A stretch of 64,000 bases of DNA, taken from the NCBI RefSeq assembly GCF_013032855.1, contig NZ_WQDA01000003.1, forward strand, positions 434,001 through 498,000. The letters are read 5' to 3'. The notes beneath the pieces were generated by a model. It did not search any database, was not told the origin of the DNA, and was given only the letters and a program-made list of their open reading frames with translations. Positions 1-64,000 of this stretch are shown here, piece by piece. Origin of the DNA: Ruegeria arenilitoris (lineage in GTDB: Bacteria > Pseudomonadota > Alphaproteobacteria > Rhodobacterales > Rhodobacteraceae). Position numbers and translations under genes: made by a program. Within the stretch, counting starts at the first letter, position 1. Every line of letters starts with the position of its first letter.

Positions 1-530
1 AGGTGGCGATCATGGTGACGCCCAGAATCATGTTGTTGCAGATCTTGGCGGCCTGGCCTGCGCCGGCCGCACCGCAATGCACCGCCTTCTGGCCCATGAT
101 CTCAAACAGCGGGGCCGCCTTGGCAAATGCCGCGTCCGAGCCGCCGGCCATGAAGGTCAGCGTGCCGGCGGCCGCGCCGCCGATCCCGCCCGAGACGGGC
201 GCGTCCACGGCCAGAAGCCCGGCCTGTTCAGCCTGATCCGCCACGGCGCGGGCGCTGTCCACATCGACGGTCGAGCAGTCGATGAACACCGCGCCTTTCT
301 CCATGTGTGGAATGATCTGATCGGCCACTGCGCGCAGGATGTCGCCATTGGGCAGCATGGTGATGACCGCTTCGGCCCCGCGGACCGCATCAGGGGCCGT
401 TTCGGCCTTGTTCACGCCCTTGACCGACACGCCCGCGGTGTCGAACCCGGTCACGTCGTGACCGGTCTTGGCCAGATTGGCCGCCATCGGCGCGCCCATG
501 TTGCCCAGGCCAATGAATCCGATCTTCATG
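1..530 (-). CDS. mmsB: 3-hydroxyisobutyrate dehydrogenase (3' end outside window)
   Basis: NAD-dependent oxidation of 3-hydroxyisobutyrate to methylmalonate semialdehyde in valine breakdown. The first 176 codons are present and the rest lies beyond base 1; the family is about 290 residues. Visible landmarks are the Rossmann motif GLGNMG at residues 7-12, the substrate-binding DAPVSGG at 109-115, and the catalytic-lysine region GAGQAAKICNN with K162. The ATG is at 530-528, with a GAGGAG ribosome site inside the 3' end of the upstream gene, whose stop is only 2 bases away. It is the last gene seen of a valine-degradation operon with the CoA hydrolase and acyl-CoA dehydrogenase. The specific substrate is inferred from these neighbours; the beta-hydroxyacid dehydrogenase family is certain. 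Confidence 0.95.
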
Positions 531-532
531 TT

Positions 533-1567
533 TCACTCCTCCTCGAATGTCAGCGTGTCCGCGCCCAGCGGCATCAGCATCCGTGATACCGCCGTGGCCG
601 GCACGTTCATGTCCGCAAACTGCCATTTCGGGTTGCGGTCCTTGTCGATGATCTGCGCCCGGATGCCCTCGAGAAAATCGCCGTGCTCCATCGATCGGAA
701 GGTAAAGCGGTATTCCAGCTCCAGCGCCTTGCACATGGTCAGGGCGGGTCCGCGCAGGCGGTGCAGCATCTCGATCGCGCAGGCCATCGACAGCGGCGAA
801 TTGCGGCCCATCGCCTCGAGCGCGCCGCGGGTGAATTCGCTGTCGCCATTGCACAGGTCGGTCAGAACGTCGCCCAGGGTTTCACCGCCGAAGAAACGGT
901 CGATGTCGTCCTGCGGCAAGGTGCGGTCCGGGGCGGGGACGGCGTGTTCGGCCAGTAGGTCGGCCTGGCCCGAGGCCTCGAGCATCTCGATCATGTCGGG
1001 CCATTGCTCCTGCGAGATGAAGTGGTCGGCGAACCCGGCATAGATCGCGTCGCCCGGACCCATGCGCGCGCCGGTGAGGCCCAGATATTCGCCCAACCGT
1101 CCCGGCGCCAGCGCCAGCAGCAGCGACCCGCCCACATCCGGCACCAGCCCGATCGAGCATTCGGGCATCGCGATCTTCGAGCTTTCGCCGACGATCCGGT
1201 GGGTGCCGTGACAGCCGATGCCCACGCCGCCGCCTATGGTAAAGCCCTGCAGGAAGCTGACCACCGGCTTGGGATATTCGAAGATCATCGCGTTCAGGCG
1301 GTATTCATCGCGCCAGAACTTTTGCCCATAGGCATAGTCGCCCTTGGTGCCCGTTGCGTACAACTCGGCGATGTCTCCGCCCGCGCAGAAGGCCTTTTCA
1401 CCCTCGGCATCAAGGATGACCAGATCGACCTCGTCATCCTCGCGCCAATTGCGCAGGGCGGTGTCGATGGCCATGCACATCTCGTAGCTCAGCGCATTCA
1501 GGGCCTTGGGCCGGGTCAGGGTGATCCGGCCGGCGCGGCCCGTGGTGCGGATGTCGATATCGGACAT
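533..1567 (-). CDS. 3-hydroxyisobutyryl-CoA hydrolase (crotonase family)
   Basis: Hydrolyses 3-hydroxyisobutyryl-CoA to the free acid, the step just before MmsB. The protein has 344 residues, longer than ordinary enoyl-CoA hydratases (about 260) and in the range of HIBYL-CoA hydrolases. The oxyanion-hole segment FCAGGDI is at residues 60-66 and GGGVGIG at 112-118. The hydrolase-type active-site stretch MPECSIGLVPDVG is at 134-146, with E136 and D144 in the places of the catalytic acids of the human enzyme. It lies between the acyl-CoA dehydrogenase (7 bases upstream) and mmsB, so the order matches the pathway. An enoyl-CoA hydratase is less likely because of the length and the PDVGG segment. 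Confidence 0.9.
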   Translation of the reverse strand: MSDIDIRTTGRAGRITLTRPKALNALSYEMCMAIDTALRNWREDDEVDLVILDAEGEKAFCAGGDIAELYATGTKGDYAYGQKFWRDEYRLNAMIFEYPKPVVSFLQGFTIGGGVGIGCHGTHRIVGESSKIAMPECSIGLVPDVGGSLLLALAPGRLGEYLGLTGARMGPGDAIYAGFADHFISQEQWPDMIEMLEASGQADLLAEHAVPAPDRTLPQDDIDRFFGGETLGDVLTDLCNGDSEFTRGALEAMGRNSPLSMACAIEMLHRLRGPALTMCKALELEYRFTFRSMEHGDFLEGIRAQIIDKDRNPKWQFADMNVPATAVSRMLMPLGADTLTFEEE

Positions 1568-1574
1568 GGAAACC

Positions 1575-2717
1575 TCAGCGATGGGCGAGCAATTGGCGGG
1601 CGACGATCACGCGCATTATCTCGTTCGTGCCTTCCAGAATTTGATGCACCCGCAGATCGCGCACAAGCTTTTCGATGCCGTAATCGGCCAGATAGCCGTA
1701 ACCGCCATGCAGCTGCAGGCACTGATCGACCACTTTCGATCCGGTCTCGGTCACGAATTTCTTGGCCATCGCGCAGAATTTGGTGGCGTCGGGCGCGCCC
1801 TGATCCAGCTTCCAGGCCGCCTGACGCAGGAAGGTGCGGGCGGCCTGCAGCTCGATCTCCATGTCGGCCAGCCGGAATTGCAGGGCTTGGAACTGGTCGA
1901 TCGTCTGGCCGAAAGCCTTGCGCTCGGACATGTACCGCAGAGTCATGTCCAGCCCCGCCTGCGCCGCGCCCAGCGAGCATGAGGCGATGTTCAGGCGCCC
2001 GCCATCCAAGCCCATCATCGCGTATTTGAACCCGTCGCCCTCGGTCCCGACAAGGTTTTCGGCCGGGATCTTGCAGTCGTCGAACTGAACCTGCGCGGTG
2101 GGCTGGCTTTTCCAGCCCATCTTCTGTTCCAGCGCGCCAAAGCTGAGGCCCGGTGTGCCGTCCTCGACATAGACGGTCGAGATCCCCTTGGGTCCGTCGG
2201 CGCCTGTGCGCACCATGCAGACATAGGCATCGGAATAGCCGCCGCCCGAGATGAAGGCCTTGGTGCCGTTCAGCGTATAACCGTCGTTGGTGCGCTCGGC
2301 CCGTGTCTTGAGCGCCGCCGCGTCCGAGCCCGAGCCCGGTTCGGTCAGGCAATAGCTGAGCACCGTGTTCAGGCTGAGAACGTCGGGCATGATGCGCGAT
2401 TTCAATTCATCGCTGGCAAAGCTGTCCAGCATCTTGGCGCACATGTTGTGGATCGACAGAAAGGCGGCGACCGAGGGGCAGGCCATCGACAGCGCCTCGA
2501 ACACCAGCGTGGCGTCAAGACGGGTCAGGCCCGAGCCGCCGCTTTCCTCGGACACGTAGAGCCCTCCAAAGCCCAGTTCGCCGACCTTGGGCCACAGATC
2601 CTTGGGTATGGTGCCCTCGGCCTCCCACTGGCGGGCGAAAGGTGCGATCTGTTCTTGCGCGAACGCGTAGGCCATATCGAAAATGGCCGTCTGTTCCTCT
2701 GTCAGCGCGAAATCCAT
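1575..2717 (-). CDS. Acyl-CoA dehydrogenase, probably isobutyryl-CoA dehydrogenase
   Basis: FAD flavoprotein that oxidises a short branched acyl-CoA; from context, isobutyryl-CoA to methacrylyl-CoA in valine catabolism. The 380 residues cover the full family length. The FAD/substrate signature YCLTEPGSGSDAA lies near residues 122-134. The catalytic glutamate is E362 in LEGTNEIMR, the position used by short and branched-chain members, followed by the usual C-terminal helix. It is the first gene of the operon with the hydrolase and mmsB. The promoter must lie in the 165-base gap before the divergent hydrolase gene. Substrate choice is inferred from the neighbours; the fold and chemistry are certain. 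Confidence 0.92.
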   Translation of the reverse strand: MDFALTEEQTAIFDMAYAFAQEQIAPFARQWEAEGTIPKDLWPKVGELGFGGLYVSEESGGSGLTRLDATLVFEALSMACPSVAAFLSIHNMCAKMLDSFASDELKSRIMPDVLSLNTVLSYCLTEPGSGSDAAALKTRAERTNDGYTLNGTKAFISGGGYSDAYVCMVRTGADGPKGISTVYVEDGTPGLSFGALEQKMGWKSQPTAQVQFDDCKIPAENLVGTEGDGFKYAMMGLDGGRLNIASCSLGAAQAGLDMTLRYMSERKAFGQTIDQFQALQFRLADMEIELQAARTFLRQAAWKLDQGAPDATKFCAMAKKFVTETGSKVVDQCLQLHGGYGYLADYGIEKLVRDLRVHQILEGTNEIMRVIVARQLLAHR

Positions 2718-2748
2718 GGCCGGTCTCCCCCCTTGTGGCGACGTGAAT

Positions 2749-2762
2749 TGAACGACTGTTTA
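2749..2762. promoter_or_regulatory. Candidate operator of the valine operon
   Basis: An imperfect inverted repeat, TGAACGACTGTTTA (AAC-N4-GTT core), sits 32 bases before the acyl-CoA dehydrogenase start in an AT-rich stretch that should hold the promoter. The form is like sites of TetR-family regulators of acyl-CoA catabolism, but no regulator gene is adjacent. Weak evidence. Confidence 0.3.
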
Positions 2763-2892
2763 TTTATTGCGCAATCCTTACAGAAATTTTTCACGCGGAG
2801 CAAACCCCGTGATGCACATGCGCCGGATTTGGGCGATTGCCAAAAGGCGGTTATGCTGAGCCATTCGTGTTATTGATTGATCGGAGTTGTGG

Positions 2893-3750
2893 ATGTCGAA
2901 TTACAAGATGGCCGTGGTTGCGATACACGGAATGGGCAGCCAGTCGGTCGGACCGAACCAGCCGTCCTCGGTGCCGACGTTTTCGAGCGACTTGCACGAT
3001 CGGGTGGGGCGGCAGTTGGGGCAGGACATGAGCAAAGTTGCCTGGCACGAGGTGATCTGGGCGCAAATCCTGCAGGGCCGGCAGATGGACTATCTGAACA
3101 GCATAAGCCCCTATACGGGCTATGACCGAACGCGCCGTTTCGTTGTGTGTAACCTGTCTGACGCGGCATCCTATCGCCCGACCCCCGACGGCAGCGACAA
3201 AACCTATGCCGCGATCCATGAACGAGTTGCGCAGGTGATACGCATCGTCCGGTTTCAGATCGGCGAGCGCGCGCCCATCCTGATCGTCGCTCATTCCTTG
3301 GGTGGGCACATTATGTCGAACTACATCTATGACCTTCAGCGCCATCTGCGCCACGGTGGATTGCCGCAGCATGGCGTTCCGGTGGAGGACATGCAGACAG
3401 TAGTCGGGATGGTCACGTTTGGCTGCAACATCCCGATCTTTCTGTTCGCCTATCCCGAACAGGACATCACGCCGATCCAACGCCCCAACCAGGAATTGCC
3501 ACTGACCCTGCAATTCCATAACTGGTGGCAGAACTATTATGACAAGCACGACGTTCTTGGCTTTCCCCTTGGACCGATCGCGCCCAGCTATGGGCAGCTT
3601 GTCGGGACGGGTGAGATCACCGATCAGGCTATTCGGGTCGGGAATATCTTCACCGGATGGAATCCGTTTTCGCACAATGGGTATTGGAAAGCCCGCAGCC
3701 TGTACGAGCCCGTGGCCGACCGGATCAGACAGATCCTGAATGCGGTATGA
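2893..3750 (+). CDS. Alpha/beta-hydrolase-like protein of unknown substrate
   Basis: A 285-residue cytoplasmic protein with no signal peptide. The early HGMGSQ at residues 12-17 looks like the oxyanion loop of an alpha/beta hydrolase. VAHSLGGHIMS carries the nucleophile elbow, with S135 as probable nucleophile. I cannot place the acid and histidine of the triad with certainty; candidates are in the C-terminal third, which is rich in Asp and His (YDKHDVLG). The ATG at 2893 is preferred to an in-frame TTG at 2887 because CGGAG lies 6 bases upstream. It is alone, divergent from the valine operon and convergent with the YbdK-like gene, with 3 bases between the stops. No substrate can be named. 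Confidence 0.8.
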   Translation: MSNYKMAVVAIHGMGSQSVGPNQPSSVPTFSSDLHDRVGRQLGQDMSKVAWHEVIWAQILQGRQMDYLNSISPYTGYDRTRRFVVCNLSDAASYRPTPDGSDKTYAAIHERVAQVIRIVRFQIGERAPILIVAHSLGGHIMSNYIYDLQRHLRHGGLPQHGVPVEDMQTVVGMVTFGCNIPIFLFAYPEQDITPIQRPNQELPLTLQFHNWWQNYYDKHDVLGFPLGPIAPSYGQLVGTGEITDQAIRVGNIFTGWNPFSHNGYWKARSLYEPVADRIRQILNAV

Positions 3751-3753
3751 GCG

Positions 3754-4869
3754 TCACAGATCAGCGTGGAATTCGTCGATCAGGTGCCGGACCACGGCCT
3801 GACCCGGATCGTCGCCATTGGCCAGTGCTTCGGCGTGAACGCGACGCTGTCGCGTGGCCGAGGTGCCGCTCTCGGCAATCTGACGCAAACGGGCCAACTC
3901 GGCCATGGTGCCCAATGCTTCGGCATCTTCGGCCAACATGCCCATCAACTCGCCCATCAGGTCGGGCATCGGCTTGATCGAGCGGTCTCCGAAGTCGATA
4001 AGCCCTTCACCCACACCGTAGCGCTGCGCTCGCCAACGGTTTTCGCCGATCAGGAACCGATCATATTGCCGCCAGCGCAGGTTGCGGTCTTTCAGACGGC
4101 AGAGCATTCGGGTCAATGCCTGTACCATGGCCGCCAGCGACAGCGCGTGTTCCATGCGAGGCTGCACATCCATGATCCGCGTCTCGAGAGTCGGATAGCT
4201 GTGCGACGGTCGGAGGTCCCACCAGATTTTCGAGGTATCCTCGATTACACCCAATTCGACCAGGACACCGGTGGTGCGCTCGTATTCGGACCAACTGCCA
4301 AAAATGGGGGGCAGGCCGGTGCGGGGCAGGTTGTCGAACACCGTCAAGCGATACGAGGACAGCCCGGTATCCTGTCCGTTCCAGAATGGTGAGGAGGTTG
4401 AAAGCGCCAGCAGATGCGGCAGGAAATAGCTGAGCTGTGGCATCAGGTCGGCTCGCAGCGCCTCATCCTCGACGCCCACATGCACGTGCATGCCGCAGAT
4501 CAGCATCCGGCGGGCCACGCCGCCGAGGGCATGTTGCAGGTTGTCATAGCGTTCCTTGCGCGTATGATGCTGGTCTTTCCAATCTGCAAACGGGTGGCAG
4601 GACACGGCGATCGGTGCCATGTTGTGCGCGGCGGCGCGCTTGGCGACACCGGACCGCAGCCGCCTGAGGTCCTCTCGTGCGGATTTGACCGTCGTATGCG
4701 GGCGGGTTCCAACCTCGATCTGGCATTGCAGGAATTCCGGGCTGACCTGGCCCTCAAAGTCCGCCTGGCAGGACTTCATCAATGCCTCGGGCGCCTGAGC
4801 CAGCTGCAAGCTGTCGCGATCGACAAGCAGGTATTCCTCTTCGATGCCGATCGTGAAATCCTGCTGCAT
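3754..4869 (-). CDS. YbdK-type carboxylate-amine ligase (glutamate-cysteine ligase 2 family)
   Basis: ATP-dependent carboxylate-amine ligase of the GCS2 fold. The best studied member, E. coli YbdK, has weak glutamate-cysteine ligase activity and its real role is not settled. The 371 residues match the family length. The N-terminal strand [11 protein letters not shown] holds the Mg-ATP-binding glutamates, and CGMHVHVGV lies near residues 123-131. The ATG is preceded by GGGAGG at a spacing of 7. It is monocistronic and convergent with the hydrolase. A role in glutathione or other gamma-glutamyl compound synthesis is possible but not shown by context. Confidence 0.88.
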
Positions 4870-5012
4870 GTGCGGGCCTCCCGTTCCCTTTTGGGATCAG
4901 TGAATACGGAATCCGCTCTTTTGCCAAGGCCTTGGCGCCATCGACCTTGCGCTGACCCGTGTGCCGACGGTAAGCACCGCAGAAGCCAGACAGATAATTG
5001 GAGCCGTGTGTC

Positions 5013-5858
5013 GTGAAACCAAGGAAATTCCCGAAGCTCAATGCACTCTTGGACAGGTTCGGCACACGGTTGATCGACAAGGCCCCCGAGCGGGATGAGC
5101 GGGCACGGCTTGAAGCATTCGAGCGGGCAGGCGGCCTGACCCGACCGGCCTATGCCCTGTCACCCGGGATGGAAGGGTTCGATATTGCCGAACTGGTCGC
5201 CGAATATACGGTCCATGCCGAAGCACTGGCTGCTTTAAAGGATCCTGAGCGGAACCAGACCGGCTACCGGATCGGCAACGGGTACTACGACAGTCCCGAT
5301 GCCGATGCTCTGTACTTGATGATCCGACGGTTCAAGCCGAAACGCGTCGTCGAGGTCGGATGTGGAAACTCCACCCGAGTGACCCGGCAGGCCGTTCTTG
5401 ATGGTGGCCTGGAAACCCGGATCACCGCGGTTGACCCGTATCCGCGCGCAGACATCGCGCATGTTATTGATCAATTCGAACAGAAACGACTGGAAGAGGT
5501 CGACGCATCCGTGTTCGATCAGCTCGAGGCCGGAGACGTTCTGTTCATCGACTCGAGCCATGTCGTGCGCATGAGCAATGACGTAGCGCATCTGTTCTGC
5601 CGCATCATTCCGAACCTGAAACCGGGCGTCGTGATCCATGTCCACGATGTTTTTTTGCCCTATGAATACCCCAAGCGGTTTTTCTATGACTGCCCGGGTT
5701 GGGGCGAGCAGTACATGCTGCACGTTTTGCTGCAATCTGGTTCTTTTTCAATGCTTTGGCCCGGTTATTACCTTCAGCAGGCGCGCCCCGATGCCGTCGA
5801 AGCCTTGCCTTTTCTGACTGAAGGCCGAGCGCAGAGTATCTGGGTTCAGAAGCGGTAA
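5013..5858 (+). CDS. Class I SAM-dependent methyltransferase, substrate unknown
   Basis: A soluble protein of about 281 residues with a Rossmann methyltransferase core in the middle: VVEVGCGNSTRVTRQAVLDG is the SAM-binding motif I, followed by ITAVDPYP (motif II acidic residue) and LFIDSSHVVRMSNDV. The segment GVVIHVHDVFLPYEYP is typical of methyltransferases of surface polysaccharide or TylF-like type. I use the GTG at 5013 because GGAG at 5000-5003 is well placed; an in-frame TTG at 4998 would add five residues. It stands alone between a divergent ligase gene and the fasciclin gene, so the substrate is not indicated. Confidence 0.8.
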   Translation: MKPRKFPKLNALLDRFGTRLIDKAPERDERARLEAFERAGGLTRPAYALSPGMEGFDIAELVAEYTVHAEALAALKDPERNQTGYRIGNGYYDSPDADALYLMIRRFKPKRVVEVGCGNSTRVTRQAVLDGGLETRITAVDPYPRADIAHVIDQFEQKRLEEVDASVFDQLEAGDVLFIDSSHVVRMSNDVAHLFCRIIPNLKPGVVIHVHDVFLPYEYPKRFFYDCPGWGEQYMLHVLLQSGSFSMLWPGYYLQQARPDAVEALPFLTEGRAQSIWVQKR

Positions 5859-5933
5859 AGCAGATTTTTTCGTGATCCGCTTTTCGAAAGCGCGCGTACC
5901 CCTTTCCATATCACGCTGGAGAGGAGACTAAAC

Positions 5934-6410
5934 ATGTTCCGTCGTACATTCATGGGTGCCGCAGCCGCCGTCGCACTCGCACTGCCGATGAAAGCCCAAG
6001 CCGCAGACATCGTGGACACCGCCGTTTCGGCCGGGTCGTTCAACACGCTGGTCGCCGCTGTGCAGGCCGCCGGTCTGGTGGACACGCTGAAGGGCAAAGG
6101 CCCCTACACGGTGTTCGCGCCCACCGATGAAGCGTTCGCCGCCCTGCCTGAGGGCACCGTCGAGACGCTGCTGATGCCCGAAAACAAGGATCAGCTGGTC
6201 GCCATCCTGACCTATCACGTTGTGCCGGCCAAAGTTATGTCGGGTGACATCGCGGGTAAGCGGGCCAAGGTTCTGACCGTTCAGGGCGAACGTCTGAGCG
6301 TCAATGCCAAGAACGGCGTCAAGGTCGACGGAGCGAATGTCGTTCAGGCCGACATCGAGGCAAGCAACGGCGTCATCCACGTCGTCGACACTGTTCTGAT
6401 CCCCGAGTAA
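5934..6410 (+). CDS. Exported fasciclin-domain protein
   Basis: A 158-residue secreted protein with one FAS1 domain. An N-terminal signal peptide with AQA cleavage near residue 23 (MKAQAAD) is followed by the whole FAS1 fold. The two conserved boxes are visible: [14 protein letters not shown] near residues 59-72 and [13 protein letters not shown] at the C terminus, with YHVV in between. FAS1 domains act in cell adhesion or matrix contact; in marine bacteria such proteins are common but their ligand is unknown. A strong GAGAGGAG site precedes the ATG. It is transcribed alone and ends at a strong hairpin shared with the convergent L,D-transpeptidase gene. Confidence 0.93.
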
Positions 6411-6432
6411 TCAAGACACTCGCCACAAAATC

Positions 6433-6460
6433 AAAGCCCCGGTCGATCGGCCGGGGCTTT
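6433..6460. terminator. Bidirectional rho-independent terminator
   Basis: A perfect 10-base stem, AAAGCCCCGG/CCGGGGCTTT, with an 8-base loop lies between the stops of two convergent genes. A and T ends on both sides serve both directions. Confidence 0.9.
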
Positions 6461-6466
6461 GTCGTT

Positions 6467-7063
6467 TCAAAGCAGTCTGACTTTTGTTCCGATTTGGACC
6501 AGAGGATACAGTTCCTCGACATGCTGGTTGTACAACCCGATGCACCCGGATGAACTTTGGCGTCCGATCTTGCGGGTGTCATGTGTGCCATGCACCAGGT
6601 AAGCCGGCCAGGACAGGTACATGGCGCGGGTGCCAAGTGGGTTGCCCGGATCTCCACCTTCCATGCGGATCGGCAGGTTGGGATCGCGCTCGCGCATCGA
6701 TGCGGTCGGCGTCCAGCTGGGGTTTTCCGCTTTGCGCACGACTTCGGTGTAGCCGCGTTTGGTCAGCTCTTCGCTCATGGGAACCGAGCTGGGGTACAGT
6801 TTGTAGGTACCGTCAGGACCCCAGTAATGCACCGCCCGGCTGGTGATGTCTGCCAGCAAGCAGCCCACGCCCAGTTCATCGAAGTGATCCTGCCAGTCCT
6901 GCTTGGAAAAGGACGATACGTTGCGACGAACGGGAAGCTGAGTACTGATCGCCTCTTCGGTTTGAGGGAAGGCGTCCTGGCTCTGCGCCCGCAACAAGGT
7001 CGGCGACGCCAATACGGATGCTACCCCCAAAAGGGCCGAGCGGCGGGAAATTCTGGTTGTCAC
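6467..7063 (-). CDS. L,D-transpeptidase (YkuD domain), exported
   Basis: Periplasmic enzyme that makes 3-3 peptidoglycan cross-links or anchors proteins to the wall. The 198 residues start with a twin-arginine-like signal, TTRISRRSALLGVASVLASP, and a cleavage site near LRAQS. The catalytic YkuD motif is at the C terminus: HGTHDTRKIGRQSSSGCIGL, with the histidine and the nucleophile cysteine in SSGCIG. I choose the GTG at 7063 because AGGAGG lies just upstream and translation from there begins exactly at the signal peptide; an upstream in-frame extension has no signal logic. Monocistronic, terminated by the hairpin at 6433-6460. Confidence 0.92.
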   Translation of the reverse strand: MTTRISRRSALLGVASVLASPTLLRAQSQDAFPQTEEAISTQLPVRRNVSSFSKQDWQDHFDELGVGCLLADITSRAVHYWGPDGTYKLYPSSVPMSEELTKRGYTEVVRKAENPSWTPTASMRERDPNLPIRMEGGDPGNPLGTRAMYLSWPAYLVHGTHDTRKIGRQSSSGCIGLYNQHVEELYPLVQIGTKVRLL

Positions 7064-7237
7064 GATGGCCTCCTGGCGACTGACTGCTCGAATTTTCGGC
7101 CAATTTATGCCGGGCAGAGAGGTGAAGCCAGAGGTCGGTGCTGAAATTCTCGTGAACGCGTCCCAGCTTGCGCAGTTTTTTGCCAAGCAAAAGGTGCACA
7201 AGGTGACGGTTGGCGAATTGGGTTTGCCTGCGGACAA

Positions 7238-7266
7238 AAAGGCCGCCCCAAATTGAGGCGGCCTTT
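7238..7266. terminator. Terminator after mmsA
   Basis: A 10-base stem, AAAGGCCGCC/GGCGGCCTTT, with a 9-base loop lies 18 bases beyond the mmsA stop, with a T-run in the minus direction. Confidence 0.88.
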
Positions 7267-7284
7267 GCTCTCAAAATCAGTCTG

Positions 7285-8784
7285 TTAATCCATCGCTTTG
7301 AAGTTGAACTCGCCACCTTCTTTGATGCCCGACGGCCAGCGCGACGTCACGGTCTTGGTGCGGGTGTAGAACTTGAAGCTGTCGGGGCCGTGCTGGTTCA
7401 GGTCTCCGAACATGGATTTCTTCCAGCCGCCGAAGGTGTGATAGGCCAGCGGCACCGGGATCGGGACGTTGATGCCAACCATGCCAATATTGACCCGGCT
7501 GGCGAAATCGCGGGCGGTGTCGCCGTCGCGGGTGAAGATCGCGGTGCCGTTGCCGTATTCATGGTCCATCGCCAGCTTAAGCGCCTCTTCGTAGGATCCG
7601 GCGCGGACGGTGGACAGAACGGGGCCGAAGATCTCCTGCTTGTAGATGTCCATGTCGGGGGTGACATGGTCGAACAGGTGGGGGCCGACAAAGAAACCGT
7701 CTTCATAACCCTGCAGTTTGAAATCGCGGTTGTCGACCACCAGCTTCGCGCCCTGTTCCACGCCCGAGTTGATCAGGCCCAGGATGCGTTCCTTGGCGGC
7801 GGCGGTCACGACCGGCCCCATGTCGACGTCGTCGCCGGCGGTATAGGGACCGACTTTAAGCTTCTCGATGCGCGGCACCAGCTTCTCGATCAGCGCGTCA
7901 GCGGTTTCCTCGCCCACCGGAACGGCCACCGAAACGGCCATGCAGCGTTCACCGGCGGCGCCGAAACCGGCGCCCACCAGTGCGTCGGCGGCCTGATCCA
8001 GATCGGCGTCGGGCATGACGATCATGTGGTTCTTGGCCCCGCCAAAACACTGGGCGCGTTTGCCGTTCGCCGTGGCGCGCGAATAGATGTACTGCGCGAT
8101 GGGGGTCGAGCCGACGAAGGACACACCCTGAATGATCTCGCTGTCCAGCAGGGTGTCCACGGCTTCCTTGTCGCCGTTGACGACTTGGAACACACCTTTG
8201 GGCAGACCGGCCTCGACGAACAGTTCGGCCAGCATCAGCGGTACCGATGGGTCACGTTCCGAGGGCTTCAGCACCACCGCGTTGCCGCAGGCCAGAGCAG
8301 GGCCGACATGCCACAGGGGCATCATGGCCGGGAAGTTGAACGGCATAATTGCGGCGACAACACCCAGCGGCTGACGCATGGAATACATGTCAATGCCGGG
8401 GCCGGCGCTGTCGGTGAATTCACCCTTCAGCATCTGCGGGGCGCCGATGCAGTATTCGATCACCTCGAGCCCGCGCTGCAGGTCGCCTTTGGCGTCGGGC
8501 AGGGTCTTGCCGTGCTCGCGGCTCAGCGCCTCGGCCAGCTTGTCCATGTCGCGATGCATCAGGTGGACCATCTGCATCATTACGCGGGCGCGCTTTTGCG
8601 GGTTGGTCGCGCCCCATGCGGGCTGGGCTGCAGCGGCGTGTTCGATAGCTGCCGTGGTCTCGGCGGTGCTGGCCATCGGGCATTTGTACTGAACCTCGCC
8701 CGTGGCGGGGTTGTAGACGTCGTCAAATCGACCGGATGTGCCGGGTGTGTATTCGCCGTTGATGAAATGGGTCAGGTCTTGCAT
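7285..8784 (-). CDS. mmsA: Methylmalonate-semialdehyde dehydrogenase, CoA-acylating
   Basis: NAD- and CoA-dependent conversion of methylmalonate semialdehyde to propionyl-CoA, the last step of the valine branch that starts at bases 1-2717. The 499-residue protein matches the family length of about 500. The NAD-binding turn SFVGSTPIAQYIY and the catalytic cysteine in GAGFGAAGERCMAVSVAV are present; the GERCMA context is specific for the CoA-acylating MMSDH subgroup. The start is the ATG at 8784, with GGAGGAG 7 bases upstream; 11 more in-frame codons exist upstream without a ribosome site. It is separated from the other valine genes by 4.5 kb and divergent from a LysR gene that may regulate it. 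Confidence 0.96.
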   Translation of the reverse strand: MQDLTHFINGEYTPGTSGRFDDVYNPATGEVQYKCPMASTAETTAAIEHAAAAQPAWGATNPQKRARVMMQMVHLMHRDMDKLAEALSREHGKTLPDAKGDLQRGLEVIEYCIGAPQMLKGEFTDSAGPGIDMYSMRQPLGVVAAIMPFNFPAMMPLWHVGPALACGNAVVLKPSERDPSVPLMLAELFVEAGLPKGVFQVVNGDKEAVDTLLDSEIIQGVSFVGSTPIAQYIYSRATANGKRAQCFGGAKNHMIVMPDADLDQAADALVGAGFGAAGERCMAVSVAVPVGEETADALIEKLVPRIEKLKVGPYTAGDDVDMGPVVTAAAKERILGLINSGVEQGAKLVVDNRDFKLQGYEDGFFVGPHLFDHVTPDMDIYKQEIFGPVLSTVRAGSYEEALKLAMDHEYGNGTAIFTRDGDTARDFASRVNIGMVGINVPIPVPLAYHTFGGWKKSMFGDLNQHGPDSFKFYTRTKTVTSRWPSGIKEGGEFNFKAMD

Positions 8785-8821
8785 CGCAAACTCCTCCGCT
8801 GAATTTGCGCGCAGCATAGGC

Positions 8822-8839
8822 TTGCATAAATCTCATGAA
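8822..8839. promoter_or_regulatory. Candidate LysR site between mmsA and its LysR gene
   Basis: TTGCATAAATCTCATGAA in the 101-base divergent gap has imperfect dyad symmetry (TTGCAT/ATGAA) and fits the loose T-N11-A pattern of LysR sites. Tentative. Confidence 0.3.
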
Positions 8840-8885
8840 CAGAGGCAATATCCCAAAAGAGTTTTGCAAAAATGCAGGGGTGGGG

Positions 8886-9788
8886 ATGGACCCGAACTGG
8901 GATGACATGCGCGTATTCCTCGCGGTTGCGCGCGAGGAAAGCCTGTCTTCGGCGGGGCGGTTACTAAAGATCGATCCGGCGACAGTCGGGCGGCGGGTTT
9001 CCCGGTTGGAAGCAGCACTGAAAGCGCCGCTTTTCACGAAGTCACCGCAGGGCTACGTACTGACCTCGGCCGGAGAGCGACTGTTCGAGCACGCTCAAGG
9101 CGCTGAAGAGGCGATGCGCGCAGCGGCTGGCGCGATGGAAGGCGCGACCAAGTCGCTGAGTGGTCAAATCCGGATCGGTGCTCCGGACGGAAGCGCCAAC
9201 TATCTGCTGCCACAAGTCTGCGCCAAAATCAGCGACTCGAATCCCGACCTGGACATACAGATCCTGGCCTTGCCGCGGATCATCAACCTGTCGCGCCGCG
9301 AGGCGGATATGGCCATCACCGTCAGCGCCCCGACGGCCGGCAAGCTGCTGGTGCAAAAGATCAGCGACTACAAGCTGCATACGGTGGCAACAGCCGGCTA
9401 TCTTTCGCGGCATGGACCCATTCGCTCGGTCGGTGAGCTGAAGGGTCACCGCATGATCGGTTATATCCCGGACATGATCTTCGACCGCGAGCTCGATTAT
9501 CTCAACGATCTGGGTATTGATCGTGTCCCACTTGCATCGAACTCGGTCTCGGTGCAGTTGCGGCAAGCCTCGCTGGGTACCGGGGTATGTATCGCGCATG
9601 ACTTCACGTTGCCATTCCATCCTCAGCTGAAAAAAATTCTGACGGATCAAGTCAGTCTGACGCGCAGCTTTCACCTGGTTCGCCATCAGGGTGATCAACG
9701 CAACGAACGGTTGAACCGATTTGCAGAAGCGCTCAGCCGGGGAATTCGCGACGAAGTTGCGCGGCTGGAAGCCGAAGCCCAAGCTTGA
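8886..9788 (+). CDS. LysR-family transcriptional regulator, divergent from mmsA
   Basis: A 300-residue regulator with an N-terminal winged helix-turn-helix (NWDDMRVFLAVAREESL then SAGRLLKIDPATVGRRVSRLE) and a LysR substrate-binding domain from about residue 95. Divergence from mmsA with a short shared gap suggests control of valine or semialdehyde catabolism. This is an inference; LysR genes usually regulate the neighbouring divergent gene. The ATG at 8886 follows a purine-rich AGGGGTGGGG and places the start at the usual distance from the HTH. An in-frame ATG at 8835 would add 17 residues not found in the family and would run through the probable promoter. Confidence 0.9.
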   Translation: MDPNWDDMRVFLAVAREESLSSAGRLLKIDPATVGRRVSRLEAALKAPLFTKSPQGYVLTSAGERLFEHAQGAEEAMRAAAGAMEGATKSLSGQIRIGAPDGSANYLLPQVCAKISDSNPDLDIQILALPRIINLSRREADMAITVSAPTAGKLLVQKISDYKLHTVATAGYLSRHGPIRSVGELKGHRMIGYIPDMIFDRELDYLNDLGIDRVPLASNSVSVQLRQASLGTGVCIAHDFTLPFHPQLKKILTDQVSLTRSFHLVRHQGDQRNERLNRFAEALSRGIRDEVARLEAEAQA

Positions 9789-9849
9789 CAGGTTGATCTA
9801 ATCGGGCAACGCTTTGGAAAACGGGAAAATTATTTCGGAGGTATTGCCC

Positions 9850-10287
9850 ATGCTTGTACAGGCCATTCTGAAGTCCAAGTCGACGGACGGGGTTGTGACG
9901 GTGGCGCCTTCGATGACCGTGTCCGAGGCGGCAAAGATTCTGGCCGATAAGCGCATTGGTACGGTGATCGTATCGGAGGACGATGGCGAAACCGCAGCCG
10001 GCATCCTCTCGGAACGCGATATCGTGCGGGAATTGGCCGCCAGTGGCAGCGGGTGCCTGACACAGCCGGTCAGCGCCTACATGACCAAGAAACTGGTGAC
10101 CGCGACCCAACAGGACAAGGTGCAGGACGTTCTCGCTCGCATGACCGAAGGTCGGTTCCGCCACATGCCGATTGTCGAAGATGGCAAACTGATTGGGATC
10201 GTCACTCTGGGCGACGTCGTAAAAGCGCAACTGTCCGAACTAGCCATGGAAAAAGATGCCCTGCAGGGCATGATCATGGGGCACTAG
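9850..10287 (+). CDS. CBS-domain-pair protein
   Basis: A 145-residue protein made of two CBS domains and little else. The first covers roughly residues 8-62 (VTVAPSMTVSEAAKILADKR, IVSEDDGETAAGILSERDIV) and the second 72-130 (MTKKLVTATQQDKVQDVLAR, PIVEDGKLIGIVTLGDVVK). Such stand-alone CBS pairs bind adenine nucleotides and act as energy or redox sensors; no partner is visible. The ATG at 9850 has GGAGGT 7 bases upstream, which decides it against an in-frame TTG at 9814. Followed by coaD after 85 bases in the same direction. Confidence 0.92.
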   Translation: MLVQAILKSKSTDGVVTVAPSMTVSEAAKILADKRIGTVIVSEDDGETAAGILSERDIVRELAASGSGCLTQPVSAYMTKKLVTATQQDKVQDVLARMTEGRFRHMPIVEDGKLIGIVTLGDVVKAQLSELAMEKDALQGMIMGH

Positions 10288-10372
10288 CCCCATCTGACGA
10301 CATTGCGGCCTCTTGCAGCTGCGGAAAACTTGTGTTTGCTTGCGCAGAAATTTTATTGCTCAGGAGGGCGCG

Positions 10373-10864
10373 ATGCGGGTTGGATTATATCCGGGAACCT
10401 TTGACCCCATCACCATGGGTCATATCGATATCATCCGCCGGGCAGCCATGCTGGTCGACAAGCTGGTAATCGGCGTCGCGATCAACCGCGACAAGGGTCC
10501 GTTGTTCTCGCTCGAAGAGCGGGTGGCCATGATCGAGGCGGAATGCGCCTACCTGACCGAACAGACCGGCACTGAAATTGTTGCGCATCCGTTCGAAAAC
10601 CTGCTGATAGACTGCGCCCGGGACGTAGGGGCGCAGATCATTGTACGCGGCCTGCGTGCTGTTGCCGATTTCGAATATGAATTTCAGATGGTTGGGATGA
10701 ACCGGGCGCTCGACGATTCGATCGAGACCGTGTTCCTGATGGCCGAAGCTCGACACCAGGCGATCGCCTCGAAGCTGGTCAAGGAAATCGCCCGGCTGGG
10801 TGGGGACGTGTCGAAATTCGTCACGCCCCAGGTCAATATCGCGCTGAAAGAGCGGTTAGGCTAG
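10373..10864 (+). CDS. coaD: Phosphopantetheine adenylyltransferase
   Basis: Catalyses the ATP-dependent adenylylation of 4'-phosphopantetheine to dephospho-CoA, the fourth step of CoA synthesis. The 163 residues are the standard length. The nucleotidyltransferase motif GTFDPITMGH is at residues 8-17, with H17 as the phosphate-binding histidine. The family segments RGLRAVADFEYEFQMVGMNR and KEIARLGGDVSKFV are clear. AGGAGGG precedes the ATG. The stop codon lies inside the 3' end of the convergent gap1 gene (9 shared bases), so the two transcripts overlap. Confidence 0.97.
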   Translation: MRVGLYPGTFDPITMGHIDIIRRAAMLVDKLVIGVAINRDKGPLFSLEERVAMIEAECAYLTEQTGTEIVAHPFENLLIDCARDVGAQIIVRGLRAVADFEYEFQMVGMNRALDDSIETVFLMAEARHQAIASKLVKEIARLGGDVSKFVTPQVNIALKERLG

Positions 10865-11860
10865 GGCGCCCATCGCGGCAGCGGTGTCCAGCATCCGGTT
10901 CGAGAAACCCCACTCATTGTCGTACCAGGCCAGAACGCGAACCAGCGTGCCGTCGGTCACTTTGGTTTCGGCCAGCGACACGGTCGAGCTGTGGGAATCG
11001 TGGTTGAAATCGATCGAGATCAACGGGCGGGTTTCCGCGGCCAGAACGGTCGGGATCTTGGCCGCTGCCTCGGTGAACAGGGCGTTGACCTCGTCTTCGG
11101 TGGTGGGGCGCGATACCTCGACCACGAGATCGACGACCGAGACGTTGGGGGTGGGAACCCGGATCGCTTGACCGGTCAGCTTGCCCTGCAGTTGCGGTAG
11201 AACCAGCCCCACGGCCGAGGCCGCGCCGGTGGTGGTCGGGATCATCGACAGCGCCGCCGCGCGCGACAGGTACGGGTCCTTGCCGGCGGTGTCATGCACC
11301 GGCTGGCTGGCGGTATAGGCGTGCACCGTGGTCATGTTGCCGTGCACGATACCAAGGCCCGCATCCAGCGCGGCAGCGACCGGCGACAGGCAGTTGGTGG
11401 TGCAGGATGCGTTGGAAACCACCGTGTCGGCGGCGGTCAGTTCGTGGTCGTTCACGCCGAACACCACGGTTTTAACCTCGCCATCCCCACGCGCTGGCGC
11501 CGAGATCAGAACCTTTTTTGCGCCGTTCTTGAAATGGCGAGACGCAGCTTCGCGCGTGCGGAACACGCCGGTGCATTCCAGAACCACGTCCACGTCCGAC
11601 CAATCCAGCGCCTCGGGGTCGCGCTCGCTGGTCAGCCGGATCGGGCCGGCACCTACGTCCAGCCCGGCCTCGCTCAGGGTGACCGGCTTGGTGTAGCGGC
11701 CATGCACGCTGTCGAACTCGAACAGATGCGCATTCATTTCCGGCTTGGCGAGGTCGTTGATCGCGACGATCTGCACATCCGTACGACCGCTTTCCATCAG
11801 GCCGCGCAGGACACCGCGCCCGATCCGTCCAAATCCGTTGATTGCAAGTTTGAGTGTCAT
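10856..11860 (-). CDS. gap: Glyceraldehyde-3-phosphate dehydrogenase, NAD-type
   Basis: Phosphorylating GAPDH of glycolysis and gluconeogenesis; 334 residues. INGFGRIGRG at residues 7-16 binds the dinucleotide, and the catalytic cysteine is C153 in SNASCTTNC. At residues 34-37 it reads INDL, so the aspartate that favours NAD is present at D36. The start at 11860 gives the universal N terminus and has GGAG upstream. It is the third gene of a minus-strand group (gap2, a 47-residue membrane protein, gap1). A perfect GTTAGCGCTAAC palindrome lies 44 bases before the start, so it probably has its own regulated promoter. See gap2 for the contrast in the cofactor loop. Confidence 0.96.
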   Translation of the reverse strand: MTLKLAINGFGRIGRGVLRGLMESGRTDVQIVAINDLAKPEMNAHLFEFDSVHGRYTKPVTLSEAGLDVGAGPIRLTSERDPEALDWSDVDVVLECTGVFRTREAASRHFKNGAKKVLISAPARGDGEVKTVVFGVNDHELTAADTVVSNASCTTNCLSPVAAALDAGLGIVHGNMTTVHAYTASQPVHDTAGKDPYLSRAAALSMIPTTTGAASAVGLVLPQLQGKLTGQAIRVPTPNVSVVDLVVEVSRPTTEDEVNALFTEAAAKIPTVLAAETRPLISIDFNHDSHSSTVSLAETKVTDGTLVRVLAWYDNEWGFSNRMLDTAAAMGALA

Positions 11861-11903
11861 GTCGCGCTCCGTCTGAATGGCCGCTAAGCCGCGATTAAAA
11901 TCA

Positions 11904-11915
11904 GTTAGCGCTAAC
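11904..11915. promoter_or_regulatory. LacI-type operator upstream of gap1
   Basis: Perfect 12-base palindrome GTTAGCGCTAAC with a central CG, the usual form of a LacI-family site. Variants lie upstream of gap2 (13257-13299) and of the aldolase (51036-51047). Regulators such as CceR in Rhodobacter and PckR in rhizobia control these pathways; identity is inferred. Confidence 0.6.
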
Positions 11916-11952
11916 AAAGGCAGTCAGGCGAAAATGTCAAGAAAAACCTCTG

Positions 11953-12096
11953 TCACCGCCAGAACGCGACCCAGTCGAGAAAGTCGTAGAACTTCTTGCC
12001 GAGGAACAGGAGGTGCTCGGTTCCAAACAGCGCGAAATCCAGCATCAGACCACCAAGGATGAGGACTCCCAGCCAGATCGCGATTTGGTTTGTCAT
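11953..12096 (-). CDS. Small membrane protein (47 residues) between the gap genes
   Basis: A 47-residue open frame with a complete start region: ATG at 12096 and CGGAG about 6 bases upstream. The N-terminal half is one hydrophobic segment (IAIWLGVLILGGLMLDFALFG, about residues 5-25), followed by an amphipathic, aromatic tail (KKFYDFLDWVAFWR). Codon choice fits the neighbours. It is co-directional with both GAPDH genes but separated from gap2 by a strong terminator on its far side. Function unknown. It could be a small inner-membrane subunit or regulator; I do not recognise a named family. The clean start site and protein-like composition argue that it is real. Confidence 0.7.
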   Translation of the reverse strand: MTNQIAIWLGVLILGGLMLDFALFGTEHLLFLGKKFYDFLDWVAFWR

Positions 12097-12110
12097 TGCT
12101 GCTCCGAACA

Positions 12111-12140
12111 AAAAAGCCCGCCCAGATAACCTGAGCGGGC
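12111..12140 (-). terminator. Terminator after gap2
   Basis: Hairpin GCCCGC...GCGGGC with an inner CAG/CTG extension, followed by six T in the minus direction; 28 bases beyond the gap2 stop. Confidence 0.88.
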
Positions 12141-12167
12141 GACGCGGTTCAAGCGGTCTTGATGAGA

Positions 12168-13169
12168 TCAGTTAAGCCGTCCCATGGCGACGGCCACATC
12201 GGCCATGCGTACTGAGAAGCCCCATTCGTTGTCGTACCACGCCAGCACGCGAACCATACGGCCGTCCACGACGCGGGTCTGGTCGGGCGCGAAGATCGAG
12301 CTTTCCTCGGTGTGGTTGAAATCGGTCGACACCAGGGGGGCGGGTTCATAGCCCAGGACGCGCTGCATCGGCCCCTTGGCGGCCTCGGCGACGATGGCGT
12401 TGACTTCGTCGACGGTCACTTCGCGCGCGGCGCGGAAGGTCAGGTCGACGGCGGACACGTTCGGCGTGGGCACGCGAATGGCCGAACCGTCCAGGCGCCC
12501 CTTGAGGTTCGGCAGAACCTCGCCCAGCGCCTTGGCGGCACCGGTGCTGGTGGGGATCATCGACATGGCGGCGGCGCGGGCGCGGTACAGGTCGCTGTGG
12601 CGGCGATCCAGCGTGGGCTGGTCGCCGGTATAGGCGTGGATCGTGGTCATGATGCCGTTTTCGATGCCGATGCCTTCGTCCAGAACCTTGGCAAGCGGGG
12701 CAAGGCAATTCGTGGTGCACGAGCCATTCGACACCATCCTGTCATTGGCGGTCAGGCTGTTGTGGTTGACGCCGAACACGATCGTTTTGTCCACGTTCTT
12801 GCCCGGAGCCGACAGCAGAACCTTTTGAGCGCCACGTTCAAGGTGTGTTTTCGCCTTCAGCCCGTCGTTGAACTTGCCGGTGCATTCCAGAACGACGTCA
12901 CAGCCTTCCCAGTCCAGCTCGTTCATGTCGTAGGTCGAAAACATCTGCATAGGCCCGCGACCCAGGTCCATCGTGTTGCCGCTGATCGATACATCGCGTG
13001 GAAAGCGGCCGTGGATGCTGTCGTATTTCAGCAGATGCGCCGAGGTTTCAAGCGGTCCCGTGGCGTTGACCTTGATCACTTCGATATCGTTGCGGCCTGA
13101 CGCGGCGATGTGCGACAGGGTACAGCGGCCGATGCGGCCAAAACCATTGATGCCGACCTTGATGGTCAT
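12168..13169 (-). CDS. Glyceraldehyde-3-phosphate dehydrogenase, second type (GapB-like)
   Basis: A second full-length GAPDH of 333 residues with INGFGRIGRC at 7-16 and catalytic C151 in SNGSCTTNC. It differs clearly from gap1. At the cofactor loop it reads VNATG (residues 34-38), so the NAD-selecting aspartate of gap1 is replaced by A36. This resembles the gluconeogenic NADP-using GapB of Bacillus. An Epd-type erythrose-4-phosphate dehydrogenase is an alternative. The start at 13169 has GGAGACGTC upstream. Two or three operator-like repeats lie 88-130 bases upstream, shared with the divergent DUF808 gene. Transketolase follows in the same direction further right, so the region is devoted to triose and pentose phosphate metabolism. 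Confidence 0.94.
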   Translation of the reverse strand: MTIKVGINGFGRIGRCTLSHIAASGRNDIEVIKVNATGPLETSAHLLKYDSIHGRFPRDVSISGNTMDLGRGPMQMFSTYDMNELDWEGCDVVLECTGKFNDGLKAKTHLERGAQKVLLSAPGKNVDKTIVFGVNHNSLTANDRMVSNGSCTTNCLAPLAKVLDEGIGIENGIMTTIHAYTGDQPTLDRRHSDLYRARAAAMSMIPTSTGAAKALGEVLPNLKGRLDGSAIRVPTPNVSAVDLTFRAAREVTVDEVNAIVAEAAKGPMQRVLGYEPAPLVSTDFNHTEESSIFAPDQTRVVDGRMVRVLAWYDNEWGFSVRMADVAVAMGRLN

Positions 13170-13256
13170 GTGACGTCTCCAAATCCGCTTGTGTTCCGGG
13201 CGATATAGCGATGATCGGCCCATCTAAAAAGATGGAAAATACCATATTTGCAATGT

Positions 13257-13299
13257 GTTAGCGCAAACTTGGCGTGGTTGCGCTAACGCTTGCGCTAGC
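13257..13299. promoter_or_regulatory. Cluster of operator-like palindromes upstream of gap2
   Basis: GTTAGCGCAAAC (13257-13268) and GGTTGCGCTAAC (13276-13287) are near-copies of the gap1 palindrome, with centres 19 bases apart. A weaker GCTTGCGCTAGC follows at 13288-13299. They lie between gap2 and the divergent DUF808 gene. Probable sites of a LacI-type regulator that could loop or bind cooperatively. Confidence 0.6.
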
Positions 13300-13351
13300 T
13301 GTCGGATCGGTTAGGGTCCAAAGTGCGACGGATGAACGGAAAGGATGCGGC

Positions 13352-14323
13352 ATGAGCGGTTTGCTGGCCCTGTTGGACGATGTGGCGGGAATCGCCAAGG
13401 TGGCGGCGGCCTCGGTCGACGATGTTGCGGCGGCGGCCGGCAAGGCGGGGGCCAAGACCGCGGGCGTGATCATCGATGACGCGGCCGTTACGCCGAAATA
13501 CGTCCAAGGGTTTGCTCCAGCGCGCGAGTTGCCGATCATCTGGCGCATCGCGCGCGGGTCGATGTTCAACAAGGTCATTCTGCTGCTGCCTGTGGCGCTA
13601 TTGCTGGCGAACTTCGCGCCGTGGCTGATAACGCCCTTGCTGATGATCGGCGGGTCATACCTGTGTTTCGAGGGCGCCGAGAAGATTTTTCACGTGCTGT
13701 TCCCGCATGGAAGCCACGTGATCGAAGAGGACATGAACGTGCGTGATCCGGGTCATCTGGAGGAGCAGAAGATCAAGGGCGCGATTAAGACCGATTTCAT
13801 CCTATCGGCCGAAATCATGACCATCGCGCTTTCTGCCATCGAGGCACCGAATGTCTGGATGCAGGCCGCGACGCTTGCGGTTGTGGGGATCGGTGTCACG
13901 GTGGCCGTCTATGGCTCGGTCGCGTTGATCGTCAAAATGGATGATGTCGGTCTTTATCTGGCAAAGAACGCGCCAACGCCGATTGGCCGCGGGCTGGGCC
14001 GCGGGCTGGTCAAGGCGATGCCAAAGGTCATGAAGACCCTGTCAGTCGTGGGTACGGCGGCGATGCTGTGGGTCGGCGGCTCGATCATGATCCATGGGCT
14101 CGAGGTGCTGGGCTTTGGCTGGCTGGGGCACCACATCCACGATTGGGCCTATGCGGCCGGTCATGCCGTGTCCGATCAATGGGTCGGCGCGGTGGAGTGG
14201 ATCAGCAAGGCTGCGATGGACGGCGTGTTCGGGCTGGCCTGGGGGTTCGTTCTGATCCCGTTGGCGACCAAGGTCATCGCACCGCTGTGGCCCAAAAAGG
14301 CAGAGCAGACAGCCGACCATTGA
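13352..14323 (+). CDS. DUF808 (YedI-like) inner-membrane protein
   Basis: A 323-residue integral membrane protein of the DUF808 family; the E. coli relative is YedI and no biochemical function is established. The N terminus, LLALLDDVAGIAKVAAASVD, and the alanine-rich AAAAGKAGAKTAGVIIDDAA are the family signature. Hydrophobic segments follow near residues 75-110, 165-205 and 235-310, and FEGAEKIFHVLFPH is the conserved cytoplasmic-loop segment. The ATG at 13352 has AAGGA upstream and begins the family alignment. Convergent with tkt, sharing a terminator. Its promoter region contains the gap2 operators, so co-regulation is possible. Confidence 0.88.
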   Translation: MSGLLALLDDVAGIAKVAAASVDDVAAAAGKAGAKTAGVIIDDAAVTPKYVQGFAPARELPIIWRIARGSMFNKVILLLPVALLLANFAPWLITPLLMIGGSYLCFEGAEKIFHVLFPHGSHVIEEDMNVRDPGHLEEQKIKGAIKTDFILSAEIMTIALSAIEAPNVWMQAATLAVVGIGVTVAVYGSVALIVKMDDVGLYLAKNAPTPIGRGLGRGLVKAMPKVMKTLSVVGTAAMLWVGGSIMIHGLEVLGFGWLGHHIHDWAYAAGHAVSDQWVGAVEWISKAAMDGVFGLAWGFVLIPLATKVIAPLWPKKAEQTADH

Positions 14324-14333
14324 GGTCCAAAAA

Positions 14334-14359
14334 AAAGGGCGGCACGATGGCCGCCCTTT
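14334..14359. terminator. Bidirectional terminator between DUF808 gene and tkt
   Basis: Stem AAAGGGCGGC/GCCGCCCTTT with a 6-base loop, flanked by an A-run on the left and T on the right, between convergent stops. Confidence 0.9.
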
Positions 14360-14379
14360 GATTGCTCAGATCGGCTGGA

Positions 14380-16401
14380 TCAGCCCAGCAATTCCTTGAC
14401 CTTGGCAACCGTCGCCTCGGCGGTGATGCCGAAATGCTTGTACAGTTCGCCTGCGGGAGCGGACGCGCCAAAGCTCGACATGCCGATGAAACCGGCCTTG
14501 GCCTCGCGGCCACGCTCGCCCAGCAGCCAGCGGTCCCAGCCGCCGGCACGGACGGCGGCCTCGATACCGACGCGGACGGGGCCGGCGGGCAGGACCTTCT
14601 TGCGATAGGCTTCGTCCTGCTCGGCGAACAGCTCCATGCAGGGCATCGAAACGACGCGGGTGCCGATCCCTTCGGCCTCGAGCATCGCCTTGGCCTCCAT
14701 GGCCAGCGACACCTCGGACCCGGTGGCGATCAGGATCGCCTGACGCTTGCCCTCGGCCTCGGCCAGAACATAGGCGCCCTGGGCGGTCAGGTTCTTGGCC
14801 TTGTGCTGAGTGCGCAAGGTCGGAACGCCCTGACGAGTCAGCGACAGGACCGAGGGGCTGTCCTTGAAGGTCAGCGCTAGTTCCCAGGCCTCGGCGGTTT
14901 CGACGGTGTCGGCAGGGCGGAACACATAGGTATTCGGCGTTGCGCGCGAGATCGCCAGATGCTCGACCGGCTGGTGCGTCGGGCCGTCTTCGCCCAGACC
15001 GATCGAGTCATGGGTCATCACGAAAACGCTGGGGATCTTCATCAGCGCGGCCAAACGCATCGACGGGCGCGCATAGTCGGTGAAGGCCATGAAAGTGCCG
15101 CCATAGGGACGGATGCCACCATGCAGCGCCATGCCGTTCATCGCCGCGGCCATGCCGTGTTCACGGATGCCGTAGTGGATATAGCGGCCCTTGCGGTTTT
15201 CCGGCAAGAACACGCCCATATCGGCTGATTTGGTGTTGTTCGACCCGGTCAGGTCCGCCGATCCGCCGACCGTCTCGGTCATGATCGGGTTCACGACGTT
15301 CAGCACCTTTTCCGACGAGGCGCGGGTGGCCAGCTTGGGTTGATCCTCGGAAACCTGCTTTTTGAAGGCACGGATGGCGCCAGCCAGCTTCTTCGGCGCC
15401 TCGAACGCGTAGGCGCGGTTGAACTCGGCCTGCTTGCGCTCGGACAGTTGGGCAAAACGTTCTTCCCACGCCTTCCGTTCCATTGCGCCACGCGCGCCGA
15501 TTGCTTCCCACGCGGATTTCACCTCGGTCGGAATTTCGAACGGCCCGTGCGGCCAGCCATATGCATCCTTGGCGGCCTGCAGCTGTTCGGCATCCGTCAA
15601 TGCGCCGTGACCTTTCGACGTATCCTGCGCGGCATGCCCCAGCGCGATATGGCTTTCGCAGGCGATCATGGTCGGTTTCTTCGACGCTTTTGCCTGCACA
15701 ATCGCCGCATCGATGGCCTTGGGGTCGTGGCCGTCGATCTCGATCACATGCCAGCCCGAAGCGGCGAACCGGCGCACCTGATCAGTGCGGTCGGCAATGT
15801 CCACGGTGCCGTCGATGGTGATGTTGTTGTTGTCCCAGAACACGATCAGCTTGCTGAGCTCGTGCCGACCGGCCAGGGTGATGGCCTCCTGGCTGACACC
15901 TTCCATCAGGCAGCCGTCACCGGCGATCACATAGGTGTAGTGGTCGACAACCTTTTTGCCGTAATGGGCCCGCTGGATTTCTTCGGCCATCGCAAAACCG
16001 ACGGCGTTGGCAATTCCTTGCCCAAGAGGACCGGTGGTGGTTTCAACACCATCAATCAGGAAGTTTTCCGGGTGGCCGGCGGTCTTCGCGCCCAGTTGGC
16101 GGAAGTTCTTGATCTCGTCCAGAGTAACTGCGCTGTAGCCCGACAGGTAGAGCAGGGAATAGATCAGCATCGAGCCATGGCCGGCCGACAGGATGAACCG
16201 GTCGCGGTCGGGCCAGTTTGGGGCCGAGGCGTCGAATTTCAGGTGTTTTTCAAACAACACGGTCGCGACGTCGGCCATGCCCATCGGCATTCCGGAATGG
16301 CCGGAATTGGCGGCGGCGACAGCATCAAGGGTCAGGGTGCGAATGGCCGCAGCCTTCGCCCAGTGTTCAGGGTTGGCATTGCGCAGCGCAGTCAGGTCCA
16401 C
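14380..16401 (-). CDS. tkt: Transketolase
   Basis: Thiamine-diphosphate enzyme of the pentose phosphate pathway that moves a two-carbon unit between sugar phosphates. The 673 residues contain all three domains. SGHSGMPMG at 33-41 has the active-site H35. GDGCLMEG at 161-168 starts the ThDP motif that ends in the DNNNI segment. The pyrimidine domain carries [17 protein letters not shown] and the C-terminal domain TRQGVPTLR. Together with the adjacent GAPDH genes it supports triose/pentose interconversion; Roseobacters depend on Entner-Doudoroff and pentose phosphate routes. Monocistronic; the upstream 235-base gap has no GTTAGCGC operator. Confidence 0.97.
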
Positions 16402-16636
16402 GGGTGTTGTTCCTTTGGATTACGGCAGATTGCGGGCTGAATACCATCCACCCCCCAAAGTGCAAGCGGAACCCGGCGCGGCGCATTGCCATCGCTTCAA
16501 GAGTGTTGCTCAAGCCTTTGAAAGCAAAGAGTGGGTATTTTGGCGAACATTCCGTTAGACTAAGTACCGGTACGAGCCGTATTGATTCGGCCATCGGAAA
16601 AACAGAACGAACCTTGGTAAAGAGGTGACAGGGGCA

Positions 16637-17323
16637 ATGAGCCAGATCGAAGACTTACAGCGACGCATCATGGCCGCGATGGATCGGATTGGCACCGGGA
16701 TCGAGGCGTTGCAATCGGCGGGTCCGGTCTCGGGCAGCGAAGATGGACAATTGCGCGCCGCCCTGGATGAGGAAAAGCTGGCTAATGCGCAATTGGAAGA
16801 GCGCCTGAAGTCTCTGAGGGAGCGGCATGATCAGGAAATCGACGCATTGCGCGCCCAGTTGGGCGAGTCCAATGCCAAACTGGCCACCGTCGAGGCCGCG
16901 CGTGCCGAACTGTCCGAAGCCAAGGCCGCGCTGGAAAATCAGGACGAAGTTGCAGCGCTGAAGGCCGAGATCTCCGAATTGCGGCGGCAGCTGGAGGATT
17001 CAGAGCGTATCCCCGAATTGAATGCCGAACTGGAAATGCTGCGGGCCGAACGCGCCAGCCACGGCGCAGCCATGTCGCGGCTTGATGACGACCTGCAGCG
17101 CTTGCGCAAGGCAAATGACCAATTGCGCGAAGCGGTCGACGAGTTGCGCAAGGCTGCCGAGGACGGCGTTCCCGATGCCGAGCTTCTGAACAAGGCAACC
17201 GTGGCCGAGCTGGAGGCCACCCGGGCCGCCCGCGCCACCGACGCGGCCGAGGCTCACGCGGTTCTGGCGCGGCTTGAGCCTTTGCTGACCCACGCCAACC
17301 TGGCCGAAGGAGAGGTAGAGTAA
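16637..17323 (+). CDS. Coiled-coil protein upstream of zapA
   Basis: A 228-residue protein that is almost entirely predicted coiled coil (about residues 40-200), rich in Glu, Leu, Ala and Arg heptads, with no signal peptide and no catalytic motif. Its stop overlaps the zapA start by one base, so translation is coupled. A link with cell division or the Z ring is inferred only from this coupling, and I do not recognise a named family. The ATG at 16637 follows ACAGGGG; a GTG at 16625 in frame is possible but has a poor site. Confidence 0.82.
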   Translation: MSQIEDLQRRIMAAMDRIGTGIEALQSAGPVSGSEDGQLRAALDEEKLANAQLEERLKSLRERHDQEIDALRAQLGESNAKLATVEAARAELSEAKAALENQDEVAALKAEISELRRQLEDSERIPELNAELEMLRAERASHGAAMSRLDDDLQRLRKANDQLREAVDELRKAAEDGVPDAELLNKATVAELEATRAARATDAAEAHAVLARLEPLLTHANLAEGEVE

Positions 17324-17718
17324 TGCCCGAGGTTACCATTCATATTGGCGGGCGCGGATTTGAGGTTTCCTGCCAGGACGGCGAGGAACCGTTTCTGCAC
17401 GCAGCCGCGAAGATGCTGGACGATGAGGCCCAGGTGATGGCCGACCAGATTGGCCGTATGCCCGAGTCGCGGATGCTGTTGATGGCGGGGCTAATGCTGG
17501 CCGACAAGGCGGCGGCCACCGAGGATCGCATCAAGACACTCGAGGCGAAGCTGGCCGAGGTTGAAGGCGAATTGGAGCGTATGCGCAGTGCGCCCGCGCC
17601 CGAGCCGGAACGGATCGAAGTGGCCGTTGTTCCGCCGTCGGTTACCGACACACTTGCAGAGATGGCGGCACGCGCCGAGGCGCTGGCCTCGGTGATCGAA
17701 GAGAAGAACGCGAGATGA
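17323..17718 (+). CDS. zapA: Cell division protein ZapA
   Basis: Small FtsZ-associated protein that bundles protofilaments at the division site. The 131 residues have the ZapA N-terminal fold (VTIHIGGRGFEVSCQDGEEPFLHAAAKML split by a short strand pair) and a C-terminal coiled coil from about residue 60 (ADKAAATEDRIKTLEAKLAEVE). Its start overlaps the stop of the coiled-coil gene and its stop overlaps the next start (ATGA), so the three genes form a tight operon. The C-terminal 35 residues are low-complexity and variable. Confidence 0.92.
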   Translation: MPEVTIHIGGRGFEVSCQDGEEPFLHAAAKMLDDEAQVMADQIGRMPESRMLLMAGLMLADKAAATEDRIKTLEAKLAEVEGELERMRSAPAPEPERIEVAVVPPSVTDTLAEMAARAEALASVIEEKNAR

Positions 17719-18062
17719 CACATTTGCGGAGTTTGTGCCTGGCGGCGTTGGTCGGGGCGGTCTCGGGCCCGGCATTGGCACAGATTGACATCCTATCGGT
17801 GACCTTCACCTGCGAGAGTGGCGTTGAGCTGCCCGTGACATACTTCAACCCCTCCGACGGTGAAGGGGCTGCGGCTATGATCGTCGATGGTCAGTTGATT
17901 GCGTTGCGTCAGGTCCAGAGCGGCTCGGGTATCCGTTACGAGTCGGTGAACGGGCAGGGTACGTATACCCTGCGGTCGAAAGGCTGGAACGCGATGGTCA
18001 GTTTCGCGGCGGCCGGAGCCACCGACGAAACCGAGATTTTGAAAGACTGTGTCAGCCGCTGA
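17715..18062 (+). CDS. Periplasmic MliC-like lysozyme inhibitor
   Basis: A 115-residue exported protein with a signal peptide ending near PALAQ (residue 23). The mature part is a C-type lysozyme inhibitor (MliC/COG3895) domain: FTCESGVELPVTYFNP, a glycine/serine loop with SGSGIRYES, then YTLRSKGWNAMV and a final cysteine that can pair with the first (C33 and the C near the end). There is no lipobox, so it is soluble in the periplasm, unlike the lipoprotein of E. coli. It is coupled to zapA by an ATGA overlap, although its function has no clear connection with division. Confidence 0.85.
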   Translation: MTHLRSLCLAALVGAVSGPALAQIDILSVTFTCESGVELPVTYFNPSDGEGAAAMIVDGQLIALRQVQSGSGIRYESVNGQGTYTLRSKGWNAMVSFAAAGATDETEILKDCVSR

Positions 18063-18070
18063 GCGGCTGA

Positions 18071-18433
18071 TCAGGCGTTTGCCTCGCGGATTTTGTCGGC
18101 GGCTTCCTTGTTGTAGGCGACACCGTTTTCGTCGAAGAGCGTGTCCAGCTCTCCTGACAGGGTCATTTCCGTGATGATATCACAACCACCCACAAATTCG
18201 CCTTTGACGTAGAGTTGAGGCACGGTCGGCCAGTCCGAATAGTCCTTGATGCCCTGGCGGATTTCCTCGTCCGCCAGTACGTTCACGTCGGTGTATTCGA
18301 CACCCATATAGTTCAGAACACCGGCCACCCGAGATGAAAATCCGCACTGCGGCATTTCTTTGGTGCCCTTCATGTACAGCACCACATCGTTGCTTTTGAC
18401 GGTTTCGTCGATCTGGGTCTTAACGTCGGTCAT
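18071..18433 (-). CDS. grxD: Monothiol glutaredoxin Grx4
   Basis: CGFS-type monothiol glutaredoxin that binds a 2Fe-2S cluster with glutathione and delivers it to targets; partners are BolA proteins. The 120 residues carry the active site CGFS at 30-33 with the upstream MKGTKEMPQ, and the glutathione-binding [19 protein letters not shown]. The gene is downstream of a bolA gene in the same direction, and the two products form a known iron-sensing complex. A short stretch with two tiny open frames lies between them. Confidence 0.96.
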
Positions 18434-18473
18434 TTCGCGTTTCCTTGTTTACGTTCGTCCGTCTGTCGGGCGG

Positions 18474-18614
18474 TCATTTCGATTGGCGGCTGCGCCACCA
18501 GTTTCTTGGTTCAGTACGCTGGTTCATCGCACGAACCTCGTCGATTTCATTGACTTTTGTCACGCCGTCGGCTTCCCACGGTCTGCGTTTCATAGCGTTG
18601 GTGTCGGGGCGCAT
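18474..18614 (-). CDS. Candidate small protein (46 residues) between bolA and grxD
   Basis: A 46-codon frame, ATG at 18614, of protein-like composition: basic start (MKRRPWEADG near residues 8-17), a polar middle (VNEIDEVRAMNQR) and an aromatic basic tail (NWWRSRQSK). The ribosome site is weak (CGGA). It ends 40 bases before grxD. It fills most of a 380-base gap in a minus-strand run, and the amino-acid pattern is less random than the other frames here. Function unknown. Confidence 0.45.
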   Translation of the reverse strand: MRPDTNAMKRRPWEADGVTKVNEIDEVRAMNQRTEPRNWWRSRQSK

Positions 18615-18623
18615 TTCCGACAG

Positions 18624-18722
18624 TCATCTTGTTCTGTTCCGATTCAGATAGGCTTCGAGCAGAGCCGCGGCAACCACCAGTCCGCCGACACATATTGCGA
18701 TCCAGACAACCCAACCGATCAT
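18624..18722 (-). CDS. Candidate one-segment membrane microprotein (32 residues)
   Basis: A 32-codon frame, ATG at 18722, encoding one hydrophobic helix (IGWVVWIAICVGGLVVAAAL, residues 2-21) and a short charged tail (EAYLNRNRTR). This is the typical pattern of a bacterial single-pass microprotein. No good ribosome site is seen. It ends 9 bases before the 46-residue candidate. Accepted with low confidence because of its shape and its place in the gene run. Confidence 0.38.
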   Translation of the reverse strand: MIGWVVWIAICVGGLVVAAALLEAYLNRNRTR

Positions 18723-18815
18723 GTCACGTGACCGAATTGTCGGATGCCATCGGAATGCACAAGGCAGCGGGCGCCATCACCAGAGTGGGCATGGCACTGG
18801 CCGCCGCCGGCCTCA

Positions 18816-19052
18816 TCACTCGGGTACTTTCGTGGTCAACGCCAGCGCGTGCAACTCGCCATCCGGGCCGTCCATCTTGCCCTTCAGCGCCGCATAGACG
18901 GCGCGCTGCTGCTGGACCCTGTTCTTCCCGCGAAAGCTTTCGTCCACGACCATGGCGGACATGTGTACGCCATCGGTGCCGCCGACCTGGATTTCTGCAT
19001 TCGGAAAGGCTTCGCGCAGCAGATGTTCGATTTCGTGGGCGCTCATTGGCAT
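18816..19052 (-). CDS. bolA: BolA-family protein
   Basis: A 78-residue protein of the BolA/IbaG group, partner of the monothiol glutaredoxin encoded downstream. It has the class II KH-like fold, with the N-terminal helix AHEIEHLLREAFPNAEIQV, the central GVHMSAMVVDESFRGKNRVQQQRAVYAAL and an invariant histidine in DGVHM that can join Fe-S ligation. The exact subgroup (BolA, IbaG) is not resolved here. The ATG at 19052 has AGGAG at a spacing of 8. The pair bolA-grxD suggests iron or Fe-S homeostasis. Confidence 0.92.
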   Translation of the reverse strand: MPMSAHEIEHLLREAFPNAEIQVGGTDGVHMSAMVVDESFRGKNRVQQQRAVYAALKGKMDGPDGELHALALTTKVPE

Positions 19053-19191
19053 TTAAGATACTCCTGAAGGTCTTTTCAAAGATGTAGAGCGATGCCGAAG
19101 CCCGCGCAAGGGTGTGCAGCGCCCTTGGAAAAGTCAGATCCCGCGCTGATCGAACAGCGCAGGATCCGAGTATGGTTCAGCGTCGTCGTGC

Positions 19192-21351
19192 TCAGGCGAC
19201 GGCTTCGGCAAAACTGCTGCGATACAGCGCTGAGAGTTCACTCAGAGGAGCTTCGGACGCTCCGATCCGCACGGTTTCTCCGGTAAAGCGCCCGACCGAA
19301 ACCAGCGGCACGCCAGCCTGGCCCGCCGCAATCATCAGCGCTTCGGCCTGATCGAAGTTGCAGGCCACCAGGTAACGGCCCTGATCCTCACCGAACAGGA
19401 ACTCGGTCGGGGCGTCATCAAGATGCACACCCACGCCCGCGGCTTCGGCCAGTTCGAAGGCCGCCAGTGCAAGGCCGCCATCGCTCAGGTCAGTACAGGC
19501 CTTGATCATCTCGCGATTGGCCCGGATGAAGTCGCCGTTGCGCTTTTCCGCATCCAGATCCACATGCGGCGCGTCGCCGTCTTCGCGGTTGAAGACCTCG
19601 GCCAGCAGGGCGGATTGGCCCAGATGCCCCTTGGTTTCACCAATCACCAGCGCCACATGCCCTTCGCGAACCTCGGTGCCGATGATTTCGTCGGCGTGCT
19701 GCAAAAGGCCGACGGCACCGATGGTCGGTGTGGGCAGGATCGCCTGACCGTCGGTTTCGTTGTAGAGCGACACATTGCCCGAGACGATCGGCATATCCAG
19801 CGCGGCCACGGCGGCTCCGATGCCTTGGATGGCACCGACGAACTGGCCCATGATCTCGGGCTTTTCGGGGTTGCCGAAATTCAGGTTGTCAGTGGTGGCC
19901 AGCGGCTTGGCGCCCACGGCGGTCAGGTTGCGATAGGCTTCGGCCACGGCCTGCTTGCCGCCTTCCTTGGGGTTGGCGCGCACGTATCGCGGGGTCACGT
20001 CCGAAGTGAAGGCCAGCACCTTGTCGGTGCCATGTACGCGCACCATGCCTGCACCAACGCCAGGCGTACGCGCCGTGTCAGCCATCACCATGGTGTCGTA
20101 TTGCTCATAGACCCAGTGCTTGCTTGCGTAGTTAGGCGACGAGATCAGCGCCCGCAGCCCGTCGATCGGGTCGATCTGCGGTACCTCGCCCAGATCTTCG
20201 GCCGTCGAGCTGGGGACCCAGGGGCGGTCGTATTCCGGTGCCGTTGATGCCAGTTTCGACAGCGGCAGGTCGGCCTTGATTTCGCCGTTGTGCATGATCA
20301 GGAACCGGTCTTCGGCGATGGTTTCACCGACGATGGCGAAATCCAGATCCCATTTCTCGAACACGGCGCGGGCTTCGGCCTCAAGCTCGGGCTTCAGCAC
20401 CATCAGCATGCGTTCCTGGGACTCGGACAGCATCATCTCGTAGGCCGTCATGTTTTCCTCGCGCTGGGGCACGTTTTCCAGGTCAAGCCGGACACCCAAC
20501 CCGCCCTTGTCGCCCATCTCGACGGCCGAGCAAGTCAGGCCCGCCGCGCCCATGTCCTGAATCGAGATCACGGCGCCGGTCTGCATCAGTTCCAGCGTCG
20601 CCTCCATCAGGCGTTTTTCGGTGAAGGGGTCACCGACCTGCACGGTGGGGCGCTTTTCCTCGATCGTGTCGTCGAATTCGGCCGAGGCCATCGTGGCACC
20701 GCCCACACCGTCGCGGCCGGTCTTGGCGCCCAGATAGACGACGGGCATGCCCACGCCCGACGCGGCCGAGTAGAAGATCTTGTCGGCATCGGCCAACCCG
20801 GCGGCAAAGGCGTTCACGAGGCAGTTGCCATTGTAGGCCGGGTGGAATCGAACTTCACCGCCCACGGTCGGTACGCCGAAGCAGTTTCCGTAGCCTCCGA
20901 TGCCTTCGACCACGCCATTGACCAGCTGGCGGGTCTTGGGGTGGTTGGGTTCGCCGAAGGACAGCGCGTTCATTGCCGCGATGGGCCGCGCGCCCATGGT
21001 GAACACGTCGCGCAGGATGCCGCCCACGCCGGTTGCCGCCCCTTGATAGGGTTCGATGTACGACGGGTGGTTGTGGCTTTCCATTTTGAAGACCACGGCC
21101 TGCCCGTCGCCGATATCGACCACACCGGCGTTTTCACCGGGTCCGCAGATCACCTGAGGGCCCGAGGTGGGCAGGGTGCGCAACCATTTCTTCGAGGATT
21201 TGTAAGAACAGTGCTCGTTCCACATGGCCGAGAAAATCCCCAGCTCGGTAAAGGTCGGCTCGCGCCCGATAATCTCGAGGATCATGTCGTATTCTTCGGG
21301 TTTCAACCCGTGTGCGGCAATCAGATCCGGTGTGATGGCGGGCTCTTGCAT
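19192..21351 (-). CDS. purL: Phosphoribosylformylglycinamidine synthase, large subunit
   Basis: ATP-dependent conversion of FGAR to FGAM in purine synthesis. It is the 719-residue small-type PurL that works with PurS and PurQ, which are encoded at 39919 and 40184. The N-terminal segment [20 protein letters not shown] has the conserved histidine, and [19 protein letters not shown] is the ATP/Mg motif near residue 90. A second AIRS-type half follows from about residue 420. I start at 21351, where AGGA precedes the ATG; six more codons upstream have no support. It is transcribed alone, 20 kb away from purSQ and purC. Confidence 0.97.
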
Positions 21352-21512
21352 CGTGTGTCCTGTTTCCAAGGTGGCCGGGATTGCGGGCCTTTTAGGGCAA
21401 CCGGGCGATTTGGGAAAGGGTCAAGAGCGCGCAGCGAACAGGAACCCGCTATTTGCTGGCAGAATGCAGCGGTCGGCGACCGGGAAATGCAGGTTGCACC
21501 ACCGGAATGACG

Positions 21513-21540
21513 GGGACAGCGGCGCGTGCGCCGCTGTCCC
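21513..21540. terminator. Long GC hairpin after the MscS gene
   Basis: Nearly perfect stem GGGACAGCGGCG/CGCCGCTGTCCC with a 4-base loop, just beyond the MscS stop at 21548. There is no T-run, so termination may be weak or Rho-aided. Confidence 0.55.
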
Positions 21541-21547
21541 GCCGCCG

Positions 21548-23800
21548 TTATTGAGGCGGCTCTTCCTTCTTGTTCACTGCGTCGGCCGCGGCCGCGCCGA
21601 TCGCCGCTTTCTGCTGTTCGGTCAGGTTTTCGGCCTCTTCCAAACCGGGGATGGCGACGCGCACCTCACGGCGGGCAAAGTCGATCCCGTTCTCCTTGAA
21701 GGCGGCCTTGACCCGGTTGAAGATCTCCTTGCGCAGGGTGAACTGCTTGCCGGGCTTGGCCATGAACTTGCCGCGGATGATCATGCCGACATCGTCAAAG
21801 TCGAACACGCCCTGCGATTTGAAGGGCTGCAGGAAGCCATCCTTGTGGAGCGGGTCCTCCATCATCTCGGCGCCGATCTTCTTGAAGATCTTCTTGACCT
21901 TGTTCGGATCAGTGTCGAAGGGCACGGTGAATTTCAGCTTCATGATGACCCAGTCGCGGCTGTAGTTGGTCAGCTTCTGAATCTCACCGTAAGGGATGGT
22001 ATGCACCGGACCGCGATGGTGGCGCAGCTGCATGGAGCGGATCGAAATCTTCTCTACCGTGCCGGTGGTGCCACCCACATCGACATATTCACCCACGCGG
22101 AAAGCATCGTCGATCAGGAAGAAGATGCCGCCCACGATGTCCGAGACCAGTTTCTGCGCACCAAAGCCGATGGCCAGACCCAGGATACCGGCACCAGCCA
22201 GAAGCGGCGTGATGTCCAAGCCCAGAGCGCCCAGCGCCAGCAAGGCGAAGATCACCGCGATGGCCACCTGAGCAGTCACGCGCAGCAAAGGCAGAACCGT
22301 GGCCAGGCGCGAGCCGCCGGCACCGCCGCCTTCGCCGGCTTCCTCATCGGGGCTCTGCTCCGAAGCTGTTTGCTCTTTGGCAAGCCGGCGGTTGATCCAA
22401 AGCGAGACCACCTCGTTCAGGATGTAGCCGATTGCGATGATGATGAAGAACTGAACCAGTTTGCTGCCGGTTTCCGAGTCCCCGCCCGCAATATCCTGCA
22501 GGTCCAGATTCCAGGCATCTGCAATCATCAGAATGACCAAAATGCCGGCCAGAACCCGTCCGATGCGGATGTAGCTGCGTTTGGTCGATTTGTAGGCACG
22601 TTCCGCGATCGGACCATCGCCCATCATCGGCGGCAGCAGGTGCCGGGTCAGCCCTCGGATCAGCGTGTCGAGCGCCGGTGCGATCAGCAGCCAGAACATC
22701 GTGACGAAATGCGCGCCCTCGGCCAGAAGGGCAAACACGGCCGGATTACGCTGAGCGGCGAGGAACTCGACCAAAAGCCAGGTACCTGCCGACACGGCGA
22801 TCGCAAAATACGGATAGTAGCGGGCGACTTCTTCGTCGAAATGCGTACGATCCGGATCGGAACCACGCATCATGTCGGTCAGACCGTTGCGGGCCGTCCA
22901 AGCAATGACACCGACATAGATGTGGATGGCGGTGTTCAGCCAGAAACCAAGGCGCGATTCACCCGGCATCACGCCATTCATCGCATTGAAATCCAGGATG
23001 AACAGGGTGAACCCGATCAGCAGGAACAGGCCGATCAGGTTCCGATGCAGGTATTTTGCCCATTTGTCATTCACGTTGACCAGGCGCAAGTTGCTCTGCT
23101 TCGGGGCCAGAATGAAACGGGAAATCGCGGCTCCCAGGCGGGGGAACCAGATCAGGAAGAATACGAACGGTGCCGCCTGGGCAATTTGCTGTTCGTCCAG
23201 CAATCGACGCCCGACGAAAACCAGCGTGTAATAAAAGACAAGCAGGCCCAGAAACTCGACGCAGAAGCGCTTGAACAAAAAGACAACCGCGCCTTTTAGG
23301 TTGGTCGAAGCATCCCCATCGACGACTTTGATCCAACGGCGTGTCCAAAGGCCAACCGCGGTTTCTGCGGCATACCCGATTGCAAGCGCCAGGAAGGTGA
23401 ACCCGAACAGGGTTGCCAGACCGCTTGCGCCAAACTTGTTTCCGAAATTGCTGAAGGCTTCGACCTGAGCCGAAACCAGTAGCGGAACCTTGCGGATCAC
23501 ATCCAGCCAAGACGCAGCCATGTCGCCCGCCGAGGATGAGATCGTTTGCAGCAGCCCCTTACGGGAAGTCTGCGTTTCAGTCTGTTTCGCCGCGACCGCA
23601 TCAAGCCGTTCCAGCAAAATGGCCCGGACCTGATCGTCAGACATTCGCGCCACCAGATCGTCGACCTGTTCAGGGGTCAGATCTTCGGGGATGGTGACAT
23701 GGGTGGTAGTGGATTCGCTGGTGCTCTGGGCCATGCTTGGCCGGGCCAGGAACGTGACGGATACCAACGCCATCAAAAACAGGCGGAGTAGGCTGGTCAT
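21548..23800 (-). CDS. Large mechanosensitive channel, MscS family
   Basis: A 750-residue inner-membrane channel with a long N-terminal part. A signal peptide ends near PSMAQ (residue 25), followed by a periplasmic region with helices, then about 9-11 membrane segments between residues 150 and 560. The C-terminal MscS core is clear: the pore-lining helix LLAGAGILGLAIGFGAQKLV, then FRVGEYVDVGGTTGTVEKI of the beta domain and PYGEIQKLTNYSRDW. It releases solutes on hypo-osmotic shock. The size is between MscS (286) and MscK (1120), like the YbdG/DUF3772 type members. The ATG at 23800 starts the signal peptide. Monocistronic. Confidence 0.92.
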   Translation of the reverse strand: MTSLLRLFLMALVSVTFLARPSMAQSTSESTTTHVTIPEDLTPEQVDDLVARMSDDQVRAILLERLDAVAAKQTETQTSRKGLLQTISSSAGDMAASWLDVIRKVPLLVSAQVEAFSNFGNKFGASGLATLFGFTFLALAIGYAAETAVGLWTRRWIKVVDGDASTNLKGAVVFLFKRFCVEFLGLLVFYYTLVFVGRRLLDEQQIAQAAPFVFFLIWFPRLGAAISRFILAPKQSNLRLVNVNDKWAKYLHRNLIGLFLLIGFTLFILDFNAMNGVMPGESRLGFWLNTAIHIYVGVIAWTARNGLTDMMRGSDPDRTHFDEEVARYYPYFAIAVSAGTWLLVEFLAAQRNPAVFALLAEGAHFVTMFWLLIAPALDTLIRGLTRHLLPPMMGDGPIAERAYKSTKRSYIRIGRVLAGILVILMIADAWNLDLQDIAGGDSETGSKLVQFFIIIAIGYILNEVVSLWINRRLAKEQTASEQSPDEEAGEGGGAGGSRLATVLPLLRVTAQVAIAVIFALLALGALGLDITPLLAGAGILGLAIGFGAQKLVSDIVGGIFFLIDDAFRVGEYVDVGGTTGTVEKISIRSMQLRHHRGPVHTIPYGEIQKLTNYSRDWVIMKLKFTVPFDTDPNKVKKIFKKIGAEMMEDPLHKDGFLQPFKSQGVFDFDDVGMIIRGKFMAKPGKQFTLRKEIFNRVKAAFKENGIDFARREVRVAIPGLEEAENLTEQQKAAIGAAAADAVNKKEEPPQ

Positions 23801-23902
23801 AAACTTTGTCCTCGAACACGAAATATTATGGTTTTTCGCGATCATAGGCCCGTTGGCAAAATAATTCCAAACGATTTGGCACCGCGCACCGGGGTGCAGG
23901 CC

Positions 23903-23931
23903 AAAAAAAAGGCCGAGCACTAAGCTCGGCC
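23903..23931 (-). terminator. Strong rho-independent terminator, minus direction
   Basis: Stem GGCCGAGC/GCTCGGCC with a 5-base loop and eight T in the minus direction. It would end transcripts of the LysR gene at 24070, 140 bases upstream, or of a short RNA between. Confidence 0.85.
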
Positions 23932-24069
23932 GTAGTCCAACAGGGAGGTATGAAGATGATGAGCGTTTCAGCATCATCGCCTTCGAGTGCTCATTTAGGG
24001 ATCACTCTGTGAACGATCAAGGTTTTTTGGGCGCATTGAGGGCATGTCCGCTATGCTGCGAGTGCATAG
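23932..24069. other. Unassigned gap with a possible short transcript
   Basis: 138 bases between the LysR stop and the strong minus-strand terminator. In the plus direction there is a good ribosome site (GGGAGG) and a frame of only 18-20 codons. In the minus direction a short frame with four serine codons runs into the terminator. Nothing here is convincing as a gene. Confidence 0.4.
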
Positions 24070-24978
24070 CTACAGTTTTCCCAGATGTTTCAGCTGCTTG
24101 CGATGCGCAATGATTTCATCCTGAACAAAATCTCGGAACGCTGCGACCCGTTTTGAGTGCCTCAGTTCTTCAGGATAGGCCAAATATACCGGCACATTCG
24201 CCGTCTCGATGTCGGACAGGATCGGGACCAGGTCAGGGAAATCCTCGGTCACGTAGTCGGGCAGGACGCCAATTCCGAGGTCATTCAGAACACCCTGCAG
24301 AACACCAAAGTAGTTGTTCACCGTCAGCAGTGAGCTGGGTTCGTAGGTCATCAGGTGACTGACCATCGACGCGCCAACGCCAACCTGGGGTGCGGCGGGG
24401 GTCTGACAGATCAGGCGGTGTTTCGAAATGTCCTCCAGCGTCTGGGGTGCACCGCCGTGCGAATCCAAGTAGGTCTTGGTCGCATACAACATCATTCGAA
24501 CGGTCATCAGACGCTTGCGGACAAGATCGGCCTGACTGGGTTCTTTCATCCGGATAGCGACATCCGCTTCGCGCATCGGAAGATCCAGCACGCGTTCTTC
24601 GAGCATCAGGTCAATGTTCAGGTCCGGATACTGCTCGTACAGCTTGGGCAGGCGCGGCGCCAGCCACAGGGTCCCGAAGCCAAAAGTCGTGGTGACCCGC
24701 AGGACTCCAAAGACCTCATCCTCGCTGTCTCGGATTCGCGCCGCGGCTGCGTCCAGACGTTTGGACATGGCCGTTGTTGCATCGAACAGAAGCTCGCCCT
24801 GTTCCGTCAGAATCAGGCCGCGGGCGTGGCGGTGGAACAGCGTGGCGCCCAGCGATTCCTCAAGCGCGCGGACCTGACGGCTGACGGCGGATTGGGACAG
24901 ATTCAGCTTGTCTCCGGCGTGCGTCAGGCTGCCGGCGTCAGCTACCGCGTGAAATATTCTGAGCTTGTCCCAATTCAT
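24070..24978 (-). CDS. LysR-family regulator divergent from iorAB
   Basis: A 302-residue regulator. The N-terminal HTH (KLRIFHAVADAGSLTHAGDK, LSQSAVSRQVRALEESLG) is followed by a long linker helix and a type 2 periplasmic-binding-like effector domain (VTTTFGFGTLWLAPRLP, then READVAIRMKEP). It is divergent from the indolepyruvate oxidoreductase gene. A perfect LysR-type site, AGGTCA-N7-TGACCT, lies at 25081-25099 in the gap, so regulation of iorAB by this protein is likely. The effector could be an arylpyruvate or aromatic amino acid, which is an inference. Confidence 0.92.
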   Translation of the reverse strand: MNWDKLRIFHAVADAGSLTHAGDKLNLSQSAVSRQVRALEESLGATLFHRHARGLILTEQGELLFDATTAMSKRLDAAAARIRDSEDEVFGVLRVTTTFGFGTLWLAPRLPKLYEQYPDLNIDLMLEERVLDLPMREADVAIRMKEPSQADLVRKRLMTVRMMLYATKTYLDSHGGAPQTLEDISKHRLICQTPAAPQVGVGASMVSHLMTYEPSSLLTVNNYFGVLQGVLNDLGIGVLPDYVTEDFPDLVPILSDIETANVPVYLAYPEELRHSKRVAAFRDFVQDEIIAHRKQLKHLGKL

Positions 24979-25080
24979 CGTCGCAACTTTCGTTATCCTT
25001 TGGCAGCCCTATATGAAAGAGGTAACAAATTCCATATTCAAACGGGGAAATCGTTACAGAACAGGGGGAATTTTGTATAC

Positions 25081-25099
25081 AGGTCAGAAATTATGACCT
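25081..25099. promoter_or_regulatory. LysR operator upstream of iorAB
   Basis: Perfect inverted repeat AGGTCA-N7-TGACCT containing the T-N11-A core (TCA...TGA). It lies 49 bases before the iorAB ATG and 100 bases from the divergent LysR start. Confidence 0.65.
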
Positions 25100-25147
25100 A
25101 AAATGACGTCAAATGCAGCACACTATTCCGACGTGGGGAGGCGTCTG

Positions 25148-28100
25148 ATGAGTCAGCCAAAGATTTCGCTCAATGACCGTTTCGATCTGACCAAAAGCCC
25201 GGTGCTTTTGAATGGCACGCAGGCGCTTGTTCGTCTGATGATGATGCAGAAGGCGCGCGATACCGCCGCGGGTCTCAACACTGCCGGTCTGGTCACCGGA
25301 TACCGGGGGTCTCCGCTGGGTGCGGTCGATCTTCAAATGTCGCGCGCCGAAAAGCAATTGGCCGAGTGCGATGTGACCTTTCAATACGGTCTGAACGAGG
25401 ACCTGGCCGCCACAGCCCTGTGGGGCAGCCAGCAGGCCGGTCTGCGCGGCGACGGCAAATATGATGGCGTGTTCGGCCTGTGGTACGGCAAGGGGCCGGG
25501 TGTGGACCGGTCCGGCGATGTGATGCGTCACGCCAACATGGCCGGAACCGCCAAGCATGGTGGCGTTCTGATGGCGATGGGCGACGACCACACGGGCGAA
25601 AGCTCGACCGTGCTGCACCAGTCGGAATGGTCGATGGTTGATATGTACATGCCCGTCGTCAGTCCGGCCGGAGTGCAGGAAATCCTCGACTATGGGATCT
25701 ATGGCTTTGCGCTCAGCCGGTTTGCCGGGGTCTGGGTCGGGCTCAAGACGATGAAGGACACGATCGAGGTGACCTCGGTCGTGGATGGCCGGCCCGACCG
25801 GATGCAACTGGTGACGCCGGAATTCGACATGCCCGAAGGTGGGCTGAACATCCGGCTGGGCGACACGCCGCACCTGCAGGAGGCGCGGATCATCGACTAC
25901 AAGCGGTTCGCGGCCGAAGTGTTTTCACACGCCAACCGGATGGACCGGCGGGTCTGGGGCAAGCCGGGCGCCAAGATCGGCATTGCCGCGGCGGGCAAGA
26001 ACTGGCTGGACCTGGTCCACGCCGTGTCGCTACTGAACATCGACGAGGCCGAGGCCGAACGGCTCGGAATCACCACCTACAAGATCGGCCAGACCTTCCC
26101 GTTGGACATGAAGGGGTTCCATGATTGGGCCGAGGGGCTGGACCTGATCATCATCGTCGAAGAAAAGCGCAAGCTGATCGAAGTGCAGGTCAAAGAGGCG
26201 ATCTTTGACGACCGTCGCGGACGTCGCGTGTACGGCTGGTACAAGGGCGGGGCAGGCACGCTGCACCGCGAAGAGCTGTTCCCGACCCGTGGCGCGCTTG
26301 ATCCGATCATGATCGCCGAAAAGCTGGGCGAGATCTTCATCGAGGAAGGTCGCGAAACCGACGGTATTCGCGCAGGGCTGGCCAGCCTGCAAGAGGCGCG
26401 CCGCAACGACAACGCACAGGAGATCGCGACGCGGCTGCCGTACTTCTGCTCGGGCTGTCCGCACAATAGCTCTACCAAAGTGCCGGAGGGCAGCCGGGCC
26501 TATGCCGGGATCGGCTGTCACTACATGGTGCAGTGGATGGATCGCGAGACTACCGGCTTTACCCAGATGGGCGGCGAGGGCGCCAACTGGATCGGTGAGG
26601 CGCCGTTTTCGACCACGAAACACGTGTTCCAGAACCTGGGCGACGGCACCTACAACCACTCGGGCGTTCAAGCGATCCGGGCTGCGCTGGCGGCCGGAAC
26701 CAACATCACCTTCAAGATCCTGTTCAACGACGCGGTCGCCATGACCGGCGGGCAGGAGAACGAGGGCCATCTGACCGCCGAGCGCATCGTGCGCGAGGTC
26801 AAATCCATGGGCGTGCAGCATGTGGCCGTCGTCTATGACGAAAAGGAGGACGTGAACTTCAAGGCGCTGCCCGGCGAAGTGGAAACCCACGAACGGGCCG
26901 AGCTGATGGCGGTTCAGAACAAGTTCCGAGAGATTGAAGGCGTGTCGGTCATCGTCTACGTCCAGACCTGCGCCGCCGAGAAACGCCGCCGCCGCAAGCG
27001 CGGGACCTTCCCGGACCCGGACAAGCGGGTGTTCATCAACTCGGACATCTGCGAGGGCTGCGGCGATTGCGGGGTGCAGTCGAACTGTGTCTCGATCGTG
27101 CCCAAGGAAACCGAGCTGGGCCGCAAGCGGGCGATTGACCAGTCCAGCTGCAACAAGGATTTCTCGTGCCTCAACGGGTTCTGCCCGTCCTTCGTCACGC
27201 TGGAAGGCGCCAAGATCCGCAAGGAAGCCACCACCGAGATCGATATCCCCCATCTGCCGCAGCCGGTTCTGCCGCAGATCGAAGGCACGCACAACGTGGT
27301 CATCACGGGCGTCGGCGGCACCGGGGTCGTGACGATCGGGGCGGTTCTGGCGCAGGCCGCGCAGATCGACGGCAAGGGCGCGGGCATGATGGAAATGGCC
27401 GGGCTGGCGCAAAAAGGGGGCGCGGTGCATATCCACTGTCGCCTGGCCAACAAGCCCGAGGACATCAGCGCCATCCGCGTGGCCACCGGCGAAGCGCATG
27501 CGCTGATCGGCGGCGACCTCGTGGTGTCGGCCGGGGCCAAGACGCTGGGCCTGACGCGCACTGGTCAGACCGGCGCGGTGGTCAACAGCCACGAGATCAT
27601 AACCGGCGATTTCACCCGCAACACCGAATTCCACATTCCGGTCGACCGGCTGGAATTGGCGCTGGAAGCGCGACTGAAGGACGGTCTTGCCCTGTTCGAC
27701 GCGACCGAGCTGGCACGCGCGGTGATGGGCGATTCGATCTATTCCAACATGATGGTGTTCGGGGCGGCATGGCAGCGGGGACTGCTGCCGGTCAGCCACG
27801 AGGCGATCATGACCGCGATCGAGCTGAACGGCGCCGCGGTCGAGCGCAACAAGCGCGCCTTCGAGGTCGGCCGCTGGGCGGTTCTTCATCCCGAGGAAGT
27901 GGCGCGCATCGTGACCCCCACGGTAACCGAGTTGCCCAAGACACCCGAGCAGGCCATCGCCTTCCGGGCCGATCATCTGGTGGCCTATCAGGGCAAACGT
28001 TTGTCCAAGCGCTATCTCAAGCTGGTCGAGTCGATCGAAGACCCGAAGGTCCGGGATGCCGTCGCGCGTGGGTATCACAAGCTGTTGTCCTACAAGGATG

Positions 28101-28567
28101 AATACGAAGTGGCCCGCCTACTGCTGGACAGCCGTGACAAGGCCGCCGCCGAATTTGACGGCGACATCAAGATGACCTTCCACCTTGCTCCGCCGATCCT
28201 GGGGGGCAAAGGGCCGGACGGGCGTCCGCGCAAACGGCAATTCGGCGAATGGCTGCTGGGGCCGATGAAGGTTCTGGCCAAGCTGAAGGGGCTACGTGGC
28301 ACGCCGCTGGACATCTTCGGCTATACCGCCGAGCGCCGAATGGAACGGGCCTTGATCCGTCAGTATGAGACGGACATGAAAGAGGTCCTGCCCAAGCTGG
28401 ATGACAACACCCGTGATGCGATTGTCGCGCTGGCGCGGTTGCCGCTGGACATCCGCGGTTTCGGTCCGGTATTGGCCGCCAACGACGCCAAGGCCGCCAA
28501 GCGGCGCGAGGAACTTCTGGCCGTGATCCGGCAAGGAGGGACCGAGACGCTGGCCGCGGCCGAGTAA
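25148..28567 (+). CDS. Indolepyruvate ferredoxin oxidoreductase, fused alpha/beta
   Basis: Oxidative decarboxylation of arylpyruvates (indole-3-pyruvate, phenylpyruvate) to acyl-CoA with reduction of ferredoxin. The 1139-residue protein fuses what are IorA and IorB in archaea. In order: pyruvate-oxidoreductase alpha domain, CSGCPHN near residue 434, ThDP-binding NLGDGTYNHSG near 496 and NDAVAMTGGQ near 526, iron-sulfur ligands CEGCGDC near 635 with later CNKDFSCLNGFCPSF, and a gamma domain starting at ITGVGGTGVVTIG near 720. The ATG at 25148 has GGGGAGG 6 bases upstream; an in-frame ATG at 25103 overlaps the operator region. It supports aromatic amino-acid breakdown; the PaaG-like gene at 35799 could serve the same route. 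Confidence 0.95.
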   Translation: MSQPKISLNDRFDLTKSPVLLNGTQALVRLMMMQKARDTAAGLNTAGLVTGYRGSPLGAVDLQMSRAEKQLAECDVTFQYGLNEDLAATALWGSQQAGLRGDGKYDGVFGLWYGKGPGVDRSGDVMRHANMAGTAKHGGVLMAMGDDHTGESSTVLHQSEWSMVDMYMPVVSPAGVQEILDYGIYGFALSRFAGVWVGLKTMKDTIEVTSVVDGRPDRMQLVTPEFDMPEGGLNIRLGDTPHLQEARIIDYKRFAAEVFSHANRMDRRVWGKPGAKIGIAAAGKNWLDLVHAVSLLNIDEAEAERLGITTYKIGQTFPLDMKGFHDWAEGLDLIIIVEEKRKLIEVQVKEAIFDDRRGRRVYGWYKGGAGTLHREELFPTRGALDPIMIAEKLGEIFIEEGRETDGIRAGLASLQEARRNDNAQEIATRLPYFCSGCPHNSSTKVPEGSRAYAGIGCHYMVQWMDRETTGFTQMGGEGANWIGEAPFSTTKHVFQNLGDGTYNHSGVQAIRAALAAGTNITFKILFNDAVAMTGGQENEGHLTAERIVREVKSMGVQHVAVVYDEKEDVNFKALPGEVETHERAELMAVQNKFREIEGVSVIVYVQTCAAEKRRRRKRGTFPDPDKRVFINSDICEGCGDCGVQSNCVSIVPKETELGRKRAIDQSSCNKDFSCLNGFCPSFVTLEGAKIRKEATTEIDIPHLPQPVLPQIEGTHNVVITGVGGTGVVTIGAVLAQAAQIDGKGAGMMEMAGLAQKGGAVHIHCRLANKPEDISAIRVATGEAHALIGGDLVVSAGAKTLGLTRTGQTGAVVNSHEIITGDFTRNTEFHIPVDRLELALEARLKDGLALFDATELARAVMGDSIYSNMMVFGAAWQRGLLPVSHEAIMTAIELNGAAVERNKRAFEVGRWAVLHPEEVARIVTPTVTELPKTPEQAIAFRADHLVAYQGKRLSKRYLKLVESIEDPKVRDAVARGYHKLLSYKDEYEVARLLLDSRDKAAAEFDGDIKMTFHLAPPILGGKGPDGRPRKRQFGEWLLGPMKVLAKLKGLRGTPLDIFGYTAERRMERALIRQYETDMKEVLPKLDDNTRDAIVALARLPLDIRGFGPVLAANDAKAAKRREELLAVIRQGGTETLAAAE

Positions 28568-28643
28568 CGTCATATCGGTGTCATGGAGGCGCGGTAGGGT
28601 TCCCGTCCGCGCCGTCCGATGACGGCCACGCCGGAGACCCGTG

Positions 28644-29522
28644 ATGAAATCACGTCGCCAAGTCGCTCGGGACATTTCCTACGCCCATTCTGCTGAAACG
28701 CGGGGTGGGCGCATGGTCATCAAACTGATGGAGAACACGACCGGTCGGCTGCGTCTGATCCGGCGCGCGGATGGTTACGAGCGCGAGGTCGCCAATGGCC
28801 GTGATTTCTGGTCGGTCATGGTCGAACGCTACGGGCTGAGCCTGAACGTGGTGGGCGGGGCGCTGTCAAACATCCCCAAGGACGGCCCGCTGATCCTGAT
28901 CGCCAACCACCCCTACGGGATTCTTGATGGGTTGATGATGGGGCATGTGCTGTCCCAGACCCGCGGAGATTTCCGGATTCTGGCCAATCATGTGTTCCAC
29001 AAGGCCGAGGATCTGAACCGTATCATCCTGCCGATCTCCTTCGATCAGACCAAAGAGGCGATGCGGCTGAACCTGCAGACCCGAAAAACCGCCCTGGATT
29101 ATCTGGGTCAGGGTGGGGCAATCGGGATTTTTCCCGGTGGCACGGTCAGCACGGCGGCCCGACCGTTCGCGCACCCGATGGACCCGGGCTGGCGCGGATT
29201 CACCGCTCGGATGGTAGCCAAGTCAAAAGCGACCGTGGTGCCTTTGTTTTTCGATGGTCACACCTCGCGCCTGTTCCAGATTGCCAGCCATCTGCATGTG
29301 ACGCTGCGCATGGGTTTGCTGATCAAAGAGTTCAAAAAGCGCGTCGATACCCCAGTGGATGTGGTCGTGGGGCAGCCCATCGGCCGCGACGTTCTGGACC
29401 CATTGGCCGGCGATACGCGCAAGATGATGGATTTCTTGCGCAAAGCCACGTATGAGCTGTCTCCGAAGCCGCTGAAGTCGTATGACTATGGCTATGAATT
29501 CGAGGAACGGCATCGCGCCTGA
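28644..29522 (+). CDS. Lysophospholipid acyltransferase-like protein
   Basis: A 292-residue membrane-associated acyltransferase of the PlsC/hemolysin-type (COG3176-like) group. The block [14 protein letters not shown] near residues 83-96 stands for the catalytic H-D motif and [10 protein letters not shown] near 162-171 for the acceptor-binding motif. It has no clear transmembrane helix apart from moderately hydrophobic stretches. OlsA-type O-acyltransferases in ornithine-lipid synthesis belong to this group, but no olsB lies nearby, so the acceptor is open. GGAG precedes the ATG at 28644. It is followed 8 bases later by murI, so co-transcription is likely. Confidence 0.85.
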
Positions 29523-29530
29523 AGGGGCAA

Positions 29531-30340
29531 ATGGCAGTAGGCATCTTTGATTCCGGATTGGGCGGGCTGACCGTCCTGAACGCCGCGCAGACACGTCTGC
29601 CGGAGGTGGATTTCCTGTATTACGCGGACAGCGCGCACGCGCCGTATGGCGTGCGCGACGCTGAGGATATCTACAACCTGACCCGAAACGCGGTGCAGGA
29701 CCTGTGGTCGCGCGGCTGCGATCTGGTGATTCTGGCCTGCAACACGGCCAGCGCTGCGGCGCTGCGACGGATGCAGGAAGAGGGCGTGCCGCAGGGCAAG
29801 CGCGTGCTGGGTGTGTTCGTCCCGCTGATCGAGGCACTGACCGAGCGCCAGTGGGGCGACAACAGCCCCCCGCGCGAAGTTGCGGTCAAGCATGTGGCCC
29901 TGTTTGCCACGCCGGCAACCGTGGCCAGCCGTGCGTTCCAGCGTGAACTGGCGTTCCGCGCCATCGGCGTCGATGTTGAGGCGCAGGCCTGCGGTGGCGT
30001 GGTCGATGCCATCGAGGACGGTGACATGATCCTGGCCGAAGCCCTTGTGCGGAGCCATGTGGACGCGTTGAAGCGCAAGATGCCGCAACCGCAGGCTGCG
30101 ATCTTGGGCTGCACCCATTACCCCTTGATGGCCGAAGCCTTTCAGGCAGCGTTGGGACCGGACGTGCAAGTGTTCAGCCAAGGCGACCTGGTGGCCGAAA
30201 GCCTTGCGGATTATCTCCAGCGGCATCCGGATATGCTGGGCGGGGGTGAGGCGGGTTACCTGACCACAGGCAATCCGCAGAAGGTCAGTGACCGGGCAAC
30301 GCAATTTCTCCGACGACAGATCACCTTCAAGGCCGCCTGA
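29531..30340 (+). CDS. murI: Glutamate racemase
   Basis: Makes D-glutamate for peptidoglycan. The 269 residues contain the motifs of the family: [13 protein letters not shown] at the N terminus, [11 protein letters not shown] near residues 36-46, the first catalytic cysteine in LACNTASA near 75, and the second in LGCTHYPLM near 196. It begins 8 bases after the acyltransferase stop. argC follows after a 93-base gap with its own ribosome site. Confidence 0.96.
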
Positions 30341-30433
30341 CTTAGGTCAAGGACCGGCCCCTGTCATGAATTTATTCGGTACCTGTCATGTCGGCGGGTG
30401 CCAGACGTGTCACATAAATCTACGAGGTCTGAC

Positions 30434-31462
30434 ATGACCCACAAAATCGCAATCCTGGGCGCTTCGGGCTATACCGGTGCCGAACTGGTACGGCTGATCG
30501 CCGAGCACCCGAACATGGAAATCACCGCCCTGGCGGCCGAGCGCAAGGCCGGGCAGACCATGGCCGAGGTGTTTCCGCATCTGCGCCATCTGGATTTGCC
30601 GCGTCTGTGCAAGATTGAGCAGATTGACTTTGGCCAGATCGACCTGTGCTTTTGCGCGCTGCCGCACAAGACCAGCCAGGAGGTCATCCGGGATTTGCCC
30701 TCCGACCTCAAAATCGTTGATTTGTCGGCGGATTTCCGGCTGTCCGACCCCGATGAATACGAGAAATGGTACGGCAATCCGCATGCCGCACTCACGCATC
30801 AGGATGAGGCTGTCTACGGACTGAGTGAGTTCTACCGTGAGGATATCCGCGCTGCGCGGCTGGTGGCTGGCACCGGGTGCAATGCTGCCACGGGGCAGTA
30901 CGTGCTGCGGCCGTTGATCGCGGCCGGTGTTATCGACCTGGATGACATCATTCTTGATCTGAAATGCGCTGTCTCCGGGGCGGGGCGTGCGCTGAAAGAG
31001 AACCTTCTGCACGCCGAACTGAGCGAGGGCACCAACGCTTATGCCGTCGGCGGTACCCACCGGCATCTGGGCGAGTTCGATCAGGAGTTCTCGAAACTGG
31101 CGGGCCGCGCGGTTCACATCCAGTTTACGCCGCACCTGATCCCCGCGAACCGGGGCATTCTGGCGACCTCGTATGTGAAGGGTGATCCGCAGAGCGTTTT
31201 TGAAACGCTGTGTGCAGCCTATTTAGACGAGCCTTTCATTCAGATGCTGCCCTTTGGCGACACACCTTCGACCCACCATGTGCGCGGATCGAACTTCTGC
31301 CACATCGGCGTCGTTGCTGACAGGATCGAACGGCGTGCCATCGTGATTGCGGCGCTGGATAACCTGACAAAAGGTAGCAGTGGGCAGGCCTTGCAGAACG
31401 CAAACCTGATGTTAGGTGAACCCGAAACGACCGGGCTTATGATGGCCCCACTGTTCCCATGA
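30434..31462 (+). CDS. argC: N-acetyl-gamma-glutamyl-phosphate reductase
   Basis: NADPH-dependent third step of arginine synthesis. The 342 residues carry [15 protein letters not shown] at 6-20 for the dinucleotide and the catalytic cysteine in [15 protein letters not shown] near residue 150. The C-terminal [12 protein letters not shown] is the type 1 ArgC segment. The ATG at 30434 has GAGG at a spacing of 6; an in-frame upstream ATG adds residues not in the family. ccmE follows after 7 bases, so argC may share a transcript with the cytochrome c maturation genes. Confidence 0.96.
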
Positions 31463-31469
31463 GGGCGAG

Positions 31470-31916
31470 ATGAAGACGCTGAAGAAACGTCGTCGTGTAC
31501 AGATCATTCTGTTGGCTTTTGTGGCTTTGGCCCTGGCGACGGGCTTGATCGGTTATGCCATGCGAGACGGGATCAACTATTTCCGCTCGCCCAGCCAGGT
31601 AATCGCCGAACCGCCGGCGCCGAACGAGGTGTTCCGCATCGGTGGCTTGGTCGAAGAAGGCTCGATCGTACGAGGGCAGGGTGAAACCGTACGGTTCACC
31701 GTCACCGACGGGGGTGAGAGTGTGAAGGTGGCCTTCACCGGTGTCTTGCCTGATCTGTTTTCCGAGGGTCAGGGGATGGTCGGCACCGGAAGCTACGTTG
31801 ATGGCGTGTTCCAAGCCACTGAAATTCTGGCAAAACACGACGAGACCTATATGCCGAAAGAGGTTATCGATGCCTTGAAGGAGCAGGGCGTCTACGAAGA
31901 GCCGGCAGACAGTTGA
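31470..31916 (+). CDS. ccmE: Cytochrome c maturation haem chaperone CcmE
   Basis: Periplasmic, membrane-anchored chaperone that carries haem from CcmABCD to CcmF/H. The 148 residues have an N-terminal anchor helix (residues 11-30, after KKRRR), a beta-barrel domain, and the haem-binding AKHDETYMPKEV, with H123 forming the covalent haem bond and Y127 the axial ligand. ccmF and ccmH follow 1.4 kb further on, after the endolysin and holin genes. A strong terminator lies 40 bases after the stop, which separates ccmE from that pair. Confidence 0.97.
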   Translation: MKTLKKRRRVQIILLAFVALALATGLIGYAMRDGINYFRSPSQVIAEPPAPNEVFRIGGLVEEGSIVRGQGETVRFTVTDGGESVKVAFTGVLPDLFSEGQGMVGTGSYVDGVFQATEILAKHDETYMPKEVIDALKEQGVYEEPADS

Positions 31917-31955
31917 GACGGGACAGCCTTCGGTAGGTTGCCTGAATGAGTGTTC

Positions 31956-31990
31956 AAGGGCGTTGCGCGATCTGGTCGTGCAGCGCCCTT
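31956..31990 (+). terminator. Terminator after ccmE
   Basis: An 11-base stem (AAGGGCGTTGC/GCAGCGCCCTT, one wobble) with a 13-base loop, followed by a short pyrimidine-rich tract CTTCGTTTC. Confidence 0.75.
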
Positions 31991-32054
31991 CTTCGTTTCA
32001 TGGATTTAAGGATTTCACCGGACCGTGGGCCGCATAGGAACACAGAGGTGCAGC

Positions 32055-32666
32055 ATGCAGTCGGTTCAACAGATTGCCAACGAGATCATAGCCCGCGAGG
32101 GCGGTTTCGTCGATGATCCGGACGACCCCGGAGGGGCCACGAAATACGGTGTCACAATCCACACGATGCGACGGTTGGGCCTTGACCTGACGCGTGACGG
32201 CACTGTCGATCGCCGCGACGTGATGGCGCTTGGCCGGGAACAGGCCGTCGCGATTTTCATCACGCATTACTATCAAAAGCCCGGTCTCGCACGGGTGCCC
32301 GACGCGCTGCAGCCGACGCTGTTCGATATGTACGTGAATGCGGGCGGACAGGCGGTGCGCATCCTGCAGCGTCTTTTGGTGCAGATGGGATTTTCGCTCG
32401 CCGTGGATGGCGTTTTGGGGCCGCGAACGGCTGGGGCGTGCGATCAGGCCGCAAAACCCGATCCGGTGGTGTTGCGCGACGCGTATGGGGTGGCACGAAG
32501 GAACTACTATTTCCGGCTTGCTGACCGACGTCCAGCCTTGCGCAAATACGTGCGCAGCCGAAACGGTGGGAAAGGGGGTTGGATCCGCCGAGCCGAGCAG
32601 TTTCTATCTCCGCCCTATCACCTGAGCATGGCCGAGTTTCAGCAAAGGATAACCGCATGGGACTGA
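32055..32666 (+). CDS. GTA-release endolysin (GH108 N-acetylmuramidase)
   Basis: Peptidoglycan-cutting muramidase of glycoside hydrolase family 108 (203 residues). The N-terminal catalytic part has IIAREGGFVDDPDDPGG with catalytic E15 and GATKYGVTI; the C-terminal half holds the peptidoglycan-binding type region. It has no signal peptide, which fits an enzyme that needs a holin to leave the cytoplasm. The next gene is a holin of the 3TM GTA type and overlaps it by 10 bases. Known: in Rhodobacter capsulatus a homologous pair encoded away from the main GTA cluster lyses producer cells. Here it is inserted between ccmE and ccmF. A lysis role for this strain is an inference. Confidence 0.88.
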   Translation: MQSVQQIANEIIAREGGFVDDPDDPGGATKYGVTIHTMRRLGLDLTRDGTVDRRDVMALGREQAVAIFITHYYQKPGLARVPDALQPTLFDMYVNAGGQAVRILQRLLVQMGFSLAVDGVLGPRTAGACDQAAKPDPVVLRDAYGVARRNYYFRLADRRPALRKYVRSRNGGKGGWIRRAEQFLSPPYHLSMAEFQQRITAWD

Positions 32667-33235
32667 TCGCAGGTGTTTTCGATCTTCTGTTAGGTGGTGG
32701 GCGCAACGTGGTGCGCGAAACTGCCGAGGTGTTCCGCGAGAACTCGGAGACCGGTGCGGAACGCGCTGTTGCGCTGCGCGGACACGCGATGAACCAGTTC
32801 GGCGCGGAATTCGAGGCTCCCCGCAAAGGCGGGTTTGACCGTTTCATGGATGGTTTGAATCGGTTGCCAAGGCCTGCATTGGCGCTGGGGACATTGGGTT
32901 TGTTCGTGGCCGCGATGGTCGATCCACTATGGTTTGCGGCGCGGATGCAGGGAATTGCGCTGGTGCCCGAGCCGCTGTGGTGGCTACTGGGCGTCATCGT
33001 GTCGTTCTATTTCGGCGCGCGGCACCAAGCGAAGGTTCAGGACCTTCAGCGTGATATCTCAGTTACGATGATGCGGGCGCCACAGGTCATGGCCAACTTG
33101 CAAGCTCTTCACGAGATGCGAGCGGAAAGTCCGGGAGCCGCCGATCCGGGGCCGGATGCCGAACTGACGGCCCAGGTGATCATCCCCGATCACAACCCGG
33201 CGCTTGAGGACTGGCGGCGTCTGCAGCGCGCCTGA
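32657..33235 (+). CDS. Holin of the 3TM GTA-release type
   Basis: A 192-residue membrane protein with hydrophobic segments at about residues 73-93 and 104-120 (LALGTLGLFVAAMV; WWLLGVIVSFYFG) and a weaker one at the N terminus. This is the layout of the family named holin of 3TMs for gene-transfer release. A charged C-terminal tail of 70 residues follows. It starts at ATG 32657, inside the endolysin gene, with AAAGGA upstream, so it is translationally coupled. It would open the inner membrane so that the endolysin reaches the wall. Confidence 0.85.
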   Translation: MGLIAGVFDLLLGGGRNVVRETAEVFRENSETGAERAVALRGHAMNQFGAEFEAPRKGGFDRFMDGLNRLPRPALALGTLGLFVAAMVDPLWFAARMQGIALVPEPLWWLLGVIVSFYFGARHQAKVQDLQRDISVTMMRAPQVMANLQALHEMRAESPGAADPGPDAELTAQVIIPDHNPALEDWRRLQRA

Positions 33236-33310
33236 CCCGCGACACTATGTGCGCCTGATTGCGGCGAAAGTGATTGGCGCTTGCCCGGGCGCGGGATTAT
33301 ACCCGAGCCC

Positions 33311-35275
33311 ATGATTACCGAGCTTGGACATTTCGCCCTCATCCTGGCCTTCATGGTGGCCATAGTTCAGACAGTCGTGCCATTGATCGGCGCCGCAAAA
33401 CGCTGGCCGTCATGGATGCTGTTCTCGGAGCCCGCGGCTATTGCTCAATGTCTTCTGACAGGATTTGCCTTCGCTGCGCTGGTGTGGGCCTTTGCGACCT
33501 CGGATTTCTCGCTGCGTATCGTGGTGGAAAACAGCCACTCTCTGAAGCCGATGCTGTATAAGATCAGCGGAACCTGGGGAAACCACGAAGGCTCGATGCT
33601 GTTGTGGGTGCTGATCGTGGCGCTTTTTGGCGCAACGGCCGCACTTTTCGGCCAGGGTTTGCCACCCACGCTCAAGGCCCGTGTCTTGGCGATGCAGGCC
33701 GCAATCGGGGTGGCGTTCTACGCCTTCATCCTGTTTACCTCCAACCCGTTTGACAGGCTTCCCGTGGCGCCGTTTGACGGCCGCGATCTGAACCCCTTGC
33801 TGCAGGATCCCGGTTTGGCTTTCCATCCGCCGTTTCTGTACCTTGGATATGTGGGCCTGAGCATGGCATTCAGCTTTGCTGTCGCTGCCCTGATCGAGGG
33901 GCGGGTGGACGCGGCGTGGGGTCGTTGGGTTCGACCGTGGACCCTGGCAGCGTGGATATTCCTGACCATCGGCATCGCGTTGGGATCCTGGTGGGCCTAT
34001 TACGAACTGGGTTGGGGCGGGTTCTGGTTCTGGGATCCTGTGGAAAACGCGTCTTTCATGCCGTGGCTCCTGGCCGCCGCCCTGTTGCACTCGGCTATCG
34101 TGGTCGAAAAGCGCGAAGCCTTGAAAAGCTGGACCATTCTGTTGGCGATCATTGCGTTTGGCTTTTCTCTGATCGGCACCTTCATCGTGCGCTCGGGCCT
34201 TCTGACGTCGGTTCACGCCTTCGCAAACGATCCTGAGCGTGGTGTGTTCATCCTGTTCATTCTGGTGGCGTTCATCGGCGGAGCGCTGATCCTGTTCGCC
34301 GCCAGGGCGCAGGCGATGGAGGCCAAGGGGCTGTTCGGAATGGTCAGCCGTGAAAGCGCATTGGTGCTGAACAATATCCTGCTGGCTGTCAGCAGTTTTG
34401 TCGTGTTCTTCGGGACCATGTGGCCGATGGTTGCCGAGATGATGTTCGACCGAAAGCTCTCGGTCGGGGCACCGTTCTTCAATGCGGCCTTTACGCCGTT
34501 CATGGTGGTGCTGGGCATCGCATTGCCGCTGGGCTCGATGCTGCCGTGGAAGCGCGGCAGGCTGGGCCGCGTCGCATGGCAACTGCGCTATGCGTTTGTT
34601 CTGGCCGTTTCGCTGGCCGTACTGGTTTGGGTGCTGCAGACGAGCCGCAGCGCGCTCGGGCCGGTTGGTTTGTTCCTTGGCGCATGGATCACCTTCGGCG
34701 CCGCGGTCGATCTGTGGAGCCGTACAGGCCGTACCGGCGGCTTCCGGCGTCTGATGCGTCTGCCGGGTGCGGATTGGGGCAAGGCGATCGCCCATACCGG
34801 TCTGGGGGTCACGATCTTTGCGATTGCCGGCCTGACCGCCTGGGAGGTCGAGGACATCCGTGTTGCGCGTATCGGGGAAACCTTCGACGTGGGCGGTTTC
34901 TCGTTCACTCTGGACGGCGTGCGCGAGGTTGAGGGGCCGAACTATTTCTCCACCATGGCCGATGTGCAGGTTCAAAAAGATGGTCGAGAGATAGCTACGT
35001 TGAACCCGGAAAAACGGACCTATCCGGTGGCCGCCATGCCCACGACCGAGGCTGCGATTGACTACCGTTTTCTGCGTGATGTCTACGTGGTCATCGGGGA
35101 TCAGCAGGACGATGGCGGCTGGGTCATGCGTACTTACATCAAACCTCTTGCGAATTGGATTTGGGGAGGCTGCATTCTGATGGCTCTGGGCGGATTGTTC
35201 AGCTTGTCCGACCGCCGCTTCCGGGTGGCCGCAGGCGCGCGCAAGGCCCCGGTAAGCGGGGTACCTGCGGAATGA
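33311..35275 (+). CDS. ccmF: Cytochrome c haem lyase subunit CcmF
   Basis: Large polytopic membrane protein of system I haem attachment; 654 residues with about 14 membrane segments. The tryptophan-rich haem-handling signature GWGGFWFWDPVENASFMPWL (WWD domain) lies near residues 236-255. Conserved histidines stand around it, as in GNHEGSMLLWVL near residue 93. The start at ATG 33311 gives the family N terminus (MITELGHFALILAF). Its stop overlaps the ccmH start by four bases. Confidence 0.97.
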   Translation: MITELGHFALILAFMVAIVQTVVPLIGAAKRWPSWMLFSEPAAIAQCLLTGFAFAALVWAFATSDFSLRIVVENSHSLKPMLYKISGTWGNHEGSMLLWVLIVALFGATAALFGQGLPPTLKARVLAMQAAIGVAFYAFILFTSNPFDRLPVAPFDGRDLNPLLQDPGLAFHPPFLYLGYVGLSMAFSFAVAALIEGRVDAAWGRWVRPWTLAAWIFLTIGIALGSWWAYYELGWGGFWFWDPVENASFMPWLLAAALLHSAIVVEKREALKSWTILLAIIAFGFSLIGTFIVRSGLLTSVHAFANDPERGVFILFILVAFIGGALILFAARAQAMEAKGLFGMVSRESALVLNNILLAVSSFVVFFGTMWPMVAEMMFDRKLSVGAPFFNAAFTPFMVVLGIALPLGSMLPWKRGRLGRVAWQLRYAFVLAVSLAVLVWVLQTSRSALGPVGLFLGAWITFGAAVDLWSRTGRTGGFRRLMRLPGADWGKAIAHTGLGVTIFAIAGLTAWEVEDIRVARIGETFDVGGFSFTLDGVREVEGPNYFSTMADVQVQKDGREIATLNPEKRTYPVAAMPTTEAAIDYRFLRDVYVVIGDQQDDGGWVMRTYIKPLANWIWGGCILMALGGLFSLSDRRFRVAAGARKAPVSGVPAE

Positions 35276-35727
35276 AACGTCTGATCGTTTTGTTGTTGTT
35301 GCTGGCATCGCCGCTGATGGCGGTCCAGCCGGATGAAGTCCTGGAGGATCCGGCGCTCGAAGCCCGAGCACGAGATATCAGTACGGGCCTGCGTTGTCTG
35401 GTCTGTCGAAACGAAAGCATCGACGAAAGCAACGCGGAACTGGCCCGTGACCTGCGCATTTTGCTGCGCGAACGGCTGGTCGCGGGCGACACCGATGAAG
35501 AAGCGGTTGCCTATATCGTCGACCGCTACGGAGAATACGTGCTGCTCAAACCCACGACCACGGGGGCGAACCTTCTGTTGTGGCTGGCAGGGCCGGCCAT
35601 GCTGTTGATTGCGGCGGGTCTGGGGTGGAACTTCCTGCGCGGTCGTGCGCGGGTTGACGAGACCTCCGCCGTGGACGGATTGAGTGACGACGAGAAAGAG
35701 CGCCTGCGCCGGATTCTTGAAGACTGA
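35272..35727 (+). CDS. ccmH: Cytochrome c maturation thiol protein CcmH/CycL
   Basis: Membrane-anchored thioredoxin-like helper that presents reduced apocytochrome to CcmF. The 151 residues have a signal peptide (LIVLLLLLASPLMAV), then the redox motif LRCLVCRNE with CLVC as the LRCxxC cysteines near residues 42-45. A C-terminal membrane helix (ANLLLWLAGPAMLLIAAGLG) follows near residues 99-118. It lacks the fused TPR domain of E. coli CcmH, so a separate CcmI must exist elsewhere. The ATG overlaps the ccmF stop (ATGA). Confidence 0.95.
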   Translation: MKRLIVLLLLLASPLMAVQPDEVLEDPALEARARDISTGLRCLVCRNESIDESNAELARDLRILLRERLVAGDTDEEAVAYIVDRYGEYVLLKPTTTGANLLLWLAGPAMLLIAAGLGWNFLRGRARVDETSAVDGLSDDEKERLRRILED

Positions 35728-35798
35728 CGTGCGGTTTGCCTTTCCCTTGCGCGGCATTTGGTTCAGGGTTCGGGAAATTCTGCGCATGTGAGGACTTC

Positions 35799-36575
35799 AT
35801 GGAATACGAAACGGTGCTTTTGGACATCACGGACGGTCTGGCTGTGGTCACGCTGAACCGGCCGGACAAGATGAACGCGCTTACGACGAAAATGCGCGCC
35901 GAGATTACCCATGCGATGAAAAAAGCCGCTCATGACGCGCGCGCAATCGTCCTGACGGGCGCGGGTCCGGCGTTTTGCTCCGGCCAGGATCTGGGCGATG
36001 CGTCCAGCACCGGCAAGATCGATCTGGAACGCGCGCTGCGCGACGAATATGAACCGATGCTGGAAGCTGTTCATGATTGTCCGGTGCCGACAATCGCGGC
36101 CGTGAACGGTCCCGCGGCGGGGGCAGGGGCCAATCTGGCGCTGTGTGCCGATGTGGTCATTGCGACCGAAAGCGCCTATTTCCTGCAAGCCTTTGCCCGG
36201 ATCGGTCTTTTGCCGGACGCCGGCGGGACGTGGTTCATGCCGCGCCAAATGGGTCTGGCCAAAGCCATGGGTGCGGCCCTGTTCGCCGACAAGATTTCTG
36301 CGCGTCAGGCCGACCAATGGGGCATGATCTACGAGGCGGTTGCCGACGATGAATTCGCCGCGCACTGGCGCAAGCGCGCCGAGTACCTGGCCAAAGGGCC
36401 GACTGCGGGCTTTGCCGCGATCAAAAAGGCGATGAGAGGCACCTACGAAAACACCTTGCCGCAACAATTGGCGACCGAGGCGCACCTGCAAGGAGAATGT
36501 GGGCGCACCCGCGACTTCGCCGAAGGCGTGGTGGCATTTCTGGAGAAACGCGCCCCCCGGTTCGAGGGGCGCTGA
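35799..36575 (+). CDS. Enoyl-CoA hydratase/isomerase, PaaG-like
   Basis: A 258-residue crotonase. The oxyanion segments AFCSGQDLGD near residues 61-70 and NGPAAGAGANLALCAD near 101-116 are clear, with LPDAGGTWFMPR following. The pattern SGQDL and PDAGGTWFLPR is typical of PaaG, the ring-1,2-epoxyphenylacetyl-CoA isomerase of the phenylacetate route. The normal catalytic glutamate of hydratases is replaced by the D of PDAGG, which is also seen in PaaG. No other paa genes are in the window, so this name is tentative. The ATG at 35799 has GAGGA; longer starts are not supported. Confidence 0.85.
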   Translation: MEYETVLLDITDGLAVVTLNRPDKMNALTTKMRAEITHAMKKAAHDARAIVLTGAGPAFCSGQDLGDASSTGKIDLERALRDEYEPMLEAVHDCPVPTIAAVNGPAAGAGANLALCADVVIATESAYFLQAFARIGLLPDAGGTWFMPRQMGLAKAMGAALFADKISARQADQWGMIYEAVADDEFAAHWRKRAEYLAKGPTAGFAAIKKAMRGTYENTLPQQLATEAHLQGECGRTRDFAEGVVAFLEKRAPRFEGR

Positions 36576-36578
36576 CCA

Positions 36579-37592
36579 TCAGGCCCGGCGGCGGCGACGC
36601 GCGCGCCGTTCGGGCATCGCCTCGTCCCCGGTTCCGTCACTGGCCGACGAGAAAGGCCCAAGGACTGCAGTAATTTGCTCGAGCGACGGACGGGCGCCAC
36701 GGGGTTCAGTGTCCAGTGCCTTGCGCATCTCACGCAGGTGCGCTGGCATCGTTCCGCAGCAACCACCAATAATGGTCGCACCTGAATCCCGCGCCATGGC
36801 GGCGTAACGGCCCATCAGTTCGGGTGTGCCGTCATAGTGGATGTGGCCATCGACATATTTGGGAATACCCGCATTGCCCTTGGAGATCAGGGGGCGTTCG
36901 GTTCCCTGAGCCACAAAACCAAGAACCGTGCGCAGGATATCAGACGCGCCGGTGCCGCAGTTGGCGCCAAAGGCGATCGGCGGGTTGGGCAGGGTTTCGA
37001 CCAGTTGCGCCAGATCGGCCGAGGTCACACCCATCATGGTGCGCCCGGCGGTGTCAAAACTCATGGTACCGCACCAAGGCATGTCGGCCAGGGCAAAAGC
37101 CTCGGCCGCGGCGCGGAATTCCTCCGGCGCGCTGATCGTTTCTACCCACAGCACGTCGACGCCGCCGGCTTTCAGCGCCTCGGCCTGTTCGTGGAACATC
37201 TCGACCGCCTCGGCATGGGTCAGGCTGCCCACAGGTTCCAGGATTTCACCGGTCGGACCGACCGAGCCCGCAACCACCACCGGGCGTCCGGCGGCATCCG
37301 CCACCTCACGCGCCAGTTCGGCGCCGATGCGGTTCAACTCGGCCACGCGGGTGTGGGCGTCGTGCAGCTTCAGACGTGCAGCCGTTCCGCCGAACGTATT
37401 GGTCAGGAACAGGTCGCTGCCTGCATCCACCGACCCCTGATACAGGGCGCGGATCTTGTCGGGCTGGTCGGTGTTCCACAGCTCGGGCGCGTCGCCCGAT
37501 TGCAGCCCCATGTTGAACAGGTTCGTTCCGGTGGCGCCGTCGGCAAGAATGGCGTCCTTCGTTTCCAGCAGTCTGGTCAGCGCGTTGGTCAT
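36579..37592 (-). CDS. Homocysteine S-methyltransferase family (betaine-homocysteine type)
   Basis: Zinc-dependent transfer of a methyl group to homocysteine, giving methionine. The 337 residues form a BHMT/MetH-type barrel: LADGATGTNLFNMGLQSGD at the N terminus, FLTNTFGGTAARL, and the three zinc ligands in FGANCGTG and GGCCGTMP. A short basic tail (RRARRRRRA) follows. In Ruegeria pomeroyi a close relative (Bmt) demethylates glycine betaine. The donor here is inferred from that, and other donors are possible. The gene is convergent with the PaaG-like gene (3 bases between stops). A hairpin upstream probably ends the zeta-subunit transcript. Confidence 0.88.
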   Translation of the reverse strand: MTNALTRLLETKDAILADGATGTNLFNMGLQSGDAPELWNTDQPDKIRALYQGSVDAGSDLFLTNTFGGTAARLKLHDAHTRVAELNRIGAELAREVADAAGRPVVVAGSVGPTGEILEPVGSLTHAEAVEMFHEQAEALKAGGVDVLWVETISAPEEFRAAAEAFALADMPWCGTMSFDTAGRTMMGVTSADLAQLVETLPNPPIAFGANCGTGASDILRTVLGFVAQGTERPLISKGNAGIPKYVDGHIHYDGTPELMGRYAAMARDSGATIIGGCCGTMPAHLREMRKALDTEPRGARPSLEQITAVLGPFSSASDGTGDEAMPERRARRRRRA

Positions 37593-37633
37593 TGGAGATG
37601 TCCGGAGTTGTGGCCCCAAGGGCCAAAAATTTA

Positions 37634-37662
37634 GACGCCCCGTGTCGCATGACCGGGACGTC
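37634..37662 (-). terminator. Hairpin terminator after the zeta gene
   Basis: Stem GACGCCCCG/CGGGACGTC (one wobble) with an 11-base loop and a T-rich run in the minus direction, between the zeta stop and the methyltransferase start. I tested it against SAM-II and SAM/SAH riboswitch patterns and it does not fit. Confidence 0.65.
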
Positions 37663-37710
37663 AAATCAAATTCATAATACTCATGAAGATCATGAGGTGG
37701 GCGGCATGCC

Positions 37711-38028
37711 TCAGTTGGCTTCGCTCATCACCTGGGCTTTGGCCTCGGGCAGCAATTCCGCCATCTTGGCGCGGATTTCCTCGGGGCTGGACAGATCGCC
37801 CAGATCAGCGGCGACCTTGCGCACCACGTCCTCGTGGCCGGCCTCTTCGAAATCGGCGATCACGACGGATTTTGCATACTCGGCGGCCTCGTCGCCGCTT
37901 TTGCCCATTTTTTCCGCAGCCCACAGGCCCAGCAGCTTGTTGCAACGGGCTTGCGCCTTGAACTGCATTTCTTCGTCATGGGCGAACTTTGCTTCAAAGG
38001 CGTTTTCGCGTTCGTCGAACGTGGTCAT
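37711..38028 (-). CDS. F1-ATPase inhibitor zeta subunit (DUF1476)
   Basis: A 105-residue helical protein of the DUF1476 family, known from Paracoccus denitrificans as the zeta subunit that blocks reverse rotation of the F1-ATPase. The N-terminal inhibitory segment MTTFDERENAFEAKFAHDEE matches that protein almost residue by residue, and KLLGLWAAEKMGK plus EEIRAKMAELLPEAK form the helical bundle. It stands alone, divergent from purC. In other alphaproteobacteria the inhibitory strength of zeta varies, so actual inhibition here is inferred. Confidence 0.92.
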   Translation of the reverse strand: MTTFDERENAFEAKFAHDEEMQFKAQARCNKLLGLWAAEKMGKSGDEAAEYAKSVVIADFEEAGHEDVVRKVAADLGDLSSPEEIRAKMAELLPEAKAQVMSEAN

Positions 38029-38216
38029 GGGTGTTGGGCCTCTTCAAGTAAAAGTGTGTTTCCTGATGATATGACCATACGCGCTGCCGGGTGCAAGGTA
38101 TTTGCGCTGCGTCAAAGCCTCTCGGATGCATGAACTTGCGGGAAAGGGGGGCTTGCACTATGAGAGCGCCAACGCGATGGGACTCATTCCCTCGCCCCAG
38201 CCTGGAAAGGTCGCAC

Positions 38217-38972
38217 ATGGCGCGTCGCAAGAAGATTTACGAAGGCAAGGCCAAGATCCTGTACGAAGGCCCGGAACCGGGCACGATCGTTCAGTATTTC
38301 AAAGATGACGCCACCGCGTTCAACGCGGAAAAGAAAGACGTGATCGACGGCAAGGGTGTTCTGAACAACCGCCTGAGCGAATTCTTCATGACCGGTCTGA
38401 ACCAGATCGGCGTGCCGACCCATTTCATCCGCCGCCTGAACATGCGCGAACAGCTGGTTCGCAGCTGCGAGATCATCCCGCTTGAGGTGATCGTCCGCAA
38501 CTATGCCGCCGGGTCGCTGTCGAAACGGCTGGGCATTGCCGAGGGAACGCAACTGCCGCGCCCGATCGTGGAATACTGCTACAAGGACGACTCGCTGGGT
38601 GATCCACTGGTGACCGAAGAGCACATCGCCGCGTTCGGCTGGGCCAGCCAGCAGGACATGGACGACATCCTCAGCCTGGCGCTGCGGGTGAACGACTTCA
38701 TGAGCGGCGTGATGCTGGCTGTGGGTATCCGTCTGGTCGACTTCAAGATCGAAATCGGTCGTGTCTACGAGGGTGACTTCCAGCGCCTGATCGTCGCTGA
38801 TGAGATCAGCCCAGACAGCTGCCGCCTTTGGGACATCGAGACAGGACAAAAGCTGGACAAGGACGTGTTCCGCCGCGATCTGGGCAGCCTGACCGACGCC
38901 TATTCCGAGGTCGCCCGTCGCCTGGGCGTTCTGCCGAAAAGCAACGTGAGCAAGCCCACCCTGATCAACTGA
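38217..38972 (+). CDS. purC: SAICAR synthetase
   Basis: Joins aspartate to CAIR in purine synthesis. The 251 residues start with [18 protein letters not shown], the family N terminus, and include [12 protein letters not shown] and [10 protein letters not shown] for ATP and substrate. GGAAAGG precedes the ATG at 38217. An in-frame ATG at 38160 would add 19 residues without family support. purS and purQ follow after the marC gene, so the order is purC-marC-purS-purQ. Confidence 0.96.
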
Positions 38973-39000
38973 TCGCGCCGACTGGCAGGGCCTAACAAGG

Positions 39001-39034
39001 ATGCGCTGCTCCTGTTCGGGGGCGGCGCATTTTT
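39001..39034 (+). terminator. Terminator after purC
   Basis: Stem ATGCGCTGC/GCGGCGCAT (one wobble) followed by a T-run, 28 bases after the purC stop. Confidence 0.78.
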
Positions 39035-39120
39035 CATTGCGGGTTTGACAGGTCAGGCCCCTGTCACGCATCTTCGGGTTGACCGACCAACCCGGTCCGC
39101 TAACCAAGGTGACACACTGA

Positions 39121-39789
39121 ATGAGCGCGTTGTTCGATCAAGCGGTTTTCCTGAAGTTTCTGGCGGCCGTGCTGGCCATATTCAACCCGCTCTACAACAT
39201 CCCGATCTTCTTGAGCATGACGCGCGACTGCACACCTGCCGAACGGCGCAGGGTAGCGATGATCGTGATGGCCTCGGTGACGGTGATCGCACTGATCTCG
39301 GTCGCTATAGGTGAAGAGGTGTTGGCTGTCTTCGGGATCGACGTTCCTTCGTTTCGCGTGGCCGGCGGGCTGATTATCTTCGGGATCGGCATGTCGATGC
39401 TGAACGCGCAAGACCGGGCGCCGGGCGATCAGGCGGCCGTGGTCGATGGTCACGCGCGCAAGTTGAACTTTGCCGTTGTTCCACTGGCGATCCCGTTGAC
39501 GATTGGCCCGGGCACGATTGCCGTGACGATCGTGTTCTCGCATCAGCTGTCGGATGGGGCCGAACTTGTGACGCTTGGCTCGGCGATCCTAATCGCCTGT
39601 TTCATCGTCGGGCTCGGCCTGTTGTTTGCTGACAGCATCTCGCGGCTTGTGGGTGAGACGATGATCAACGTGCTGACCCGGATCATGGCGATCCTGCTGG
39701 TTGCCGTAGCCGTCGAAATGGTTCTGACCGGCATCTTCAACGCGGTTGATGCACATTATCCCGGCCTGACCGGCAGCGTGGGCAATTGA
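39121..39789 (+). CDS. MarC-family membrane protein
   Basis: A 222-residue inner-membrane protein with six hydrophobic segments. The MarC features are present: FNPLYNIPIFLSMT near residues 20-33, AGGLIIFGIGMSMLNA near 81-96, and PLAIPLTIGPGTIAV near 121-135, the conserved hairpin. E. coli MarC was once linked to antibiotic resistance but its role is unknown. It lies between purC and purS without functional connection that I can see. Confidence 0.9.
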   Translation: MSALFDQAVFLKFLAAVLAIFNPLYNIPIFLSMTRDCTPAERRRVAMIVMASVTVIALISVAIGEEVLAVFGIDVPSFRVAGGLIIFGIGMSMLNAQDRAPGDQAAVVDGHARKLNFAVVPLAIPLTIGPGTIAVTIVFSHQLSDGAELVTLGSAILIACFIVGLGLLFADSISRLVGETMINVLTRIMAILLVAVAVEMVLTGIFNAVDAHYPGLTGSVGN

Positions 39790-39918
39790 CTTCCTCAAGG
39801 GGAACCGCCTGCGGTCATTCGACCGCATCACAAAGGCTTGTTCTGCGCGGTCAGTCGCGCTATGCCCCGCGCAACGGAACAGGCCCCGGCGCGGCGGGCC
39901 ACAGGTGGAGTTGCGACG

Positions 39919-40149
39919 ATGAAGGCACGGGTGCACGTAATGCTCAAGAACGGGGTTCTGGACCCTCAAGGCGAGGCTGTGCGCCACGCATTGGGCGCAC
40001 TGGGGTTCGACAAGGTGCAGGGCGTGCGACAGGGCAAGGTGATTGACCTGGAACTGGCCGATGGCGCAACCGAGGCTGATGTGGCCGAAATGTGCGAGAA
40101 GCTGTTGGCCAACACGGTCATCGAGCGTTACGAGATCGAACTGGTCTGA
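39919..40149 (+). CDS. purS: FGAM synthase subunit PurS
   Basis: Small subunit (76 residues) that links PurQ and PurL in the three-part FGAM synthase. [20 protein letters not shown] at the N terminus and the C-terminal [12 protein letters not shown] are characteristic. The start at 39919 has GGAG upstream; an in-frame ATG at 39838 is not supported. purQ starts 34 bases after its stop. Confidence 0.95.
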
Positions 40150-40183
40150 GTTCTCTGACCGTTATCCCCAAGGAGGGTTTCCC

Positions 40184-40852
40184 ATGCGCGCAGCGGTTGT
40201 CGTTTTTCCGGGGTCCAACTGTGACCGGGATCTTGCCGTCGCCTTTGAGCAGGCTGGTTTTCAGGTCGACATGGTCTGGCACAAGGATGCCCAACTGCCG
40301 CAGGGCGTGGACATCGTGGGCGTGCCGGGTGGGTTTTCCTACGGCGATTACCTGCGCTGCGGTGCGATCGCCGCGCAGTCTCCGATCTGCAAGGCGGTAG
40401 TCGAACACACAGAACGGGGCGGCTATGCCATCGGCATCTGCAACGGGTTCCAGATACTGACCGAGACCGGCATCCTGCCGGGCGCACTGCTGCGCAATGC
40501 CGGCCTGAAATACATCTGTCGAACCGTTGGGCTGAAGGTGGAGACCAGCGACAGCGCCTTTACTCAGGGCTACAACGCCGGAGACGTGATTCAGATTCCG
40601 ATCGCGCATCACGATGGCAACTACTTCGCTGATGACGAAACCATTGCCCGCCTGCGGGACGAGGATCGGATTGCCTTCAGCTATACCGACAACCCCAACG
40701 GCTCGCGCGGGGATATTGCCGGGATCCTGTCGCATAACCGGCGCGTGCTGGGCATGATGCCCCACCCCGAGCGGGCGGCGGACGAGGCGCATGGCGGCAC
40801 CGACGGAGTGGCGCTCTTCCGCGCATTGTCGGGTGTGCTGACACCTGCGTGA
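40184..40852 (+). CDS. purQ: FGAM synthase glutaminase subunit PurQ
   Basis: Class I glutamine amidotransferase that releases ammonia for PurL. The 222 residues carry the nucleophile in [14 protein letters not shown] (near residue 87), the [18 protein letters not shown] oxyanion strand, and [15 protein letters not shown] at the C terminus with the His-Glu pair. AAGGAGGG precedes the ATG. It completes the PurS/Q/L set with purL at 19192. Confidence 0.97.
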
Positions 40853-40888
40853 CTTGAGGTCGTGGGCGCGGAAGCGTAGCTTCGGTGC

Positions 40889-42661
40889 ATGAGTTCCGAC
40901 GCGCAATCAGGCTGGACAAATCTATTTGGCCGCGGTGCCCCTTTGGGGTGGCGTCTGCGGCTGGCCGTGTTCGTGTTGCTGGTTGCTGCTGCGGCGACGG
41001 TCTGGGTCACCAACAGCCTGCTGACAAATCGGTTCACGGAATCGACCCGTAACAGGGCTGAACTGCGTCTGGCCCTTTATTCCGGCAACCTGCTGAGCGA
41101 ATTGCGTCGAAACGCCATCGTTCCACAATTGCTGGCCCGGGACCCGACCTTGATTTCTGCCTTGCAGTCAGCCGATTTTTCCCTGTCGACGCAGCGGCTT
41201 TTGTCCTTTGTTGAGGAAATCGGGGCCGCGTCGCTGATGCTGCTGGATCGGGATGGTCGGGTCGTTGCCGCAACAGACCGCAATCGACTGGGCGAGTCCC
41301 ATCGAAGTGACCCGTATTTCGTGAATGCCGTCAGGTCGAACGCAACGATCTTTTCCGAGATTGCGCGCGAGACCGGCAGTTATGGCTTTCTCTACTCCCG
41401 CAGGATCGAGGCCGGGTCGGAAATTCTGGGCGTGATCGTGGTCGAGGTTGATCTGCGCAAGTTCGAAAACGCCTGGGCCGGGATCTCGGACGCGGTCATG
41501 GTGACCGACAGCACCGGAACGATCATTCTGTCGACCGAACCCCAGTGGCGCGGCCTGAACGAGACTGAGGCGTTGTTGCGGCAGCATCCGCAGGGTGCCA
41601 TCCAGCGCGCAATTCGGGCGACTACCGATTGGACGGCCTTGCCGCCGGACGCCTATGTCGCGGGCGAGGCCGTCATGCGGATGGAGACCCGCATCCCGTT
41701 CCGCGGCTGGAAGATGACCTCGTTCACGACCTATTCCTCGATCCGCGAAAAGGTGAACAGCGTGCTGGCGCTCGAGATCATGGGGTTTGCGATTCTCCTG
41801 GCGCTGACCTTCTATGCACTGAGCCGCAGGGCCACGTTCCGCATGGCGCTGTTCCAACGCGAGTCGGCGGAGCTTCGCGCATTGAACGCAAGGCTGCAGC
41901 GCGAAATCGCCGAACGCGAACGGGTTGAAAAGACGCTGGAAGTGGCGGAACAGACGCTGGCGCAAAGCTCGAAGCTGGCAGCTTTGGGCGAGATGTCGGC
42001 GGCCGTCAGTCACGAGTTGAACCAGCCGTTGGCGGCGATGAAGACCTATCTGGCGGGGGCGCGGCTACTGCTGCGCCGAAACCGCCCCGAAGAGGCGCTG
42101 GCCAGCTTTGGTCGGATCGACGGTCTGATCGAGCGGATGGGCGCGATCACGCGGCAGCTCAAGTCTTATGCCCGAAAGGGCGCGGACGCGTTTTCACCCG
42201 TAAATCTTGGGGAGGCGTTGGCCTCATCCCTGTCGATGATGGAACCGCAGCTGCGCCAGAGGCAGGTCAAGATCACCCAGATCCTGCCCGAAGAGCCGGT
42301 GATCGTGATGGGAGATCGGATGAGGATCGAACAGGTTATGGTCAACCTGTTGCGAAACGCGCTCGACGCCACCAAATCTGTTGCAGAGCCTGAGGTCGAG
42401 ATCATTCTGGCCGCAGGCGAGACCGCCGTGCTGGCGGTGCGCGACAATGGCCACGGGATCGAGGATATCGAGAACCTGTTCGAGCCGTTCTACACCACCA
42501 AGCGACCCGGAGATGGGGTCGGCTTGGGTCTTGCCATCTCGTCCGGGATCGTGAACGACCATGGCGGACGGCTGACTGCGCGCAACGGCCAGAACGGCGG
42601 CGCGGTATTCGAGATGCAACTGCCCATTTTGGGACATGACGGCCTTGAGGCCGCAGAATAA
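40889..42661 (+). CDS. dctB: C4-dicarboxylate sensor histidine kinase DctB
   Basis: Membrane sensor of succinate, malate and fumarate. The 590 residues have a first membrane helix (about 21-46), a periplasmic double-PAS sensor region (about 50-290) with DRDGRVVAATDRNRLGES typical of DctB, and a second helix (about 292-312). A coiled linker follows, then a dimerisation domain with phospho-acceptor H375 in SHELNQPLAAM. The ATPase domain carries NLLRNALDA, RDNGHGI and GVGLGLAISSGI. The downstream gene is the cognate regulator, 13 bases away. No dctPQM transporter genes are in the window. Confidence 0.95.
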   Translation: MSSDAQSGWTNLFGRGAPLGWRLRLAVFVLLVAAAATVWVTNSLLTNRFTESTRNRAELRLALYSGNLLSELRRNAIVPQLLARDPTLISALQSADFSLSTQRLLSFVEEIGAASLMLLDRDGRVVAATDRNRLGESHRSDPYFVNAVRSNATIFSEIARETGSYGFLYSRRIEAGSEILGVIVVEVDLRKFENAWAGISDAVMVTDSTGTIILSTEPQWRGLNETEALLRQHPQGAIQRAIRATTDWTALPPDAYVAGEAVMRMETRIPFRGWKMTSFTTYSSIREKVNSVLALEIMGFAILLALTFYALSRRATFRMALFQRESAELRALNARLQREIAERERVEKTLEVAEQTLAQSSKLAALGEMSAAVSHELNQPLAAMKTYLAGARLLLRRNRPEEALASFGRIDGLIERMGAITRQLKSYARKGADAFSPVNLGEALASSLSMMEPQLRQRQVKITQILPEEPVIVMGDRMRIEQVMVNLLRNALDATKSVAEPEVEIILAAGETAVLAVRDNGHGIEDIENLFEPFYTTKRPGDGVGLGLAISSGIVNDHGGRLTARNGQNGGAVFEMQLPILGHDGLEAAE

Positions 42662-42674
42662 CGAGGACGTACCT

Positions 42675-44009
42675 ATGGCACAGGCCATGAAAATTGCCAT
42701 CGTGGATGATGAACAGGACATGCGCCAGTCGATCAGCCAATGGTTGGCGCTGTCCGGCTATGACACCGAAACCTTTGCAAGCGCCGAGGATGCGCTCAAG
42801 GTTCTGGGGCCGGATTACCCGGGGATCGTGATCTCGGACATCAAGATGCCCGGCATGGATGGTATTCAGCTTTTGAAAAAGCTGATGGGTGCCGACAGCA
42901 CCTTGCCGGTGATCATGATTACCGGTCACGGCGACGTGCCGATGGCGGTCGAGGCGATGCGGGTGGGGGCGTTCGACTTTCTGGAAAAGCCGTTCAACCC
43001 CGACCGGATGTCGGAACTGGCCAAACGCGCCAGCAACGCTCGGCGTCTGACGCTGGACAACCGCGCCCTGCGGCGCGAGCTGTCGGGCGGCACGCAGATC
43101 ATGAACAAGCTGATCGGCGCCAGCCCGGTGATGGAGCGCCTGCGTGAGGATATTCTGGACCTGGGCCAGGCCGACGGGCATGTGCTGATCGACGGCGAAA
43201 CCGGCACCGGCAAGACCCTTGTGGCCCATGCGTTGCACGCAGTGGGCAGCCGGGCGGGCAAGAAATTCGTTCTGGTCTCCTGTGCCGCGCTGGAAGAAGA
43301 GGCGCTGGCCAAGCGACTGTTCGGCCCCATGATGCCCGAGGACACGCAGCTGCCCGCTATCGAGGAAGCCCGGGGCGGCACTCTGGTGCTGGAGGATATC
43401 GAGGCGCTGAGCGACACGCTGCAGGCGCGGTTGCTGAGCGTCATGAACGATCAGGGAACGCCGGCCGAGACCCGGATCGTTGCGATCTCGAACCTGCAGG
43501 AAGCCGGCAAAACCAGCGAGGACGTGCTGCGGCCCGATCTGTTCTATCGTCTGGCGGCGCTGCGGATCACCATGCCGCCGCTGCGGCAGCGGGGCGAGGA
43601 TATCCTGACCCTGTTCACCCGGCTGAGCGAGCAGTTTGCCGAGGAATATGGTTGTGAGGCGCCGCAAGTCAGCGCCCAGGAGGCCGCGCAGTTGTTGCAG
43701 GCCCCGTGGCCGGGCAATGTGCGCCAGTTGATCAATATCGCCGAACGCGCGGTTCTGCAGTCGCGGCGCGGCTCGGGCACCATCGCGTCGCTGTTGATGT
43801 CCGATCACGAAGAGATGCAGCCGGTGATGACCACCGAGGGCAAGCCGCTGAAGGAATACGTTGAGGCGTTCGAACGGATGCTGATCGACAACACCATGCG
43901 GCGCCACAAGGGGTCCATCGCCTCGGTGATGGAGGAACTTTGCCTGCCGCGCCGGACTTTGAATGAAAAAATGGCCAAGTACGGGTTGCAACGGGCGGAC
44001 TATCTGTAG
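42675..44009 (+). CDS. dctD: DctD-type response regulator lacking the GAFTGA loop
   Basis: Response regulator of the DctB pair; 444 residues. The receiver domain (1-120) has D55 in ISDIKMPGMDG and the lysine in EKPF. The AAA+ domain follows with Walker A GETGTGKT at 174-181. Where sigma-54 activators read ELFGHEKGAFTGA, this protein goes from RLFG (near 214) through PMMPEDTQLP to ARGG, so the sigma-54-contacting loop is deleted. Walker B reads LVLEDIEAL rather than the usual LFLDEI. A Fis-type HTH ends the protein (ASVMEELCLPRRTLNEKM). R. capsulatus NtrC also lacks GAFTGA and works with the housekeeping sigma factor, so the same is likely here. Confidence 0.92.
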   Translation: MAQAMKIAIVDDEQDMRQSISQWLALSGYDTETFASAEDALKVLGPDYPGIVISDIKMPGMDGIQLLKKLMGADSTLPVIMITGHGDVPMAVEAMRVGAFDFLEKPFNPDRMSELAKRASNARRLTLDNRALRRELSGGTQIMNKLIGASPVMERLREDILDLGQADGHVLIDGETGTGKTLVAHALHAVGSRAGKKFVLVSCAALEEEALAKRLFGPMMPEDTQLPAIEEARGGTLVLEDIEALSDTLQARLLSVMNDQGTPAETRIVAISNLQEAGKTSEDVLRPDLFYRLAALRITMPPLRQRGEDILTLFTRLSEQFAEEYGCEAPQVSAQEAAQLLQAPWPGNVRQLINIAERAVLQSRRGSGTIASLLMSDHEEMQPVMTTEGKPLKEYVEAFERMLIDNTMRRHKGSIASVMEELCLPRRTLNEKMAKYGLQRADYL

Positions 44010-44028
44010 GCGAGGGGGCCAGTCCCTT

Positions 44029-44101
44029 TTTGGCCTTTTGGCCAAAGTACACCCGGGAAATTTGAAGCCGGAGGAAGCCCGACCTGTCCGTAGATCGGGC
44101 T
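44029..44101. repeat. REP-like palindromic intergenic element (candidate)
   Basis: Downstream of dctD: the hairpin TTTGGCC-TTTT-GGCCAAA (44029-44046), then CACCCGGGAAATTTGAAGCC, then AGCCCGA/TCGGGCT (44076-44101). The composition resembles short intergenic repeats that I recall from Rhodobacterales genomes, but only one copy is in this window. It may also serve as the dctD terminator. Confidence 0.35.
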
Positions 44102-44149
44102 CCTTTGCAGTTTGCCCATTGTGTTTTCCACAGGACTGCTTTTATTGTA

Positions 44150-44513
44150 TCGGGACGGGTCGGGCGCATTTTTGTGCCTGAATGTCCCGAATCATTGAGT
44201 TTCGCTGCTTTGCTGCAGGTGGTGACCTTTCCCGCCCGGCCAAGCAGACCGATTGTGCCCCGTTCCGGGGCAGTAGAGTACCTGAGCCCGAATTTCGGGC
44301 GAAAGGAATAATGGGCAGGCAGCGGCGTGTTCGCGCCTGTCGGAGAAGAACCGCGATGACGCGCGCGCTACGATTGAGTATACGGGCAGGGGGCCACAGC
44401 GCCGATCCCTGCCGCGCGCCGTCCGTAATCGCCCAGACAAGACACCACCCCAGATGCGCCTGTCCGCCTGGACAGGTTAGGACAACGCGTTTGGCGCGGT
44501 GCACCAAGGACAC
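44150..44513 (+). promoter_or_regulatory. Structured 5' leader of rne
   Basis: About 360 gene-free bases precede rne. Several hairpins stand in a row: TGCCCC/GGGGCA (44256-44272), GCCCG/CGGGC (44286-44300) and CCTGTCC/GGACAGG (44459-44476). RNase E genes commonly have long structured leaders through which the enzyme controls its own mRNA. The boundaries and transcription start are guesses. Confidence 0.45.
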
Positions 44514-47210
44514 ATGGCAAAGAAAATGCTTATCGATGCCACCCACGCGGAGGAGACCCGCGTCGTGGTGGTGGACGGAAACAAGGTCGAGGAGTTCGAT
44601 TTTGAATCCGAAAACAAACGCCAGCTTGCTGGCAACATCTACCTGGCAAAAGTAACGCGCGTCGAACCTTCGCTGCAGGCGGCCTTTGTTGACTACGGCG
44701 GGAACCGGCATGGCTTCCTTGCGTTCTCGGAAATCCATCCGGACTACTACCAGATTCCGGTCGCGGACCGCGAAGCCCTGATGGAGGAAGAGCGCGCCTA
44801 CGCTGAGGCAATGAAGGCGCGGGACGAGGCCGAAGAATCCAAGCCCAAGAAGCGCCGCTCGCGGTCGCGCTCGAAGGCGGCAGAGGTCAAGACGGACGAT
44901 CCGGTCGAAACGCTGGACGTATCCGCCGAACCGACGGGCATGGAAACCATCGACCTGGTCGAGGAAGACGCCGCTGATCAGGATGTGCCCGAAGGCACGT
45001 CTCCGATGGAGACGGTCGCTGAAACTCCGGTCGAAGAGCCGAGTGGAGACGCGAGTGACGAACCAGCGGACGAAAAGGCCGAAGCAGACGCCGCACCCGC
45101 GGAACCCGTCGAAGCAGACGAGCCCGAAGCGGATCTAGCCGACGAAACCGACGTCGAAGCTGATGAGGCCCAGCCGGATGCGGCGGCCAAGGATGACACG
45201 ATCGAGTCGGTTGCGGATGATGATGACAGCGAGGACATCCGTCCTCCGCGCAAACCACGCCCGCGCCGCTACAAGATTCAGGAAGTCATCAAGGTGCGCC
45301 AGGTTCTGTTGGTGCAGGTCGTCAAGGAAGAACGTGGCAACAAGGGTGCCGCGCTGACCACTTACCTGTCGCTGGCCGGCCGGTATTGTGTGTTGATGCC
45401 GAACACCGCACGCGGGGGCGGCATCAGCCGCAAGATCACCAACGCCGCGGACCGCAAGAAGCTCAAGGAAATCGCATCTGAGATCGATGTGCCTATGGGC
45501 GCCGGTCTGATCATCCGTACAGCCGGCGCCAAGCGTACCAAGTCCGAGATCAAGCGCGACTACGAATACCTGCAGCGCCTGTGGGAGCAGATCCGCGAAC
45601 TGACGCTCAAATCGATCGCCCCTGCGAAGATCTACGAGGAAGGCGACCTGATCAAACGGTCGATCCGTGATCTTTACAATCGGGACATCGACGAGGTTCT
45701 GGTCGAAGGCGAAGGTGGCTACCGCATCGCCAAAGACTTTATGAAGATGATCATGCCGTCGCACGCCAAGAACGTGAAGCGGTACGAGGACCAACTGCCG
45801 CTGTTCGCGCGCTATCAGGTGGAAAGCTATCTGGCGGGGATGTTCAACCCGACGGTCCAGCTGAAATCGGGCGGGTATATCGTGATCGGCGTGACCGAGG
45901 CGTTGGTTGCCATCGACGTGAACTCGGGCCGCGCCACCAAAGAAGGCTCGATCGAGGAAACTGCGCTGAAGACCAACCTTGAGGCCGCCGAGGAAGTTGC
46001 ACGCCAGCTGCGCCTGCGCGACCTGGCCGGTCTGATCGTCATCGACTTCATCGACATGGACGAGCGCAAGAACAACCTGGCGGTCGAAAAGCGCCTGAAG
46101 GACAAGCTGAAGACCGATCGGGCCCGTATTCAGGTCGGACGGATCTCGGGCTTTGGCCTGCTGGAGATGAGCCGCCAGCGCCTGCGCCCAGGAATGCTTG
46201 AGGCAACCACACAGCCTTGCCCGTCCTGCCATGGCACCGGTCTGATCCGCTCGGACGACAACATGGCTCTGTCGATCCTGCGTCAGATTGAAGAGGAAGG
46301 CACACGCCGCCGCTCGCGCGAGGTGCTGGTGCGGTGTCCGGTCAGCATTGCGAACTTCCTGATGAACCAGAAGCGCGAGCATATCGCGCAGATCGAAGCC
46401 CGCTATGGCCTGTCGGTTCGGATCGAAGGCGACATTCATCTGGTCAGCCCTGACTTCTCGATGGAAAAGTTCAAGACGGCCAGCCGGATCGTTCCCGAAG
46501 CGTCTGCGCCGGTGGTGTCCGCGACGGCATCGCTGATGGATCTGGTGGATTCCGAGGACGAGGTTGAAGACAGCGCCGTCGAGCCGGAACAGGCGGAAGA
46601 GGAAGCTAAGCCGAAGCGCAAGCGCCGCCGGCGTCGCCGCAAGAAGAACGGCGGTAACGGCGAGCAGGCCGAGGCAACCAGTTCTGACGAAGCAGCGGAA
46701 GACAAGGCGACCACCGAGGCGCAACCCGAGGAGTCCGGGACGGAAAAGACCGCAGAGTCTGAATCCGCTACGGCTGAGGCCGCAGAAGCTGGCGCCGAAA
46801 ACGTGACCGAGGGTGAAGCGGAACAGGCCGAAGAAAAATCGGCCAAGCCCAAAAAACGTCGGGCACCGCGCCGCAAGAAGACGGCCGAAGTCGAAGAGGC
46901 GCCCGCGCCGGAACCCGAGGTGGCCGAAGAAGCGGTTCAGGCGGCCGCAGAAACGCCTGCTGATGAGGCTGCGGGTGCTGAGGACAATGCCCCCGAAGCG
47001 CAAGCCGAGGAGCCGGTCGAAGAGAGTGAGCCCGAGGTAGCGGCAGAAGTCGAAACGCCAGATGCCGAGCCCGTGGCGGAAGCGCCGGAAGCGGCAACAG
47101 AAGAAAAAGCCGAGGACGCCGCAGAGCCGGTGCTTGAGACGGTGGCGGAAGAACCCGAGCCGTCTCCGGCCAAGCCCAAACGGCGCGGTTGGTGGTCACT
47201 GGGCCAATAA
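44514..47210 (+). CDS. rne: Ribonuclease E
   Basis: Essential endonuclease and degradosome scaffold; 898 residues. The S1 domain (about 37-75 and 255-300) is split by a 160-residue acidic, disordered insert (about 88-250, mostly Glu, Asp, Ala, Pro), a feature of alphaproteobacterial RNase E. The catalytic metal ligands lie in AIDVNSGRA near residue 468 and VIDFIDMDERKNN near 510. The zinc-link is CPSCHGTG near 569. The C-terminal third (from about 680) is disordered and mixes KPKRKRRRRRRKKNG-like basic blocks with acidic repeats; these are RNA- and partner-binding sites. AAGGA precedes the ATG at 44514. A long leader precedes it and a strong terminator follows. Confidence 0.96.
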   Translation: MAKKMLIDATHAEETRVVVVDGNKVEEFDFESENKRQLAGNIYLAKVTRVEPSLQAAFVDYGGNRHGFLAFSEIHPDYYQIPVADREALMEEERAYAEAMKARDEAEESKPKKRRSRSRSKAAEVKTDDPVETLDVSAEPTGMETIDLVEEDAADQDVPEGTSPMETVAETPVEEPSGDASDEPADEKAEADAAPAEPVEADEPEADLADETDVEADEAQPDAAAKDDTIESVADDDDSEDIRPPRKPRPRRYKIQEVIKVRQVLLVQVVKEERGNKGAALTTYLSLAGRYCVLMPNTARGGGISRKITNAADRKKLKEIASEIDVPMGAGLIIRTAGAKRTKSEIKRDYEYLQRLWEQIRELTLKSIAPAKIYEEGDLIKRSIRDLYNRDIDEVLVEGEGGYRIAKDFMKMIMPSHAKNVKRYEDQLPLFARYQVESYLAGMFNPTVQLKSGGYIVIGVTEALVAIDVNSGRATKEGSIEETALKTNLEAAEEVARQLRLRDLAGLIVIDFIDMDERKNNLAVEKRLKDKLKTDRARIQVGRISGFGLLEMSRQRLRPGMLEATTQPCPSCHGTGLIRSDDNMALSILRQIEEEGTRRRSREVLVRCPVSIANFLMNQKREHIAQIEARYGLSVRIEGDIHLVSPDFSMEKFKTASRIVPEASAPVVSATASLMDLVDSEDEVEDSAVEPEQAEEEAKPKRKRRRRRRKKNGGNGEQAEATSSDEAAEDKATTEAQPEESGTEKTAESESATAEAAEAGAENVTEGEAEQAEEKSAKPKKRRAPRRKKTAEVEEAPAPEPEVAEEAVQAAAETPADEAAGAEDNAPEAQAEEPVEESEPEVAAEVETPDAEPVAEAPEAATEEKAEDAAEPVLETVAEEPEPSPAKPKRRGWWSLGQ

Positions 47211-47220
47211 GACAAAAAAA

Positions 47221-47246
47221 GGCGGACAGTATTGTCCGCCTTTTTT
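47221..47246. terminator. Bidirectional terminator after rne
   Basis: Perfect stem GGCGGACA/TGTCCGCC with a 4-base loop, seven A before and six T after; shared with the convergent TusA-like gene. Confidence 0.95.
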
Positions 47247-47249
47247 CTT

Positions 47250-47489
47250 TCAGGTCCCGCCGTTTTTCCGAATGAGAAAGACGTGGTGATCCGCAGCTTC
47301 TTCCATCCCGATCAGCTCGTGCCCGGACTCCGAGCAGAAATGAGGTACATCGACGATTGCGGCCGGATCGTCGGCAAGGACCCGGAGAAGGGAGCCCGCA
47401 GGCATGGCCTTGAGCCGTTTGCGGGCTTTCAGGACGGGCAGGGGGCACAGCAGGCCCAATGCATCCAGTGTTTCGGCTTCTTGTGTCAT
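47250..47489 (-). CDS. TusA-like sulfur carrier protein
   Basis: A 79-residue protein of the TusA/SirA family. The single functional cysteine is C15 in LLCPLPVLKARK, the family CPxP motif. A second half, VLADDPAAIVDVPHFCSESGHEL, completes the two-layer fold. TusA passes persulfide sulfur in tRNA thiolation and other routes; the exact pathway here is not shown. The ATG at 47489 has GAGAG upstream; a long in-frame extension upstream is antisense to the ccdA start and is not used. Convergent with rne. Confidence 0.9.
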   Translation of the reverse strand: MTQEAETLDALGLLCPLPVLKARKRLKAMPAGSLLRVLADDPAAIVDVPHFCSESGHELIGMEEAADHHVFLIRKNGGT

Positions 47490-47594
47490 GGCTCTCAGAT
47501 ATTTGCATGGCGCACAGCTGTCCAGCCGGCAACCACGAGGATGTGACCGAATGGCCCCGTGACGCGCCCCACTGGATATCCTATGTGCAGTGGC

Positions 47595-48347
47595 ATGTTC
47601 GGAATCGATATCATCGACGCAGGGCTGCTGCCCGCCATGTTCATCGCGCTGGTCGGCGGGTTGATCAGTTTTCTGTCGCCCTGCGTGTTGCCGATCGTGC
47701 CGCCTTATCTGGCCTACATGAGCGGCGTGACCATTCACGAGATGCAGGATCAGGCGCAGGCTAGACGCAAGGCGACTCTGTCAGCGCTGTTCTTCGTTCT
47801 TGGACTGTCGACGGTGTTCCTGCTACTGGGCTTCACGGCCTCGGCCTTCGGCGCATTCGTGCTGCAGAACCAGGAACTGTTCGCCAAGGCCTCGGGTCTG
47901 GTGGTGATCGTGTTCGGCCTGCATTTCCTGAACGTGTTCCGAATTCCGATCCTGGACCGCGAAGCGCGGCTCGAAACCGGGGACTCCGGCGGATCGGTCT
48001 TTGGGGCTTACATCCTGGGGTTGGCTTTCGCATTCGGCTGGACCCCTTGCATCGGCCCCCAGCTTGGCGCGATTCTGTCGCTGGCCGCGTCCGAGGCCTC
48101 GGTGGCGCGGGGCACGCTGTTGCTGGGCGTCTACGCGGCGGGTCTGGGCATACCGTTCCTGCTGGCTGCGATGTTCCTGAACCGTTCAATGGCGGTGATG
48201 AACAAGCTGAAACCGCATATGGGAACGATCGAAAAAGTCATGGGTGGCTTGTTGCTGGTCGTCGGCATCATGCTGGTGACGGGTCTGTTCACCGAGTTCA
48301 GCTGGTGGCTGCTTGAGACGTTCCCGGCATTGGCCACTCTGGGCTGA
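47595..48347 (+). CDS. ccdA: Cytochrome c biogenesis protein CcdA
   Basis: Six-helix membrane protein that carries reducing equivalents from cytoplasmic thioredoxin to periplasmic CcmG/CcmH. The 250 residues hold the two redox cysteines in FLSPCVLPIVPPY near residue 25 and FGWTPCIGPQLGA near 150, in the first and fourth helices. It supports the ccmE/F/H genes 12-16 kb away. There are alternative in-frame starts at 47583 and 47559; none has a strong ribosome site. I use the start nearest to the usual N terminus. Confidence 0.92.
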   Translation: MFGIDIIDAGLLPAMFIALVGGLISFLSPCVLPIVPPYLAYMSGVTIHEMQDQAQARRKATLSALFFVLGLSTVFLLLGFTASAFGAFVLQNQELFAKASGLVVIVFGLHFLNVFRIPILDREARLETGDSGGSVFGAYILGLAFAFGWTPCIGPQLGAILSLAASEASVARGTLLLGVYAAGLGIPFLLAAMFLNRSMAVMNKLKPHMGTIEKVMGGLLLVVGIMLVTGLFTEFSWWLLETFPALATLG

Positions 48348-48425
48348 CGCGGCGCCCGGTCGCGATGATCGGGCCTTACCTTGGCCACATCGCTGCGCTA
48401 ACCTGCCCGCAACAAGGGCAAAGGC

Positions 48426-49700
48426 ATGAGCAGTCAGGTTCCGCAATCTGGGGTAAAACGACGCCGGGTGTTCTATATCCCCGGCTATGATCCGATCCAT
48501 CCCCGCCGCTATCGCGAGCTCTACCGGAAAGAGGGGCGCGCGCAGTCAGCGATTTCAGGGTATCGGTTGGAGGTCTCGGCCAAGACAGGCGATGGCCCCT
48601 ATGGCTGGCACGTCCGGTCGGAGCAGGACGGGGCCGAGGTGGAGACGGATGTCGAGGTTCTGGTCTGGTCCGACATCGTGCGCGACAGCATGGACAGCTC
48701 GATCCCGGCGACCTACTGGCAATTGCTGCGCACGGCGTGGATCTACATCTCGACCGGCACGCTGTGGCGGCTGATGCGCCTGCGCAAAGGACCGGTGATC
48801 GCCGCACTCTATCCGGTGGCGATGCTGCTGGGGCAGTTGGCGCTGGCGGGATTGGTCTTCTACGGTGTAGCAATGTTGTCCGCGTCCGGGATGCATTGGT
48901 TGGCTGAAGCTGGGGAAGGACCCGCGCTGTTCGGTCCCTATTTTGCGGCGCGGATGTATCTCAGCCTTGCTATTGGCGTGTTGGCGGGCTGGTTGGTCTT
49001 GCGTTGGTTCCGCAAGATCGACAACCGCCTGTTCGCCTATTACCTGATGCACGACTATGCCTATTCTGCGCGGCTGCGAGGGGAAACACTGCCCGAGTTG
49101 CAGGCACGGTTGGACGAATTCCGTGCCACTATTGCGGCAGCGCTACGGTCGCCCGTCGATGAGGTTCTGGTGGTGGGCCACAGTTCCGGCGCCCATCTGG
49201 GGGTTTCGGTTCTGGCCGACCTGCTGCGGCGGGGCGAGGTGCAGCCGGATGGCCCGGTCCTGTCGTTCCTGACATTGGGGCAGGTGGTGCCGATGGTGTC
49301 ATTCCTGCCGCGGGCCGGCCGGTTGCGGTCCGACCTCCAATTTCTGTCGCAGACCGAGCAGTTGACATGGGTCGATGTCTCGGCACCCGGGGATGGCTGC
49401 GCCTTTGCCCTATGTGATCCGGTTGCGGTCAGCGGGGTTGCCGGGCCGGGCAAGCGGTGGCCGCTGGTTCTGTCAGCCGCTTTTACGCAAACCCTGTCGC
49501 CCGAACGTTGGGCCGCGTTGCGCTGGCGGTTCTTCCGTTTGCATTTCCAGTATCTTTGCGCGTTCGACCGGCCTAGCGACTATGACTATTTCCGCATCAC
49601 GGCCGGCCCGCTGACACTGGGCGCTCGGTTCGCCGGCCGGGCGCCGTCGAAATCGCGGATCGAGCGGGCGGTGTCCAAGTACCGGACGGTGCGCGCATGA
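48426..49700 (+). CDS. Membrane-anchored alpha/beta hydrolase-like protein
   Basis: A 424-residue protein of unknown function. The N-terminal part begins with VFYIPGYDPIHPRRYRELYR, like the first strand and HG-loop of a hydrolase. Two hydrophobic helices lie at about 120-150 and 175-195. The nucleophile elbow is VVGHSSGAHLGVSVL near residues 248-262, with serine in GHSSG. The C-terminal part includes LTWVDVSAPGDGCAF, possibly with the acidic residue, and a late conserved histidine, HFQYLCAFDRPSDY. It is coupled by an ATGA overlap to the P450 gene. A substrate related to the P450 is plausible but unknown. Confidence 0.8.
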   Translation: MSSQVPQSGVKRRRVFYIPGYDPIHPRRYRELYRKEGRAQSAISGYRLEVSAKTGDGPYGWHVRSEQDGAEVETDVEVLVWSDIVRDSMDSSIPATYWQLLRTAWIYISTGTLWRLMRLRKGPVIAALYPVAMLLGQLALAGLVFYGVAMLSASGMHWLAEAGEGPALFGPYFAARMYLSLAIGVLAGWLVLRWFRKIDNRLFAYYLMHDYAYSARLRGETLPELQARLDEFRATIAAALRSPVDEVLVVGHSSGAHLGVSVLADLLRRGEVQPDGPVLSFLTLGQVVPMVSFLPRAGRLRSDLQFLSQTEQLTWVDVSAPGDGCAFALCDPVAVSGVAGPGKRWPLVLSAAFTQTLSPERWAALRWRFFRLHFQYLCAFDRPSDYDYFRITAGPLTLGARFAGRAPSKSRIERAVSKYRTVRA

Positions 49701-51046
49701 CCCCGCCCAAGCCGCCCGCCAGACCGGACAAGGTATCTCTGTGGCAATACCTGCGCCTGTTCCGGCGTGACATCCTGTCGGCCCAGCCGCAACGCCTGTA
49801 CCGCGCCTGGATGGCCGAGTTCCGCACCCCGTTCTTCCGGTCCTACCTGATCAACCAGCCCGAGCTGATCGACCGGGTTCTGAAACACCGTCCTCAGGAT
49901 TTCCCGAAATCCGGCCGGATTAGCGAAGGCCTGCGGCCCCTGCTAGGCCAATCGGTATTCCTGACCAACGGCGCGACCTGGGAGCGCCAACGCCGCATCA
50001 TCGATCCGGCCTTCGAGGGCGGGCGGCTGAAACAGACCTTTCCCGCGATGCTGGCCTCGGCCGAGGCTTGCGCCGATCGCCTGCGCGACAGGACGGGCGT
50101 GCCGGTCGAGATCGAAGAGGTCACCAGCCATGCCGCCGCCGACGTGATCTTTCGCACCTTGTTCTCGGTGCCTATCGAGCACGAAATCGCCGCACAGGTG
50201 TTCGAGAAGTTCCGCGCCTATCAGCGGCAGCAACCTCTGCTGAACCTGGCGGCTTTCGTGCCGCTGCCCGGCTGGGTGCCCCGGTTCCACGCGCGCAAGA
50301 CCCGCTGTGCGGCAGTTGAAATCCGCGCCTTGATCGCCCGCCTGACCCGCGAGCGGGATGCGCAGATCGCCGCCGGCACCGCGCCCGACGATCTGGCCAC
50401 CAAGATCATGACCACGCCCGACCCCCTGACCGGGCAGTGTTTCAACACCGATGAGATGATCGATCAGGTCGCCATCTTTTTCCTGGCCGGGCACGAGACC
50501 AGCGCCTCGGCCCTGGCATGGACGCTGTACCTGATGGCCGCCTATCCCGACTGGCAGGACCGCGTGGCCAAGGAAGCCCGCGCGCAGGATGAAATTAGCT
50601 TTGCCAGCATGTCCAAACTGCGCATCAGCCGCGATGTGTTCCGCGAGGCGCTGCGCCTCTATCCCCCGGTGCCGATGATGGTGCGCGAGGCCACATGCCC
50701 CGAACGTTTCCGCGACCGCGACGTGCCCAAGGGCGCTCAGATCGTGCTCAGCCCGTGGCACCTGCACCGACATGAACGGTTGTGGGAGGACCCCGACAGC
50801 TTTGACCCGTCCCGCTGGGCGACCGAAAACGGCAAAGCCTGCCAGCGGGCGGCCTTCATCCCGTTTTCGGCCGGGCCGCGCGTCTGTACCGGGGCGGGGT
50901 TTGCGATGGTCGAGGGGCCGTTGATCCTGTCGACCCTGCTGCGCCGATACCGGTTCGAACCTGTCGAGGGCCGCTCCCCGGTCCCGGTGGCGCATCTGAC
51001 GGTCCGGTCCCGCGACGGAATTTGGCTGCGCGTGGTTGAGCGCTAA
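49697..51046 (+). CDS. Cytochrome P450
   Basis: A 449-residue haem monooxygenase without membrane anchor. The I-helix oxygen-binding AGHETSASAL lies at about 264-273, the K-helix E-x-x-R in REALRLYPPVPMM near 316, the PERF-like stretch after it, and the haem loop FSAGPRVCTGAGFAMVEG with ligand C397. The size and the ExxR/AGHETS form match class I bacterial P450s of broad CYP type; the substrate is not indicated. It starts inside the hydrolase stop (ATGA), so both are one operon. Redox partners are not encoded nearby. Its stop codon lies within the operator-like sequence of the aldolase gene. Confidence 0.95.
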   Translation: MTPPKPPARPDKVSLWQYLRLFRRDILSAQPQRLYRAWMAEFRTPFFRSYLINQPELIDRVLKHRPQDFPKSGRISEGLRPLLGQSVFLTNGATWERQRRIIDPAFEGGRLKQTFPAMLASAEACADRLRDRTGVPVEIEEVTSHAAADVIFRTLFSVPIEHEIAAQVFEKFRAYQRQQPLLNLAAFVPLPGWVPRFHARKTRCAAVEIRALIARLTRERDAQIAAGTAPDDLATKIMTTPDPLTGQCFNTDEMIDQVAIFFLAGHETSASALAWTLYLMAAYPDWQDRVAKEARAQDEISFASMSKLRISRDVFREALRLYPPVPMMVREATCPERFRDRDVPKGAQIVLSPWHLHRHERLWEDPDSFDPSRWATENGKACQRAAFIPFSAGPRVCTGAGFAMVEGPLILSTLLRRYRFEPVEGRSPVPVAHLTVRSRDGIWLRVVER

Positions 51047-51047
51047 C
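51036..51047. promoter_or_regulatory. Operator-like palindrome upstream of the aldolase
   Basis: TTGAGCGCTAAC matches the gap1 palindrome GTTAGCGCTAAC at 10 of 12 bases, overlaps the P450 stop and lies 71 bases before the aldolase ATG. Placement before a third glycolytic gene supports a common regulator. Confidence 0.5.
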
Positions 51048-51118
51048 AAACTATCATCGCCCCGCGCCATGCTGTATGCGGTTGGAAAAGCGGAATCATT
51101 ACTGAACGGGAAAGTGTT

Positions 51119-52000
51119 ATGTCCAAGGCTGAACAACGCGAACAGATGATCAACGGTGCGGGTTTTATCGCGGCTTTGGATCAGAGCGGCGGCTCGACGC
51201 CCAAGGCGCTGGCGTTGTACGGGGTGCAGCCGTCCGACTATGGCTCGGACGAGGAAATGTTTGCCGAGATCCAGAAGATGCGCGCCCGGATCATCCTGGC
51301 CGATGACTTCACCCGCGACAAAGTGATCGGCGCGATCCTGTTCGAACGCACGCTGAGCGAGGAAATCGACGGTCGCAAGGTGGCCGATTACCTGTGGTCG
51401 GTCAAAGGCATCGTGCCGTTCCTCAAGATCGACAAGGGGCTGGAGGACACCGCCGACGGCGTGCAGCTGATGAAGCCCATCCCGGGCCTGGCCGAGACGC
51501 TGGCCAAGGCCGAAGGTGTGTTCGGCACCAAGGAACGCTCGGTCATCCACGAGGCCAATGCCGAGGGCATTGCCGCCGTGGTGAAACAGCAATTCGACGT
51601 GGCCCGCGAGGTGATCGCCGCCGGCATGGTTCCGATCATCGAGCCCGAGGTGAACATCAAGTCGGACACCAAGGCCGAAGCGGAAGAGATCCTGAAAGCC
51701 GAAATCCTCAAGAACCTCGACGAGTTGGACGAGGGGCAGGACGTCATGCTGAAGCTGACTCTGCCCAGCAAGGCCAATCTGTATGGCGAGGCCGCCGATC
51801 ATCCGCGGGTTCTGCGGGTAGTGGCGCTGTCGGGCGGCTATTCGACCGACGAGGCCTGTGACCTGCTGGCGCAGAACGGCAAGATGATCGCCTCTTTCTC
51901 GCGCGCGCTGACCGAGGGGCTGTCGAAACAGCAGTCGGATGCCGAGTTCAACGCGGCCCTGGGCAGCAATATCGACAAGATCTATCGCGCCTCGGTCTGA
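51119..52000 (+). CDS. Fructose-bisphosphate aldolase, class I
   Basis: Schiff-base aldolase of the lower glycolytic/gluconeogenic pathway; 293 residues. The N-terminal stretch GFIAALDQSGGSTPKALALYG, the central PFLKIDKGLE with an active-site lysine, and the C-terminal LSGGYSTDEACDLLAQN are the class I bacterial type (fda). A metal-dependent class II enzyme is excluded by these motifs. It is preceded by an operator-like site and ends at a compact hairpin shared with the convergent tag gene. Confidence 0.95.
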   Translation: MSKAEQREQMINGAGFIAALDQSGGSTPKALALYGVQPSDYGSDEEMFAEIQKMRARIILADDFTRDKVIGAILFERTLSEEIDGRKVADYLWSVKGIVPFLKIDKGLEDTADGVQLMKPIPGLAETLAKAEGVFGTKERSVIHEANAEGIAAVVKQQFDVAREVIAAGMVPIIEPEVNIKSDTKAEAEEILKAEILKNLDELDEGQDVMLKLTLPSKANLYGEAADHPRVLRVVALSGGYSTDEACDLLAQNGKMIASFSRALTEGLSKQQSDAEFNAALGSNIDKIYRASV

Positions 52001-52010
52001 GGTCAGACCG
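51993..52010. terminator. Hairpin spanning two convergent stop codons
   Basis: CGGTCTGA-GG-TCAGACCG, perfect 8-base arms; one stop codon (TGA of the aldolase) and the reverse stop (TCA of tag) form part of the arms. No T-run, so strength is uncertain. Confidence 0.6.
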
Positions 52011-52605
52011 GTTTGATGAACGAGCGGCGCATCTGTGCCGCTTTTTCGCGCATGGCGCAGCCGGTGGCGTGGTCATTCACCAGCCCCATCGCCTGCATGA
52101 AGGCAAACACCGTGGTGGGGCCGACAAATTTCCACCCGCGCTTTTTCAGATCCTTGGACATGGCAACCGACTCGGGCGAAGTCGAGGCCGTCTGCGGCGC
52201 AGGAGGGGTCTCGGGCTCGAACCGCCAGACATAGGCCGCCAGCGAGCCGGTTTCGGCCACCAGCTCCTGTGCGCGGCGGGCGTTGTTGATCACCGCCTCG
52301 ATTTTGCCGCGATGGCGGATGATACCGGCATCTTGCAGCAGTCGTTCAACGTCCGCTTCAGAAAAACCGGCCATCACGTTGAAATCAAAATCGGAAAAGG
52401 CTTTCCGGAAGTTCTCGCGCTTGGCCAGAATGGTGCGCCAGCTGAGGCCGGACTGGAAGCTTTCAAGGCAGAGCTTCTCAAACAGACGCTGGTCGTCACC
52501 TACCGGATAACCCCATTCATTGTCGTGATAGTCGAAGAACTCCGGCGCGGCCTGACACCAGCCGCATCGCGGTTGGCCATCCGGCCCGGTCACGAGATCG
52601 CGCAT
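52003..52605 (-). CDS. tag: DNA-3-methyladenine glycosylase I
   Basis: Base-excision enzyme that removes 3-methyladenine. The 200 residues contain the zinc-binding start RCGWCQAAPEFFDYHDNEWG, then FEKLCLESFQSGLSWRTIL and the helix-hairpin-helix part with QDAGIIRHRGKIEAVINNA. The C-terminal GWKFVGPTTVFAFMQAMGLVNDH with late cysteine GCAMR completes the zinc site. The ATG at 52605 is used; the TTG before it is not needed. Alone and convergent with the aldolase. Confidence 0.95.
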   Translation of the reverse strand: MRDLVTGPDGQPRCGWCQAAPEFFDYHDNEWGYPVGDDQRLFEKLCLESFQSGLSWRTILAKRENFRKAFSDFDFNVMAGFSEADVERLLQDAGIIRHRGKIEAVINNARRAQELVAETGSLAAYVWRFEPETPPAPQTASTSPESVAMSKDLKKRGWKFVGPTTVFAFMQAMGLVNDHATGCAMREKAAQMRRSFIKPV

Positions 52606-52656
52606 CAAATGTACCCCTTTTGTTCACATCCAGCCTAGACACCGACGGGGATAAGA

Positions 52657-52887
52657 TCAAGCGCTGCGATCGGGTGACCGGTACCAGTTCAGAACAAAGA
52701 CACGAATGGCCGACGCCAATCCAGTCTCGGGGTCGCGCGCGACATCAATTTCCGAGGCCAAGACATTGATTGGCATACCTTTTGCCTTGGCGATGTCCCG
52801 AAACGCCTGCCAGAACTCATCCTCGAGCGAGACCGAGGTTCTATGTCCCTTGAGGGTCAGCGAGCGTTTGACGGGCGGGCCGCTCAT
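52657..52887 (-). CDS. Ribbon-helix-helix protein
   Basis: A 76-residue protein with a ribbon-helix-helix fold: KRSLTLKGHRTSVSLEDEFW forms the beta-strand and helix A, then AFRDIAKAKGMPINVLASEI. The C terminus LASAIRVFVLNWYR is a helix. It would bind DNA as a dimer. It overlaps the upstream DUF4169 gene by four bases (ATGA), which overlaps fumC, so it is the third gene of the fumC operon. No antitoxin partner is adjacent, and its target is unknown. Confidence 0.88.
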   Translation of the reverse strand: MSGPPVKRSLTLKGHRTSVSLEDEFWQAFRDIAKAKGMPINVLASEIDVARDPETGLASAIRVFVLNWYRSPDRSA

Positions 52888-53060
52888 TCGTCCAGCTCGT
52901 GATTGTCCAGATCGCGGCGGGCTTTTTCCGTACGGGCCTTGTCCAGCTGTTTGTCTGCTTTGCTGCGCCCGAACGCCGCCGCGTTCCGGTCGGCGCAGGC
53001 CTTTTTCTCGGCCCGCGCCTTTTCCTTGCGATACCGGTTTAGATTGACCGGCTTGCCCAT
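52884..53060 (-). CDS. DUF4169-family small basic protein
   Basis: A 58-residue highly charged protein, rich in Lys, Arg, Ala and Glu, beginning GKPVNLNRYRKEKARAEKK and continuing through AFGRSKADKQLDKART to DLDNHELDE. The start ATG shares one base with the fumC stop (TGATG) and its stop overlaps the RHH start (ATGA), so it is translationally coupled on both sides. The family name comes from the characteristic start and position after fumC. Function unknown; composition suggests a disordered or helical nucleic-acid- or protein-binding protein. Confidence 0.82.
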   Translation of the reverse strand: MGKPVNLNRYRKEKARAEKKACADRNAAAFGRSKADKQLDKARTEKARRDLDNHELDE

Positions 53061-54454
53061 CAGTCCTTGGGCCCGATCATCTGCTCGGGGCGCACGACGG
53101 CATCAAAGGTTGCCTCGTCGACGAAGCCCAGCTTGATGGCCTCTTCCTTCAGCGTGGTGCCGTTCTTGTGCGCAGTCTTGGCGACCGTGGTGGCGTTGTC
53201 GTAACCGATGGTGGGGGCCAGGGCAGTAACCAGCATCAGCGATTCCTTCATCAGCTTGTCGATGCGCGCCTCGTTGGCCTTGGTGCCCAGCAGCATGCGC
53301 TCGGTAAAGCTGTCGGTCGCGTCGCCCAGCAGCTGGATCGACTGCAGCAGGTTGTAGGCCATCATCGGGTTGTAGACGTTCAGCTCGAAATGGCCTTGGC
53401 TGCCGGCGAACTTGATCGCAGCGTCATTGCCCATGACGTGGGCGGCGACCTGGGTCAGCGCCTCGGCCTGGGTCGGGTTGACCTTGCCTGGCATGATCGA
53501 CGATCCGGGCTCGTTCTCCGGCAGGATCAGTTCACCCAGACCCGAACGCGGCCCCGAGCCGAGGAAGCGGATGTCGTTGGCGATCTTGTAGCAGCTGCCC
53601 GCGACGGTGGCCAAGGCGCCCGAGAGGAACACCATGGCGTCATGAGCGGCCAGCGACTCGAATTTGTTGGGCGCGGTTACGAAGGGCAGGCCGGTGATTT
53701 CGGCCATGTTGGCGGCGACGGCCTCGGCCCAGCCTTTCTGGGTGTTCAGCCCGGTGCCGACGGCGGTGCCGCCCTGCGCCAGCTCGTAGATGCCGGGCAT
53801 GGCAGCATTCACACGGGCGATGCCCTGACGGATCTGGTGGGCGTAGCCGCTAAATTCCTGGCCCAGGGTCAGCGGGGTCGCGTCCTGCGTGTGAGTGCGG
53901 CCGATCTTGATGATGTCCTTGAATTCCGCCGACTTCTGCCCGAGCCCGGCGGCCAGCTTTTCCAGCCCCGGCAGCAGCACGTCACGCACGCTCATAGCGG
54001 TGGCGATATGCATGGCGGTGGGGAAGGTGTCGTTCGATGATTGTCCCATGTTGCAGTGATCGTTCGGGTGCACCGGATCCTTCGAGCCGATCACGCCGCC
54101 CAGGATCTCGATCGCGCGGTTCGCGATGACCTCGTTGGCGTTCATGTTCGACTGGGTGCCTGATCCGGTCTGCCAGACGACCAGAGGGAAATTGTCGTCG
54201 AACTTGCCCTCGATCACCTCGCCGGCGGCCTGGATGATGGCGTCGGCGATGCGTGCGTCCAGCTTGCCCGTGGCCTTGTTCTGCATGGCGCAGGCCTTCT
54301 TGACCACGCCCAGCGCGCGCACGATGGCGACGGGCTGCTTCTCCCATCCGATGGGGAAGTTCATGATCGAGCGCTGCGTCTGCGCCCCCCAATACTTGTC
54401 GGCAGGAACCTCGAGCGGGCCAAAACTGTCGGATTCGGTGCGGGTCTGAGACAT
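53060..54454 (-). CDS. fumC: Fumarate hydratase, class II
   Basis: Iron-independent fumarase of the TCA cycle, 464 residues, acting as a tetramer. The fumarase/aspartase signature [16 protein letters not shown] lies near residues 316-331, the first conserved stretch is [20 protein letters not shown], and the second is [20 protein letters not shown]. It is the first gene of an operon with DUF4169 and the RHH gene. The ATG at 54454 has GGAG in the region upstream. Confidence 0.97.
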
Positions 54455-54662
54455 CTGTCACTCCGTCTGGTATGCAGTCGCATGCCGTTTAACCGCAGCT
54501 AAGCTATGGTTCAATCGGCCAGTTGCGCGCACCTTAGTCCGAAGGGCAAAAAAGGTATAGCCATGCGGTGTGCGTCACTTTTCTGGGTCGGTCACAGGCC
54601 CGTACCATTGTGCCCGACCCCGGCTGAGCTAAGATAAAGAAGGCAACCGCGGAGAAAGAACC

Positions 54663-55226
54663 ATGAATCGCTCAGACCGGACCTCATCTTTCGCGCAAAT
54701 GGCCCGATGGCTGTCGGTACTGGCGATTGGGCTATTGTTGGCGTCTCCTGGATGGGCGCAGGACATCGGTCCCTTTGTCGGCGACTATGTCGGATCTGCC
54801 GACGTGGTGGATGCGGACGGGTCGTCGACCCCGCGCGACATGAGCGTTTCGATCGCAGAGACCGGCGAAGGGTTCGTGGTCAAATGGAAGACTACCACCT
54901 ACAAAGCCGACGGTCGGGTGAAAGAACAAAGCTTTTCGGTCGAGTTCCGACCTTCTGATAGGAACAACATCTATTCCGCAGCCATGAAGCGGAATGTCTT
55001 CGGTCATGAGGTTCCGTTGGACCCAATGAAGGGTGAGCCTTTTGTCTGGGGGCGGATCGAAGGGGAAACGCTGACCGTCTTCTCGCTGTTCATAGATGAG
55101 GATGGTGGGTACGAATTGCAGCAATATGACCGGACGCTGGCCGAGGGTGGGCTGAACCTATCCTTTTCTCGGTTTAGAGATGGACAGAAGTCGCGCTCGG
55201 TCGAAACATTCCTGAAAAAACAATAG
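54663..55226 (+). CDS. Exported protein of unknown function
   Basis: A 187-residue protein with a signal peptide (WLSVLAIGLLLASPGWAQD, cleavage near residue 33). The mature part is about 155 residues and predicted mainly beta (VGDYVGSADVVDADG, VVKWKTTTYKADGRVKEQSF, WGRIEGETLTVFSLFIDEDG), like a lipocalin-type beta-barrel. I do not recognise a family name. The site GGAGAAAG is well placed. It is monocistronic and convergent with sspB. Confidence 0.75.
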   Translation: MNRSDRTSSFAQMARWLSVLAIGLLLASPGWAQDIGPFVGDYVGSADVVDADGSSTPRDMSVSIAETGEGFVVKWKTTTYKADGRVKEQSFSVEFRPSDRNNIYSAAMKRNVFGHEVPLDPMKGEPFVWGRIEGETLTVFSLFIDEDGGYELQQYDRTLAEGGLNLSFSRFRDGQKSRSVETFLKKQ

Positions 55227-55267
55227 GCTCCGCCGAAAAAAGCGAAGCCTTGTCCAATGGATGCGAA

Positions 55268-55732
55268 TTACTTGCGGAAGCTGTCCAGCGATACGATATC
55301 CGCATCATGATGCGGCTCGTCTTCGGGTTCGACCTCGATCGACTCGGCATCGATTTCCGCTGGGTCCTCATCCTCTTCGTCCGAGCTTTCGAAGCGCAGG
55401 CCGAATTCGACCGAGGGATCGACAAAGGTCTGGATGGCCGAATAGGGGATATACAACGGCTCCGGAGCGTCACCGAAATTCAGCGTGATGGCAAATCCGT
55501 CCTCGCCAACCTCGAGATTCTCGAACCAGTGCTGCACCACGATCGTCATCTCGTCAGGGTAGCGTTCGCGCAGCCAGTCAGCGATTTCGACGCCGGGCTC
55601 ACGGGTATCGAACGTGATGAAGAAATGGTGCGCGCCGGGCAATCCGGTTTCGGAAACGCGCTTCAGAACAGTCTTGATCAGCCCGCGCATAGCGGTGTGC
55701 ATCAAGTTGCCGTAGTCAATGCCTTGCGACAT
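55268..55732 (-). CDS. sspB: ClpXP adaptor SspB (alpha type)
   Basis: Adaptor that holds SsrA-tagged proteins for ClpXP; 154 residues. The folded part (about 1-110) includes DYGNLMHTAMRGLIKTVL and ITFDTREPGVEIADWL, and continues to NFGDAPEPLYIPYSAIQTFVD, where the substrate groove lies. An acidic flexible linker (about 118-144) is followed by the C-terminal ClpX-binding tail DADIVSLDSFRK. This is the alphaproteobacterial form that recognises tags beginning AANDN. The ssrA gene with tag ANDNRAPVAVAA is 2 kb away, so adaptor and tag are in the same window. Confidence 0.93.
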   Translation of the reverse strand: MSQGIDYGNLMHTAMRGLIKTVLKRVSETGLPGAHHFFITFDTREPGVEIADWLRERYPDEMTIVVQHWFENLEVGEDGFAITLNFGDAPEPLYIPYSAIQTFVDPSVEFGLRFESSDEEDEDPAEIDAESIEVEPEDEPHHDADIVSLDSFRK

Positions 55733-55808
55733 GTGTCATCCTCGAAAGTGGTTACCCCAAGCATAAGGGATTTGATCGGAAACGAAAGAGCGGGTTGCGT
55801 CTGATTGT

Positions 55809-57116
55809 TCAAACCAGATGCAGGATTGCGCCTGCTCCTATCATGATGCCCAGCGTCATTGCCAGACCGGTTTTTCTTATGAAAATCAAGACTCCGGCAA
55901 GGCATGTCAATCCAACGGCTGCGATGTGCAAGGTCGAAAAAACCGGAATGGGTAGTGAGATCGGACCAATCTGGACTTCTCCGATGGTTCCAAACAGGAC
56001 ATGCAGTCCGAACCACACCGACAGGTTGAGAATCACACCGACGACCGCCGCGGTAATTGCGCGCAATGCGCCCGACAGTCTTGGTCTTTGTGCTATGACG
56101 TCCAAGTAAGGCGCGGCAACGAATATCCACAGGAAGCACGGAACGAAGGTCGCCCACAGCGCAACGACCCCGGCTGCCAGCGCAAGGGACATCCCGCCCG
56201 CCAACTGCCCGGCGAGCATGGCGACGAATTGCGTGACCAGTATCAATGGGCCGGGGGTGGTTTCTGCCAGTCCCAGCGCATCGATCATCTGATCGGTAGA
56301 GATCCATTGATAGTTCTCGACGACCGTCTGGGTCATGTAGGCCAGAACCGCATAGGCCCCGCCGAAAGTGACTACTGCCAATCGTGCAAAGAACCAGCCC
56401 AGATCGCTTAGCAACGTCTGGCCGAAAAGGGTCAACAACACCAGCGGAGCCAACCATAGAACCAGCCAGAGTGCTGCGGTCCGCACGGGTCGAGCCAATG
56501 CGGGATCGACATTCTGTGACACCGAAGGCTGCTCTGAAGGCTTACGTGAATAGCCCCAGACAGCCGCAGCCAGAATGATCAGGGGGAAAGATAGATTCAG
56601 AGCGAAGATCGCCAGGAACGCCAGTATCGCAAGAATCCCGGGCTCTGCCCCAGATAGAGTTTTGCGAGAAAGATTGAGCACCGCCTGGAGAACGATCACG
56701 ATAACCGTGGCCTTGATCCCGAGGAATGCAGCCTGGACCAGGAGAAGGTCTCCGTAGGCGGCATACAGGCCGACCAGCACGGCTATCACCAGCGCTCCGG
56801 GAAAAACGAACAGGCCGCCGGCAATCAGCCCGCCCGGCACGCCCCGCAGCCGCCAACCGGCATAGGTGGCCAGTTGCATGGCTTCGGGGCCGGGCAGCAA
56901 CATGCACAACGACAGCGCGCGCAGAAAGCTCTGCTCATCCAACCATGGCCGCCGTTCGACCAATTCCTGGTGCATCAATGAGATCTGTGCCGCTGGGCCA
57001 CCAAATGAGAGGAGGCCGATGCGGCCGAACACCCGGACCAGTTCTGACAGTGGGGGGTTCACTACAGGGGATCCGCCCTGCATGCGCCGGTTTCGGCGGT
57101 CCTCGGGCGGCTCCAT
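55809..57116 (-). CDS. chrA: Chromate transporter ChrA (long, two-domain)
   Basis: Inner-membrane protein of the CHR family; 435 residues with two similar halves, each with the FGxGLLSFGGPAAQI-like start (GRIGLLSFGGPAAQISLMHQ; RLAVVTFGGAYAVLAYM) and the conserved PGPEAMQLATYAGWR / TTPGPLILVTQFVAML. About ten to twelve membrane helices. Such proteins pump chromate or sulfate-like oxyanions out. Chromate resistance is not tested by sequence. The start at 57116 gives a charged leader; GTG or ATG codons at 57083 and later in the first 30 residues are also possible. Confidence 0.88.
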   Translation of the reverse strand: MEPPEDRRNRRMQGGSPVVNPPLSELVRVFGRIGLLSFGGPAAQISLMHQELVERRPWLDEQSFLRALSLCMLLPGPEAMQLATYAGWRLRGVPGGLIAGGLFVFPGALVIAVLVGLYAAYGDLLLVQAAFLGIKATVIVIVLQAVLNLSRKTLSGAEPGILAILAFLAIFALNLSFPLIILAAAVWGYSRKPSEQPSVSQNVDPALARPVRTAALWLVLWLAPLVLLTLFGQTLLSDLGWFFARLAVVTFGGAYAVLAYMTQTVVENYQWISTDQMIDALGLAETTPGPLILVTQFVAMLAGQLAGGMSLALAAGVVALWATFVPCFLWIFVAAPYLDVIAQRPRLSGALRAITAAVVGVILNLSVWFGLHVLFGTIGEVQIGPISLPIPVFSTLHIAAVGLTCLAGVLIFIRKTGLAMTLGIMIGAGAILHLV

Positions 57117-57243
57117 CCGATATTCGGAGCATAGGTGCCGATCCGACCACCAGCGATCATTGGAAATTGCGCAGCCATGGCATGTGCCCCTTTGGATTTG
57201 GAGACATGCGAACCCGGGCTGCCGCCGGGCAGGGCGTTCACAT

Positions 57244-57278
57244 GCTGACCCCGTGTGCTCTTGCTACTCGGGGTCAGC
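57244..57278. terminator. Long perfect hairpin after the SnoaL-like gene
   Basis: Arms GCTGACCCCG/CGGGGTCAGC of 10 perfect bases with a 15-base loop, 21 bases beyond the SnoaL-like stop. No T-run, so the role is uncertain: terminator, protein site or RNA end. Confidence 0.45.
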
Positions 57279-57298
57279 ACGCGCGGTCAAGAACCGGT

Positions 57299-57730
57299 TC
57301 AGGCCCAGTCCAGCCGTTGCCCTGTCATGCAAACGGGCAAGGTATCCTGCGGGAACTGGCCGAGCTGTTCGAACAGGGAAACGAAGTCGAACTGGTTGTA
57401 GGCTTCGACCATCTTGTCACCTTTGAAGCGCGCCATAACTTGGCCTGTGACCTCCAAGGGCGCGCCGTTGTCCGCCCGCGAGGTCCGCACATGCAGAACG
57501 GCCGACGCCCAATCGCCGTTTTCGATAATTTTGGGCAAGTCCACCTGGATTTCGCCCAGAACGTGCCGAAAGGCCATGACCAGGTCGCGAAAGTCGTCCG
57601 CCCCGACCTGCATTTCGGGTATCAGCCCTTCGGCCATCGTTTCCGGGGCAAAATACTGGTCGATCGCGTCAATATTGCCTTTTTCCCAGACCTCGGAATA
57701 CCAGGCTCTGAGTATCTCTGAATTAGTCAT
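57299..57730 (-). CDS. SnoaL-like polyketide-cyclase-fold protein
   Basis: A 143-residue protein of the NTF2-like/SnoaL fold, such as NSEILRAWYSEVWEKGNIDAIDQYFAPE with the family aromatic-W start, then VGADDFRDLVMAFRHVLGEIQV and a beta-sheet part (VTGQVMARFKGDKMVEAYNQFDFVSLFEQLG). Members catalyse ring or isomerase reactions or only bind small ligands. No catalytic residue can be assigned. It stands alone between chrA and the tmRNA gene. Confidence 0.82.
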   Translation of the reverse strand: MTNSEILRAWYSEVWEKGNIDAIDQYFAPETMAEGLIPEMQVGADDFRDLVMAFRHVLGEIQVDLPKIIENGDWASAVLHVRTSRADNGAPLEVTGQVMARFKGDKMVEAYNQFDFVSLFEQLGQFPQDTLPVCMTGQRLDWA

Positions 57731-57829
57731 CCCAACTCTCCTGTCTGTCTTCCGCTACTTTGAATGACAGGAGTGAACAGTTTCTGAATAGCGGCCAAAT
57801 TCGGCGCAAAAACTCAGACAAAATCCAGG

Positions 57830-58140
57830 GAAATGCAGGTTTCTGTTGCCAGGTACCTGCGAACCCCGCCTTACGCGGCTAGGCGCAAGGACTTAAGTTT
57901 CGGTCTGGTTACTGCTTACGCAGCAACTGCAACCGGAGCACGATTGTCATTTGCAATTGTACTGTTTTCGCCGGTAACGGTGGCAGACAGCCGAGACAAA
58001 GCTAACCCCTTTAGACGTTCGTCGATCCTGTTTCGGCCCCATGATCCCCAAATGAAGGATGTATGGTGGAGCCGCCGGGTACCGCCCCCGGGTCCGATCC
58101 GCTTATTACGAGCGCGTTTATGTCCATAGTCCCGAAGGAC
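57830..58140 (-). ncRNA. ssrA: Two-piece (permuted) tmRNA, SsrA
   Basis: The RNA rescues stalled ribosomes and tags their proteins. In gene order on the minus strand: acceptor piece (about 58140-58064), a short 23-base spacer (58063-58041), then the coding piece starting at 58040. The acceptor piece ends CGGCTCCACCA with CCA encoded at 58066-58064 and carries a 5-base T-stem CCGGG/CCCGG around a 7-base loop. The coding piece begins GGGGCCGAAACAGGATCGAC, whose first 7 bases pair with CGGCTCC to form the acceptor stem. The tag frame at 57954-57916 reads ANDNRAPVAVAA-stop from resume codon GCA. This circularly permuted form is normal for alphaproteobacteria. The 5' and 3' ends are approximate. 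Confidence 0.95.
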
Positions 58141-58146
58141 AGGATT

Positions 58147-58175
58147 TATATAGGTGAGGATATTTGCGGATGCAA
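58147..58175 (-). promoter_or_regulatory. Sigma-70 promoter of ssrA
   Basis: On the minus strand TTGCAT (58175-58170) and TATATA (58152-58147) are 17 bases apart. The implied start near 58140 lies about 75 bases before the acceptor CCA end, as expected. Confidence 0.7.
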
Positions 58176-58214
58176 ACCCCCAAAGCGCGGGATCATGGCG
58201 ATTTTTCCAACCTT

Positions 58215-58577
58215 TCACGCGGGCTTCGTCAGGTTGGCGGCAATCAACCAGATTGCCAGCACTAATTCGATTCCGCCGAAGGTCAGCGCCTTGGCCAAGG
58301 GGGGATTGTCCAGCAGAACCGACACGAACCGACCCAGCGCCGCGCCCGCATAGACCACGCCCAACATCGCGTAGGCCATCGGGTGGTTCAGCCACAATAC
58401 GGCGATGCCGGTCACGACAAACAGCCCGCCGACCGAGGCCCGCATCTCGCTGAGGCCCATCGTGCTGTTGGTGGGCGCAAGGTCCAGCGAGGCCGCCGTC
58501 CAGGCCGGAGCCAGAAAGCCGAACAGGCCAAAGCCGATGGTCAGAAGGGCTGCGATGATGTTGAGTATTCCGGTCAT
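58215..58577 (-). CDS. DUF4345-like small membrane protein
   Basis: A 120-residue protein with four hydrophobic helices (about 4-24, 45-63, 68-88, 98-116) and short polar loops. It begins MTGILNIIAALLTIGFGLFGF. This matches four-helix DUF4345-type proteins, whose function is unknown. The ATG at 58577 has GAGG upstream; an in-frame extension would add 33 residues outside the fold. It follows the membrane protein at 58642 in the same direction with a gap of 64 bases. Confidence 0.72.
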   Translation of the reverse strand: MTGILNIIAALLTIGFGLFGFLAPAWTAASLDLAPTNSTMGLSEMRASVGGLFVVTGIAVLWLNHPMAYAMLGVVYAGAALGRFVSVLLDNPPLAKALTFGGIELVLAIWLIAANLTKPA

Positions 58578-58641
58578 TGGGGCCTCGCTTTTCAAATGCC
58601 TGCCCGTCGAACCTAATCTGTTTCGGGGCAGGGGGAAGACC

Positions 58642-59292
58642 TCAGATTGCGGCCCAGAGGCCGAGCACCCCCACAAGGATCAGGCTGAGCGCCCAGACCA
58701 TTTCCAGGTTGAACCAGCTGCGAGACAGAAACTGCAGGCCCAGCCAGCGATAGACCGCGAAGGCCAGCGCACCGCCGCCCAGCATCATAGCGCCCGTATG
58801 GACCGCGGCCACAGCCAGGACCAGCAGGCCATTGGTGCCCATGATCTCTGACACGGCTCTGTGGCCGGTATCCAGCTCGTCCAGCCCGCACAGGCCCAGA
58901 TAGATCGGGACCAGCATCAGCGCCGCACCATGCGCCAACGCCACCAGAAACGACCACAGCGCCAGCCGACTGGGCGGTACGCGCGCCAGAAACCGTGGGT
59001 GGCGCCGGGTGATCGCGATGTAGAGGCCCATAGCGATCACGATCAGGGCCGCTCCGATCCGGATTTCGCGCTGATAGTCTACAAGGATGGTCATCAGCGC
59101 AAAGGGCAGCAAAACACCCAGCATCGCCACAAAATGCCCGCCCGCCAGCGCTGCCAACGCGCGCCAGAGAGCGGATTGGCGTTGCTCCATCAATGCCGCC
59201 GACACGGCCAACGGCCAGCCCATACCGGGGTTCAACCCGTGATAGGCACCGCTCAGAACAACGGCCAGCCAGAGGCCGGCCGTCGATGTCAT
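58642..59292 (-). CDS. Membrane protein next to mtoX, function unknown
   Basis: A 216-residue protein with six hydrophobic segments. The first contains LSGAYHGLNPGMGWPLAVSAAL, and later LVALAHGAALMLVPIYLGL holds a histidine in a helix. This reminds one of metal-transport families with histidine in helices (NiCoT/RcnA-like, CcdA-like), but I cannot assign it. It starts 13 bases after the mtoX stop, so both are probably one transcript. A role in metal supply to MtoX is only an inference. Confidence 0.75.
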   Translation of the reverse strand: MTSTAGLWLAVVLSGAYHGLNPGMGWPLAVSAALMEQRQSALWRALAALAGGHFVAMLGVLLPFALMTILVDYQREIRIGAALIVIAMGLYIAITRRHPRFLARVPPSRLALWSFLVALAHGAALMLVPIYLGLCGLDELDTGHRAVSEIMGTNGLLVLAVAAVHTGAMMLGGGALAFAVYRWLGLQFLSRSWFNLEMVWALSLILVGVLGLWAAI

Positions 59293-59305
59293 CAAGACGT
59301 CCAAT

Positions 59306-60706
59306 TCAGACCGAAGGGTAGCAGAAACTGTCGGTGGAGCAGTCTCCTCCCTCAAGCCGGATCTGGTGGCTGCGATACCCTTTCGGAAAATCCACCCAGA
59401 AATCCTTGTCCAGTGTCAGGCCGCCTTTTTCGCCTACATCCGCCTTGACCATCGCAGCGCCGCGATCGCCAGGATAGAATTGGTCATCCCATGTGGAATA
59501 GAGCGAATTGGTCCAGTAGACGCGTTTGCCGTCACGGCTGATCTCGACCATCTGCGGGCCATAACCAAAGTCCTTGCCGTTGGGATGCTTGGTTTTCTTG
59601 ACGATTCCGCCGATCTCGACCTTGCCGGCCAGCTTGGGCTTCATCGGGTCCGAGACATCGTATTGGTGCATTTCACCGGTGCCCCAGCACGCGACATACA
59701 GGTATTTGTCGTCCAAGCTCAGGTCGATGTCGGTCACCAGAGGCGGCACCGCCGAGAACCCTTTGAGCAGATCGGGAAGATCATCCGGATCAGCGGGTTG
59801 CGGGTCGATCGTGATGGTCTTCTTGGCCTCGAAACTGCCATCCTTGTTGCGCCACCAGGTAAAGATTGCGCCCTGAAGATTGGTGGTGTCGACCACCACA
59901 CCGCAGAACCCGTATTGCTTGACCGGGTCATGCGCCGGCCGGATTTCCAGCGCCATCTGGTGGTTCTCGCCCAAATCGATGGTCTGGATGTTGGTGCGGT
60001 CGCGCAGGTTCCAGAAATGGATCCGGTGGCCATATTTGTTCGACAGAAGATCTTCGGCCACGATCCCGTTTTCGAATTGCGGGGGCAGACCCCATTCGGA
60101 ACTGACCATGTAGTCACGCGGCAGGTTCCACCAGAAATCATAGTGCTTGTCCTGCACGCCGCGCTCGATCTCGTAACGCCCGATGATGTCGAAGGTCTCG
60201 CAATCCATGATGAAGATGCCCGGAGGTCCATCGGTGCCATCCGGCCCGCCACCGCCCAAGGTGCTGACATAGATGCCTTCGGGTCCGCAATGGATCGTGT
60301 GGGGGCGGGAATATCCCGTCTTTGCAAAGACTTCTTCGGGTTCGATGATCTTGTGAATTTTGGCCTTCAGCGGCTCTTTCACGTCAATCACGTGGATCCG
60401 GCTGGAACGGATACCGGGGATGATCAGGTACCGGCGCTCAAGAAAAGCGTGGCCGGTCAGCGGAGACAGGGCCGAGGAGCAGGCGTTCCATCCGAAATGG
60501 TGAAACTCGTCGCCCTTGTTGGGCATCATCACCTTGTGAACGATCTTTCCGTAATCGCCCGAAGTTGGGTCGACATTCACAACCGCCAAGCCATCGGGCT
60601 GCGAAAAATCGGGGCTGAGCATCAGCGTGAAGGCCAAGGTTTCGGGCGGGGCCTCCATGGCCATCTTGGCGGATGGATAGAATGTTGGATCCGGTCTTTT
60701 GTTCAT
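59306..60706 (-). CDS. mtoX: Methanethiol oxidase (selenium-binding protein 56 family)
   Basis: Oxidises methanethiol to formaldehyde, sulfide and peroxide; the family includes Hyphomicrobium MtoX and human SELENBP1. The 466 residues form a seven-blade propeller. Expected histidine-rich metal segments are visible: FHHFGWNACSS near residue 70, SRPHTIHCGPEG near 133, LVTDIDLSLDDKYLYVACWG near 330, GEMHQYDVSD after it and YRSHQIRLEGGDCSTDSFC at the C terminus. No signal peptide is seen, so the protein may be cytoplasmic, unlike some described members. GGGAGG precedes ATG 60706. The FadR-type regulator lies just upstream in the same direction. Confidence 0.93.
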   Translation of the reverse strand: MNKRPDPTFYPSAKMAMEAPPETLAFTLMLSPDFSQPDGLAVVNVDPTSGDYGKIVHKVMMPNKGDEFHHFGWNACSSALSPLTGHAFLERRYLIIPGIRSSRIHVIDVKEPLKAKIHKIIEPEEVFAKTGYSRPHTIHCGPEGIYVSTLGGGGPDGTDGPPGIFIMDCETFDIIGRYEIERGVQDKHYDFWWNLPRDYMVSSEWGLPPQFENGIVAEDLLSNKYGHRIHFWNLRDRTNIQTIDLGENHQMALEIRPAHDPVKQYGFCGVVVDTTNLQGAIFTWWRNKDGSFEAKKTITIDPQPADPDDLPDLLKGFSAVPPLVTDIDLSLDDKYLYVACWGTGEMHQYDVSDPMKPKLAGKVEIGGIVKKTKHPNGKDFGYGPQMVEISRDGKRVYWTNSLYSTWDDQFYPGDRGAAMVKADVGEKGGLTLDKDFWVDFPKGYRSHQIRLEGGDCSTDSFCYPSV

Positions 60707-60833
60707 AACGTCCTCCCGTAAGTCATTGAAAATCAATTTTATTGAGAGTGCCGGTCTTCCCGCCGGATGATGGTCTGCCTGCTCGAGTGTCCTTTCCGTT
60801 GATGTGATGCGTCAAGAAGAATTCAGAGTGTCT

Positions 60834-61565
60834 TCAGGCCGGTTTCCGCCGACGTTCGGCCACATCATGGGCCAGGCGGCGGGTGTAGGTTTCCAGTTCG
60901 ACCAGCGCGGCGTCGACGGTCTCGGCGTCCTGCGCCTCCAGCGCGTCGGCGATCTTGCTGTGCAGGCGGATGATCTCCTCGCGCGAGCGGGCGGTGAAGG
61001 TGATCATGTTCATCAGGGGCTGCATCGCCTCGACGGCTCCGGCCAGTTGATAGGACAGGACAGGGTTGCCCGCACCATCCACCAGCGCCCGGTGAAAGGC
61101 CACGTCCGAGGCGCAGAAGGCCTCATCCGTCAGACCGGGTTGAGCCTGACGGAAGATTTCCGCGCGCATGGTGGCCAATTGATCGGCGGTGCGCCGCTGG
61201 GCCGACAGGGGCGCGCAAGCCCGTTCCAACGCATAGCGGGCCTCGCAGGCGGTGTCGAAGCTGACCTCGTTCATCGACAGCAACAGCGTCGAAGTCGTGA
61301 TCTGCTGAGAATAGGCGTCCTGGAAACTCAGCCGGTTGACGAAGGCACCCCCCGTCGCGCCGCGCTGGGTACGGATCAGCGATTGCGCCGCCAGCCGTTT
61401 CAGCGCCTCGCGCACGGTGGGGCGCGACACCTGGAACTGGTCCGCAAGCTCGGATTCCGAGGGCAGGCGCTCGTCCACGATCAGCTCTCCTGATACGATG
61501 GCATCGCGGATGGCCTGGGCGATCTGCGCGGACAGGTCGGTGCTTTTCTGGGGATCGATTTTCAT
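60834..61565 (-). CDS. GntR-family regulator (FadR/FCD type)
   Basis: A 243-residue regulator with an N-terminal winged HTH (LPSESELADQFQVSRPTVREA) and a C-terminal all-helical FCD domain with metal/ligand residues in DVAFHRALVDGAGNP and the late LHSKIADALEAQD. It reads towards mtoX, 128 bases away, and is divergent from the DUF2182 gene. Tandem FadR-type operators lie directly upstream, so it likely represses itself and the right-hand operon. In Roseobacters a GntR gene sits beside dmdA, which supports a DMSP-related role. Confidence 0.9.
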   Translation of the reverse strand: MKIDPQKSTDLSAQIAQAIRDAIVSGELIVDERLPSESELADQFQVSRPTVREALKRLAAQSLIRTQRGATGGAFVNRLSFQDAYSQQITTSTLLLSMNEVSFDTACEARYALERACAPLSAQRRTADQLATMRAEIFRQAQPGLTDEAFCASDVAFHRALVDGAGNPVLSYQLAGAVEAMQPLMNMITFTARSREEIIRLHSKIADALEAQDAETVDAALVELETYTRRLAHDVAERRRKPA

Positions 61566-61593
61566 CTTCTGCAGGCCGCCGTGAAAAATTTAT

Positions 61594-61619
61594 TTGTCTG
61601 ACATTTAAAAGTCTGACAT
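61594..61619. promoter_or_regulatory. Tandem FadR-type operators
   Basis: TTGTCTGACAT (61594-61604) and AAGTCTGACAT (61609-61619), 15 bases apart, fit the pattern tnGTnnnACna of FCD-type GntR sites. They lie between the GntR start and the DUF2182 start, in an AT-rich promoter region. Confidence 0.65.
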
Positions 61620-61650
61620 TTGAAAAGCAAGCACCGAGTCGGGAGGGAAC

Positions 61651-62442
61651 ATGAGTCGGGCACTTCTACGCAGTGGTTTGTGGCTGGGCTTTTTCGTCCT
61701 GATCCTGTGGGCCTGGTGGGTGATGTACACCATGAGCCGCGACATGGGCGTCGATTGGATTGGCCGACCCGGGCCAATGGCCGAGGCGATGCGTGCGATG
61801 GATCCCCGCATGGACATGTACATGCCGATGGCCGAGTTCGGCCCGCTGTTCGTGATGTGGGCGATCATGATGGCCGCGATGATGCTTCCGACGTTGGTTC
61901 CGACACTGAAAAGCTATGAGGATTTGATCCAGAGCGCCAATGGAACAAGGCTTGGGTGGGTCGGCGTTCTGTTGGGCTATTTCGTAGTCTGGGCCGGGTT
62001 CGCCGCGTTGATCACAGGTGTTCAGCTGGCTTTGCTGTTCGGGGGCGTGATCGACATGCTGGGCATTGCCAAGTCTCCGCTCTTTGCTGCCGGTCTTCTG
62101 ATTGCCGTCGGTGCCTTTCAATTCACGCGCGCCAAGGAAGTGTGCCACGGGGTGTGTCATGCACCCATGACCTATTTCCTTGGACACTGGCGCACCGGCT
62201 TTTCTGGCGGTCTGCGTATGGGCCTTGGGCTGGGCGCCTTTTGTGTCGGCTGCTGCTGGGGGTTCATGGCGCTTGGCTTTGTCGGAGGCGTGATGAGCCT
62301 GCTGTGGATGGGCTTGGCGACCCTGTTCATGGTGTTGGAGAAATTGCCCCAGATCGGTCATGTTCTGACACGGCCGCTGGGTTTCGCTTTGATTGCAGGT
62401 GGCCTTGGGCTACTGATCTACCCAATTGCATACGGAGGATAA
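61651..62442 (+). CDS. DUF2182 integral membrane protein
   Basis: A 263-residue membrane protein with about six to seven helices, a family called predicted metal-binding but without known function. Methionine-rich segments (MAEAMRAMDPRMDMYMPMAEF near residues 38-60; WAIMMAAMMLPT near 70-81) and CHGVCHAPM near 170-178, with histidines and cysteines, are candidates for copper binding. LGLGAFCVGCCWGFMAL is a later cysteine-rich helix. GGGAGGG precedes the ATG. The DUF1326 gene follows 4 bases after the stop, so it is the first gene of the operon that runs into dmdA. Confidence 0.9.
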   Translation: MSRALLRSGLWLGFFVLILWAWWVMYTMSRDMGVDWIGRPGPMAEAMRAMDPRMDMYMPMAEFGPLFVMWAIMMAAMMLPTLVPTLKSYEDLIQSANGTRLGWVGVLLGYFVVWAGFAALITGVQLALLFGGVIDMLGIAKSPLFAAGLLIAVGAFQFTRAKEVCHGVCHAPMTYFLGHWRTGFSGGLRMGLGLGAFCVGCCWGFMALGFVGGVMSLLWMGLATLFMVLEKLPQIGHVLTRPLGFALIAGGLGLLIYPIAYGG

Positions 62443-62446
62443 GCCG

Positions 62447-63151
62447 ATGGCAAAAAACAGAAAACCCGATGCCGACAAGCTGCCGGTCAGTCAGCGAATT
62501 GACAGCCGGATGCCAAATCCCAAGCGCCGCGAGATGAGCCCGACGGACTGGGCCATCAAGGGTGAGCTTATCCTGAACTGCTCCTGCGACGTGTTCTGCC
62601 CCTGCGTGGTTTCGCTGGGGGCGCACCCTCCGACCGAAGGGCATTGTCATGCGTGGATGGGCGTGATCATTGACGAGGGACACTATGAAGGTGAGGACCT
62701 GTCAGGTCTGAACGTCGGTCTGCTGGTCGATATTCCTGGCCGGATGGGCGAAGGCCAGTGGAAGGTTGCCGCTTACGTGGATGAGCGCGCAAGTGGCAAG
62801 GCGTACAACGGCCTGTTGCAGATTTTCAGCGGGCAGGCCGGTGGCACCACTGGGCTGTTCACGATGCTGGTGAGTGAAATCATCGGGGCCGAGCGTGCTC
62901 CGGTGCAGATCGAGCGCGACGGCAACAAACGCCGCATCGTCATCGGCCGCAAGATCCAGGGTGAGATCGAGATGCTGGCAGGCAAAGATCCCGAGCATCC
63001 GGTCATGGTGTCCAATTCCAAGTATTGGATGGGCCCGGACATCATCGTGGCGCGTGGCACCAAGTCGAAGGTGCGCGATTATGGTCGTGTCTGGGATTTC
63101 GGCGGCAAATCTGCCGAAATCTGCCCGATCGACTGGCACGGACCCAAGTGA
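62447..63151 (+). CDS. DUF1326 protein, cysteine-rich
   Basis: A 234-residue protein, commonly encoded next to DUF2182. The key region is LNCSCDVFCPCVVSLGAHPP near residues 43-62: five cysteines in a cluster that could bind metal, then HCHAWMGVIIDEGHYEG. The rest is a beta-rich domain (LVSEIIGAERAPVQIERDG). No signal peptide is seen. Together with DUF2182 it may form a metal-handling unit; direct evidence is missing. Start ATG 62447 with GGAGG upstream; its stop overlaps the DinB start (TGATG). Confidence 0.88.
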   Translation: MAKNRKPDADKLPVSQRIDSRMPNPKRREMSPTDWAIKGELILNCSCDVFCPCVVSLGAHPPTEGHCHAWMGVIIDEGHYEGEDLSGLNVGLLVDIPGRMGEGQWKVAAYVDERASGKAYNGLLQIFSGQAGGTTGLFTMLVSEIIGAERAPVQIERDGNKRRIVIGRKIQGEIEMLAGKDPEHPVMVSNSKYWMGPDIIVARGTKSKVRDYGRVWDFGGKSAEICPIDWHGPK

Positions 63152-63678
63152 TGATCACCGGCGCCTATGCACAGCAGATGGCCCGCTATAACCGCTGGCA
63201 GAACAGCCAGTTGGCGGGCTTTCTTCAAGAGCTTTCGCCCGAGGAGTTGACCCGGGAGCGCGGTGCGTTTTTCGGGTCGATCCTGGGGACTGCCAACCAT
63301 CTGCTGTGGGGCGACTGGATTTGGATGTCGCGGTTCGACAAAGGTCCGGGGCCTGATAGCAATCCGCACCGCAAGGGCGGCGGTATTCACGAAAGCGTCC
63401 ACCTGTGCCCGGATCTGGCGCACTGGCTTCCACTGCGCGAGACCATCGATGCGCGGATCGATGCTTGGGTTGAAACTCTGGGCGACGAGCCAATCTCGGG
63501 TCCGTTCACCTGGTATTCCGCGGCAAAAGAAGAAGACATTACATTACCTTACGCCGTGTGTGTGATGCATTTTTTCAATCATCAAACGCATCACCGGGGA
63601 CAAATCCACAAAATGCTGACCGAGGCCGGGTCTGGGGCCCCGGTCAGTGATCTCGTTTTCTTGCCCGAGGAGGTCTAA
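63151..63678 (+). CDS. DinB-like metal-dependent protein
   Basis: A 175-residue four-helix-bundle protein of the DinB/YfiT type. The histidine triad for a divalent metal is visible: H in GTANHLLWGDWIW near residue 47, and HFFNHQTHHRGQIH near 134-147. The start MITGAYAQQMARYNRWQN is typical. DinB-like proteins include thiol-S-transferases (bacillithiol, mycothiol), but other activities occur, so the reaction is open. It overlaps DUF1326 by one base and abuts the dmdA-like start with no gap. Confidence 0.88.
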   Translation: MITGAYAQQMARYNRWQNSQLAGFLQELSPEELTRERGAFFGSILGTANHLLWGDWIWMSRFDKGPGPDSNPHRKGGGIHESVHLCPDLAHWLPLRETIDARIDAWVETLGDEPISGPFTWYSAAKEEDITLPYAVCVMHFFNHQTHHRGQIHKMLTEAGSGAPVSDLVFLPEEV

Positions 63679-64000
63679 GTGCCACAGATTTCTTTGTCGC
63701 GCCGGCTGCGGCGCACGCCGTTCTCCGACGGGGTCGAGGCGGCCGGTGTCAAAGGTTATACCGTGTACAACCGGATGTTGCTGCCCACGGTATTTGAAAG
63801 CGTCGAGGCCGACTATCGGCATCTCAAAACCCACGTGCAGGTCTGGGACGTATCATGCGAGCGGCAGGTCGAACTGCGCGGTCCCGATGCGGCGCGGCTG
63901 ATGCAGATGCTGACCCCGCGCGACCTGCGCGGCATGCTGCCGGGCCAGTGCTACTATGTGCCGATCGTGGACGAAACCGGGGGAATGCTGAACGATCCCG
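63679..64000 (+). CDS. dmdA: DMSP demethylase DmdA-like, partial (3' outside window)
   Basis: The first 107 codons of a GcvT-fold methyltransferase. The N terminus, RRLRRTPFSDGVEAAGVKGY then TVYNRMLLPTVFE, closely matches DmdA of Ruegeria as I remember it, more than ordinary GcvT. VQVWDVSCERQVELRGPDA and GQCYYVPIVDETGGMLNDP are the next conserved blocks. DmdA transfers a methyl group from dimethylsulfoniopropionate to tetrahydrofolate. Start is GTG 63679, directly after the DinB stop, with GAGGAGG upstream. The neighbouring mtoX and GntR genes support this role. A GcvT-like paralogue is possible because the C-terminal part is missing. Confidence 0.8.
   Translation, partial: MPQISLSRRLRRTPFSDGVEAAGVKGYTVYNRMLLPTVFESVEADYRHLKTHVQVWDVSCERQVELRGPDAARLMQMLTPRDLRGMLPGQCYYVPIVDETGGMLNDP

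Follow-up and report, generated by a model that had tools for sequence, protein, structure and literature searches.

As judged from sequence, the genes for DUF2182 and DUF1326 are conserved members of the dmdA operon in most of the dmdA-bearing Rhodobacteraceae genomes sampled, where they lie behind a conserved palindrome. The position of this copper-type pair at the head of the operon in most DMSP-demethylating roseobacter genera suggests a possible tie between copper and the methanethiol-producing pathway. The family sample comprised 246 Rhodobacteraceae genomes, with dmdA present in 106 and absent from 140. Among the matches listed, DUF1326 was encoded upstream of dmdA on the same strand and within 6 kb (<=6 kb) at 84 of 114 dmdA loci, with 0.42 expected, and thus just upstream in 84 of the 106 dmdA genomes, spanning 83 genera (the weakest DUF1326 matches fall outside that listing, and G434 and G461 enter at the level of genomes alone). 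DUF2182 was present at all 84 of these loci, acuI at 77, a divergent gntR at 69 and DinB at 43, and the pair was seen at 69 of 80 named dmdA loci. These counts, together with a conserved putative operator, uphold the original prediction that the pair and DinB genes go with dmdA. The full pair is missing from dmdA in 22 of the 106 genomes, one of which (G479) keeps a DUF1326 remnant; six of the 22 were left out of the retrieval of loci. Outside the Rhodobacteraceae, none of 21 sampled dmdA genomes carried the pair beside dmdA, and DmdA itself therefore does not need it. One further genome (G283) has the pair there, and a locus from another family (L407) holds a complete unit, gntR with DUF2182-DUF1326-dmdA-acyl-CoA synthetase-acuI, with a Rhodobacteraceae-like DUF1326. 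Gene order conserved inside one family is partly a matter of inheritance.

In the window (the whole stretch of Ruegeria arenilitoris DNA that was analysed, 64,000 nucleotides), the right arm of the locus has the layout of a tight DMSP-demethylation operon of a Ruegeria-like roseobacter, in the order DUF2182-DUF1326-DinB-dmdA-acuI with gntR divergent. On the plus strand lie a copper chaperone-like membrane protein of the DUF2182/PpoB2/COG5486 type (61651..62442), the DUF1326 protein (62447..63151), the DinB-family protein (63151..63678) and the 5' part of dmdA, the DMSP demethylase gene (63679..64000), which ends at 64782 of the same numbering on the same contig and is followed by acuI outside the window. 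The genes are separated by a 4 bp gap, then overlap by 1 bp and then abut. On the minus strand are the GntR/FCD regulator (60834..61565), identified by profile match, an SBP56 protein of class 2 (59306..60706) and a membrane protein termed ‘memb’ (58642..59292). The predicted gene order and the overlapping or abutting genes were borne out by coordinates and profile matches. DmdA scored 695.9 bits against NF009133, above the NCBIfam cut-off of 410. AcuI fell short of NF051456 (421.7, cut-off 440) and passed the broader TIGR02823 (443.4 against 297.25).

The DUF2182 protein matched the PpoB2 copper chaperone family (PF09948) with 201.2 bits, above the gathering cut-off of 28.7, and residues M69, M73, M77, M78, C165, C169, C198, C201, C202, M206 and M215 are invariant in a 55-row alignment. 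PpoB2 is the current Pfam name of DUF2182, taken from a protein that hands copper to a tyrosinase. An involvement of PpoB2 in copper transfer to tyrosinase is described in an excerpt of PMC2855505. It was thus a mistake to say that DUF2182 has no described function, since the family is PpoB2 in Pfam. A metal role for the pair is plausible because DUF2182 belongs to this copper-chaperone family (PMC2855505, excerpt). A structure search with a DUF2182 model returned no match at E <0.001. The DUF1326 protein scored 180.9 bits (PF07040, gathering cut-off 25) and has five invariant Cys, made up of CxCx3CPC and C67. Its model gave a Foldseek hit to the acetoacetate decarboxylase fold (E 1e-4, probability 1.00), but with a TM score of 0.33-0.42 and an rmsd >10. 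Binding of Cu(I) by both proteins is predicted from the invariant Met and Cys residues. In the DinB protein (PF05163, 87.8 against a cut-off of 23) the His triad consists of H50, present in 55 of 55 rows, and H144 and H148, each in 54 of 55. The Met and Cys motifs of DUF2182, the Cys cluster of DUF1326 and the His triad that had been pointed out were therefore all conserved in alignments. Literature searches found nothing on DUF1326 or DUF2182 by those names, on COG5588, PF07040 or PF09948 (unlike COG5486) or on SPO1909-1912, nothing relevant joining dmdA with DinB and, in the excerpts available, nothing on a tie between the roseobacter dmdA operon and copper.

Of 100 loci, 62 had a usable interval from gntR to the operon start, and 52 of these contained the palindrome TGTCNGACA, against a shuffled mean of 0.3; the remaining 38 could not be used. 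In its strict form it is absent from the dmdA operon in some genomes, for example G131, G309 and G519. In the window a putative GntR operator (61594..61619, without strand) consists of TTGTCTGACAT at 61594-61604 and a second box, AAGTCTGACAT, one-off, at 61609-61619, to which GntR is predicted to bind. In 3 of the 21 genomes scanned, the strict form also stands ahead of dmdB: the window's own, at a distance of about 115 bp, and G326 and G354; a DmdB match was present in 26. A reversed control of the strict form matches too in 17 of 30 other genomes scanned.

The gene at 59306..60706 had been named mtoX. Its product is indeed an SBP56 protein (PF05694, 584.3 bits, gathering cut-off 34), but it reached 103.8 bits against MtoX (NF052453), for which the cut-off is 650, and by this measure belongs to another subfamily. 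A hydropathy scan found no hydrophobic segment in it. There was no SCO1/SenC or MauG gene among the nine proteins scanned from 58215 to acuI, genes further left being read by eye only. The protein carries HH69-70 and HTIH136-139 (numbered from ATG). Across 102 SBP56 loci in 85 genomes (fragment rows and one below-cut-off row dropped, G320 and G449 added at genome level), SBP56 lay within 15 kb of dmdA at five, with 0.79 expected, and within 15 kb of DUF1326 at three, with 0.90 expected (family sample, among the matches listed); a general linkage of SBP56 to the pair is thus weak. SBP56 adjoins the operon in Ruegeria and Tateyamaria, at 10 of 80 named loci, and lies directly 3' of dmdA in G348 (L271). 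The same membrane protein, ‘memb’, follows this SBP56 subfamily in 11 of 11 class-sample loci read. Its residues His18, Met24, His53, His121, Met126 and His165 are invariant, it belongs to no Pfam family, and a search with 19 members gave no family match better than E 0.02.

Taken as a whole, the data lead us to favour, at about an even balance of belief and doubt, a reading in which the pair imports and hands over Cu(I) within the DMSP regulon, is co-expressed with dmdA and has SBP56 as a possible client. GntR would regulate the operon by binding the palindrome. The Met-rich segment of DUF2182 would take Cu(I) and pass it to the Cys residues, from which DUF1326, soluble and with its five invariant Cys, would accept it. 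Methanethiol is a thiol and is expected to bind copper. Co-expression of the pair with dmdA would keep copper enzymes supplied during methanethiol production. Inhibition of cytochrome c oxidase by methanethiol is reported in an excerpt of PMC10362175. In Ruegeria and Tateyamaria, SBP56 and its own membrane partner would have joined the locus; there SBP56 is likely to be a thiol oxidase and is possibly a client of the copper pair, though not the sole one. A dedicated cytosolic route of Cu(I) import and insertion via DUF2182 and DUF1326 for thiol oxidation in DMSP demethylation, feeding a cytosolic SELENBP1-type SBP56, with ‘memb’ as a new His/Met metal transporter family tied to SBP56 class 2, seems to us distinctly unlikely.

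The strict form of the original prediction, in which these genes load copper into the adjoining methanethiol oxidase, is very improbable. The adjoining loci noted above, a locus from another family (L404) where SBP56 shares its strand with acyl-CoA synthetase, DUF1326 and a partial match to DUF2182, and the presence of class 2 SBP56 in 47 of 106 dmdA genomes compared with 10 of 140 others are consistent with it, as is the copper dependence of methanethiol oxidation by SELENBP1 (PMC10362175, excerpt). A dedicated MtoX role for the pair is nevertheless not supported, given the three of 102 SBP56 loci near DUF1326, the 32 of 84 pair-linked dmdA genomes without SBP56 (class count, fragments left out) and the missed MtoX cut-off; moreover, a membrane partner of its own accompanies class 2 SBP56, and the mtoX so far described goes with SCO1/SenC and MauG (PMC5739008, excerpt). 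The pair may instead be a general copper or metal module riding in the operon by inheritance and without functional tie to DMSP. This is rather improbable, although PpoB2 lies within 2 kb of DUF1326 at 35 of 47 class-sample PpoB2 loci, mostly where the genome has no dmdA at that locus (this tally omits four DUF1326 fragments, three below-cut-off PpoB2 rows and one below-cut-off SBP56 row), the pair is retained where dmdA is absent, and DmdA is found elsewhere without the pair. Linkage that persists across 83 genera of the sample while the inserts (DinB or acyl-CoA synthetase) vary, the short spacing and common palindrome, and the complete unit in another family argue against a mere passenger.

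It is also conceivable, if fairly unlikely, that the pair is tied to acuI and to acrylate or acryloyl-CoA stress rather than to dmdA, with electrophiles using up copper-buffering thiols and the pair handling freed copper or protecting thiols. Among the matches listed, 66 DUF1326 loci were distant from dmdA, of which 40 were fetched and 26 left out. The pair subtype of the dmdA loci was present at 23 of the 40, scattered over the DUF1326 tree (21 changes), and acuI was near 18 of these 23 Rhodobacteraceae loci, divergent in one; G426, also among the 23, is probably an assembly break. Together with acuI at 77 of the 84 dmdA-DUF1326 loci and the induction of R. pomeroyi dmdA-acuI by acrylate and DMSP, not MMPA (PMC3338564, excerpt), this favours acuI. 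Four loci outside the family (L404, L405, L406 and L408) however pair the two genes with an acyl-CoA synthetase and have no acuI in the stretch read, and the strict palindrome also precedes the demethylation gene dmdB in three of the 21 genomes scanned. For the three acyl-CoA synthetases that were scanned, identity with DmdB was ruled out (PRK08162 passed, PRK07008 did not). Type B pairs, with DUF1326 first and a low score, had no shared neighbourhood in the few loci read. An equal frequency of the pair without mtoX or dmdA had been named as grounds for refutation, and here the outcome was divided: pairs are common without SBP56, but the pair subtype rarely occurs without dmdA or acuI.

Roseobacter DMSP demethylation is a major marine sulfur route, competing with DMS release. 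Should most genera have a copper module in this operon, the supply of copper may influence the fate of methanethiol and the balance between demethylation and cleavage, and a direct genetic test becomes possible. The DUF1326/DUF2182 pair would gain a pathway, and candidate partners for bacterial SBP56 enzymes would come into view.

Several known systems resemble the locus. In the PpoB1-PpoB2 tyrosinase operon of Marinomonas mediterranea (COG5486), the DUF2182/PpoB2 membrane protein likewise shares an operon with enzymes it possibly serves; the client there is tyrosinase, whereas here DUF2182 is paired with DUF1326, the two stand ahead of dmdA-acuI, and the operon includes no known copper enzyme. 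The operon of Ruegeria pomeroyi DSS-3 also has dmdA followed by acuI. A 350-bp fragment reaching into dmdA served there as promoter (PMC3338564, excerpt), and the pair is therefore probably absent just upstream, as read from this fragment rather than from the genome. The mtoX-SCO1/senC-mauG operon (Hyphomicrobium; R. pomeroyi SPOA0268-0272) similarly places an SBP56-family enzyme near possible copper helpers, but in the window the SBP56 subfamily differs, those helpers are missing among the nine proteins scanned, the protein has no hydrophobic segment, and the regulator is GntR, not IclR. Human SELENBP1, a copper-dependent thiol oxidase of the SBP56 family, has HH and HxxH motifs near the same positions, matched by motif and position rather than by alignment; thiol-oxidase activity is known for the human protein and putative for bacterial class 2.

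The window's genome holds five strict-palindrome sites. Two of these, inside a photolyase gene (L412) and at an acyl-CoA dehydrogenase start codon (L414), look like coding coincidences, and another (L411) precedes the gene downstream of folD, the latter named by eye.

At the end of the window a GntR/FCD regulator gene (60834-61565, minus strand) separates two sets of genes. To its right, on the plus strand, lie DUF2182 (61651-62442; Pfam PpoB2, 'Copper chaperone'), DUF1326 (62447-63151), DinB (63151-63678) and dmdA (63679-64782), followed by acuI, and to its left, on the minus strand, lie genes for an SBP56 protein (59306-60706) and for a membrane protein, here 'memb' (58642-59292). The gaps between the four plus-strand genes are 4, -1 and 0 bases, a spacing that resembles that of a translationally coupled operon. 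The DmdA of the window is 92-93% identical to some Ruegeria DmdA records. The end of the 'memb' gene is overlapped by a DUF4345 protein gene on the same strand (58215-58676).

The association of the DUF2182-DUF1326 pair with dmdA proved to be far better supported than could be seen from the sequence alone. In a sample of 246 Rhodobacteraceae genomes from 245 genera, dmdA (counted above cut-off) was present in 106 genomes, DUF1326 in 128 and SBP56 in 87. DUF1326 lay within 6 kb of dmdA in 84 of the 114 dmdA loci (84 genomes, 83 genera) against an expected 0.42, and in all 84 it was upstream of dmdA on the same strand. At the level of genomes, 90 had both genes, 16 dmdA only, 38 DUF1326 only and 102 neither (odds ratio 15, kinship ignored). 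DUF2182 was present in all 84 linked loci, acuI in 77, a divergent gntR in 69, DinB in 43 and SBP56 in 3. Among the 80 titled DmdA loci nearest by sequence from a larger list, an uneven sample, 69 had the pair, 73 gntR, 50 DinB, 75 acuI and 10 SBP56, these last ten all being titled Ruegeria or Tateyamaria. The dmdA profile match in two genomes, G326 and G484 (loci L161 and L163), shows one inner TGA, possibly just the terminal stop.

An acyl-CoA synthetase was found in 8 of the 84 pair-linked loci (between DUF1326 and dmdA in five, just after dmdA in three) and adjoined dmdA in 4 of 16 fetched loci lacking the pair. The three that were scanned are of the PRK08162 type. An acyl-CoA synthetase thus recurs near DUF1326 or dmdA, in loci L405 (4589-6235), L404 and L407 as well as in the eight dmdA loci; it may activate MMPA or acrylate.

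No publication on DUF1326, DUF2182, COG5588, PF07040, PF09948 or SPO1909-SPO1912, and nothing on copper genes in a dmdA operon, was found in a literature search that was mostly without subscription papers, and novelty is therefore not proven. That the pair has been overlooked so far would be explained if the usual model strain has no such genes next to dmdA, as may be the case.

Most of these loci also have an upstream element, TGTCNGACA, which we take to be a GntR-type palindrome. The stretch separating gntR from the first gene was usable in 62 of 100 loci and contained the element in 52 of them, with a shuffled mean of 0.3; by first gene, this was 49 of 57 intervals for DUF2182 and 2 of 4 for dmdA. 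The window carries TTGTCTGACAT at 61594 and a second box, with one deviation, at 61609. A strict form, TTGTCWGACAWW, has five sites in the 3.8 Mb genome (reversed control, 0), of which one precedes the DUF2182-DUF1326-DinB-dmdA operon, another stands some 115 bp upstream of the ATG of a DmdB-like gene and two of the remaining three are apparently coding. The DmdB-like protein runs off the edge of its locus; its best model, 3-(methylthio)propionyl-CoA ligase, gives 693 bits, where the cut-off for the whole protein is 822. A DmdB match was present in 26 genomes; among the 21 scanned for TTGTCWGACAWW, the site also preceded dmdB in G326, of the same genus, and in G354, and was absent there in the other 18. 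The reversed control matched in 17 of 30 other genomes scanned, so that single TTGTCWGACAWW sites mean little, and some genomes in which the pair is linked to dmdA, G131, G309 and G519 among them, have no strict form there. The pair is probably co-regulated with dmdA, judging from these sites, and a regulon wider than the dmdA operon is a lead. A study of R. pomeroyi describes a response of dmdA-acuI to DMSP and acrylate (PMC3338564). The last of the five TTGTCWGACAWW sites in the window's genome, at about 1501 of locus L411, falls between a folD-like gene and an unassigned gene.

The linkage has limits in both directions. In a class-wide sample of 231 genomes, 25 were above the dmdA cut-off, 21 of them outside the family; DUF1326 was near dmdA in none of these 21 and present anywhere in two; DmdA does not need the pair. 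A further genome outside the family and the 231 (G283) carries the whole unit, gntR divergent from DUF2182-DUF1326-dmdA-acyl-CoA synthetase-acuI; its DUF1326 groups among those of the family, and the locus is best read as a transfer of the whole unit. Within the family, 22 of the 106 dmdA genomes had no DUF1326 listed near dmdA, including one (G479) with a short DUF1326 remnant and one (G426) where the locus was probably split by an assembly break. Conversely, 66 DUF1326 loci lay away from dmdA, and the 40 fetched formed two subtypes: A (23 loci), with DUF2182 first and near the window type, and B, mostly with DUF1326 first and remote from it. The genome of the window has a second, remote pair of type B in reverse order (L314, G000:C1:1018879-1031412), near genes that by eye resemble gatC and gatA. 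In a quick DUF1326 tree of 113 rows, 84 dmdA rows were compared with 25 other type A rows (two from other families). The dmdA-less rows were scattered (21 changes, with many weak branches; one shuffling gave a mean of 26.0, with 5 of 500 trees at or below the observed value, the other a mean of 22.8, with 83 of 500), and acuI was near 18 of the 23 dmdA-less subtype A loci, in the opposite direction in one. It therefore seems that dmdA has come or gone on several occasions, with the pair persisting beside acuI.

As to function, PpoB2 of Marinomonas mediterranea is reported to take part in the specific delivery of copper to the tyrosinase PpoB1, and to be the first COG5486 protein given a role (PMC2855505). 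In DUF2182, M69, M73, M77, M78, C165, C169, C198, C201, C202, M206 and M215 are invariant over 55 rows; its predicted structure is confident (pLDDT 91.6) and found nothing in the PDB under E 0.001. DUF1326 has invariant cysteines at 45, 47, 51, 53 and 67 over 70 rows and a confident (pLDDT 92.9), mostly beta model, in which the only segment flagged by hydropathy, 41-59, is the cysteine cluster and is not built as a membrane helix. Its fold tentatively resembles acetoacetate decarboxylase, with poor superposition, and its sequence had no match among PDB sequences under E 0.03. DUF2182 would thus move Cu(I) and DUF1326 would accept it; a copper function of the pair is a good lead and not a result.

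The original prediction holds as an observation apart from one label, mtoX for 59306-60706. This label was dropped: with 584 bits the protein belongs to Pfam SBP56, whereas the NCBIfam model for the methanethiol oxidase MtoX gives it 103.8, far under the cut-off of 650. A hydropathy scan found no hydrophobic segment in it. Its motifs HH (69-70) and HTIH (136-139, numbered from the ATG) lie near H73/H74 and H137/H140, which human SELENBP1 requires for activity according to PMC10362175, a likeness matched by motif and not by alignment. Methanethiol oxidation by this protein is plausible. SBP56 loci of the class sample split into three groups by Pfam score. In loci read with up to 1.5 kb of flank, 'memb' directly followed SBP56 in 11 of 11 of the window's group (L070-L080, class sample), in none of the higher-scoring group (0 of 6 class-sample and 0 of 30 family-sample loci) and in none of 8 loci of the MtoX-like low-scoring group. 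The left arm is therefore a separate two-gene SBP56 unit. The 'memb' protein has no known family, has invariant His and Met and accompanies one SBP56 subfamily across several families; it is a candidate metal transporter.

SBP56 is the obvious candidate client of the pair, but the mtoX part of the original prediction, a service to methanethiol oxidation by metal supply or thiol/formaldehyde handling, is much less well supported than the dmdA part. Against SBP56 as client, it lay within 15 kb of DUF1326 in 3 of 102 SBP56 loci (0.90 expected, P 0.06) and of dmdA in only 5, where 0.79 would be expected (P 0.001, rising to 0.05 when these are treated as three events), and was present in only 52 of the 84 pair-linked genomes. 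The pair might alternatively serve respiratory copper oxidases; inhibition of cytochrome c oxidase by methanethiol, mentioned in PMC10362175, is in keeping with this. For SBP56 as client, co-occurrence with dmdA (kinship ignored) depended on class: among the 106 genomes with dmdA, 47 had class 2, 27 class 1 and one the MtoX-like class 3, while the figures for the 140 without dmdA were 10, 4 and 4. In one genome (G348, locus L271) dmdA is directly followed by SBP56 and 'memb' on the same strand, and in L404, from another family, a partial DUF2182 match, DUF1326, an acyl-CoA synthetase and SBP56 lie on one strand.
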